Shown: positions 1 to 36,050 of the stretch, in pieces
Numbering within the stretch: position 1 is the first letter of the stretch
Layout: each line of letters starts with the position of its first letter
Origin: Halanaerobium saccharolyticum
GTDB lineage: Bacteria > Bacillota > Halanaerobiia > Halanaerobiales > Halanaerobiaceae
Assembly (NCBI RefSeq): GCF_003053565.1
Contig: NZ_QAXS01000032.1
Span: 1-36,050 of the forward strand
Direction: 5' to 3'
DNA length: 36,050 nt
The notes under the pieces: generated by a model
Database searches by the model: none
The model's input: only the letters and a program-made list of their open reading frames with translations
What the model was told of the DNA's origin: nothing
Translations under genes and position numbers: made by a program

Positions 1-252
1 AAAGGATAAGGTAGTGACTGAATATTCTGTAGATAGTATATGTTCTCAATAACTTAAATTTGACAATGCTTAAATATTTTTATGCAATGCTAGTGCTAAT
101 AATTATTTATATTTTACTTACTTGCCAAATTAAACTAAAAAAATAAAGTGTATAAAAGGGTTCTAAATACTTATGCGGAATTATTTATATAGCTTTATAG
201 TTAACTAAATATATTTTAAATAATTCAAATTCAACCATAAGGGTGAAATATA
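1..252. other. AT-rich intergenic region at the window edge
   Basis: No complete gene is visible. Bases 2-52 are open in one plus-strand frame, ending in CSICSQ-like residues (SVDSICSQ) and a TAA stop, so they could be the 3' end of a gene cut by the window edge, but 16 codons cannot be assigned. A TTGACA hexamer lies at 60-65 without a convincing -10 box at the right distance. The rest is AT-rich and unremarkable. Confidence 0.3.
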
Positions 253-660
253 ATGAACTTAGAAGAAGAGATAAAAAATTTAAATGAAGAACTGAATAAT
301 AATGTTGTAGGTGGTCATTTTATTGATCCAGGAATGCAGCCTATAATTAAACAATTTATTAAAAAAGGCATAAAAACTTATAGTTCTTGTGAAGGACATT
401 TTGAAAATGATATTCCACAAATCTTACTTTCTTTTGAATACAACAAATACCTAATAAAAAAATTTATGAGGCTAAAAGAATTTGATATTAGAATAGATCA
501 AACAAGTTTTATCAAAAAACATTTATCAATTAATTATAAAAGGTGTACAATATATAGATTATTTTATAACTCTACAGAAAAGGAATTTTATGAAATAAAA
601 GAGAGAATACTTAAAAATATATTAAAAATTATTGATAGTTATGAGGGTGAAAATATATGA
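253..660 (+). CDS. Hypothetical protein, first of an overlapping pair
   Basis: A 135-residue soluble protein with no family I recognise. The ATG follows an AAGGGTG ribosome binding site at about 9 bases. The N-terminus is an acidic helix. A compact SSCEGH segment near residues 44-49 holds the only Cys-His pair close together and is the best candidate for a functional site, possibly metal binding or an active site; this is inference. The C-terminal third is Lys/Glu-rich and predicted helical. It overlaps the next gene by four bases (ATGA), so the two are almost certainly translated together and may act together. There are no membrane segments or signal peptide. Confidence 0.8.
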   Translation: MNLEEEIKNLNEELNNNVVGGHFIDPGMQPIIKQFIKKGIKTYSSCEGHFENDIPQILLSFEYNKYLIKKFMRLKEFDIRIDQTSFIKKHLSINYKRCTIYRLFYNSTEKEFYEIKERILKNILKIIDSYEGENI

Positions 661-1049
661 TTATAGGTGATGAAGGTCTTTTAGGTTTCAGAGGATATTA
701 TAGCTATGAATCAAGTGATTTTAAACCTGAACTTTTAACTGATTCATTAAAAAAAATAATAAAAAAATTGGAATCCAAAAATATTATAGTTCTTGAAGCT
801 TCAGAAGCTTTTTATGAAGATGAATATCCAAGATTATACATAGTTATCAAAGAAGTTGATAAAGTAATAGATAATATTTTAGAAATAGAAGATTTTGATA
901 TTCAAGTATTCAGAAATGAAGAAGATTATTCCAAGGCTGTTATAATCATAGAGAGACACTTTCTTAAAGATGAATATACTGAAAAAGAGTTTGATAAGAA
1001 ACAGGATGAGCTAATTAATAATCTAAATAATTGGATTAAAATAAATTAG
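657..1049 (+). CDS. Hypothetical protein, second of an overlapping pair
   Basis: A 130-residue acidic protein whose ATG overlaps the stop of the upstream gene, which argues for translational coupling. A GAGGGTGA ribosome binding site lies inside the end of the upstream gene. The sequence alternates beta-type stretches (KNIIVLEAS, RLYIVIKEV, KAVIIIERH) with charged helices, like a small alpha/beta domain, but no catalytic motif is visible. No transmembrane segment or cysteine cluster is present. The function is unknown. The paired layout resembles immunity-type or antitoxin-type two-gene units, but nothing in the sequence proves that. Confidence 0.75.
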   Translation: MIIGDEGLLGFRGYYSYESSDFKPELLTDSLKKIIKKLESKNIIVLEASEAFYEDEYPRLYIVIKEVDKVIDNILEIEDFDIQVFRNEEDYSKAVIIIERHFLKDEYTEKEFDKKQDELINNLNNWIKIN

Positions 1050-1338
1050 TACCAGATGAAATCCAGTTAGAAACAAGAATTATAATGCGAATTTTAAAAA
1101 AATATTATTCAAATAGAAGAGAGTTTTTTTATTTACTTTTTTACTCTTTAAAATTATTCGGAAATTAGATGTTTTATGAATTTCTGAGTATTATTTATTA
1201 GTATCTTAGATCATATATTTAATAAAAAAATAATTCTAATATTTTATATTAAAATTGGCAATTTATAACATAATATACAGGATAATATTTTCTTTTGTTG
1301 AACTTAGTCAGTAAAGGAGTTGAGTTTATGGGTAAAAA

Positions 1339-2301
1339 ATGGGTGCAGCATTAATAATCAGTGGATTTTTAATACCATTAATTTTATTGCTGTTTTTTGG
1401 TAATGATTGGGTATCTGTAAAACAGGTAGGAATTATTTACAACATAATGAATGCAGATTTAAGATTTTATGAGTCTGAATATTTAAATAAAATAGAGCAA
1501 GATGGCTATGTAGATATAAAAAAGATGAACTATGAAGGGAAAATTTATATTGATTGGGAGAAAACAAGTGAAGAATACAAAGAAGATAAATACACAATAC
1601 CATTTAGATATGCAGCAGGATCAGGTTTGATTTCTATTATTTTAGGTAGTTTTTTTTATAAAGGAGATGAGATAATGCAAAAATTTGAAAGATTTATTAT
1701 TTATCCAATGCTTTTTATTGCTATATTCTTTAGTTTTGCAGATGATGGTGTGCAGCAGACGACAGCACAACAGGTTTATGATGAGATAATAGCAAAGAGT
1801 ATTAGTATTGTCAATGATGAAGGTGAATTGTTAATAAATTTAAGCAGACATGAAGAAAGTAATGTTAATAAGAATTCTGGACGAATTAAGATTATAGGTT
1901 ATGACGGAGACAAAACTAATATAATACCTGGTCATATTAGTCTAGAACAAAACAAAAATTATTTAAAAGCTCAATCTAATGGGATATATATTAATGAATA
2001 TGATAATAAAAAAGAGGAAACAAATAGAATTAAAATTGGTAATAATATAAACTCAAATTATACTTATTTTTTTGGAATAGGTATTTACAAAAATAATATA
2101 TTTCATAATAATCCATACTATATGGACAATATAGATAATTTAAGTGTTATGTTGAAATCAAATTCAAAAAGTGGCTTATTATCTATAAAAAATGATCATG
2201 GGGATGATTTAATTTATTTGGGTTCTAGCACAAATAGTCATGGTTTAATTAATATTTATGATAAATATGGTGAAGATTACAGAAGTTATACCTATAAATA
2301 G
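1339..2301 (+). CDS. Membrane-anchored protein with a beta-rich C-terminal repeat domain
   Basis: A 320-residue protein with a hydrophobic N-terminal segment (residues 4-20) and two more around 92-106 and 119-132, then a long Asn/Gly/Asp-rich beta region with repeats of the form I-x-x-x-x-x-x-G-x-L/I-I (for example near 155-170 and 285-315), like small beta-strand repeats of extracellular or fibre proteins. The start is uncertain. The good ribosome binding site (AAAGGAG, about 8 bases before ATG 1328) opens a frame that stops after eight codons, whereas this frame opens at ATG 1339, 11 bases further. One extra A in the A6 run at 1334-1339 would join the two. Either the gene is frameshifted at its start, slippage occurs, or translation begins at 1339 with poor spacing. 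The function is unknown. Confidence 0.65.
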   Translation: MGAALIISGFLIPLILLLFFGNDWVSVKQVGIIYNIMNADLRFYESEYLNKIEQDGYVDIKKMNYEGKIYIDWEKTSEEYKEDKYTIPFRYAAGSGLISIILGSFFYKGDEIMQKFERFIIYPMLFIAIFFSFADDGVQQTTAQQVYDEIIAKSISIVNDEGELLINLSRHEESNVNKNSGRIKIIGYDGDKTNIIPGHISLEQNKNYLKAQSNGIYINEYDNKKEETNRIKIGNNINSNYTYFFGIGIYKNNIFHNNPYYMDNIDNLSVMLKSNSKSGLLSIKNDHGDDLIYLGSSTNSHGLINIYDKYGEDYRSYTYK

Positions 2302-2371
2302 GCTGTAGAATTAAAAATTTGTCTGTTTACTTAAAATCTATATTTTATGAAGTTTTTAAAGGAGGTTTCAA

Positions 2372-2986
2372 ATGAATTTTAGTGAAATTAATGACAAAGA
2401 ATTAAAAGAATTATTAAGAGGTTTAAGTTTTGCTATAAAAAAAATAGGGGAAGAATATTTTAAATTGGATTTAGCTAGCGAAGATAATAAAGAACATTAT
2501 AAATATAGAGAGAGAGTTTATTGTTATGAATTTTATCATCAGTTAAGAAATACTTTAGGTTGTGATTACCCTTATGTAATAAATGGAGAAATTGATAAAA
2601 AAGATCATCCTATTATTGCTTCTAATAAGAACCCTGATTTTGTAATACATAACCCTGGAAATATGAAACAAAACTTTGTAATTATGGAAGTTAAAAATTT
2701 AGAAGGCTTTAGTAAATCTAAAAGGAAAAATGATATAGAAAAATTTATAACTTTCTTTGAAGAATGCAACTATCAATACGCAATATATTTAATTTATGGA
2801 GAAAAAGAAAATGAAAATACATTCAAAGAAAACAGGGAAAACTTAGAAGATCAAATAAAAAAGAAGCTAAGTGATAGTGATGAAAATTTAAAATATAAAA
2901 AAGTGATAGTTTTATGGCATAATGATATAATAGGAGAAATAGATTATGATATAATTAGTCTTCCAAAAAAACAAAGAAGATTATAA
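2372..2986 (+). CDS. PD-(D/E)XK nuclease-like protein
   Basis: A 204-residue protein with a PD-(D/E)XK nuclease signature. Visible elements are a helix with RERVYCYEFYHQLR (Glu53), then PDFVIHNPG (Asp89), then a strand with MEVKN (Glu106, Lys108). That is the usual E...D...ExK order of the superfamily, with spacing typical of small restriction-like nucleases. The RVYCYEFYHQLR block followed by an HP and a PD motif occurs in a broadly distributed family of standalone bacterial proteins of unknown role, as I recall it. No methyltransferase or specificity subunit is next to it. It has its own AAAGGAGG ribosome binding site and sits between two membrane-protein genes. Nuclease activity is inferred from motifs; the substrate is unknown. 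Confidence 0.7.
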   Translation: MNFSEINDKELKELLRGLSFAIKKIGEEYFKLDLASEDNKEHYKYRERVYCYEFYHQLRNTLGCDYPYVINGEIDKKDHPIIASNKNPDFVIHNPGNMKQNFVIMEVKNLEGFSKSKRKNDIEKFITFFEECNYQYAIYLIYGEKENENTFKENRENLEDQIKKKLSDSDENLKYKKVIVLWHNDIIGEIDYDIISLPKKQRRL

Positions 2987-3074
2987 TAGCTCGTTAGTAT
3001 TCACTATTTTAAAATTAATAAATTAGTTGATATAATTTCTGTTTAATATTTAAATAATTTTAGGGGGGGAGAAA

Positions 3075-3338
3075 ATGTTTTCTAAATTATATCTTAAAAT
3101 TAAAAATATCAATTTTAGTTCAATATTAATTAATCTATTTTTTTCATTAGGGTTTTTATTAATATTAATTGGTATAATGAGTATGGTAATGATGGGTAGT
3201 GTTAGGGGAAAATATGAAAATATAGTCGTTTATTATATAATTGGTTTATTTTCTGGAGGGATTATTTTAATTACTTTAGGACAAATAATTAATATTCTTG
3301 AAGATATAAAAAATAATTTAAAAAAACTAGATAATTGA
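3075..3338 (+). CDS. Small two-helix membrane protein
   Basis: An 87-residue protein with two clear transmembrane segments (about residues 17-40 and 50-73) separated by a short polar loop, and charged ends. A strong purine-rich ribosome binding site (AGGGGGGGAG) lies five bases before the ATG. Holin-like, toxin-like or accessory membrane roles all fit this architecture and none can be chosen from sequence. It stands alone, with about 90 bases to the nuclease-like gene before it. Confidence 0.7.
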   Translation: MFSKLYLKIKNINFSSILINLFFSLGFLLILIGIMSMVMMGSVRGKYENIVVYYIIGLFSGGIILITLGQIINILEDIKNNLKKLDN

Positions 3339-3409
3339 AATATCTATAAATAATCTTCGCAAAAGAGGCAATTAACGAATTTAAGCTGCAAAAAAACTGG
3401 TTTAAAATC

Positions 3410-3439
3410 AAAAAAACCCACTCCAGGGAAGGGAGTGGG
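3410..3439 (-). terminator. Rho-independent terminator reading leftward, without an obvious gene
   Basis: An 8-bp GC-rich stem (CCCACTCC paired with GGAGTGGG) is followed on the minus strand by a run of Ts (six As at 3411-3416 on the plus strand). Its polarity is minus, but no minus-strand ORF is found upstream (3440-3663). It may end an unannotated small RNA or be left over from a rearrangement. Confidence 0.6.
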
Positions 3440-3663
3440 ATAAAACAAGGAGAAAAGTATCTACTACTTCAATTTATGTAATAGTTGCCCTCTGCAGCAA
3501 CTTTTAAAAAGAGAAAATTTGAATTTTTACTCTGATTAAATATTATCACTGAACAATTAAATCCTCTTTAAAAATACATTAGAAACAAATTAAATAAAGG
3601 ATATTTAAGTTCAAGAGTGAATATTAATAATAGTTCAGAATATTTTGTGAAGGAGTGTTAGCT
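3440..3663. other. Intergenic region possibly encoding a minus-strand small RNA
   Basis: No ORF with a ribosome binding site is seen on either strand. A short hairpin (GTTGC...GCAAC, about 3483-3500) lies just upstream, in minus-strand sense, of the leftward terminator at 3410-3439. Together they could be the body of a small structured RNA. No convincing -35/-10 pair was found for it. Confidence 0.2.
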
Positions 3664-4227
3664 ATGGCTAAAGAGTTTGATTTTGAAGGCAATAAGAAAA
3701 ATATTGAAGTAGTAGCTAAAAAATTAAGAGAAAGAAATGAAGCTGAATATGACGCCATAAAAGAGCTCTACAATCTATTATTAGTTAATGATTGTTCAAT
3801 AACAGAATCTTGTTTGAATGAAGTTGCACTGAAAGAAGGTAGTAACAATCCAGAATTCAACAAATTAAATGAAGAATATAAAAAGCTAAGAAGTACATTT
3901 GATAATCTGTTAGGATCTTCAATGAGCTTTGAGGCCTTATCAGCAGCTGAATATCTCGAAGATTATGCTAAGAGAATAATTTATTCAGAAGATAAAGGAA
4001 AAGTGATTTCTGAAACTGAAAAAGAGCTAAAAGAACGAATAGAATTCAATAATAAAAAACTAGAAAGTGATAGGGAACATTATGAAGAGTTTCCCGAACA
4101 TTACTACAATAATGAGGAAGAAATTGAAGAGAACAAAGATGAGATTTATAAATTAATTGATGGATCACATTATTTATTGAATTTGATAAGTGATTTAAAA
4201 AAAGAGATGGAAAAATCTATTGCATAA
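3664..4227 (+). CDS. Acidic helical hypothetical protein
   Basis: A 187-residue, strongly charged, almost wholly helical protein (many EE/KK heptad-like stretches, few aromatics, no membrane segments). I chose ATG 3664 because AAGGAG lies eight bases upstream; the frame also opens at a GTG at 3655, which would leave no room for that site. It has no recognisable catalytic motif. A good terminator follows directly, so it is a single-gene unit. Coiled-coil interactions are likely; the function is unknown. Confidence 0.75.
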   Translation: MAKEFDFEGNKKNIEVVAKKLRERNEAEYDAIKELYNLLLVNDCSITESCLNEVALKEGSNNPEFNKLNEEYKKLRSTFDNLLGSSMSFEALSAAEYLEDYAKRIIYSEDKGKVISETEKELKERIEFNNKKLESDREHYEEFPEHYYNNEEEIEENKDEIYKLIDGSHYLLNLISDLKKEMEKSIA

Positions 4228-4244
4228 AAATTTATAAAAAAGTA

Positions 4245-4284
4245 AGAGCAGCTATCTTAAACAACTGGATAGGCTGCTCTTTTA
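4245..4284 (+). terminator. Rho-independent terminator
   Basis: AGAGCAGC and GCTGCTCT form an 8-bp stem around a 20-base loop, followed by a T-rich run. It lies 18 bases after the preceding plus-strand gene. Confidence 0.8.
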
Positions 4285-4356
4285 TATTTAAAACTACTTT
4301 TAAATTTTTGATTAATAAACCAGGTTAGTTGAATAGTTTCAAAACATCTTTTAAAC

Positions 4357-5175
4357 TTATTTCTGCTCCAATTTATCTAACAATCCCTGAATCCTCTCAT
4401 TATAATCATCTCTAATTTCCTGCAGCTGCTCCTGGTATTCTTTTTCCTGTTCAAGCAGTGCTCGCTCTTTCTCATTAGTTAGTTTTTCCTTCATATTCTC
4501 CATAGCATTATCTTTATTTTCAAGCTCCTGATTAAGTGATTCAACCTTAGTATTAAGCTGCTTATTTTCTTTTTCTTTTTCTTCCAGTTCAGCTCCTAGT
4601 TCTTTCAGGCGTTCCTTCATTTTTGGTAATTCTTCCAGCTGTTCATCTTTCTTATAAATTTCGGTTTTCAGATCTTGTTTCTGCTGTTGCAGATTATAAA
4701 TCAAATCATCTTTTGTTTCCAAAGAATTCTCTAGCTGATTATTTTCTTTTTTTAAATCATTTAAAACACCTTTTAAATCTGATAATTCTTCCGAGAGAGA
4801 TTCTATTTCTTCTTCAGAGGTGTCTTTTAGCTTCTGATACTGTTCTTTTAATTCTTTATGTGTGTCCTCTAAATCAGCTATTTCTTCGTCTTTTTCCTCC
4901 AGTTGTTCTTTATACTTATTATCCTTCTCCCTTAAAGCAACAGCCATTTTCTCTCCCATACCAGTGAATATATTAGTGATTTCTTTTTTAATTTTGTTGA
5001 GGGAATCTAGATCTCCACTTAATTCAGGAACCTCCTCTTTAACGGAGTTAATATTATAAAGCCCCAGTAAATGTTCGATGAACTCTCCTCGGTTCTCAAA
5101 ATCGCTCATGTCAGCCATCTTATTTATTTTATCTTTGGTATTTTGATCCACTTTAACACTCCATGTTTCGCTCAT
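4357..5175 (-). CDS. Ribbon-helix-helix DNA-binding protein with long coiled coil
   Basis: A 272-residue protein with an N-terminal ribbon-helix-helix-like domain (about residues 4-45: a WSVKVD strand, then two helices with GEFIEHLLGLY) and then about 200 residues of uninterrupted Glu/Lys/Leu coiled coil to the C-terminus. This layout (small DNA-binding head, long coiled-coil tail) resembles KfrA-type and other plasmid or nucleoid-organising proteins; that comparison is by architecture only. AAGGAGG lies eight bases before the ATG. Just upstream are four AGTTTAC repeats on a 10-bp period, the natural candidate operator for this protein. The divergent gene at 5376 shares that intergenic region. 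A role in partition or autoregulated DNA organisation is inference. Confidence 0.75.
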   Translation of the reverse strand: MSETWSVKVDQNTKDKINKMADMSDFENRGEFIEHLLGLYNINSVKEEVPELSGDLDSLNKIKKEITNIFTGMGEKMAVALREKDNKYKEQLEEKDEEIADLEDTHKELKEQYQKLKDTSEEEIESLSEELSDLKGVLNDLKKENNQLENSLETKDDLIYNLQQQKQDLKTEIYKKDEQLEELPKMKERLKELGAELEEKEKENKQLNTKVESLNQELENKDNAMENMKEKLTNEKERALLEQEKEYQEQLQEIRDDYNERIQGLLDKLEQK

Positions 5176-5237
5176 TTCAATACCTCCTTAGATTTTTTAT
5201 TAAATCTTTATTTAAAATATAATTTATAAAAATTAAA

Positions 5238-5294
5238 AGTTTACATAAGTTTACTATAGTTTACTAAGTATATTAAGTTATAATATAAGTTTAC
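5238..5294. promoter_or_regulatory. Helically phased AGTTTAC repeats, likely operator
   Basis: AGTTTAC starts at 5238, 5248 and 5258 (exactly 10 bp apart) and again at 5288, 30 bp after the third. All four copies therefore lie on one face of the DNA. The cluster sits in the divergent region between the ribbon-helix-helix coiled-coil gene (minus) and the gene at 5376 (plus), with a TATAAT at 5279-5284 inside it. Cooperative binding of the adjacent ribbon-helix-helix protein is the simplest reading; a replication iteron set is the alternative. Confidence 0.6.
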
Positions 5295-5375
5295 TAAATA
5301 TTTTGATAATAGTCAAACAAAATTATAAAGAAGGACAATTTGTTTAGACAAAGAATTTATTATTAGGTGATATAA

Positions 5376-5699
5376 ATGAAAAAAGTAATTAGAGGAACTT
5401 CTTTTCAGAGAACTTATGATGGTAATTTTGATATGAGGGTTTATAAGCAATTTAAAAATATTGCTAAAAACAAAAATCATAGTCTAAATATTTATATAAA
5501 CAAAAAAATTGAAGAGCTTCAGGATGATATAAGATTACAAAAATATAATGAAAATGATTTTTATGAAAATAAGAAACTATTTTTAAAGAAGAAAAATCAC
5601 AAGTTTACTAAAAATATGTATTATATACATGGTCTAAATATGCGTGATTATTTGCAGTCGGTAATGGAAGAAGTAATTAGAAATAACGATATTAGCTAA
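5376..5699 (+). CDS. Small basic protein, possibly DNA-binding
   Basis: A 107-residue Lys/Asn-rich basic protein, divergent from the ribbon-helix-helix coiled-coil gene and sharing its repeat-bearing upstream region. An AGGTGA ribosome binding site precedes the ATG. Residues 18-50 (NFDMRVYKQFKNIAKNKNHSL) could form a strand followed by helices as in ribbon-helix-helix proteins, and the segment around 85-103 (GLNMRDYLQSVMEEVI) looks like a second such helix pair. This is a weak assignment. It may be a partner or second regulator of the neighbouring DNA-binding protein. Confidence 0.7.
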   Translation: MKKVIRGTSFQRTYDGNFDMRVYKQFKNIAKNKNHSLNIYINKKIEELQDDIRLQKYNENDFYENKKLFLKKKNHKFTKNMYYIHGLNMRDYLQSVMEEVIRNNDIS

Positions 5700-5849
5700 A
5701 GCAAAAGATGTTTTGTTTTCTCCTGAGATTTTATTATTAATTTTGTAAGAATGAAAGATCTTTCAAGTTAATTTAAGTAGATAAACGAACAAATGTATGA
5801 TAAAATATACTTAAAACTACTTTTATTTGATTTGAAAGGTGGTATTGAA

Positions 5850-6167
5850 ATGAATTTTAAGGACAGGGGAAATAAGAAGTGGACTGCTATGATGCTTATT
5901 GAGCATAGGGATAGATTGAAAGAATTGAAAGCTAGTGAGAAGGAGAGGAAGAAACCTATTTTAGATGATCAGGAGAAAAAAGTGATCAATTATAGACTGC
6001 AGCAGGCATTGCAGAATAATTTATCTGTAGAAATTAAGTATTATGAGGATAAAAGATTTAAGATAACTAATGGAAGAATAGATAAGGTGGATATTAATCA
6101 GAAATATATTCTTATTAATAATTTAAAAATTCCACTTGATAATTTATTGGAAGTAAAATTAGAGTAA
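5850..6167 (+). CDS. YolD-like protein
   Basis: A 105-residue protein of the YolD-like family: N-terminal KDRGNKKWTAMML...EH, then helices ending RLQQALQNN, then a small beta domain (VEIKYYEDKRFKITNGRIDKV...IPLDNLLEV). YolD-like proteins are common on mobile elements and in SOS-linked operons of Bacillota, often next to a UV-damage polymerase; no polymerase is present here. I placed the start at ATG 5850 because AAAGGTGG lies seven bases before it; an upstream in-frame ATG at 5793 has no ribosome binding site. The biochemical function of the family is not well established. Confidence 0.8.
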   Translation: MNFKDRGNKKWTAMMLIEHRDRLKELKASEKERKKPILDDQEKKVINYRLQQALQNNLSVEIKYYEDKRFKITNGRIDKVDINQKYILINNLKIPLDNLLEVKLE

Positions 6168-6213
6168 GAATCTCAAATTGATCACAAAAAAAGACTAATG
6201 GAAGGTGAAAACT

Positions 6214-6426
6214 ATGAAAGAATATGTAGTTACAGCAAAGGTAAAAGGGTCCTCTCCAGGCATAGGTAAGATAACTAAGACATTAATGGCAGAAGGCAAA
6301 GAAGAGGCTCTAAATAAATTCTATGAGCATTATGATAATCCCAAACCTGGTAATTACGGTAGAAATGATATTGAGCTGGTTTCAATCAGGGAGGTAACAA
6401 CTGAAAATAGAGATAGTTTTCATTAA
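6214..6426 (+). CDS. Small hypothetical protein
   Basis: A 70-residue protein of alpha/beta composition: strand (EYVVTAKVKG), helix (KEEALNKFYEHY) and strand (DIELVSIREV). This resembles small phage-type or plasmid-type DUF proteins in which a long helix packs on a sheet. GGAAGG lies about eight bases before ATG 6214; a GTG at 6205 overlaps that site and is unlikely. It is followed by a strong terminator and lies 46 bases after the yolD-like gene, so the two may form one transcript. The function is unknown. Confidence 0.7.
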   Translation: MKEYVVTAKVKGSSPGIGKITKTLMAEGKEEALNKFYEHYDNPKPGNYGRNDIELVSIREVTTENRDSFH

Positions 6427-6434
6427 ATTTATTA

Positions 6435-6487
6435 CCCCAAAAAACTCGAAAGTGATTTCAAGTTCGAGAGTTCTGGGGTGTTTTTTT
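6435..6487 (+). terminator. Rho-independent terminator
   Basis: A long imperfect hairpin with outer CCCC/GGGG and inner ACTCGAA/TTCGAG pairs, followed by seven Ts at 6481-6487. Its polarity is plus. It lies at the convergent boundary with the minus-strand gene ending at 6486. Confidence 0.8.
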
Positions 6488-7091
6488 ATGTCTTATTTTT
6501 TTCAAAGAATTGCTCCATTGCAGTGTGATATATTCTTTTCTTATCTATTTTATTTATTTCAGAAAAGTATTCAAGATCTTTAAGCAGCTCACTTGTGATG
6601 TTAGCACTAATTTGAGTCTTATCTTTTGGTTTTATATCCTGAAAGGACCAGGTTATTTTTTTATCCTCTCTATCAAGATAATCTTTTATAATCATTCGGC
6701 TTAACTCACTCCTGTTTAGACCATATTTTTCTGCATAATCAAAAAATTTTTCTGCCAGCTCATCAACTATCCTCATTGTAAGGTAATCGGCATCTTGAGT
6801 TGGAACCATTTCATTGTATAATTTATGGTTTGGATTCTTGGCTGACATTATAATTAACTCTTTTTCTTTGAGTCTGGCTTCTATTTGAAAATTAAATTTT
6901 TCGATTTCTTCAATTATGAAATCGCTCCAATGATATTTTTCTACTGCAGCTAGAAATTTTTCATTCAAATTGTCTTTTTTTCTAATGTTTCTTTGTTGTT
7001 GATATTTTCTGACTTCAAAATTATTGGTTTGTCCATAATATACTCCCATATCTTTGTAATTTATTATTCTATAAACTGAGTATTTCTGCAT
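6486..7091 (-). CDS. GIY-YIG-like nuclease fused to ribbon-helix-helix domains
   Basis: A 201-residue protein. Residues 1-93 carry a GIY-YIG nuclease pattern: VYR (6-8), VYYGQT (17-22), a conserved-position Arg28, then KEKELI with Glu76/78 and the closing LYN (Asn93). From about 103 onward there are two ribbon-helix-helix-like segments (103-140, with a strand and NRSELSRMIIKDYL; and 160-197). GIY-YIG domains usually have separate DNA-binding modules; a ribbon-helix-helix tail is uncommon and would give sequence-specific DNA binding. It could be a homing-type endonuclease, or a regulator built on an inactive nuclease fold. GGAGG lies seven to eight bases before the ATG. A terminator of the next minus-strand gene lies upstream, so this is probably a single-gene unit. 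Confidence 0.7.
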   Translation of the reverse strand: MQKYSVYRIINYKDMGVYYGQTNNFEVRKYQQQRNIRKKDNLNEKFLAAVEKYHWSDFIIEEIEKFNFQIEARLKEKELIIMSAKNPNHKLYNEMVPTQDADYLTMRIVDELAEKFFDYAEKYGLNRSELSRMIIKDYLDREDKKITWSFQDIKPKDKTQISANITSELLKDLEYFSEINKIDKKRIYHTAMEQFFEKNKT

Positions 7092-7128
7092 TTTTATTTC
7101 CTCCTTTAGTTTTTGAATGCTTAAATTG

Positions 7129-7177
7129 AAAAAGTCCCCAGAATAACTTTTAGTTCTTAGTTTTAGTTAGCCTGGGG
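7129..7177 (-). terminator. Rho-independent terminator
   Basis: CCCCAG and CTGGGG close a hairpin with an AT-rich loop; on the minus strand it runs into GACTTTTTC. It ends the small AbrB-like gene at 7194. Confidence 0.65.
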
Positions 7178-7193
7178 ATGTTAATTATACTGC

Positions 7194-7334
7194 TTATGCT
7201 TTTGTTATTACTATTTTTTCATCTTTTACTTTGAGGTCTAATAAATCTAATTTTTCTATGCTTGCTTTTTTCCTTAACTTGAATGGCAGCATGACTCTTC
7301 CAAGCTGATCTACTTTTCTCTGTTCTGTTTTCAC
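7194..7334 (-). CDS. Small AbrB/SpoVT-like DNA-binding protein
   Basis: A 46-residue protein with the swapped-hairpin AbrB signature: RKVDQLGRVMLPFKLRKKASI followed by two strands (LDLLDLKVKDEKIVITKA). The pattern D-x-LGR-V-x-LP-x-x-LR is diagnostic of the SpoVT-AbrB family. The start is a GTG placed eight bases after AAGGATG. Being so short it is probably a bare DNA-binding domain acting as a dimer, either a transition-state-type regulator or an antitoxin. No toxin gene is adjacent. A second, longer AbrB-like gene lies about 300 bases upstream on the same strand. Confidence 0.75.
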   Translation of the reverse strand: MKTEQRKVDQLGRVMLPFKLRKKASIEKLDLLDLKVKDEKIVITKA

Positions 7335-7484
7335 TATTATCGCATCCTTTCTTTTTTTTACCTAAATTTCGTATTTTTTGAGGAGTTAATGTGTCTAGGA
7401 ATTAATCTATATTCTTATTATACTATAAATTTCTTTTAATTCAAGTATTTTCCAATTATTTTTAAATTATTTTAATTTTTTATA

Positions 7485-7527
7485 AAACACCCCAGTTTTA
7501 CTCCCTTTTGGGTAGAGCAAAACTGGG
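7485..7527 (-). terminator. Second leftward terminator-like hairpin
   Basis: CCCAGTTTT pairs with AAAACTGGG over a short loop containing CCCTTTTGGG. On the minus strand it is followed by GTGTTTTAT. It lies downstream of the terminator at 7564-7612, so it may act as a back-up before the 7334 gene. Confidence 0.45.
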
Positions 7528-7563
7528 ATTAATTATTAAAATATAATTATATATATTTACATA

Positions 7564-7612
7564 GAAAAAACCTCAGTATTCTTGAAAATAAAAAATTCAA
7601 GTTCTACTGAGG
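7564..7612 (-). terminator. Rho-independent terminator
   Basis: CCTCAGTA and TACTGAGG close a long hairpin with an inner TTGAA/TTCAA pair; a T-run follows on the minus strand. It lies 13 bases after the AbrB/zinc-ribbon gene. Confidence 0.8.
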
Positions 7613-7624
7613 TGGGCTTCTGTT

Positions 7625-7876
7625 CTACTCTTCAATTTTCTCTTTCATTTTGTTTACACAGTCAGTACAGATATGTCTGTCTTCAAATTCAATTAGATTA
7701 TCCATTGAGCCGCAGTATTCACAACCTGGTTCATATTTTTGGAGAATTATCTTATTTCCATCAACAAAAACTTCCATCGGATCTTTCTTGGAAATATTTA
7801 AGGTTTTTCTTAATTCGATTGGAATTACCATTCTACCAAGGTCGTCAATTTTACGAACAATACCAGTTGATTTTAT
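7625..7876 (-). CDS. AbrB-family regulator with C-terminal zinc ribbon
   Basis: The N-terminal half matches AbrB closely: KSTGIVRKIDDLGRMVIPIE is nearly identical to the start of Bacillus AbrB. The C-terminal half has CEYCG and CTDC, a four-cysteine zinc ribbon typical of many clostridial AbrB relatives. It is a DNA-binding transition-state-type regulator. The start codon is odd. The family begins Met-Lys-Ser-Thr-Gly, and here the Met position is an ATA codon (7876-7874) eight bases after GGGAG. The only canonical alternative, GTG at 7885, lies inside the ribosome binding site. I favour ATA initiation (83 residues). If GTG is used the protein gains three residues. Confidence 0.8.
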   Translation of the reverse strand: MKSTGIVRKIDDLGRMVIPIELRKTLNISKKDPMEVFVDGNKIILQKYEPGCEYCGSMDNLIEFEDRHICTDCVNKMKEKIEE

Positions 7877-8232
7877 TGTAATCACTCCCTCTATATTGTT
7901 TTTTATTTCTTTATATATATTTGAATATAAGTTAAATTATTCCTGCATATAGCTCAAATTTTCTCTCTTTTGGACAGAAAAAATTTGAGACTAAAAAAGA
8001 CTCTAGATATTCTTGAAAAACCATTTAAAAACAATCTCAAGTGATTTTAGGATGATGATATCATGTTTTTTTTGTTCCCACTTTTCCTTTCTTCCTGGCA
8101 AAGCAAAAGTGGAACCAAAAAAGCTTTATTTAATACCTATTTTTAAAAATTTTTTCAAAATGGATTCAATTTAATAAACCCAAAAAATAAATCAGAAAAA
8201 TATAGAAATACGGGGTTTAAATTGATAAAAAA

Positions 8233-8313
8233 GGGGTATGAAATATGAAAAAAGGGGTGGCAACTTATGATAGAGGGGGGTATCCCCCAGGTTTGCACCA
8301 GCTACGGAGGGGG
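8233..8313. repeat. Clustered G tracts with competing hairpins
   Basis: GGGG occurs at 8233-8236 and 8254-8257, each preceded by an A-run (AAAAAAGGGGT, 21 bp apart). GGGGGG at 8275-8280 is separated by only TAT from CCCCC at 8284-8288, and GGGGG lies at 8309-8313. The C tract can pair with either flanking G tract, giving two alternative hairpins. The four G tracts could also form a quadruplex. Confidence 0.5.
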
Positions 8314-8505
8314 TTTTATCTACAGAGGATAACTTTTTTCTTATAGATGGATTTATATCTTTTGAAAAGTCAAAAATAAAAAGTTGTGCTATTTTGTATA
8401 TATTTATATATTTTTGTCATTATATTATTTAGACTAAAGTATTCTATTTTTACAATTTAAAAAATATCTGACGATATATGTCGAAAAAACAGATTTATGT
8501 TTTAA

Positions 8506-8588
8506 AAATTTGTAGGACAATTATGATTACAAAAAGATCCTAATTTATAAGCTTTTATAGCTATTTTTATGGAAATTTGTAGGACAAT
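8506..8588 (+). repeat. Pair of 16-bp direct repeats
   Basis: AAATTTGTAGGACAAT occurs at 8506-8521 and 8573-8588, 67 bp apart. No gene starts nearby; protein binding sites or iterons are possible. Confidence 0.5.
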
Positions 8589-8942
8589 ATGTGTTAAGTT
8601 TCTAATTTAAATTTTGTTTTTTCAACTTATAAATTTTACTTGTGTTAAATCTTATCTCTTAAAATAGCTCTGATCCCTTATTATATAAGTGATGAAGTGT
8701 GTATCACAAGTATTTTACTCAAGTATTAAAAATAAAACCAAAAAATCTTGCAGTCCCTTCAATAACAGTAAAGTCTCTGTACGACAAATATATATTTTAA
8801 TATTTAACAGCTACAACAATTATAATTTGGAAAACTGGCTTAATTTTATCTTCTAGTTTCTTTTCCTTTTTTGAATTTATTTAATGCTTGGTTTAATATT
8901 CAACTAATTAAATGGACTCATAGATTTTACAGGATGAAAAAA

Positions 8943-8975
8943 TAAAACTCCCTGATAGTTAGAACCATCAGGGAG
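8943..8975 (-). terminator. Rho-independent terminator
   Basis: CTCCCTGAT and ATCAGGGAG form a perfect 9-bp stem. On the minus strand it is followed by TTTTATTTTTTC. It ends the gene at 9010-9333. Confidence 0.85.
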
Positions 8976-9009
8976 AAAATAAAAGGGGAGATTATTTTTT
9001 TAATTGATT

Positions 9010-9333
9010 TTACCTGTAATAATAAATTTTATCTTGATTCTGATAATCTGAATCTGGTGTCTTAAGATTTAATAAATCATCTTTGTAATTACCTGATCTA
9101 TCTATTTCAACCATTACTGGAACAGGTTTTTTTGTATTATCCAGATAAATAAGTTGATTTGATTTTTTAAATTTTTGTCTATTCTTAAATAATTTTTTAA
9201 TATCTCTATAATTTGATTTCATTAATTCTACACCAGCAGTTAATCCGATAATTAATAATATGATTTGAGTTGAAAAACTTAAAGTGGCGATTTCGTCTGC
9301 AGCTAACATAAAAATATCTATTATTTGTTTCAC
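9010..9333 (-). CDS. Single-pass membrane protein
   Basis: A 107-residue protein with one transmembrane helix (about residues 20-38, TQIILLIIGLTAGVEL) and a basic then polar cytoplasmic or external tail ending in Tyr-rich YYYR. The start chosen is GTG 9333, eight bases after AGGAGG; a TTG at 9339 is too close to that site. It is divergent from the XRE regulator at 9549, and the intergenic region contains a 9-bp inverted repeat, so the regulator probably controls both. The function is unknown. Small membrane proteins beside an XRE repressor are common on prophage-like and plasmid elements. Confidence 0.7.
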   Translation of the reverse strand: MKQIIDIFMLAADEIATLSFSTQIILLIIGLTAGVELMKSNYRDIKKLFKNRQKFKKSNQLIYLDNTKKPVPVMVEIDRSGNYKDDLLNLKTPDSDYQNQDKIYYYR

Positions 9334-9389
9334 TTGCAAAACCTCCTGTTTTTATTTTGTGATTACAACAATATTGTATATTAAATTTG

Positions 9390-9447
9390 TTTATTTGTCA
9401 AATATTTTTAAAAATAACTTGCAATTTAAACAAATAAATGTTATAAT
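9390..9447 (+). promoter_or_regulatory. Promoter with inverted-repeat operator for the XRE gene
   Basis: TTGCAA (9419-9424), a 17-bp spacer and TATAAT (9442-9447) form a good vegetative promoter for the XRE gene. A 9-bp inverted repeat, TTTATTTGT at 9390-9398 and ACAAATAAA at 9430-9438, brackets the -35 box and enters the spacer, as expected for an autorepressor site. Confidence 0.65.
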
Positions 9448-9548
9448 AGTAGTAGAAATGATTTAAAACTTGTTTTGTTTGCAAATTGAACTGCTAATTT
9501 AAAAATATTAGTTTAAAAGATGTTTTAAATGAAAAAGAGGGGATTAAA

Positions 9549-10040
9549 ATGGATAATCAGATCTGGGAGAATTTAAGGAAGATCAGAAAAAATAAAAATA
9601 AATCACTTAAAGAAGTTTCTAATTCAATTGGTATAAATACCAGTAGTTTGAGTCGGATAGAAACGGGAAATTCACCGAGTGTTAGCTTTGAGACCATCTA
9701 TAATTTAGCTGATTATTATAATGTAAGTCTTGAGAAATTAGCTACAAGTAATATAAATGAGGAGAATCTTAGCGATAAAGATACAGATGAAATTACTATT
9801 TCAAGAGAAGAGATGCCATACTATAGCTTGGCTATTGAAGCAAAAAAAGAAGGGTTATCGGTTGAAGACACCAAAAATTTAATTTTGCTATTTAGAAAAA
9901 TAACTTCTGAAATTCAAAGAAGAAATATAAAAGATAAATATTTTGATCTAGCTCTTAAGGCAAAAGGAAACGGAATAAGTGAAGCTGAATTCAGCAGCAT
10001 GGTTGATATTATGATTAAGAACAAAGAAAATGATAATTAA
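9549..10040 (+). CDS. XRE-family transcriptional regulator
   Basis: A 163-residue protein. Residues 5-62 form a Cro/C1-type helix-turn-helix (LRKIRKNKNKSLKEVSNSIG, then SSLSRIETGNSPSVSFETIYNLADYYNVSLEKL). The C-terminal 100 residues hold two similar helical blocks (YYSLAIEAKKEGLSVEDTKNL and YFDLALKAKGNGISEAEFSSM), an internal duplication that may bind a ligand or mediate dimerisation. AAAAGAGGGG lies before the ATG. It precedes the zinc-binding gene by 16 bases, so the two form an operon driven by the promoter at 9419. It probably autoregulates through the inverted repeat there. Confidence 0.85.
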   Translation: MDNQIWENLRKIRKNKNKSLKEVSNSIGINTSSLSRIETGNSPSVSFETIYNLADYYNVSLEKLATSNINEENLSDKDTDEITISREEMPYYSLAIEAKKEGLSVEDTKNLILLFRKITSEIQRRNIKDKYFDLALKAKGNGISEAEFSSMVDIMIKNKENDN

Positions 10041-10056
10041 GGGAGGATAATTAAAG

Positions 10057-10563
10057 ATGAAAAAAGTAACCAAACTTGAAAATTATAGAAAGAAGAAAAA
10101 AGAAGAGAAACTTTCTCAAATAGATGAAAATGGTTTCAGAGAGATACCCGAAGACGAACTTGCAGAAATGCTAGATCGAAACGGGGATCTTAAACTTGAT
10201 TCTGATGATTATGATATTTATGATGAGGAATTTATTCAGGAGAATGCTGAGCATATTGCTCACCATACTCTTCCTTTCTGTACAGTATGTGATAGTCCTT
10301 TGAAAGAAGGAGACAGAGTGGATTCCTTATGGCCAATGCAATATAGAAACAATATTTGCAACTGGTGCCAAGATAAATTACCAAAGAAGATAAAAAATAA
10401 AGGTATTGTAAATCTAGAAAAACTGGAATTGGTATTAATTGAAGAAGACTATAAAAAGATAAAAGAGCATTTAAATAAAAAAGACATTTATAATATTGAG
10501 GGACATCAAATAATTACTGAAGACTTATTCCAAAAAATTAAATATCAAATTTTGAATGGTTAA
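10057..10563 (+). CDS. Acidic protein with CxxC pairs, operon partner of the XRE regulator
   Basis: A 168-residue protein starting with a Lys-rich segment, then a very acidic stretch (about residues 25-60), then a likely zinc site made of CTVC (about 75-78) and CNWC (about 101-104), and a helical C-terminus. The Cys spacing fits a treble-clef or zinc-ribbon structural site. It follows the XRE gene by 16 bases with its own GGGAGG site and is followed by a terminator, so the two genes are one operon. An anti-repressor or partner role would fit, but that is inference only. Confidence 0.7.
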   Translation: MKKVTKLENYRKKKKEEKLSQIDENGFREIPEDELAEMLDRNGDLKLDSDDYDIYDEEFIQENAEHIAHHTLPFCTVCDSPLKEGDRVDSLWPMQYRNNICNWCQDKLPKKIKNKGIVNLEKLELVLIEEDYKKIKEHLNKKDIYNIEGHQIITEDLFQKIKYQILNG

Positions 10564-10581
10564 CTTTAATCTTTTAAGAAT

Positions 10582-10606
10582 AAAGCTCCCAAGCAGGGAG
10601 CTTTGT
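10582..10606 (+). terminator. Terminator hairpin
   Basis: AAAGCTCCC and GGGAGCTTT pair over a five-base loop, 19 bases after the zinc-binding protein gene. The following T-run is short, so strength is uncertain; the stem would work in either direction. Confidence 0.65.
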
Positions 10607-10652
10607 TCTGAAAGGAGATTTTCTATGTCTTATGTTCAGATGAGTTTCTCAT

Positions 10653-10721
10653 TTAAGCATTATCAATTTTGACATTAACATCAAGTTTATCTATGCTACA
10701 GTTGGGGCAAAACCATTTGAT
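10653..10721 (-). CDS. Possible zinc-binding micro-protein or remnant
   Basis: A 22-codon frame reading IKWFCPNCSIDKLDVNVK and ending in TAA. GGAG lies nine bases before the first codon, which is ATC, not ATG. The CPNC pair and following strand look like the start of a zinc ribbon. It may be a truncated gene, or another of the non-ATG starts seen in this window. A 15-codon frame with a ribosome binding site overlaps it on the plus strand (ATG 10625), and the two cannot easily both be real. Confidence 0.25.
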   Translation of the reverse strand: MKWFCPNCSIDKLDVNVKIDNA

Positions 10722-10796
10722 ATCTTTAAACTCCTATCATTGCATATTATATTAATTATTAACTTATAATAATAACTATTATTAGGATATCAATTT

Positions 10797-11138
10797 CTAT
10801 TGAGCTTTACAATGATTTTTTCTAATATCTTCTACTATGGATTGAGCTTTGTCCCACCCTTTTTTGGTTAACATAAAAATTCCTCCATACCATTTTTCTG
10901 CATAACCCTTTCTAATTAGAGCAGCTAATCCAGCTCGATAATCAGCTTTTGTTTTGGGTGTGCTATCATAATATTGATTTCCAATTCGGATATAAGGCTG
11001 TTCAAAAGAAGTGTTTACCAGATAAATTTTTCCTTCAGCAAAATAAGCAAAGCCTAAAATCTCGCTTTCTTCATATCCCAAAACTTCATCAGAAAGAGTA
11101 TTAAATTTTTTGATTGAATCAGTGATTTCACTCAACAT
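10797..11138 (-). CDS. Small protein with winged-helix-like C-terminus, paralogue of the gene at 13339
   Basis: A 113-residue protein similar along its whole length to the product at 13339-13716. Both have LSEI...I.KFN near the start, EILG(F/Y)AYFA(E/D)G, QPYIRI, Y(R).GL..LI(R/K)KG(F/Y)AE.W, IF(M/I)LT..GW at the end. The last block resembles the recognition helix and wing of winged-helix proteins, so a role in transcription or protein interaction is possible. The start is ATG 11138, which aligns with the paralogue; the frame also opens at an upstream TTG. The two copies flank the CoiA-like gene and two small ORFs, suggesting duplication of the cassette. Confidence 0.75.
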   Translation of the reverse strand: MLSEITDSIKKFNTLSDEVLGYEESEILGFAYFAEGKIYLVNTSFEQPYIRIGNQYYDSTPKTKADYRAGLAALIRKGYAEKWYGGIFMLTKKGWDKAQSIVEDIRKNHCKAQ

Positions 11139-11273
11139 TTTTATCAATTCCTTTCTATTAATTTATTTAATTATATCATTCACAAAGTTTTGTTTTTAGG
11201 TCATTTTGTAATTATTTTTTAAATAAGATAAAATAAATTATAGAATAAAAAGATAAAAAAAGGAGATGCTCTA

Positions 11274-11411
11274 ATGACTTCTAGTGATAAAGGTAGATCA
11301 CCAAAAGAATCTCTTGAACAATCTCTAAAAGAAATGAAAATGATGCGTGAAGGTAAAATGAAAAAAGCTACCTGGGAAGAATTTAGAAGTTCTTCAAGAA
11401 ATGATAATTAA
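11274..11411 (+). CDS. Small antitoxin-like protein
   Basis: A 45-residue protein with AAAGGAGATG before the ATG. The segment SLEQSLKEMKMMREGKMKKATWEEF resembles the C-terminal toxin-binding helix of small antitoxins, which often read LxExLK-x-x-K-x-x-x-G-x-x-x-x-TxxEF; this is a resemblance only. It is followed after 23 bases by a second small ORF with its own ribosome binding site. The two probably form an operon. No toxin-sized partner is adjacent. Confidence 0.55.
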   Translation: MTSSDKGRSPKESLEQSLKEMKMMREGKMKKATWEEFRSSSRNDN

Positions 11412-11434
11412 AAAGTATGAAAGGTGGTGTAATA

Positions 11435-11590
11435 ATGGCAACTTCTTCTATTTTTGATAAATTCGTCATTGATTCTGACGAAAAATTAGAAATTTTGCTT
11501 AGAGAAAAAAATACTGAAGGAAGAAAAACTCCCTATATTGATATAGATGAGAAAATAAAAAGAGGAAGAAAAGTATTAGAAAACTTTTAA
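11435..11590 (+). CDS. Small hypothetical protein, antitoxin-like start
   Basis: A 51-residue protein with AAAGGTGG seven bases before the ATG. It begins MATSSIFDKFVIDSDEKLE, a start that I recall from many short clostridial proteins encoded in addiction-module-like settings, and ends with a basic helix (KIKRGRKVLENF). Its stop overlaps the stop of the convergent CoiA-like gene by four bases. It is probably in an operon with the 45-residue ORF before it. The function is unknown. Confidence 0.55.
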   Translation: MATSSIFDKFVIDSDEKLEILLREKNTEGRKTPYIDIDEKIKRGRKVLENF

Positions 11591-13263
11591 TCTAGTTGTT
11601 TCTTATCATTACACTCATAACACAGACAGGTATTATCTTCCCCATAAAAATATATCCAGTCTTTAGTAAACTTATTGCAGATTCGACAATTTCCCCATCT
11701 ATTCCCCTTACTATCTCGCCAGAGTTTAGTTTCTGGTTTCTTTTTTTCTGCAAAAGCTTCTTTTCTTAAGACCTCAAAAGGTTTTTCAGGTTTAGATTTA
11801 TTTTCTTTTTTTGATTTAGCATTATTTTTTGATATTTTCTTAGCTTTACTGAAATTGGAATCATAATATTGCTTTTTAATCGTTTTTACTTTAGTAGGAT
11901 TATAATCTAGATCATCTTTAAGCCTTTCAAACCACCAATAGTAAGGAGTTCCATTAGACCCAAGTTGCTTTTTTACAAAGCCATATTCTTCTAGATTTAA
12001 CAAAAAATCTGCAATAACTAAATCTAGACCAACTTTTTCATCTAATAATTGAGGGTATAAATCTTTTGTATAAACCATATTTTTATTTAAGGGTAGAGTT
12101 GTTTTCTTTTTAATATAATTGACTATGTGTTTAACCTGAAGCTTTGAGGAACTTTTACGGTTAAGGCTTTTAAATATAAAAATTCTAAATATTAAAGTCT
12201 GCCACAGTCTCCTATCGCATTTAATAATATTTTCATTCTTGATTTTTCTATTTAAATATTTAGGCATATCATCTGCATCTAAATTTAATTCTTTAGACAA
12301 CTCAATCCATTTTTGATTATTTTTTAGTTGTTTTGCCCACTTTGTTCTCTGGGTTTCTTGGACATTTTCTTTTAAATATTTCTTTATTACTTTAGCTTTT
12401 AATTTTCTATTTTTAAGTTCTTTTTCGAATTCTCTTTTTTTCTTCTCTTCTAGTTTCTGGATTAAATTTTCTTGATCTTTAATGAAATTATTTATTCTTT
12501 TTTTATATGCTGTTCTAATTTCCTTTAACCCAGGATAATATATCCAGGTTTTTATATCAGTATTATTTAGAATATAATTTTTAAGTTTTATTTTATCGGA
12601 ATAAACTTCTTCTGGAGTATCAGAAAGATCTACTTCAATAGCTAATACATTTTTCTTCCCTAATTTCTTTATTTTTATATCATCAACTTCATGAGTAACC
12701 TTAATTTCAACTGCTAGGTTGAACTTTTGAATAAAAACATCAGGTATAAAATTATTAAAACTTTTTTCTAAATCTGCTCTATTAAAATAAATCGCTTTTT
12801 TATTATCAATTACTAGTTTTGGAGTTTCAATTGATATCTGGTTATCGGAATAAGTTTTATATAACTTTTTTATTTCGAAAAACTCTTCTTTAAAGTTATT
12901 TAAGATTTGTTCTTCTTTAAAGCAAAAAAAATTGGATGAATATGATTCTGAAGTAATAGCTGATTTTTTTAGTGGATTATTTATAATCTCATTAATATTA
13001 ATAGATTTTGGTGGGAGCATTAATTTTTTGTGTTTTTTTATCACCTGTTTGGCAAATAAGTGCAAGGCACTTTCCAAAGCTGCACCGCAATCTTCTTTAT
13101 AATGTCTGAAGTGGTGAACTTGCTTGTTACCTAGAACAGCCAATAACGGCTTATGGCAGGAGGGGCAAGTGCAGTTTGCTCTTAAACCCCTTTCATTAGA
13201 TGGAATATCATTTATATGAATTATCTTATTATCTCTTAGTCCAAAAGGATTTTTGATGTTCAT
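11587..13263 (-). CDS. CoiA-like nuclease with N- and C-terminal zinc fingers
   Basis: A 558-residue protein. The N-terminus matches CoiA-like proteins: ANCTCPSCHKPLLAVLG (Cys31, 33, 36), HHFRH (50-54), Cys59, and ESALHLFAKQVI. A PD-(D/E)XK core follows: IPDVFIQ (Asp175) and AVEIKVTHE (Glu186, Lys188). Then comes a long charged helical middle (about 265-330), a probable winged-helix region, and a C-terminal four-cysteine finger (CRIC...CLCYEC, about 527-551). CoiA-family proteins act in DNA uptake and recombination and occur on mobile elements; this one is longer than classical CoiA. The start has GAGG seven bases upstream. It is flanked by two paralogous small genes, suggesting a mobile or defence-like cassette. 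Activity is inferred from motifs. Confidence 0.75.
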   Translation of the reverse strand: MNIKNPFGLRDNKIIHINDIPSNERGLRANCTCPSCHKPLLAVLGNKQVHHFRHYKEDCGAALESALHLFAKQVIKKHKKLMLPPKSININEIINNPLKKSAITSESYSSNFFCFKEEQILNNFKEEFFEIKKLYKTYSDNQISIETPKLVIDNKKAIYFNRADLEKSFNNFIPDVFIQKFNLAVEIKVTHEVDDIKIKKLGKKNVLAIEVDLSDTPEEVYSDKIKLKNYILNNTDIKTWIYYPGLKEIRTAYKKRINNFIKDQENLIQKLEEKKKREFEKELKNRKLKAKVIKKYLKENVQETQRTKWAKQLKNNQKWIELSKELNLDADDMPKYLNRKIKNENIIKCDRRLWQTLIFRIFIFKSLNRKSSSKLQVKHIVNYIKKKTTLPLNKNMVYTKDLYPQLLDEKVGLDLVIADFLLNLEEYGFVKKQLGSNGTPYYWWFERLKDDLDYNPTKVKTIKKQYYDSNFSKAKKISKNNAKSKKENKSKPEKPFEVLRKEAFAEKKKPETKLWRDSKGNRWGNCRICNKFTKDWIYFYGEDNTCLCYECNDKKQLD

Positions 13264-13338
13264 AAAATAACCTCTTTCATTTAAAAAATGATATATTTTC
13301 TATTAATAATATAATTCTTTAAAATAAAAAATTATCCT

Positions 13339-13716
13339 TTATAAGTGATTTCTCATACCATCACAATCTAATTCACAATAATAACCTGACATAATTTTTT
13401 TAGTTTCATTAACTATTTTCTCTGATCTTTTCCAGCCAGAATTGGTCAGTATAAATATATTTTCATTCCAGTTTTCAGCAAATCCTTTTTTAATTAAATT
13501 TACCAACCCATTTCTGTAACTGGCTTTTATTTTTGTATTAAAATTATAATGTACTGAACTTATACGAATATAAGGCTGTCCGAGTTTATTATTAACAATA
13601 TGTATTTCTCCATCAGCAAAATAAGCATATCCTAAAATTTCTTTTTCGAAAAAACTCAATTCATAACCTGGTAAAGAATTAAACTTTTCAATAGCATAGC
13701 TAATTTCACTTAACAT
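13339..13716 (-). CDS. Paralogue of the 10797 gene
   Basis: A 125-residue protein homologous to the one at 10797-11138 (shared LSEI, EILGYAYFADG, QPYIRI, LIKKGFAENW, IFILTNSGW). I chose ATG 13716, which aligns with the paralogue's start and has AAAGGG about ten bases upstream; the frame stays open to 13794 but that part overlaps the upstream membrane-protein gene. It has a longer C-terminus with two cysteines (YYCELDCDGM) absent from the paralogue. It lies 75 bases upstream of the CoiA-like gene on the same strand, so the two may be co-transcribed. Confidence 0.7.
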   Translation of the reverse strand: MLSEISYAIEKFNSLPGYELSFFEKEILGYAYFADGEIHIVNNKLGQPYIRISSVHYNFNTKIKASYRNGLVNLIKKGFAENWNENIFILTNSGWKRSEKIVNETKKIMSGYYCELDCDGMRNHL

Positions 13717-13735
13717 AGGATCACGCCCTTTATTT

Positions 13736-13948
13736 TTAATTATTAGTTTTTGTTTCAATAAATAAGTCATGAGCTTTTTTAATGGTAAAAACAATAACTA
13801 TTAATTTAATAAACCCATCAGTTATAAGTGCTATAAAAATGTATATCCCTAAACTTACAAAAGGAGCTTTTCTTTCTATCAGCTCGTCTATTAAGCCAAT
13901 AATAATCAAAAACACAATAATTAATATAATCGCTGTTATATCAATTAT
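13736..13948 (-). CDS. Two-helix membrane protein with a non-ATG start
   Basis: A 70-residue frame encoding two hydrophobic helices (ITAIILIIVFLIIIGLI and IYIFIALITDGFIKLIVIVF) separated by a short charged loop (DELIERKAP), with a polar tail. GGGAGG lies at 13956-13961. Seven bases after it comes ATA (13948-13946), followed by ATT; no ATG, GTG or TTG starts the frame before the first helix. Either ATA initiates or the start codon has been lost. The perfect hydrophobic pattern argues that the frame is still under selection. It lies 19 bases upstream of the 13339 gene and is probably in its operon. Confidence 0.55.
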   Translation of the reverse strand: MIDITAIILIIVFLIIIGLIDELIERKAPFVSLGIYIFIALITDGFIKLIVIVFTIKKAHDLFIETKTNN

Positions 13949-14006
13949 TATTCCGCCTCCCTTTTATTTTTTCCCCACATACATTTAGTATAATTACTCT
14001 CAAAAA

Positions 14007-14041
14007 ATAAAAAAGAGGACTCCTTTATTTGAAAGAAGCCC
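14007..14041 (-). terminator. Rho-independent terminator
   Basis: On the minus strand GGGCTTCTTT pairs with AAAGGAGTCC (two G-U pairs), followed by TCTTTTTTATTTTTTG. It ends the 14052 gene. Confidence 0.7.
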
Positions 14042-14051
14042 TTTAAATCAG

Positions 14052-14465
14052 CTATTCAGCCTCTACAATTTGGAAAGAACTTTCCAGTTTTTTGTTGGGA
14101 GAATCCATTTTTTTATAAACAGCTGCTTTATTTACATAATTTGATAATCCTTTAGGTATATTTTTGCTTTTAATATTATCATAGCCAAAAGCTCTAAGAA
14201 TATCTTTAACCATCACTCCCATAGTTTGTTTAGAAAAGCTATCATTCAGCTCGAATTTCTCCTGCTCTCCATAAAGATTTTCTATTTCTGTTATAGAAGC
14301 AGCTAGAGCTGGTATTTCTAATTCGCTAAATACCATCATTCTATAGATATTTTCACCTTTTGCTAAAAGAGAATATATCTCTTCAGCTATTTTGTTATCA
14401 CTAAATTTTTGATGTCTGGGATTCCTCTCGATAAAAGAATTAAAATCAATTTTATAATTTGTCAT
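14052..14465 (-). CDS. Hypothetical soluble protein
   Basis: A 137-residue, mostly helical protein with AAAGGAG eight bases before its ATG. It contains a repeated-helix middle (about 25-65) and a segment TMGVMVKDILRAFGYDNIKSK that could pack as a helix-hairpin. No cysteines, membrane segments or known catalytic motifs are seen. It lies 31 bases downstream of the 14497 gene on the same strand and ends at its own terminator, so the two probably form an operon. The function is unknown. Confidence 0.7.
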   Translation of the reverse strand: MTNYKIDFNSFIERNPRHQKFSDNKIAEEIYSLLAKGENIYRMMVFSELEIPALAASITEIENLYGEQEKFELNDSFSKQTMGVMVKDILRAFGYDNIKSKNIPKGLSNYVNKAAVYKKMDSPNKKLESSFQIVEAE

Positions 14466-14496
14466 TTAACTCACTCCTTTTATTTTAATTATTCAT

Positions 14497-15015
14497 TTAA
14501 TATATCTTTAAAGTCTTAAAATGCTCAATATTATAGGGTGAATCTTCTTTGAAAATTAAAGCCTTAAAAAATGCAATTTTATAGGAAGTTTGTTTTTTAA
14601 GATTAAAAATAGCAAAAGCATCCTTTTTTTCTGAAAAAGCATAAATATGATTTTCGGAGTCGAATATTTCTTTTGCTGGGGCAAAACAGACACAGTAATA
14701 CTGATTGTCATCAATTTTAAAACTTTTAATCTGGTAATTATCGATCATATTATTAAATTCTCCAGATCTCATCTCGAATTCTATTCCTTTTATATATAAA
14801 TTATTATCAAGATTGTTCTGAAATTCTTCTATAAAATCTTCATCTCTTGCTGCCACATATTTTTTATCAGGCCAGTTAAGTTTATTTAACTGATGGCTAA
14901 GATTGTTATCTGGTTTTAAAGTATAGTTGATTTTTTTGATTCCATTTTCATGACGGCGACAATTATTTATGAGATAAATGTAGCCCATCCCCCACTCATT
15001 ATAAGTAATATCCAT
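14497..15015 (-). CDS. Paralogue of the cas1-adjacent unknown protein
   Basis: A 172-residue protein related to the 204-residue product at 19378-19992. Shared blocks are LNK(L/I)NWPDK.Y, a D(N)YxIxSF block after a (M/I)IDNY motif, an IF(D/N).E(N) segment, (A/P)F(S/T)EKK(D/E)A(F/Y)AI, and the C-terminal (F)K..IFKE....NI..FK.L.IY. The pattern is alternating beta strands, so a compact beta domain is likely. No catalytic motif is obvious. GGGGG lies eight bases before the ATG. This copy sits with the 14052 gene, well away from cas genes, which shows the family is not strictly CRISPR-bound. The function is unknown. Confidence 0.7.
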   Translation of the reverse strand: MDITYNEWGMGYIYLINNCRRHENGIKKINYTLKPDNNLSHQLNKLNWPDKKYVAARDEDFIEEFQNNLDNNLYIKGIEFEMRSGEFNNMIDNYQIKSFKIDDNQYYCVCFAPAKEIFDSENHIYAFSEKKDAFAIFNLKKQTSYKIAFFKALIFKEDSPYNIEHFKTLKIY

Positions 15016-15121
15016 AATTTACCCCCTTTTTTTATTAAAGAAACCATGTATATTTATACCTTTATATTTAATATGTTTATTATAAACTATTTAAATATAT
15101 ATGTCAACTCTTTTTATAAAA

Positions 15122-15152
15122 TAAAAAAAGAAAACCCATTTAGAGTTTTCTT
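15122..15152 (-). terminator. Rho-independent terminator
   Basis: AAGAAAAC and GTTTTCTT pair; on the minus strand a run of seven Ts follows. It lies 19 bases after the 15171 gene. Confidence 0.7.
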
Positions 15153-15170
15153 AATGATTTTAACTAATAT

Positions 15171-15431
15171 TTATTTGTGTTCTCGATAGGTTTCAATTAA
15201 ACTGCTTTTAGGGTTTTTGTTCTTTTTTAAGTTTTCTAAATCATATTTTTTCCTAATTTCTTTTCCCAATTCGGAATTTAATTCATCTTTAACTTTTTTA
15301 TCATTTCCAACTAAGCTTGAATACTTATCCATTAATTCAGGATCGTTTTCTATCATTAAAAATATCCTGTCTGTTATGTCTTTACTAAACTTATCAAAAA
15401 CTTCATTAAAGAAATTGTCAAACTGGCTCAT
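15171..15431 (-). CDS. Small helical hypothetical protein
   Basis: An 86-residue charged helical protein with AAAGGAGAG before its ATG. It contains IFLMIENDPELMDKYSSLV and LNSELGKEIRKKYDL, a two-block pattern I recall from small proteins of mobile elements in Bacillota and others, where it has no assigned function. It ends in a basic tail and a terminator. It is separate from its neighbours by about 50 bases upstream and its own terminator downstream. Confidence 0.7.
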   Translation of the reverse strand: MSQFDNFFNEVFDKFSKDITDRIFLMIENDPELMDKYSSLVGNDKKVKDELNSELGKEIRKKYDLENLKKNKNPKSSLIETYREHK

Positions 15432-15485
15432 ATAAAATCTCTCCTTTATTTAATTTAATAATAATTTAAAGAAAATAATTTAGTC

Positions 15486-16235
15486 CTATAAATTTTCTTT
15501 AAATAATTGATAACCTTGTTCATAATCTGGATGAGTTTCTGCGGCATTTTTATAGTTTTCCAATGCCTTTTCTTTATTATCCAATTCAAAATAACATTCA
15601 CCTATCTTTGAATAATAAGCTGCAATATTTTTATTTTCTTCTTCTTTGCTTAAATTATCATCTTTTATTGATGCAATTGCTTTATCGAATTGAACTATTG
15701 CTTTTTCATATTGTTCTCTTTCTTTATGTATGGAAGCTAAAGATGAATAATAAATATAATAATCAGGATTTAAATTGATTGCCTTTTTATAGGCATCAAT
15801 TGCTAAATCTTTTTTACCATTGTAATCCAAAAGTGTAGCTTTTTCTCCGTAATATTTGGCTTCGTTTGGATTATGATCAATAGCAGAATTTAATAATTCA
15901 AGGCCTTCTTCTTCATTCTTTTTGCCGAGAATATAATCCATTACATCTTTCTTATATTCATTATAGTATTCTTCAGCTTTTTCTTTATCACTTTCAGAAA
16001 TATTTTCTTTGCTTTCAACTACTGCATTATTTTGAGTTTGGTTTTCAGTAGCTAAGTTTTCTTCTGTATATGTTATGTTAAATAAAAATAGAAATGTAAT
16101 GATCAATAAAGAGTAAACTGTAAAAACTTTTTTTCTTGTTTTTTTACCCTTCCAGAGAACTAATTTAGGTTTAATGAGACCAATGAATAAAGCAAAAATA
16201 GATATGAAAAATAATAACACAAATAAAGTATCCAT
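15486..16235 (-). CDS. Membrane-anchored tetratricopeptide repeat protein
   Basis: A 249-residue protein. Residues 1-23 and about 37-55 are transmembrane helices joined by a basic cytoplasmic loop (KPKLVLWKGKKTRKK). An acidic linker follows, then three to four TPR units from about residue 100 to the end (EAKYYGEKATLLDYNGKKDLAIDAYKKAINLNPD is the clearest: the NP, the G/Y and the A positions fit the TPR consensus). TPR domains mediate protein contacts, so it may scaffold a membrane complex. GGAG lies eight bases before the ATG. The partner is unknown. Confidence 0.8.
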   Translation of the reverse strand: MDTLFVLLFFISIFALFIGLIKPKLVLWKGKKTRKKVFTVYSLLIITFLFLFNITYTEENLATENQTQNNAVVESKENISESDKEKAEEYYNEYKKDVMDYILGKKNEEEGLELLNSAIDHNPNEAKYYGEKATLLDYNGKKDLAIDAYKKAINLNPDYYIYYSSLASIHKEREQYEKAIVQFDKAIASIKDDNLSKEEENKNIAAYYSKIGECYFELDNKEKALENYKNAAETHPDYEQGYQLFKENL

Positions 16236-16345
16236 TATACACTCCTAATTAAAATTTTTTGATATTATGGTATAAATTTATAATTCAAGATAAAACAAAA
16301 TTTCCCTTTAATTTTATTCAATTATTTATTTTATGATTTCTATAG

Positions 16346-16510
16346 CCCAAAAAGTATACCTTTTGGGAGTCTTTTATTAATAGATTTATAAACAACAAGT
16401 AAAGTCAGTGATAGCAGTGAATCTAACCTGCTATTTTCTTTTTATTAAATCCGTATCAAAAGGTATAAAAATTAATTTAGAGATATCCCAAAATAAAAAT
16501 GTACCTTTTG
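16346..16510. promoter_or_regulatory. Candidate recombination sites of the serine recombinase
   Basis: A 22-bp near-perfect palindrome at 16346-16367 has half-sites CCCAAAAAGTA and TACCTTTTGGG. The core CAAAAGGTA recurs at 16457-16465 and, inverted, at 16502-16510, with another CCCAAAA at 16487. All lie within 220 bases upstream of the recombinase gene, as res or inversion sites usually do, and could also serve for autoregulation. Confidence 0.55.
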
Positions 16511-16561
16511 AAACTTTTATGATATACTATAACTAATAATTGGAAATAGAGGTGGAATAAT

Positions 16562-17164
16562 ATGAGTGGTAGAAAATATGGTTATATAAGAGTCTCCAGT
16601 AAAGAACAGAATCCTGCCAGGCAGGAAGATGCACTTTTAAAAGCCGGAGTTGAAAAAGATTATATTTTTATGGACAAAATGAGTGGAAAAGATTTTGATA
16701 GGCCTGAGTATCAATTAATAAAAAGATTGCTTAAGGAAGATGATGTTTTATTTATTAAAGATTTAGATCGCCTGGGAAGAAACTATAGAATGATTAAAGA
16801 AGAGTGGAAAGCGATTACTATGGATATGGGGGCAGATATAGTAGTTTTAGATATGGATCTTCTAGATACCAGAAAATTTAAAAACGGAATGGAAGAGTTA
16901 ATTTCTAATATTATTCTAGAGTTATTATCTTATATGGCTGAAAAGGAGAGAAAGAAAATTAGACAGCGGCAGAGAGAAGGTATAGAAAAAGCCCGCAAAG
17001 ATGGAGTGCATCTCGGCCGACCTAAAATTAAAGTTGATGATTTTTCCTATTACTATAATCAGGTTTATGATAAAGAAGAGATGACTGCTGTTGAAGCTAT
17101 GGAAGAGTTAGACATTAGTAAAAGTACATTTTATAGAAGAAAAAGTGAATATGAGAAAAATTAG
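16562..17164 (+). CDS. Small serine recombinase (resolvase/invertase family)
   Basis: A 200-residue protein of the usual resolvase size. Its N-terminal catalytic domain begins YGYIRVSSKEQNPARQ, with the nucleophile serine at Ser12 and Arg10, and includes DLDRLGRN with the two active-site arginines (about 68 and 71). A long E helix (MAEKERKKIRQRQREGIEKARKDG) leads to LGRPK and a C-terminal helix-turn-helix (TAVEAMEELDISKSTFYRR). It would resolve or invert DNA at paired sites; candidate sites lie directly upstream. GAGGTGG precedes the ATG. Its neighbour on the right is CRISPR array 1. Confidence 0.92.
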   Translation: MSGRKYGYIRVSSKEQNPARQEDALLKAGVEKDYIFMDKMSGKDFDRPEYQLIKRLLKEDDVLFIKDLDRLGRNYRMIKEEWKAITMDMGADIVVLDMDLLDTRKFKNGMEELISNIILELLSYMAEKERKKIRQRQREGIEKARKDGVHLGRPKIKVDDFSYYYNQVYDKEEMTAVEAMEELDISKSTFYRRKSEYEKN

Positions 17165-17187
17165 ATATAATAGTTGTATAATTAACA

Positions 17188-17230
17188 AAAGTGATGAGTC
17201 CTTATTTTAAGGATATCATCACTTTTTTTA
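17188..17230 (+). terminator. Rho-independent terminator
   Basis: AAAGTGATGA...TCATCACTTT with an inner CCTTA/AAGG pair, then seven Ts. It ends the recombinase gene. Confidence 0.85.
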
Positions 17231-17286
17231 TTTCACCATTAAATTATAAAACTAATCTTTATGATAACCCAATCTAAAAACGATTA

Positions 17287-17324
17287 ATAAAAATCTCAAG
17301 AGTTGACGAAGTAGATTTTTTATT
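17287..17324. terminator. Weak bidirectional hairpin between the recombinase and array 1
   Basis: AAAAATCT pairs with AGATTTTT, flanked by T-rich sequence on both strands. On the minus strand it could end the array 1 transcript. Confidence 0.35.
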
Positions 17325-17402
17325 AGTTCATTAAACATTTTATCAACCCCTATAGACGCTAACATATAATTTGTTTTTTAGATTTTTTATAGAACTATTT
17401 TA

Positions 17403-17743
17403 ATTGCAATCCTTGTTGTAATGGACTGCTGATTCTGACGATAAATATCCTAAACGTTGGGTTTTGTATGAGTCGCAATCCTTGTTGTAGTGGACTGTTT
17501 ATTCTGACATATATGGACAACAAGCTGGGATGATCCTGGGATGATCAATATATTGAAGTCGCAATCCTTGTTGTAATGGACTGTTGATTCTAACCCATAT
17601 GAAGAAGAAAGGAATTAAATCAAAATTCACACCGTTGCAATCCTTGTTGTAGTGGACTGTTTATTCTGACTAAAGATATGCGTTCTATGTATGACCGATA
17701 TAAAAGGTCGCAATCCTTGTTGTAGTGGACTGTTGATTCTGAC
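17403..17743 (-). CRISPR. CRISPR array 1, five repeats
   Basis: Five 37-bp repeats start at 17403, 17472, 17558, 17634 and 17707. Read on the minus strand the repeat begins GTCAGAATCAACAGTCCA and ends ACAAGGATTGCGAC, so crRNAs would carry an 8-nt ATTGCGAC handle. Spacers are 32, 49, 39 and 36 bp; the 49-bp one contains a tandem 11-bp duplication (CTGGGATGATC twice). Repeats vary at a few positions (TAATGG/TAGTGG and GTTGATT/GTTTATT on the plus strand), and the leftmost is degenerate, as expected at the leader-distal end. The leader is on the right, next to cas2. Confidence 0.95.
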
Positions 17744-18080
17744 AGTACCCCTTGCGAAACTTGTTGTGACAGGGCTGAAATCGCTATTTGCGCGGGTCAC
17801 CGTTTTCGACAAATTTTTCAAGTTGATTCGACAAAATTGGAAATATATGAGAGTTTAATTAGCTCACTTATCCTATAGAATACTCTCATATAATATATTA
17901 TTCTCTGTTTGCGCGGGTGAAGGGGGTTTTTACCCTTTTTGAAGACCCACGATAGGAATAATTATTAATAATTTAATACATTTATTGCTATTATTTACTT
18001 TTTAAGGTTCAAATGTTTATTAACTATTAAATATATTATATCGTTATATTACTCTAATGACAAGAAAATACAGAAGAAAA
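17744..18080 (-). promoter_or_regulatory. Leader of CRISPR array 1
   Basis: This segment is closely similar to the leader of array 2 (25951-26165): both share the GGGGTAC junction next to the first repeat, a TTTGCGCGGGT block, an AAGGGGG...ACCCTTTT hairpin, and a long AT-rich tail ending near AAGAAAATACAGAA. The array 1 copy has 121 extra bases (17798-17918). It runs directly into the cas2 remnant, so adaptation gene transcripts may continue into the array. Confidence 0.8.
17798..17918. mobile_element. 121-bp insertion inside the array 1 leader
   Basis: It is absent from the array 2 leader and bounded by an 11-bp direct repeat TTTGCGCGGGT (17787-17797 and 17908-17918). It contains an 11-bp perfect inverted repeat (TATATGAGAGT / ACTCTCATATA) and two copies of TTCGACAAA, 21 bp apart. 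It may be a small non-coding insertion with target duplication, or slippage-driven growth. Confidence 0.5.
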
Positions 18081-18081
18081 C

Positions 18082-18356
18082 CTATATTATTATCGCACCA
18101 TCGCTAAAATCTTCATTATTTTTACCTAGATTTTTAATTTTACTTTCACAACTGCTGCAGAAAAAATAGATTTTAATGCTATCGTCTTGACTATTTATTT
18201 CTGTTTTTAATTTATTTTCTAATTCAGAATAAGTCTTTTGATCTATACTGCATTCAAATATACTAAATTGAAATTATTTCCATAATCTTTTAAAATCTTA
18301 AATATTCTAGTCCGTCTATTCTGATCAGAGATATCATAACAAATTAAAACTTTAAT
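18082..18356 (-). pseudogene. cas2: cas2, frameshifted
   Basis: Cas2 is the nuclease-fold partner of Cas1 in spacer integration. The first frame reads KVLICYDISDQNRRTRIFKILKDYG, the Cas2 beta1-alpha1 start with the conserved Asp, then stops after 37 codons. The second frame continues FQFSIFECSIDQKTYSELE... to IKIYFFCSSCESKI and a stop at 18082. Together they make a normal-length Cas2 (about 91 residues) if one base is restored near 18270. The first codon is ATT (18356), seven bases after GAGGTG and directly after the cas1 stop; no ATG is available. Frameshift plus odd start suggests an inactive gene, unless there is a sequencing error or programmed shift. Confidence 0.85.
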
Positions 18357-19352
18357 TTATCTCACCTCTATTGGAACATATTTTTGATTATTTACAATAG
18401 TTTTTCTAAATAATTTAATCTGATGTTGGATTGTCTTTCTCCAACTTAGATTCTCTTTCTCATCATTATATTTAACATATTTTTCAAGCTTTCTCTCATA
18501 TTCCTGCAAGAATATTTTTTTACTTTCATCGGTAAATAATACTTTGGAACCATCTTTTCTAAAATCGTCTTCATCTATGATCTTTTTATTTATAATATTT
18601 TTTACTAGAATGTCTATAATTGGTTGCCGAAATTCTTCCATTAGATCTAATGCTAATGATGGTTTTCCATATTCTACAGAATGGAAAAATCCAATGTAAG
18701 GATCTAAACCACTAATCGATATTGCTGTTAAAACTTCATTTAGTAATAATGAATAGCCAAAACTTAACATTGAATTTACTGGATCAGTTGGTGGTCTTCT
18801 ATTTCTTCCATTAAATTTAAAATTATAGTTTAATAGTTTATTAAATTGACTAAAATAATATCTGCTCCCAATACCCTCATAACCTCTTAATTGATTCTCA
18901 TCGTCAGCATCTTCTAGTTTATTAATTAAATCTTTTATTTCTTCAGCTTTGTTTTGAACATCTTCTAAATCTGATACAGACCTTGATTTTTTTAATAAAA
19001 TATTTCTCATATTATTTAGTTTAGCAGCAACGATTATTTTACTAAGATTAAATTTAAAATTTCTATCCTTATAACTTTCAAACTGTTTTACTCGAAGTAT
19101 AGAGTTTTTAGAAAGCTCAGGAACTAACCTTCCTTTATAATGACCATAATAAGAAAGATAAGTAATCGGTATATTTTCATCTAACAGCAGCTGTATAGTT
19201 GCTCCAGTAATACCTACTTTCCCGATTATTATTACCTGCTCTACATTAATTAAAGGCACATCAGCTGCTATATCATTTTTCTCTATGACCACTATTCTTT
19301 TTCCTTTTTTAGTTAACTGGGTATTCTGTTTTGTAATATAAAGAGTTGACAT
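18357..19352 (-). CDS. cas1: CRISPR integrase Cas1
   Basis: A 331-residue Cas1, of normal length. The N-terminal beta domain (TLYITKQNTQLTKKGKRIVV...VPLINVEQVIIIG) is followed by the helical catalytic domain. The metal-binding residues are visible: Glu159 in LRGYEGIGSRYYF, His224 in GFFHSVEYGKPSLALDLMEE, and Glu239/240 at its end. It would integrate new spacers at the leader-repeat junction with Cas2, but the adjacent cas2 is frameshifted. The gene upstream ends 25 bases away, so this is a gene19378-cas1-cas2-array 1 unit on the minus strand. No reverse transcriptase or cas4 accompanies it. Confidence 0.96.
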   Translation of the reverse strand: MSTLYITKQNTQLTKKGKRIVVIEKNDIAADVPLINVEQVIIIGKVGITGATIQLLLDENIPITYLSYYGHYKGRLVPELSKNSILRVKQFESYKDRNFKFNLSKIIVAAKLNNMRNILLKKSRSVSDLEDVQNKAEEIKDLINKLEDADDENQLRGYEGIGSRYYFSQFNKLLNYNFKFNGRNRRPPTDPVNSMLSFGYSLLLNEVLTAISISGLDPYIGFFHSVEYGKPSLALDLMEEFRQPIIDILVKNIINKKIIDEDDFRKDGSKVLFTDESKKIFLQEYERKLEKYVKYNDEKENLSWRKTIQHQIKLFRKTIVNNQKYVPIEVR

Positions 19353-19377
19353 TTTATCACTCTATTCTTTGTTGGTT

Positions 19378-19992
19378 TTATTTAACTCTATAAATAGCTA
19401 ATTTTTTAAATGAATTGATATTATAGGCAATGCATCCTTCTTTAAATATAATACCTTTGAGATAACCTGTTGGAGGAACTTCTTCAATTCTTTTTCTCTT
19501 TCCTTTTTCTTTCCTTAAATCTATGACTGTACGTGTACAGTCTTGCCCTTTAGGAATATTTACAATTGCGTAGGCTTCTTTTTTTTCAGTAAAAGGATAA
19601 ACATAACTATTTTCATTAAAGATTTCTTTTTCTTGATCCAAGAAAACCCCATAAAAGTTGTATTCACTAAAATCAAAACTAACTATCTTGTAATTATCAA
19701 TAATTTTATCTAATTTGCCGTCTTCAAAAAAGAGTTCCATATCATAGATATATCCATACTGATCTGCTTCATTATAAAATTCCTCTGTGAAAATTTCTTC
19801 TTTAATAGCTTGATAATAAGTTTTATCAGGCCAATTAATTTTATTTAATTTAAGATAAATACTATCATCATTTATAATTGAGCATCTTTTTATCTCTCTT
19901 TCACCAGCGTAATTTTCTTTTGATTCATCTACAGCAGCCTGAAGAAATATTGATCCAATATAATCTGCTTCTATATCAACAACTATTTCCAA
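19378..19992 (-). CDS. Unknown protein in the cas1 operon
   Basis: A 204-residue, beta-rich protein immediately upstream of cas1 (25-base gap). The start is TTG 19992, six bases after GGAGAGG. It is homologous to the 172-residue product at 14497-15015 over nearly its full length (LNKINWPDKTY, KIIDNYKIVSF, YPFTEKKEAYAIVNI, LKGIIFKEG...NINSFKKLAIY). Compared with that copy it has an extra basic insert (about 155-175: RTVIDLRKEKGKRKRIEEVPP). I recognise no Cas family. Its place suggests a role near adaptation, or that it is a passenger gene. Its promoter region overlaps the P1 motif at 20098. Confidence 0.75.
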   Translation of the reverse strand: MEIVVDIEADYIGSIFLQAAVDESKENYAGEREIKRCSIINDDSIYLKLNKINWPDKTYYQAIKEEIFTEEFYNEADQYGYIYDMELFFEDGKLDKIIDNYKIVSFDFSEYNFYGVFLDQEKEIFNENSYVYPFTEKKEAYAIVNIPKGQDCTRTVIDLRKEKGKRKRIEEVPPTGYLKGIIFKEGCIAYNINSFKKLAIYRVK

Positions 19993-20097
19993 TCTAACCC
20001 TCTCCTTTTTAGAAAAATTTACTATTTATATTAATATTTATATAAAAATACAAACAATCCTCTATTTAAATTTATTTTAAAAATAATTTATACGATT

Positions 20098-20135
20098 CGA
20101 CAGAGTGTTGTCATCTTAGTATTCTATACTTTAAT
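20098..20135 (+). promoter_or_regulatory. Promoter copy P1 with shared motif
   Basis: TCGACAGAGTG-TTGTCA ends at 20113, with TTGTCA (20108-20113) as -35, a 16-bp spacer and TTTAAT (20130-20135) as -10. It lies between the minus-strand cas1 operon and the plus-strand zinc-ribbon ORF and may influence both. Confidence 0.65.
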
Positions 20136-20212
20136 CAACTCCCAAAAAGTACAAGTCAGGCAGTTATTTTTAGAGTAAAAAGTATAATAAATCTAAAAAC
20201 GGGGTGATTAAT

Positions 20213-20341
20213 CTGGCATATAAGAAAAAGTGTCCTGATTGTAAAGGTAAAAGTTATAGTTCTTCTAAGAAAACCAAATGGATATGTCCTTATTGTGGAA
20301 AAGATCTTAAAGATGTTCCAGCTAAAAGAGCTACCGGGTAA
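20213..20341 (+). CDS. Small zinc-ribbon protein with a CTG start
   Basis: A 42-residue basic protein with two pairs of cysteines, CPDC (7-10) and CPYC (25-28), joined by a Ser/Lys-rich loop: a minimal zinc ribbon. GGGGTGA lies five bases before CTG 20213. The only in-frame canonical start, GTG 20204, overlaps that site, so CTG initiation is likely. It is the first gene downstream of P1. Zinc ribbons of this size bind nucleic acid or protein; a role with the micro-ORF cluster that follows is inference from the shared promoter type. Confidence 0.55.
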   Translation: MAYKKKCPDCKGKSYSSSKKTKWICPYCGKDLKDVPAKRATG

Positions 20342-20368
20342 AAAATTTTTAAAATTAAATTTCAGACT

Positions 20369-20406
20369 CGACAGAGTGTTGTCAAAGTTGTATTTTATAC
20401 TATAAT
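20369..20406 (+). promoter_or_regulatory. Promoter copy P2 with shared motif
   Basis: TCGACAGAGTG-TTGTCA with TTGTCA (20379-20384), a 16-bp spacer and a perfect TATAAT (20401-20406). It drives the first micro-ORFs (20428-20606). Confidence 0.8.
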
Positions 20407-20427
20407 TAGTCAACAAGGAGGGATTTA

Positions 20428-20463
20428 ATAAAAAGTTTTGATATATTATTAATTATTATTTAA
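20428..20463 (+). CDS. Micro-ORF 1 (ATA start, 11 codons)
   Basis: AAGGAGGG lies six bases before ATA; the frame encodes a short hydrophobic peptide (KSFDILLIII) and stops in the TAA that begins the next ribosome binding site. Translation from ATA is uncertain, but the ribosome binding site is strong and the spacing ideal. It could be a leader peptide for micro-ORF 2. Confidence 0.35.
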   Translation: MKSFDILLIII

Positions 20464-20476
20464 GGAGGTGAAAGTT

Positions 20477-20551
20477 ATGGATATTGCTCAAGTTATTGTG
20501 GACTCTATGCAGGATGTGAAGGATCGTCTGGATGATGTTGATGATCAGTAG
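20477..20551 (+). CDS. Micro-ORF 2, acidic 24-residue peptide
   Basis: A consensus AAGGAGGTGA lies five bases before ATG. The peptide begins MDIAQVIVDSMQDVK and ends LDDVDDQ; it would make an amphipathic, strongly acidic helix. Codons are more GC-rich than in the surrounding genes (GTG, CTG, CAG), as in highly expressed genes. It is not of a family I recognise. Confidence 0.55.
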   Translation: MDIAQVIVDSMQDVKDRLDDVDDQ

Positions 20552-20570
20552 TATTTAGGGAGGTGTTGTT

Positions 20571-20606
20571 ATGTTTTATGTATTTCAATTTAGGGAACAA
20601 GCTTAA
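20571..20606 (+). CDS. Micro-ORF 3, 11 residues
   Basis: GGGAGGTG lies six bases before ATG; the product is MFYVFQFREQA. It is the last ORF before promoter P3. Too short to classify; it may be a peptide product or a translational spacer. Confidence 0.4.
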   Translation: MFYVFQFREQA

Positions 20607-20630
20607 ATTTTCAGTTTTATTTTCCAGGCT

Positions 20631-20668
20631 CGACAGAGAGTTGTCAAAGTTATATTTTATACTATAGT
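20631..20668 (+). promoter_or_regulatory. Promoter copy P3 with shared motif
   Basis: TCGACAGAGAG-TTGTCA with TTGTCA (20641-20646), a 16-bp spacer and TATAGT (20663-20668). The spacer is nearly identical to that of P2. It drives micro-ORFs 4-9. Confidence 0.8.
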
Positions 20669-20694
20669 TAGTCAAGAAAAAGAGGTGATAATAA

Positions 20695-20721
20695 ATGAAT
20701 GAAAAAGTTATGATCTGTTAG
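20695..20721 (+). CDS. Micro-ORF 4, 8 residues
   Basis: AAGAGGTGA lies five bases before ATG; the product would be MNEKVMIC. It is the first ORF of the P3 transcript. Its size suits a leader peptide controlling micro-ORF 5. Confidence 0.4.
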   Translation: MNEKVMIC

Positions 20722-20748
20722 CAACTATCTTTTAGGAGGTGATTATTT

Positions 20749-20958
20749 ATGTCTTTTGGTGATGATCCGGTAGGTAAGGTTACTAAGGGTTTTGTTAAGG
20801 CTGGAGGTTCTCTTGGTGGCGGTGCTACTGGTGCAGGTGTTGGAACTGGAGTTGGTTATGTAGTTGCAGGTAGTGCGGCAGCAGCTGGAGGTTGGGCTAT
20901 CGGTGCGGCAGCAGGTATGGCAGCTGGTTATTCCCTGGCGAAGAAGGTATTGGACTAG
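20749..20958 (+). CDS. Glycine/alanine-zipper membrane peptide (micro-ORF 5)
   Basis: A 69-residue peptide with AGGAGGTGA before the ATG. A polar, Lys-containing N-terminus (MSFGDDPVGKVTKGFVKAGG) leads into Gly/Ala repeats with G-x-x-x-G spacing (about residues 20-62, for example GTGVGYVVAGSAAAAGGWAI) and ends LAKKVLD. This matches glycine-zipper membrane peptides, which insert in bilayers and oligomerise; bacteriocins and pore-forming toxins include such sequences. No double-Gly leader cleavage site or transporter is present. Codon use is GC-richer than in neighbouring genes. It is the largest product of the cluster. Confidence 0.75.
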   Translation: MSFGDDPVGKVTKGFVKAGGSLGGGATGAGVGTGVGYVVAGSAAAAGGWAIGAAAGMAAGYSLAKKVLD

Positions 20959-20990
20959 CCATTATTATTTTTTATTAGGAGGTGGTATTT

Positions 20991-21023
20991 ATGAATGAGT
21001 TATATTTTATTGATGATCTTTGA
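20991..21023 (+). CDS. Micro-ORF 6, 10 residues
   Basis: AGGAGGTGG lies six bases before ATG; the product is MNELYFIDDL. It sits between the glycine-zipper peptide and micro-ORF 7, 32 bases after the former. Confidence 0.4.
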   Translation: MNELYFIDDL

Positions 21024-21040
21024 TTTAAGGAGGTGATTTA

Positions 21041-21130
21041 ATGTTTAGAGCTTCTGTTAAGGCACCTATCGGTAAGGTTTTTTCTAAGCCTCACACCCAG
21101 TTTGTGATGGATCATGTATTTAAGTTTTAG
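21041..21130 (+). CDS. Micro-ORF 7, cationic 29-residue peptide
   Basis: AAGGAGGTGA lies five bases before ATG. The peptide begins MFRASVKAPIGKVFSK and ends FVMDHVFKF. It is basic with alternating hydrophobics, unlike the acidic micro-ORF 2 product; the opposite charge is compatible with paired or multi-component peptides. Confidence 0.55.
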   Translation: MFRASVKAPIGKVFSKPHTQFVMDHVFKF

Positions 21131-21174
21131 TATCATTGTCAGTTTATTAATTTTTTAAAGGAGGTGAAACTATA

Positions 21175-21255
21175 ATGAGTGATTTCAAGACTGGTTTTGA
21201 TGTTGGTGTTCAGGTTTTTATTGATGCAGCTTCTAAGGTTATTTCTGGTAAGTAG
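21175..21255 (+). CDS. Micro-ORF 8, 26-residue amphipathic peptide
   Basis: AAGGAGGTGA lies about six bases before ATG. The peptide begins MSDFKTGFDVGVQVFIDAA and ends KVISGK, a likely amphipathic helix resembling leaderless membrane-active peptides in composition only. Confidence 0.55.
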   Translation: MSDFKTGFDVGVQVFIDAASKVISGK

Positions 21256-21286
21256 TAAGGGCTTATTATTTTAAGGAGGTGGTATA

Positions 21287-21331
21287 ATGATTTATTTTTT
21301 CTTAGAACCCAATTTAATAGTTTTATTTTAA
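21287..21331 (+). CDS. Micro-ORF 9, 14-residue hydrophobic peptide
   Basis: AAGGAGGTGG lies five bases before ATG; the product is MIYFFLEPNLIVLF. Its stop codon overlaps the first bases of the terminator stem. Confidence 0.4.
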   Translation: MIYFFLEPNLIVLF

Positions 21332-21366
21332 TCTACCTAAAATATAAATAAAGGTAGATTTTTTTA
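21330..21366 (+). terminator. Rho-independent terminator of the micro-ORF cluster
   Basis: AATCTACCT and AGGTAGATT pair over an AT-rich loop and are followed by six to seven Ts. It separates the micro-ORF transcript from the CARF effector operon. Confidence 0.85.
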
Positions 21367-21447
21367 TTCATTTACATGAAAAATTTAGAAAATTGTGATA
21401 CCATTTATATATACAATTAATTAATTTTTCCATAGGAGGGTAAAATT

Positions 21448-22809
21448 ATGTCGAAAATTCTGATTTCACCTTTAGGTGTCGGTAAACTTGATCGTGATAG
21501 TGCTAAAAGAGAGTATTTAGAGGCTAAATATAGGTTTAATAATAAGAAAAGTAATGAATATAAAACACCATTTGTATCAGCTGCAATAGCTCAGCATTTA
21601 AATATTGATAAAATGATTTTGGTTGGAACTTCAAAATCTATGTGGGAAGAAGTTTATCGTTATTTCGCTGAAAATAGTTCTTATAAGTTAGATGAGGATT
21701 ATTATTATAACTTAGTTGAAAAAATTGAGGAATCAGGAGTAAATAATTATTACCTAAAAGAAAAAGATTTACATAAAGTTGATGATGCTATTAATAGTTA
21801 CTTAAAAGAAAACACCAATAGTCAAATTGAAGCTTCAAAAAGTAAGGTTATTACCTATGGTATTAATGATGAAGAAATTTGGTCAAATTTTGATTTATTT
21901 ATGGGGCTGACTGAAGAATTAGAAGACGGAGATCAGGTTTATTTAGATATTACTCATTCATTTAGGTCTATTCCTCTATTTATGTATTTAATGATGGATT
22001 TTATCCAAAATCTTAAATCAAAACAGATAGAACTTTCTGGATTGTATTATGGAATGCTTGACATAAAAAGAGAAATGGATGAAGATTATGCACCAGTGAT
22101 TGATTATAAACCTTTATTTGAAATATCTAAGTGGATAAGAGGAGTCTATGACTTTACTAACTATGGAAATGGATATTTAATTTCTGAGTTATCAAACGAC
22201 AAAGAATTAGCTGATAGAATAAATAGAGTTTCAGATTTATTCAATATTAATTATATCAAAGAATTAAAAACTCAGATAAGAAAACTCAATGAACAATTAC
22301 AAGCAACTGATCTCAAAAACTTAAAAGTATTGAATTATATTGTTCCTAACCTGGAAGAATTTTTAAATAGATTTGAAAATATTAAATCAGACTGGAAGTT
22401 TCAATTAGAAATTAGTAAATGGTTTCATGAAAATAATAAATATGGTAACGCATATATTAGTCTTGTAGAATCTATCTTAACCTATATTTGTGAATTTTAT
22501 GATCTTGATTTTACTGAATTTAATGATCGTATGTTAGCAAAAGTATTAGTTGGTTCTAAAGAAATAAGGAGAAAATATAGTGATTTGAATAAATTAATGT
22601 CGCTTAGCAATAAATTTCTAAAAACCAATACTATACGCAGATCTGTAGCTCATGGTTCTTTATCAGAAACAGCAAGAGTTTCTAAGCAGGATATTGAAAA
22701 TTATGTAAAATACCAAAATGAAATAGAATCATTACTTAATAGCTTCAAACTTAAAGAAGAAATCAATAACATTCATATTACGGAATTAAAAGATAACTAC
22801 AGATATTAA
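21448..22809 (+). CDS. CARF-HEPN ribonuclease, first effector (Csx1/Csm6-like)
   Basis: A 453-residue protein of the TM1812/Csx2-type CARF family. The N-terminal CARF domain starts KILISPLGVG and contains ILVGTSKSMWEEV and the hallmark DITHSFR (167-173), which lines the cyclic oligoadenylate pocket in this superfamily. The C-terminal HEPN domain has the R-x4-H ribonuclease motif in RRSVAH (Arg397, His402). By family knowledge it is an RNase activated by cyclic oligoadenylate made by Cas10. It has AGGAGGG before the ATG and is first in a four-gene operon, 16 bases before csx20. The ring size of its activator cannot be told from sequence. Confidence 0.9.
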   Translation: MSKILISPLGVGKLDRDSAKREYLEAKYRFNNKKSNEYKTPFVSAAIAQHLNIDKMILVGTSKSMWEEVYRYFAENSSYKLDEDYYYNLVEKIEESGVNNYYLKEKDLHKVDDAINSYLKENTNSQIEASKSKVITYGINDEEIWSNFDLFMGLTEELEDGDQVYLDITHSFRSIPLFMYLMMDFIQNLKSKQIELSGLYYGMLDIKREMDEDYAPVIDYKPLFEISKWIRGVYDFTNYGNGYLISELSNDKELADRINRVSDLFNINYIKELKTQIRKLNEQLQATDLKNLKVLNYIVPNLEEFLNRFENIKSDWKFQLEISKWFHENNKYGNAYISLVESILTYICEFYDLDFTEFNDRMLAKVLVGSKEIRRKYSDLNKLMSLSNKFLKTNTIRRSVAHGSLSETARVSKQDIENYVKYQNEIESLLNSFKLKEEINNIHITELKDNYRY

Positions 22810-22825
22810 ATAGGAGGCTTTCATT

Positions 22826-23221
22826 TTGTCAAAACTATTTCTACTTTTTTCTCATGAAATCACAGATAAACAAAAAGAAGATGCTAAAGAAAGTTTAAAT
22901 ATTAATCAAATTATTAAGCTTCCAGAAACTCTGCAGCAGAAATGGTCTAATATTCCAGCTGAATTAGAAAGTCTAAAAGAGTATATGCTGCCTTTTAAAA
23001 ATTGGTTAGCTGAAAATGTAAACAAAGATGACTATATTTTAATCCAGGGCGAATTTGGAGCTGTCTATTTTATAGTCAGCTGGGCTAAAAATAATAACTT
23101 AAATCCAGTTTATTCAACTACTGAAAGAATTTCAAAAGAAGTTAATGATGGTGAAAGAGTCAAATCAGTTAAGATCTTTGAGCATAGAAGATTTAGAGAA
23201 TATAAAAGCTGGAATGATTAA
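22826..23221 (+). CDS. csx20: Csx20-like CRISPR accessory protein (probable ring nuclease)
   Basis: A 131-residue single-domain protein with the Csx20 layout: KLFLLFSHEITDKQKEDAKE at the start, KLPETLQQKWSNIPAELESL, then DDYILIQGEFGAVYFIV-type strand (about 73-90), NPVYSTTER and FEHRRFREY near the end. Csx20 is a small CARF-like family found with type III systems and is proposed, with recent support, to degrade cyclic oligoadenylate and switch the response off. The start is TTG, with AGGAGG nine bases upstream. Lying between a CARF-HEPN effector and the regulator, it fits an off-switch for the two ribonucleases of this operon. Confidence 0.82.
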   Translation: MSKLFLLFSHEITDKQKEDAKESLNINQIIKLPETLQQKWSNIPAELESLKEYMLPFKNWLAENVNKDDYILIQGEFGAVYFIVSWAKNNNLNPVYSTTERISKEVNDGERVKSVKIFEHRRFREYKSWND

Positions 23222-23238
23222 TTTAGGAGGAATATAAA

Positions 23239-24225
23239 ATGAGTGATCAGCAGTATTCAACTAAGTTTAAAAGAATGATGGCAATTTTAAAAGTTATTGA
23301 ACACCAAGATAAATATGATGAAGTTGGTGGCAAATTAAACAGAAGTAATCTCGCTAAAATGATTGGTGTTTCAACCAGAACTGTAGATAGATATATTAAT
23401 GTTTTAAAAAATGAATTAGATTTACCTATTACATATAACAGAGATACTAAAACCTATGAATATTTTGATAAAAGTGTAGAAAAAGAAAATAATAATTTAA
23501 ATAAAAATGAGATACTACTTCTTTTGATGTTTTTAGACTCATCAAAAAGTTTTAATGGCCTTGAAATAACAAATATTAAAGAGAAATTATTAAATAAACT
23601 ACCTAAAAGCTTTAAAAACCGATTAGAAGAAGTTAGGAAAAATTTTGGTTACACCAAATTGAAAGAAGCAAAAGGTAATTTAACTTTTGTAGAGCAAATA
23701 CAAAAAGCTATTTTAAGAGAGAAAGTAATAGAGCTTGATTATGAAGCTGCATATAAAAGTGATTTAAATAAGAAGAGGAAAGTTATTCCTTATGGAGTAA
23801 CCTGGGATAATGACAAAGGTTATTTCATAGGTAAAGATGTTGAAGATGATAAAATAATTAATTATCGTTTAGATAGAATTAATGATATAAAAATAACTGA
23901 AGAACCTGGAATTATTCCTGAAGATTTCAATATTGATGAATATGTTTCAAAATGCTGGAAAATGTTCTTTGGAGATTTAACTAAGATTAAGCTTGAAGTT
24001 GATAATAATCTACTTCCATTAATGAAAGATAAATTCAATCCTGAATATTATAAGATCACAGAAAAAGATGAAAACACCTTCATTTTTGAAACTGAAATTA
24101 GAGGAGTAAATCTTTTTAAGGGATGGTTATTAAGCCTAAAAACTCAGATTAAAGTTTTAGATCCTAAGTTTTTAAGAGATGAATTAATTATGGATGCCAA
24201 AAATATAATCTCAATGTATGAATAA
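23239..24225 (+). CDS. WYL-domain transcriptional regulator
   Basis: A 328-residue regulator: N-terminal helix-turn-helix (about 34-58, NRSNLAKMIGVSTRTVDRYI) of the DeoR/HTH_11 type, a helical linker, a WYL domain (about 152-220, with VIPYGVTWDNDKGYFIG and NYRLDRIND) and a WCX-like C-terminus. WYL proteins sense nucleic acid or nucleotide ligands and regulate DNA damage, phage defence and CRISPR operons. It lies between csx20 and the second CARF gene, so it is co-expressed with them. It is the best candidate to bind the TYGMCA-N5-TTGTCA motif at the five promoters in this window; that is inference. It has TAGGAGG before its ATG. Confidence 0.9.
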   Translation: MSDQQYSTKFKRMMAILKVIEHQDKYDEVGGKLNRSNLAKMIGVSTRTVDRYINVLKNELDLPITYNRDTKTYEYFDKSVEKENNNLNKNEILLLLMFLDSSKSFNGLEITNIKEKLLNKLPKSFKNRLEEVRKNFGYTKLKEAKGNLTFVEQIQKAILREKVIELDYEAAYKSDLNKKRKVIPYGVTWDNDKGYFIGKDVEDDKIINYRLDRINDIKITEEPGIIPEDFNIDEYVSKCWKMFFGDLTKIKLEVDNNLLPLMKDKFNPEYYKITEKDENTFIFETEIRGVNLFKGWLLSLKTQIKVLDPKFLRDELIMDAKNIISMYE

Positions 24226-24235
24226 GGGGGATATT

Positions 24236-25615
24236 ATGAGCAAGAAAAAAGGAAAATTAATTTCAGTATTAGGTGCAAGAAACTATATAACTGTTAATTA
24301 TGATGAATTTGATGAGTGTGAGTATATTCAAGAAGCTTTAATTAGAAAATATAAGGATGAGCTTTCAGAAGTACTTATTTTTGCTACTGAAGCTGCTCAA
24401 CAAAAAAATTGGAATGAATATACTTATAAAGATAGAAATGATAAAAAAATATATAAAATGGGGTTAAAGAAAAAGATTGATAACATTATAGAAGAATATG
24501 ATCTTGATTTAGAAATCAAGTTAATAGATATACCAGCAGGATTTTCAGAAGAAGAATTGTGGGAAATATTTAATATTTTTACTAATGAAATCAATGAAGG
24601 TGATGAAATATATTTTGATGTAACACATGGCTTTAGGTATTTAGCAATGCTAATGATGAATATCTTAAATTATGTAAAGTTATCAAAAAATGCAGAAGTA
24701 AAAAGTATTGAGTATGGACTCTTTGAGCAGTTAGGACCTGCTTATGAAGTAGCAAAACTACCATTAGAAGATAGAAATGCTAGAATATTAGATTTAACTT
24801 CTTTTGATTACTTAAATGACTGGGTAGTTGGTGTAGATAACTTTATAAACACCGGTGATGCTGATAAGATTAATAAACTATCGGGGAGATCAATTGGTAA
24901 AATGTTTGCTCAAGATGAATCTATGGATGATCAGACTCGTAAATTAATGGATAGAATCAGTAAATTAATTAAATCTCTGAAATATTTCAATGATGAAATC
25001 AAAACTGCAAGAGGTAATAAATTAAATAACACTATTTTAAATATTTTAACTTTATTAGATGAAATAGAAGAGTTTGAAACAGATTCGAACAATAGGATTT
25101 CTCCATTACTTAATTTAATTGATAAAATAAAAAATAAATTTTCAATCTTTGATAAAAATGATAAAAAAGGCTTAAAAAATTATTTTCAGTTACTTAAGTG
25201 GTGTAAAGAACATAAATTAGTACAACAGGGATTAGTCATCTTTAGAGAAAATATGATATCTACAATTGCTGATGAAATAAATGAACCTTATCTTCCTGAG
25301 CATATGAAAGAAAAAGATTATGATTATACATTAATTGAAATTAGAGATGAAATCGGAAATGCATTATATTCACTTATTGAAGAAGATCAAGAATATAATC
25401 CAATAACTAATCAAGAAAAGTTTGATTTTATCAGAAAAGGAATTAAAGAAAACTTCAATGATTTCTTAGCTTTATATGATAAATTCAGGTATAAAAGAAA
25501 TGATGTATCTCACTTTGGTTTAAGTGAAAACTCAGCTTCGCAAGGACAAAAAGTAATTGATAATTTTGATAATTATACAGATGAGTTGCAAAAGTTATTA
25601 GAAGGAAAATATTAA
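24236..25615 (+). CDS. CARF-HEPN ribonuclease, second effector (Csx1/Csm6-like)
   Basis: A 459-residue protein with a CARF domain (KLISVLGARNYITVNY at the start; DVTHGFR at 128-134) and a C-terminal HEPN motif RNDVSH (Arg421, His426). It is a distant paralogue of the first effector; both are TM1812-type but the N-terminal pocket residues differ, so they may answer to different signals or cut different RNAs. I chose ATG 24236 (AAGGGGG five bases upstream); the upstream in-frame ATG 24218 overlaps the end of the WYL gene. It is last in the operon and is followed by a strong terminator before array 2. Confidence 0.9.
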   Translation: MSKKKGKLISVLGARNYITVNYDEFDECEYIQEALIRKYKDELSEVLIFATEAAQQKNWNEYTYKDRNDKKIYKMGLKKKIDNIIEEYDLDLEIKLIDIPAGFSEEELWEIFNIFTNEINEGDEIYFDVTHGFRYLAMLMMNILNYVKLSKNAEVKSIEYGLFEQLGPAYEVAKLPLEDRNARILDLTSFDYLNDWVVGVDNFINTGDADKINKLSGRSIGKMFAQDESMDDQTRKLMDRISKLIKSLKYFNDEIKTARGNKLNNTILNILTLLDEIEEFETDSNNRISPLLNLIDKIKNKFSIFDKNDKKGLKNYFQLLKWCKEHKLVQQGLVIFRENMISTIADEINEPYLPEHMKEKDYDYTLIEIRDEIGNALYSLIEEDQEYNPITNQEKFDFIRKGIKENFNDFLALYDKFRYKRNDVSHFGLSENSASQGQKVIDNFDNYTDELQKLLEGKY

Positions 25616-25644
25616 TAAAACAAAAAATAGTTATATAAAAAATT

Positions 25645-25678
25645 CCTCAACCTGAGCAAAAAAGGTTGAGGTTTTTTT
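25645..25678 (+). terminator. Rho-independent terminator of the effector operon
   Basis: CCTCAACCT and AGGTTGAGG form a 9-bp stem followed by seven Ts. It lies between the convergent effector operon and array 2 and may also stop the array transcript. Confidence 0.9.
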
Positions 25679-25695
25679 ATGTCTATTATATATAT

Positions 25696-25950
25696 ATACA
25701 AATCCTTGTTGTAGTGGACTGTTGATTCTGACCCATCTAATAACTGCTATAGATGATTTACATAAGAAAGGTCGTAATCCTTGTTGTAATGGACTGTTGA
25801 TTCTGACAACAATGTCAATCAAGCTAAGGAAAACGCAAAGTCGCAATCCTTGTTGTAGTGGACTGTTGATTCTGACTGGATATCGACCCACTCCTGAAAC
25901 CAGGAGATACAATGTCGCAATCCTTGTTGTAATGGACTGTTGATTCTGAC
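25696..25950 (-). CRISPR. CRISPR array 2, four repeats
   Basis: Four 37-bp repeats start at 25696, 25771, 25840 and 25914, of the same family as array 1 (minus strand ends GGATTGCGAC). Spacers are 38, 32 and 37 bp. The leftmost repeat is degenerate in its last bases. The array lies downstream of the csm-cas6 operon in the same direction, with its leader between them. Confidence 0.95.
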
Positions 25951-26165
25951 TGTACCCCTCGCGAAGCCTGTAATGACAGGCCTGAAATCGTCATTTGCGC
26001 GGGTGAAGGGGGTTTTTACCCTTTTTGAAGACCCGCGATAGGAATAATTCTTGATATTTAAATACATTTATTACTACTATTAACTTTTTAAGGTTCAATG
26101 AATTTTAACTATTAAATATATTATATCGTTATATTACTCTAATGGCAAGAAAATACAGAAACACA
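25951..26165 (-). promoter_or_regulatory. Leader of CRISPR array 2
   Basis: Homologous to the leader of array 1 over about 215 bp. It has GGGGTACA at the repeat junction, a CCTGTCATTACAGG dyad, the single TTTGCGCGGGT block, and the AAGGGGG...ACCCTTTT hairpin. It lacks the 121-bp insertion found in array 1. Confidence 0.8.
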
Positions 26166-26179
26166 CACAGTTAAAATAG

Positions 26180-26857
26180 TTATTTTTCTTTAATGGTTCC
26201 AAATCCTCTTGAGGACGATTGACCTAAACCAATATCTTCAGGGAGTATAATATTCGTAAAGAAAAAACCTTTAAAACCAATCATATTCATACTCTTAAAG
26301 TTAACATTTATGTCTTTTAATACTGGTATGACCTTAATTTCTTCTTCAACCCACCAATCAATACTTTTAGCAAATGAAAGGATATTTCCAATTAAAATTC
26401 TACTTAGAAACTCCACTCTTTTTTCATCACTGCTACCCTGTATTTCACTTTTGTATTTATCAAAGTTTTTTTGATTAAAAGCCATCCAAGGAGTAATAAA
26501 TTCATACTTATAAGGAAGCATCTCTACATCTTCTTTTACAGATAATTCCCAATTAGACATACTTAAATTAACATCAGGCTCTTCATATTCATTTTCTCCT
26601 AGAGTTAATCTATCTATCTCTAAAAAGTTTTCAGCAATTAAAGAAACTCCATCACCTATTGCAATCACGGTTGGCTTCCCTCTTAATATCTTGTACTGAA
26701 TTAAGGGGTAACCATATCTAAATTTATCGTTTTCTTTATGATGATGAAATAATACATCTTCAAATTCATTTGCAAAAAAGCCTCTTAACTTGCGGCCATA
26801 ATCAAGACTCAACCTATCTTCGATATCAAATTCTAATTTTGCCTGCTTTATTTTCAT
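26180..26857 (-). CDS. cas6: CRISPR RNA endonuclease Cas6
   Basis: A 225-residue Cas6. The C-terminal glycine-rich loop typical of the family is clear (LGQSSSRGFGTIKEK), as is the double ferredoxin-like alternation of strands and helices; a GFFFT-type strand precedes it. It would cut the repeat RNA just before the 8-nt handle (ATTGAAAC or ATTGCGAC). The start is taken as ATG 26857, with AAGGATGTGA eight bases upstream; the frame also opens at GTG 26869, which is part of that site. The ribosome binding site lies in a 19-nt piece of CRISPR repeat. It is last in the csm operon, 63 bases after csm5. Confidence 0.9.
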   Translation of the reverse strand: MKIKQAKLEFDIEDRLSLDYGRKLRGFFANEFEDVLFHHHKENDKFRYGYPLIQYKILRGKPTVIAIGDGVSLIAENFLEIDRLTLGENEYEEPDVNLSMSNWELSVKEDVEMLPYKYEFITPWMAFNQKNFDKYKSEIQGSSDEKRVEFLSRILIGNILSFAKSIDWWVEEEIKVIPVLKDINVNFKSMNMIGFKGFFFTNIILPEDIGLGQSSSRGFGTIKEK

Positions 26858-26869
26858 TAATAAATTCAC

Positions 26870-26888
26870 ATCCTTGTTTTAGTGGACT
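26870..26888 (-). repeat. CRISPR-repeat fragment forming the cas6 ribosome binding site
   Basis: On the minus strand, AGTCCACTAAAACAAGGAT is identical to positions 13-31 of the array 3 repeat and spans the expected Cas6 cut site. It is followed by GTGAATT, resembling the TGAAAC end of the repeat. It lies directly upstream of cas6, and its AAGGA is the core of the cas6 ribosome binding site. Confidence 0.85.
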
Positions 26889-26920
26889 CAAACTTAATAG
26901 ATTTTGTTAGTTACTCTTTG

Positions 26921-28231
26921 TTATCCTTTAAGATATTTTTCATATTCTCTCTTATACTTCTTATATAATTTACCTTTTCCTCTCATTCTATCCATTGTAG
27001 CTTTTTTAGCTTCTGATTTACCATACTCACCTTTAATATAATCCATCAATTTTGGATAGTTCTCTTTTTTCTTTTGAATTTTTGCCTCTTTTTTCTTTTC
27101 CATCTTCTTAGATTTTTCTTTAATCTCTTTATTATTTAAAATACTTACATCATGTTTTTCCTCATTTAGGCTGAATACCGCCCAGCCCATTGGAAACTTA
27201 TGATCAGCTAAAACTCTACTAACTGGATTAACCGTTGTTCTTTTATTAGATAAGTTTAAAGTAGTAGAATTAAAACCAATTCCCTTACCAAAGCGGATTA
27301 AAGATTCATTTTCTTCTAAATCAGCATGAATAGATTTTAGATGCTGATAAATCCTAATTGTTTCAGTGGGTGCAGTGTTACTCCTTAAATAATTAAGTTC
27401 AGCTTCGATTAGTTTTTTGCTGAATTCTTTTGTTGCACTCAGTAAATCTTTAGCTGATATTGAATGTCTAACAGAGTTTTTACCATAATTATTATCCTGT
27501 CTTGCTTTATCTATACTTAATTCAGCAAAAATATTCTGCTCTACATTAGAACTAAGAAGCCCTGCAACAGTTTCCTGATAGTATGGAATACCATTTGAAT
27601 TTTCTTTAGTAACATTAACAGAATAGGTTTTATGGATTTCCATATTATCAATATTTAAAGATGAATCTGAAAACTTAACTGTTTGAAAAGGATCTCCAAA
27701 GAAATCTCTATATTCTAAAGCTCCACTTTCAATTTGTTGAGCTTTTCTTCTACTATCTCTAACATTAAAAAAGCCAGCTCTGTTCCTACTAATCTGATAA
27801 TTAATATTATCAGCAAACTTATGCAAATAGGCAGTTCTAAAAGCTCCTTTAAGTGAAGATCCTGGTATATAAGGTCTTCTCTTTGAGTTAATAAACTCAT
27901 CTATTGCTAAATTATTTGCTGACCTTTTAATATTTTTATTATAATCAGTAGCAAAATCACTGCTTGTCTTTCCCTGGTATATAACTGAACTCTTCCAGTT
28001 ATAGTCTGCAATACTGCTTCTTACTTCAACTAGATCCTTTTCCATAATTTTTACTAATTCTTCTCTTTTTTCTGGTGGCATAACATTGAGTAATTCAAAT
28101 AAATCTATACGATAATATTTGCCATTATCATCTACAATATATTCATAAGGCATAATCTCTTCTCCACTACCAATATGAATAGGAGTTAGTGGCTGCAGCT
28201 GCAGATAATATCTTTCTATTGTTTTACTCAC
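26921..28231 (-). CDS. csm5: Type III-A Csm5
   Basis: A 436-residue RAMP protein of the Csm5 family, which caps the 3' end region of the crRNA in the Csm complex and recruits maturation nucleases. The N-terminus (YYLQLQPLTPIHIGSGEEI) and the PGSSLKGAFRTA loop (123-133) are diagnostic. The C-terminal 65 residues are a lysine-rich helical extension (about 370-436), which may bind RNA and is longer than I expect for the family. The start is GTG 28231, eight bases inside the end of csm4, with GGGGGTGA six bases upstream, so the genes are translationally coupled. Confidence 0.92.
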   Translation of the reverse strand: MSKTIERYYLQLQPLTPIHIGSGEEIMPYEYIVDDNGKYYRIDLFELLNVMPPEKREELVKIMEKDLVEVRSSIADYNWKSSVIYQGKTSSDFATDYNKNIKRSANNLAIDEFINSKRRPYIPGSSLKGAFRTAYLHKFADNINYQISRNRAGFFNVRDSRRKAQQIESGALEYRDFFGDPFQTVKFSDSSLNIDNMEIHKTYSVNVTKENSNGIPYYQETVAGLLSSNVEQNIFAELSIDKARQDNNYGKNSVRHSISAKDLLSATKEFSKKLIEAELNYLRSNTAPTETIRIYQHLKSIHADLEENESLIRFGKGIGFNSTTLNLSNKRTTVNPVSRVLADHKFPMGWAVFSLNEEKHDVSILNNKEIKEKSKKMEKKKEAKIQKKKENYPKLMDYIKGEYGKSEAKKATMDRMRGKGKLYKKYKREYEKYLKG

Positions 28232-29228
28232 TCAAATTCACCCCCAGATCAAAAGCATAAGCATATTGAACCACATCTTCTAAAGAATGATGAACATCTG
28301 AAATTAAAGAACCATAACTTCTATCGTTATCATTTTCATCAATCTCAAATGTTGAACCTACATCATAAAAGATTAATGGTTTTTTCCACGGACTATAGTT
28401 AGCTTTTGAATATATAGAACCTACCTTACCTCTTTTTGTTTTTAACTTGTAATTTCCTTCTGGAATTTCAGACTCAGGTATATAAGAAGATAAAGTCATG
28501 AAATGATTTGGATTATCAGCTTCAGGTAGTTTAACTTCTTTAAAGTCTAAAACATCAAACTGTCCTTTACCTGTTGTCTTTTTACTACCAAACCCTTCAT
28601 AAGATAAAGCATTGAAATTATCTTTCCAAAAATCAAGCTTTTCTTCAGGGAATCTTAAATAAATATCTATATCATCATGATATGTAATTTCAGTTCTAGT
28701 AAACAATTCACCATCGGTTGCACTATTAGACAATCTATTTATCATATTATGATATCTATCCTTTGATGTCATAAATGGTTTTGGCTGATGAAATGCATCT
28801 TGATATTTTTCTTCTATTTCATCAATATTTTTAGCAACAATATCTTTAATAATTCTTTCTAGACTGAAATCATTCACATATTTTTTGAAAGTATCTATTG
28901 GTAGATATTTTTCCTTTTTTATTTTCTTTATTAATCTGATAACTGTATTCATTTTCTCAGGTTCAACAAATACAAAGGCATCTTCCACTAGTTGCCTCAC
29001 TTTGCTTCTAGCAATTCCTTCTGTTATTGGAAATGGTATAGTATCCTTTTGTACTCCAGAAGAAATTAAAAATTGTGGTTTATCTTCATAATTTTTTAGA
29101 AAATCTACTAACTTTTCTTCACTATAATTCCAGCGGATCAACCAACATAGACTACCAAATAATGTGTCAGAGTCTAAGGGGGTGATAAAAGATGTACTGG
29201 GACGTATAGTTACTTTGTAGTTTTTCAT
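28224..29228 (-). CDS. csm4: Type III-A Csm4
   Basis: A 334-residue RAMP protein that binds the 5' handle of the crRNA and anchors Cas10. It starts with a ferredoxin strand (KNYKVTIRPSTSFITPLDSDTLFG), the last part being the conserved DT(L/I)FG motif of Csm4, and carries a glycine-rich loop EGFGSKKTTGKG at 211-222. It lies 15 bases after csm3 and overlaps csm5 by eight bases. GGTGGTGA precedes the ATG. Length and order are normal for type III-A. Confidence 0.93.
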   Translation of the reverse strand: MKNYKVTIRPSTSFITPLDSDTLFGSLCWLIRWNYSEEKLVDFLKNYEDKPQFLISSGVQKDTIPFPITEGIARSKVRQLVEDAFVFVEPEKMNTVIRLIKKIKKEKYLPIDTFKKYVNDFSLERIIKDIVAKNIDEIEEKYQDAFHQPKPFMTSKDRYHNMINRLSNSATDGELFTRTEITYHDDIDIYLRFPEEKLDFWKDNFNALSYEGFGSKKTTGKGQFDVLDFKEVKLPEADNPNHFMTLSSYIPESEIPEGNYKLKTKRGKVGSIYSKANYSPWKKPLIFYDVGSTFEIDENDNDRSYGSLISDVHHSLEDVVQYAYAFDLGVNLSE

Positions 29229-29243
29229 GATTAATTCACCACC

Positions 29244-29939
29244 CTATAAACTAATGTCTGCTAAATCAATCTCATTTGTAGATCCATTAATTTCTTCTGT
29301 AAGATTTTTGAATTTAATTTTTCCATATCCTCTACTTCCAGATCCACCAATAGCATCTAACTCAAGCATCTTTAGTCCTTTTTTAATCAATTCATAGTTT
29401 TCTTTATCTGTTTGACCGCCATCATCCATATCAATAATCTTATATACTAACTCAAATTTAAAGCTCACACCAGCAGGTACTCTTTCCATAGGACGAGGCA
29501 CAGCTGATGAATCAAGACGATTGATGGTATTTTCAGTTTTCAATTCAGTAAAATCTTGACCTGTTTTTTCCTTTAGTTCCTGCAATTCTTTTTCTGACTC
29601 TTCTGTTAGATAACTATCTCTAAAAAGTAGTCTTCCAGGTCCAAACTGTACATCATTTTCACCAGCACTGATACCAAAAGAACGACAGATAAAGCAGCTG
29701 TCATCTGTACAACTATGTGGATCTCCTTTTTTATCTATTTTGCCCAAATACCATTCTAGAAGAGTTCTTGCTTTACCTTTTAATGATGAACCTGGAATAT
29801 ATGGTTTGTTAGACTTACCATCTCTAATAACAGGGTTATCATTACCACCTATTTCAATAGTATCGGAACTACCACCAATTCTTAAACCTGTTTTTGTTTC
29901 AATTTCTCCTCTAATAACTCTATATTCTAATAATCTCAT
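29244..29939 (-). CDS. csm3: Type III-A Csm3 (backbone RNase)
   Basis: A 231-residue backbone subunit that cleaves target RNA at 6-nt steps. The GLRIGGSS start is followed by IEIGGNDNPVIRD, with Asp34 at the place of the catalytic Asp33 of the Streptococcus thermophilus protein, then YIPGSSLKGK (47-56). Cys77, Cys82 and Cys85 form the usual zinc-binding segment before RSFG. The C-terminus has GSGSRGYGKI. Its ATG overlaps the csm2 stop (TAATG). With the catalytic Asp present, target RNA cleavage should be active. Confidence 0.95.
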   Translation of the reverse strand: MRLLEYRVIRGEIETKTGLRIGGSSDTIEIGGNDNPVIRDGKSNKPYIPGSSLKGKARTLLEWYLGKIDKKGDPHSCTDDSCFICRSFGISAGENDVQFGPGRLLFRDSYLTEESEKELQELKEKTGQDFTELKTENTINRLDSSAVPRPMERVPAGVSFKFELVYKIIDMDDGGQTDKENYELIKKGLKMLELDAIGGSGSRGYGKIKFKNLTEEINGSTNEIDLADISL

Positions 29940-30391
29940 TATCTATTTCCCTCCCCACCGTGGCCGTAGAAGTATCCTACTACGGTTTCAAAAAAAGTTG
30001 TGAAATTATCAAATGACTGGTAATTTCTTTCTTTAGATACTATTTCAACATTCTTGATAATGAAGTCTTTAAAACTTTCAGGAATCTTTTTATTTCTTCC
30101 GCCACCTCTATAAGCATAATTAGCTTTTGCTTTAAGCATTAATATAAAAGGAAGACTTTCAGAAAAGTTTTCTTCTGTTATTTGTGCGTCTAAAGCTTTA
30201 ACCTCATTATAAAATTTTCTTAACTGAGAACTTGATAGTTTTTCATATCTTTGACTCCTATTTATTCCACCATTTGCAAATAACATCCCTAGTTTATCAG
30301 CTTCATCTTCGATAAGCTCTAATTTGAAATTTCCCTCTTCATCTAGATAGCCAGACTCCAGGGTATTCCAATTATAATTATATTTCGCCAT
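29939..30391 (-). CDS. csm2: Type III-A Csm2 (small subunit)
   Basis: A 150-residue helical protein, the small subunit that forms the inner filament of the Csm complex along the crRNA-target duplex. Family features are the LRKFYNEVKAL helix, a LMLKAKANYAYRGG segment and the C-terminal FTTFFETVVGYF. It carries a 20-residue N-terminal part (YNWNTLESGYLDEEGNF) before the core. It is one base overlapped by csm3 and 17 bases after cas10. AGGGGG lies before the ATG. Confidence 0.92.
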   Translation of the reverse strand: MAKYNYNWNTLESGYLDEEGNFKLELIEDEADKLGMLFANGGINRSQRYEKLSSSQLRKFYNEVKALDAQITEENFSESLPFILMLKAKANYAYRGGGRNKKIPESFKDFIIKNVEIVSKERNYQSFDNFTTFFETVVGYFYGHGGEGNR

Positions 30392-30408
30392 TTTTTATAA
30401 CCCCCTTA

Positions 30409-32766
30409 TTACCTGTTTCGATATAATGACCAGTGATATGGAAGTTTAAAGTTTTCTACGCCTCTCATACCATCTTTTTCTTCTAAGAATAAATCAACTA
30501 AATCATCCAATGCTTTTTGCATCTTTTTATCTCTGTTGAATTTTTTATTATCATAAAAATTCCTACCAAGATCATACTGGAACATACCTATCCATTTTCG
30601 CTCTTTAGTATCATTATTTTCCTGATATCTTTTTTCTTGTCCTGCATATCTATTTAATCTTCTAACAAAGCTCATTGAAAAATAGTCTTCCTGGATAGAT
30701 TCGTCTAATAAATTAGCTAAAGGTAATACTCTCAACCATTTATCCCATTTTTGACTCTCTCCAAATACACTAAAGGCATTTCTACCAGATTCTTTTGCTC
30801 TTTCTTCTTCATTAGTTGCCATTTGGGCACTCATAGCTATTGGATATTTAGGTTTTACTAATGACAGACCTGCTGAAATAGTTACATTATCATTATTGGC
30901 TGTATAATCTCTAAAACTATCATTAATATAAAATGAAGTTAAAAGTAGATTATCCCAGGGACCTAATATTAAAAGATCATCTCCACCAGCATAGACAATA
31001 TAGTTTTTATCCAGTTTAGCTGAGCAATTACTATAAGTTACTTCCTTTGCTTTAGCAAAGTTTTCTGGCAATACTTTACTGAAATAATAATCAACCATTC
31101 TACTTAAAGAAACTATTTCAGAAAAATTAATCTCCTTTGAACCAAGTCCGATTGAGAATATACTCCCCAGCATATCTACATCTGCTTTTAATACACCTAA
31201 AGCTTGAAGTCCTTCCTCTCTTTCACTTACAGAAGAAGCCGCTAAGCAGCTAAATAGATAAGGAAAATCTTCAAAGTAGTTTTTTCTTTCAGTACATTCC
31301 TCATCTCCACACTGTTTACAAAGTTCAAACTTTTCTCCTCGATCAGTAAAAGTAGGAATATAGCTTGAATAGGTGCCAAGTATTTCAGGTACAGCAGGTG
31401 ATATATTATCATCTTTGATATTTACTAAAAGATCATATTTTTCCTCTGTTATTTTATCTTCTAATAATGAGATATAGATCGGGCTCTCATCAAAAAGCTT
31501 AATATCATAATTTGTGCTAGAACCATTAAATTTATAGGCAATATAATTAGCTGAAGTTAAATTCTTACCTATATTTAAATCCTGCTCACAAAAATGACAT
31601 AAATCAGAATCCTCTTTAGTCCAAAGCTTATTACATGACTCACATAAGTCTGCATTTGCTCCATATTGTGAATCTAGCTGGAATGACTGATTATCTTCTA
31701 AGAATTCTTTGAATTTATGGTTTTTATTCTTCTCTAATCTTTCATTGATCACTTCATAAACTACACCAAAATCACTGAACTTTTTACCTTTGAAATCTAC
31801 ACTGGCAAAGTTGAAATACAACTCTGACTGAAATTTATCATAAAACCAGTTATTAATCATTTTAGATGTGTTAACTAAAAGTTCTTCAGTTTCTTTAGTG
31901 TTTGGTGCTAATAGATAGAATTTACCTCCTGCAGAAATAATTTTTGCAGCCTGAGGAAGTTCTAATTTATATAAGAGTTGGTGTAAAATAGCCTCTCCTA
32001 ATATTGAAACAAAAAAGGATCTAGCTCTTAGTCTCTTAGAAACTCCTCCAGAATTAATCTTTGCAATATCATAAATATAGCTTTGAATTCCTGATAAATC
32101 TCCACCTATTAATTTAAAGCTTTTTTCATTTTCTTCTTCCTGATTTGAATTCTTATATAGAATAATAGAAATTGAAGTTACTAAATGCACATGGTCTACC
32201 AGAGTATCTTTGCTACCTTTTCTTTCTGGATAAGACCAACCATACTTTTCAATTAAACTATATAAATTATCTGCCCAATGATCACTGTCTTTGCTTTTTA
32301 AAATTTTCATTAATTCTGTTTTGAAGCTTGAAGCAGCTTTAGAAAGATCTTCATCTCTAATCTCTTTTTTGTCTACTGGAAAAGAATTAGCTGCATTTAT
32401 CTTTGAAGGCAAATAATATTTTTCACTATTGATATCTGCTTTACCTATATCAATATTTGAAAATATGTTTTTTAAAGGCTTGTATGTATAATCGGAATCT
32501 AAATCAAGTCCAATTAACTGATGAGCCTCTTCAATGAAATAGGCTAAGCTATTTTCATCTTTTTCTTGAGAAGAAAATAAATCAGATAAAACTTGATGTA
32601 CTTCTTTTGAAGTTTCATTATCAATTGAATCTAATAGGTCTAAAATTCTTTTTTGATAATCAAAAGCTTTATCTTTATCTTCAACCAATAACTTAGCTGA
32701 ATCGTGAAGTAATGATGATAAAGTTAATATTTTCTCTTTATGATTATTAATTTTTCGCACCTCCAT
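30409..32766 (-). CDS. cas10: Cas10/Csm1, large subunit of the type III-A complex
   Basis: A 785-residue Cas10 of Csm1 type. It has an N-terminal HD nuclease domain (LLHDSAK, His21-Asp22, for single-stranded DNA cleavage), a first palm (GGDLSGIQSYIYD, 221-233), a four-cysteine zinc finger (375, 378, 390, 393) and the cyclase palm with GGDD at 594-597, so cyclic oligoadenylate synthesis should be active. It is first in the operon, with motif-bearing promoter P4 about 140 bases upstream. The ATG at 32766 has no ribosome binding site. A perfect GGAGGTG lies inside its first codons, eight bases before an in-frame ATT (codon 6, 32751), so the true start may be that ATT. Confidence 0.96.
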   Translation of the reverse strand: MEVRKINNHKEKILTLSSLLHDSAKLLVEDKDKAFDYQKRILDLLDSIDNETSKEVHQVLSDLFSSQEKDENSLAYFIEEAHQLIGLDLDSDYTYKPLKNIFSNIDIGKADINSEKYYLPSKINAANSFPVDKKEIRDEDLSKAASSFKTELMKILKSKDSDHWADNLYSLIEKYGWSYPERKGSKDTLVDHVHLVTSISIILYKNSNQEEENEKSFKLIGGDLSGIQSYIYDIAKINSGGVSKRLRARSFFVSILGEAILHQLLYKLELPQAAKIISAGGKFYLLAPNTKETEELLVNTSKMINNWFYDKFQSELYFNFASVDFKGKKFSDFGVVYEVINERLEKNKNHKFKEFLEDNQSFQLDSQYGANADLCESCNKLWTKEDSDLCHFCEQDLNIGKNLTSANYIAYKFNGSSTNYDIKLFDESPIYISLLEDKITEEKYDLLVNIKDDNISPAVPEILGTYSSYIPTFTDRGEKFELCKQCGDEECTERKNYFEDFPYLFSCLAASSVSEREEGLQALGVLKADVDMLGSIFSIGLGSKEINFSEIVSLSRMVDYYFSKVLPENFAKAKEVTYSNCSAKLDKNYIVYAGGDDLLILGPWDNLLLTSFYINDSFRDYTANNDNVTISAGLSLVKPKYPIAMSAQMATNEEERAKESGRNAFSVFGESQKWDKWLRVLPLANLLDESIQEDYFSMSFVRRLNRYAGQEKRYQENNDTKERKWIGMFQYDLGRNFYDNKKFNRDKKMQKALDDLVDLFLEEKDGMRGVENFKLPYHWSLYRNR

Positions 32767-32904
32767 TTTGACATATTTTTTATTTATCTTAATAGCTATA
32801 TATATACTTCAATAAAAGCATATAATTACCTTTTTGTATAATCTTAAAAAGATTGTCGATATTTGGCTAAATGCTCTATTTTTCAATCTATAATAACTCA
32901 TTTA

Positions 32905-32943
32905 TATATAATATATCATCCATCACTGACAACATACTGGCAA
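32905..32943 (-). promoter_or_regulatory. Promoter P4 of the csm operon, shared motif
   Basis: On the minus strand, TTGCCAGTATG-TTGTCA ends with the -35 box TTGTCA (32932-32927), then a 16-bp spacer and TATATA (32910-32905). It has the same motif and spacer length as P1-P3 in the micro-ORF region. Confidence 0.7.
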
Positions 32944-32958
32944 ATCAGTTTTAAAAAC

Positions 32959-33011
32959 AAAAAAAGTTAAAGCTTTTTAGGTAGAATTTAATCCCTAAAT
33001 CGCTTTAACTT
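32959..33011 (-). terminator. Rho-independent terminator
   Basis: AAGTTAAAGC and GCTTTAACTT pair over a long loop; on the minus strand seven Ts and a T-rich run follow. It ends the secreted-protein gene at 33028 and separates it from the csm promoter. Confidence 0.8.
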
Positions 33012-33027
33012 AATTTAAACTTATAAT

Positions 33028-33492
33028 CTAGAATTGTATATCACTAATAGGATTATTACTCTTTTCTTTGAAAATTAATGTTCCTTTATTAATAATCTCA
33101 TCTAAAGTTGAAAACTCATTCTCAGCTTTTATTGCTTCTATTTCCTGATCAGTTAGAATTAATCCTATTTTATTATTTAATTTAAAAACATACTCAAAGT
33201 CATCGCCAAATTGAATTTTTGCCCTGGGCTTACCTGTTAAATAATGATATTTTGTAAAACCATAGTAACTTACAATTTTTACTGGAATAATAACTTCATG
33301 ATCAAAATAATCCGGCACTTTATATTCATATTTTTCTTTTAAATGCTCATAAAAATTATCAGGATTAATATAATCATTAAAACTTCCACTTTCCCACTCT
33401 CCAAACTCACCCTCTTCTATAAAATCAGAATGAGCTAAGGCTCCCGGTGAAAGTATTAAAATTAATACTAAAAAATATACTGCTTTCTTCAT
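33028..33492 (-). CDS. Secreted or membrane-tethered protein
   Basis: A 154-residue protein with a clear signal peptide (MKKAVYFLVLILILSPGALA, cleavage likely after residue 20-21). The mature part is acidic and ends with a DQEIEAIKAENEFSTLDEII helix. It has many aromatic residues in the middle (about 60-110) and no cysteine or lipobox. I chose ATG 33492, seven bases after GGAGGTGG; the frame extends upstream but there overlaps the preceding gene. It lies 25 bases after the small membrane-protein gene and ends at a terminator, so the two form a unit under promoter P5. The function is unknown. Confidence 0.7.
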   Translation of the reverse strand: MKKAVYFLVLILILSPGALAHSDFIEEGEFGEWESGSFNDYINPDNFYEHLKEKYEYKVPDYFDHEVIIPVKIVSYYGFTKYHYLTGKPRAKIQFGDDFEYVFKLNNKIGLILTDQEIEAIKAENEFSTLDEIINKGTLIFKEKSNNPISDIQF

Positions 33493-33517
33493 AAATCCAC
33501 CTCCTGGGTTATCTCGA

Positions 33518-33820
33518 TTAATCATCATTAATTTTGCCTTCAAAAACATCTCTAATAAGTTTCTCGAAATCTTCTGCATCTTCAAGATTCTCATTATCAA
33601 AATGCATTATAAAATCAGGCTCACCAGCAAAATATTTTTTATAAAGCTCAAAAAGTGTGAAACTTAAAACTAAAACTATAACAGAAATAGATAAAGAATA
33701 ATTAATATAAACCACCATTGAGATAATTCCTGCTGCTAAACCTAAGATAAAACTGACTGAAGGAACTCTTGCCATTAAAAAAAGTTCTATGCTATCTAAA
33801 ACTTTCAGTATTTTTTTAAT
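33518..33820 (-). CDS. Small two-helix membrane protein, probable ATT start
   Basis: A 100-residue protein with two hydrophobic helices (FILGLAAGIISMVVYI and ISVIVLVLSFTLFELY) and an acidic cytoplasmic tail (FDNENLEDAEDFEKLIRDVFEG). The first in-frame ATG (33775) has no ribosome binding site. GGAGGTGG lies seven bases before an in-frame ATT (33820), giving an N-terminal KKILKVLDSIELFL helix, so I favour ATT. It is first in a two-gene unit with the secreted protein, about 150 bases downstream of promoter P5, which shares the csm promoter motif. Membrane proteins are known effectors in other type III systems; whether this is one is inference. Confidence 0.6.
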   Translation of the reverse strand: MKKILKVLDSIELFLMARVPSVSFILGLAAGIISMVVYINYSLSISVIVLVLSFTLFELYKKYFAGEPDFIMHFDNENLEDAEDFEKLIRDVFEGKINDD

Positions 33821-33948
33821 ATTTCCACCTCCAAATTATTTATCCTGTAAAATTAGCTAGAAAATGCTCATTTTATCTTAAACTTTTAGTTAAAACAGAT
33901 AATAATTTCATTTAAGTGGCAACAAGTTTTATAAAATGCTTCTTACAA

Positions 33949-33985
33949 TTAATATTATACAACCTGACTTTGACAACATATTGGC
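33949..33985 (-). promoter_or_regulatory. Promoter P5, shared motif
   Basis: On the minus strand, TTTGCCAATATG-TTGTCA ends with TTGTCA (33976-33971), then a 16-bp spacer and TATTAA (33954-33949). The motif is one base different from the csm promoter P4 over 17 bases. It precedes the membrane/secreted gene pair. Confidence 0.65.
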
Positions 33986-34042
33986 AAAAGCAAAATTTTT
34001 TTATAGAAAATAAAAAATCTAGCTGCTTAATAGCAACTAGTG

Positions 34043-34881
34043 ATAATAATCCTTGTTGTAGTGGACTTAGTCATTAGACTGTTGGAATTTGAGATTGCTG
34101 TTTGGGACAGAGAAAAGTTTCAATCCTTGTTGTAATGGACTGTTGATTCTGACTTTAGTAGGACACGCAGGTATTGGTAAAAGTAATATCTCACAATCCT
34201 TGTTTTAATGGACTTAGTCATTAGACTAGTAGAGGATACATACACTTTAGGACTGTTAATCAGTTTCAATCCTTGTTTTAGTGGACTTGGTCATTAGACT
34301 TTGCTGATATTGATACCGCAACCTTCTATAGATAGTTTCAATCCTTGTTTTAGTGGACTTGGTCATTAGACAAAGAAGAATGGAAAGTATTATTAAATAA
34401 TTATGAGTTTCAATCCTTGTTTTAGTGGACTTGGTCATTAGACTAGAACATTTGATACTTACGATGGTATCCCAATTGTGTTTCAATCCTTGTTTTAGTG
34501 GACTTGGTCATTAGACGGTTATTCAATTATAGCTTATGCAGCTAAGGAGGAGTTTCAATCCTTGTTTTAGTGGACTTGGTCATTAGACAGCTAGAAGGGA
34601 CCAGTTAGAAAAAGAGTTGATGGAGTTTCAATCCTTGTTTTAGTGGACTTGGTCATTAGACAGTCTGCAATTAAATCTCTATCAAAAGTTTGGTCAGTTT
34701 CAATCCTTGTTTTAATGGACTTAGTCATTAGACCATAAAAGTATTATTGGAACATTCAATTGCAATGCGTTTCAATCCTTGTTTTAATGGACTTAGTCAT
34801 TAGACCCAGATATAACAGCAGCAACTTATATATTATGAAGGATAGTTTCAATCCTTGTTTTAATGGACTTAGTCATTAGAC
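34043..34881 (-). CRISPR. CRISPR array 3, twelve repeats
   Basis: Twelve 37-bp repeats start at 34043, 34117, 34190, 34263, 34335, 34407, 34480, 34552, 34625, 34697, 34769 and 34845. The minus-strand consensus begins GTCTAATGACCAAGTCCA and ends ACAAGGATTGAAAC, so the handle is ATTGAAAC. Eleven spacers are 35-39 bp. Repeats 4-9 share one variant and repeats 3 and 10-12 another (TTAGTGG...TTGG against TTAATGG...TTAG on the plus strand). Repeat 2 is a hybrid: its GTTTC end is of this family, the rest matches arrays 1 and 2. Repeat 1 is degenerate, marking the leader-distal end. Confidence 0.97.
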
Positions 34882-35120
34882 CCCGTTAAACTTCATATTC
34901 CCTATTATATCAGTAATCACATCCATTTGCTTAGAATAGAAGATGGCAATTTTCCCTTAAAAATTACAAAAAATTGCACTGCTTTTAAGCAAATGCCGCA
35001 ACTTTGACCATCTTGACCAAACCGATATATCAATAATTATCAAGGTTCTTGATTCTGAAGGTAAATAATTTTGCCTCAGAATGAATAATAGCTCTTAATA
35101 TATATTTGAATATCAAGCTT
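34882..35120 (-). promoter_or_regulatory. Leader of CRISPR array 3
   Basis: It lies upstream of array 3 in minus-strand sense, AT-rich and without ORFs. It shows no similarity to the leaders of arrays 1 and 2. A TTGACC direct repeat (about 35006 and 35015) and an AAGCAAATG-containing stretch are the only features seen. The different leader agrees with the different repeat family. Confidence 0.55.
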
Positions 35121-35129
35121 AAAATTCCT

Positions 35130-35762
35130 TTATTTTTCACCTGCAATAAATAAAGATTGAGCATTTCTATCCTTCAATTTATCAAATTCCTCTACGTAAT
35201 TCTCATATAGTTTAGCAATTTCATCATATGGAATATCACTTTCCTTATTTTTTTTATTCATATTATCAGCTTTTATTATAATTAAAAAATCTTCAATCAA
35301 TAATGGACTGTAATAAATTGCATTAAACATATCTACTATAGTTCCTGGTCTAAGCTGGTTCCAGTTTTTAATCATCATATGATACCTTATAACTACTTTA
35401 GCTGAATCAATATATTCAGGTGGTAATTTACCTTCTGCAATCTCGCATAACTTTTCAAGGCCAACCTTCTCATGAGCATAATGATGGGGTAATATATCTT
35501 CTTCTGTTTCTAATTTACCGATATCATGCATTAAAGCAGCAAATAAAACATTAATTTCATCTGTTTCTGCTGCTACATAATCAATTATCATCATTAGATG
35601 ATCAAAGGTATTATCATGAAAATGATATTTTTTCATTTCAGGTACAGATTTAAGTTTATATAAAGCAGGAAATATTTCTTTTCCTGTTTTTTTATTATTT
35701 TTAAAGTACAATGATGGCTTTTTAGATGACAAAGCTTTAATTATAAAATCCTCTAAGTTCAT
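35130..35762 (-). CDS. HD-domain phosphohydrolase-like protein
   Basis: A 210-residue protein with an HD metal-dependent phosphohydrolase domain: His55 in FDHLMMIIDYV, His79-Asp80 in LMHDIGKLE, His93-His94 and His97 in LPHHYAHEKVG, and His128 in RYHMM. The arrangement resembles the C-terminal HD domain of bacterial CCA-adding enzymes and other standalone HD proteins. The substrate is likely a phosphoester or nucleotide. It lies between arrays 3 and 4 with no other cas gene adjacent. Hydrolysis of a signal nucleotide would suit its place, but that is inference; housekeeping roles are as likely. GAGGA precedes the ATG. Confidence 0.8.
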   Translation of the reverse strand: MNLEDFIIKALSSKKPSLYFKNNKKTGKEIFPALYKLKSVPEMKKYHFHDNTFDHLMMIIDYVAAETDEINVLFAALMHDIGKLETEEDILPHHYAHEKVGLEKLCEIAEGKLPPEYIDSAKVVIRYHMMIKNWNQLRPGTIVDMFNAIYYSPLLIEDFLIIIKADNMNKKNKESDIPYDEIAKLYENYVEEFDKLKDRNAQSLFIAGEK

Positions 35763-35783
35763 ATATTTATTCCTCGCTAATTG

Positions 35784-35957
35784 AATTTTATCCTTGTTGT
35801 AGTGGACTGTTTATTCTGACTTAGTAATCATGGTATTGACATAAGTGTAGATAAATGTTCCAATCCTTGTTGTAGTGGACTGTTTATTCTAACGAGATTA
35901 AAAGAAGAATGGATGATAATGGTTATACTACGTCGCAATCCTTGTTGTAATGGACTG
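35784..35957 (-). CRISPR. CRISPR array 4, cut by an insertion sequence
   Basis: Repeats of the array 1/2 family start at 35784 (degenerate), 35857 and 35932; spacers are 36 and 38 bp. The third repeat stops after GGACTG, where the IS3-family element begins, so the array continues, if at all, beyond the window. The degenerate repeat on the left shows the leader lies to the right, as in the other arrays. Confidence 0.9.
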
Positions 35958-36050
35958 AGCTTCCCCCATTAAATTAGACACATAGTTTAGACGTTTTTCT
36001 CTCATTTTCGTAGTTTTCCGGACTTTTATAATCCAGAGTAGAATGCATTC
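35956..36050 (-). mobile_element. IS3-family insertion sequence, right end only
   Basis: The element starts at TG (35956) inside a CRISPR repeat; its end reads TGAGCTTCCCCCATTAAATT. TG termini are typical of IS3-family elements. It runs beyond the window. Confidence 0.75.
35974..36050 (-). CDS. IS3-family transposase, C-terminal end
   Basis: A partial gene: the last 24 residues read MHSTLDYKSPENYENERK and end at a TAA at 35974. The H-S-x-L-x-Y-x-S-P-x-x-Y pattern is the conserved end of the IS3-family OrfB (DDE integrase-type) transposase. The stop lies 18 bases inside the element's tip. The rest is outside the window, so intactness cannot be judged. Confidence 0.8.
   Translation of the reverse strand, partial: MHSTLDYKSPENYENERKTSKLCV

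Follow-up and report, generated by a model that had tools for sequence, protein, structure and literature searches.

A solitary CRISPR repeat core lies at the predicted ribosome-binding site of cas6 in a Halanaerobium type III-A locus

Between csm5 and cas6 of a Halanaerobium type III-A locus lies a solitary 19-nt CRISPR repeat core, which supplies one half of the predicted Shine-Dalgarno sequence of cas6. On balance we favor the view that the fragment is a remnant of a CRISPR repeat that has been recruited as the cas6 ribosome-binding site. The window (the whole 36,050-nt stretch of DNA that was analyzed) carries on its minus strand, in order, cas10/csm1, csm2, csm3, csm4, csm5 and cas6, beyond which come a leader and array 2. 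Upstream of cas10 is array 3, downstream of cas1 is array 1, and one more array is cut off by the high end of the contig. The features that matter most are as follows.

28224–32766, minus strand: csm4, csm3, csm2 and cas10/csm1 (NCBIfam matches)
26921–28231, minus strand: csm5, final gene of the csm1–5 (type III-A) operon (TIGR01899)
26870–26888, minus strand: solitary 19-nt CRISPR repeat core AGTCCACTAAAACAAGGAT, outside the arrays (exact match to array 3; core conserved in Cas6b-type repeats)
26180–26857, minus strand: cas6 (Cas6b family), 225 aa, ATG start at 26857 (PF17955 and PF17262; alignment)
34049–34881, minus strand: array 3, repeat GTCTAATGACCAAGTCCACTAAAACAAGGATTGAAAC, closest match to the csm5–cas6 fragment
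25702–25950, minus strand: array 2, repeat GTCAGAATCAACAGTCCACTACAACAAGGATTGCGAC, 3' of cas6 after a leader

The fragment is placed 32 nt past the csm5 stop codon and 12 nt ahead of the cas6 ATG. The original prediction held that an exact copy of the array core stands upstream of cas6 and that this copy is closer to array 3 than to arrays 1 and 2; both points were borne out. All 19 positions are identical to the cores of six array-3 repeats, and a single mismatch separates the fragment from the core of arrays 1 and 2. Across the 3.2-Mb genome, matches to the core pattern AGTCCAYTAMAACAAGGAT are restricted to the window contig and contig C65, and every match other than the csm5–cas6 copy belongs to an array or to an array remnant that has its leader. 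That the core is otherwise found only in arrays and their remnants supports the further claim that the fragment, with the expected Cas6 site it carries, originated from a repeat.

The simplest rival to this conclusion is that the cas6 leader resembles the repeat by chance, since both contain AAGGA. The repeat family does end in the Shine-Dalgarno-like AAGGAT, and a weaker match in Halonatronum (see below) could be accidental. We nevertheless find the idea scarcely credible, and for the fragment in the window it is refuted: the identity is complete, the exact core has no second copy outside arrays and remnants, and a search of the window allowing up to three mismatches returned 25 matches where shuffled sequences gave an expectation of 0.02.

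A comparison of 26 repeats from Cas6b systems (Halanaerobiia, Bacteroidota, archaea and others) shows that they have TCCA..A.AA.AAGGAT in common and differ in their 5' halves. The fragment is thus the family-conserved core: it agrees with nnTCCAnnAnAAnAAGGAT at 19 of 19 positions and has a PWM score of 27.9. It is not a full-length repeat, lacking both the variable 5' half and the handle (TGAAAC/TGCGAC), and the adjoining 12 nt and 6 nt do not significantly resemble the remainder of the repeat (p about 0.5 for each). Neither is it regularly spaced with respect to other repeats, the nearest being about 950 nt away. Uniform decay of a repeat does not explain this pattern, in which the flanks look random and the core is kept intact.

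The relation of the core to the start of cas6 depends on a small number of overlapping elements.

26866–26875, minus strand: composite Shine-Dalgarno AAGGATGTGA, with AAGGAT repeat-derived and GTGA non-repeat (predicted duplex with the 16S 3' end)
26871–26872, minus strand: predicted Cas6 cleavage point GG^AT, deduced from the 8-nt 5' handle (ATTGAAAC/ATTGCGAC) that Cas6-processed repeats usually have
26884–26887, minus strand: 5' arm GUCC of a small predicted hairpin with a 10-nt loop, the 3' arm being GGAU at 26870–26873 (RNA folding of repeat and leader)

The position of the ATG at 26857 is backed by N-terminal alignment with relatives. AAGGA alone (26875–26871) ends 13 nt ahead of this ATG, which is a long spacing. 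The best pairing with the anti-Shine-Dalgarno is AAGGA-u-GUGA, at −10.5 kcal/mol, and ends 8 nt before the ATG, within the 5–10 nt from the start at which pairing to the 16S 3' end is expected. Because this pairing spans the edge of the repeat, one half of the Shine-Dalgarno is of repeat origin and the other half is not. The original prediction that AAGGA serves as the cas6 Shine-Dalgarno therefore stands in part: the repeat supplies half of the site, but AAGGA by itself is rather far from the ATG and it is GTGA that completes the site. Pairing of an intact repeat to 16S is weaker (−5.8 kcal/mol), and this difference speaks for a relic put to use. Values for csm2 to csm5 range from −11 to −14 kcal/mol, the cas6 site being comparable to those of csm2 and csm3. 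We suggest that the repeat-borne AAGGAT and the non-repeat GTGA would together have become a strong composite Shine-Dalgarno, the predicted role of the fragment being ribosome recruitment to cas6.

The ends of the arrays in this genome provide information on how such a fragment could arise. The terminal repeat of every array retains the 5' half and the core, but its handle is lost at AAGGAT or shortly beyond it (35808, 34067, 25720 and 17427 in the window; 5701, 2340 and 1182 on C65), which is the same 3' boundary as in the fragment. One of these leader-distal repeats is a precedent for a repeat remnant beside a gene start.

35790–35808, minus strand: array-terminal repeat that breaks off after AAGGAT and lies 27 nt ahead of an ORF with its start at 35762

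These terminal repeats differ from the fragment in that they keep the 5' 12 nt and close an array; the fragment lacks those 12 nt and has no array ahead of it. A repeat at 35938–35956 shows the same breakpoint as the fragment on the 5' side, its first 12 nt being replaced by unrelated DNA. A relative, G039, has cas6 between two direct CRISPR repeats, with the stop codon inside the second (L024:9251-10123), a layout that fits the movement of cas6 by recombination in arrays. Each of these observations favors a relic, as do the uniqueness of the exact core and its absence from most relatives. The source would most likely have been the leader-distal repeat of an array formerly situated between csm5 and cas6; alternatively, a repeat may have arrived when a rearrangement fused the cas6 and csm modules. 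Loss of an array end together with one rearrangement cut on the 5' side would explain the fragment without selection. Three points argue in the other direction. The 13 nt upstream of AAGGAT are unneeded for a Shine-Dalgarno, yet are identical to the array-3 core; a degenerate core occupies the same place in Halonatronum, which is unexpected from a one-off relic; and no leader, spacer or second-repeat remnant is present between csm5 and cas6.

Several further features of these regions were noted. The ORF close to the terminal repeat (35130–35762) is of HD-domain type and similar to part of CCA-adding enzymes. The unrelated DNA at the 35938–35956 repeat is possibly the end of an insertion element and lies close to the contig edge. 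G039 has a degenerate half repeat after the first of the two repeats that flank cas6. On the minus strand of C65 (L039), near 1164–1300 and 5680–5870, there is a leader that runs into a single truncated repeat with a terminator-like hairpin after it, as well as a one-spacer array of this design; these may be minimal arrays.

The cas6 product has domain matches to Cas6b_N and Cas6b_C, and the nearest solved structure is a Cas6b, 4Z7K/4Z7L (4Z7K match at 3e-53). RNA folding of the core predicts a stem of 4–5 bp with a 10-nt loop, the expected cut GG^AU falling in the 3' arm and GGAU being mostly paired; the fold is weak and not significantly better than that of shuffled sequences. The hairpin need not be required, since the 4Z7K/4Z7L enzyme is one that we take to handle a non-stem-loop repeat. 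As the fragment retains the expected cut site, it is probably still at least a weak Cas6 substrate.

It is plausible, although less likely than not, that Cas6 acts on this core in its own mRNA, by binding or by cutting, as a form of feedback. Bound Cas6 would make the GGAU-containing hairpin more stable and conceal the Shine-Dalgarno; a cut at GG^AU would strip AAGG from the cas6 message and detach it from the csm mRNA. Either way, free Cas6 would curb its own production, while abundant pre-crRNA, by drawing the enzyme away, would let translation resume. Consistent with such autoregulation, the 19 nt retained are exactly the family-conserved core plus the predicted hairpin with its cut site, the GGAU is predicted to be mostly paired, and regulatory ectopic degenerate repeats are already known (PMC9458426, PMC12737573). 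Set against it are the unexceptional fold, the loss of the 5' 12 nt that all terminal repeats of this genome possess, such that the affinity of Cas6 may be low, and the availability of a simpler origin, from a terminal repeat left behind when an array was lost.

Evidence from relatives bears on both the remnant and the feedback proposals. Close relatives of the csm5–cas6 junction were found in none of 59 genomes of the class, 398 genomes of the phylum, plasmids or viral contigs, and the best Csm5 relative is about 30% identical. Cas6 relatives were found in 18 other genomes and 57 GTDB loci. In Halonatronum saccharophilum, whose Cas6 is 55–56% identical and belongs to a type I-B system, a repeat-like leader sits between cas3 and cas6. 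It contains ATTCCATTAAAATAAGGGG at −29, a degenerate copy matching the core at 14 of 19 positions, with the same stem register, a 5-bp stem that includes G-U pairs, and the 10-nt loop. This copy forms the predicted Shine-Dalgarno of cas6 (−10.0 kcal/mol), its 16-mer is unique in the Halonatronum genome, and by repeat-family score the 13 nt upstream of AAGG exceed every non-array AAGG site scanned (n = 2565 AAGG sites in all). These properties are suggestive of a degenerate core in the cas6 leader, and they count in favor of autoregulation. The strength of the match must be read with care, because an identity of 14/19 to that genome's own repeat is also attained in about 3 of 188 random 90-nt windows. 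A second near-match in Halonatronum (C2:35928) was set aside, there being no sign of a surrounding repeat array.

Halonatronum is the one case of a degenerate core in a cas6 leader among about 20 Halanaerobiia Cas6b genes. The other Cas6b genes examined have no such core, and at 19 more distant Cas6 loci with arrays the best agreement was 12/19, which is chance level. These absences weigh against autoregulation, and a general rule for cas6 leaders was rejected. The Saprospiraceae leader L061 had a score of 8.8. The broader proposition, that on at least two occasions, in the type III-A locus of Halanaerobium and the type I-B locus of Halonatronum, a repeat core was taken up as a cas6 ribosome-binding site that makes translation sensitive to free Cas6, is speculative and in our view rather doubtful. 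Such a loop would be guide-free and post-transcriptional, and thus distinct from promoter repression of the CreR type.

Standalone repeats near cas genes are mostly mini-arrays that target promoters, mainly in type I and V-A systems. They share with the fragment a position beside cas genes; we know of none among them that lies within the Shine-Dalgarno of a type III-A cas6. Also related are the CreA/CreR ectopic-repeat RNAs, crRNA-like guides that direct Cascade or Cas12a to a promoter (PMC9458426, PMC12737573). The fragment resembles these in being a repeat outside the arrays of a CRISPR-Cas locus (theirs is degenerate) with a Cas6 site (predicted here); feedback on cas expression is a feature of CreR itself. 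The differences are that the fragment has no guide, second repeat or promoter of its own, and that it is a repeat within an mRNA, where it forms the ribosome-binding site. A solitary ectopic repeat beside a cas gene, as in CreR systems (PMC12737573), could in principle yield a crRNA-like guide with the cas6 mRNA as the guide part. We judge this very unlikely: the handle reads ATGTGAAT rather than the conserved ATTGAAAC, a second repeat is missing, the supposed 'guide' would have the same sense as cas6, and the only promoter-like match nearby is weak and misplaced. The combination of a repeat and a guide that partly matches a promoter, by which CreR/CreA elements are recognized, is lacking.

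Two other parallels can be drawn. Phage repeat mimics that bind Cas6 are known (PMC10651486). PERSIST is reported to use synthetic mRNAs in which a CRISPR endoRNase site controls expression (PMC9095627); it shares with the fragment such a site within an mRNA (predicted here) and differs in being engineered and in other organisms. The literature searched, which did not include Shmakov 2023, yielded no account of Cas6 controlling its own mRNA by way of a repeat, and within the same bounds a repeat core as cas6 ribosome-binding site appears to be new.

Should the Cas6 site in the cas6 ribosome-binding site be functional, it would constitute a simple feedback loop. To our knowledge, little is known of how free Cas6 is matched to the supply of pre-crRNA in type I and III systems. 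Even as a relic, the fragment would illustrate how new gene-control sequences can be seeded by CRISPR repeats, and it fits a picture in which recombination in arrays moves cas6 modules.

A separate solitary repeat hairpin, GTGAAATTAATCCAYTAWAATAAGGATTGAAKAATTTCAC, was noted in three Halanaerobium genomes, as one copy per genome beside a WYL-type regulator gene (L030:18164-18203, L036:9079-9118 and L182, the last at G004 C12:93042-93081). In two of the three, where it is antisense and occupies the gap ahead of a type I-B cas8b, the sequence that would serve as its guide has a weak match to the region upstream of that gene. The hairpin is a CreR-like candidate.
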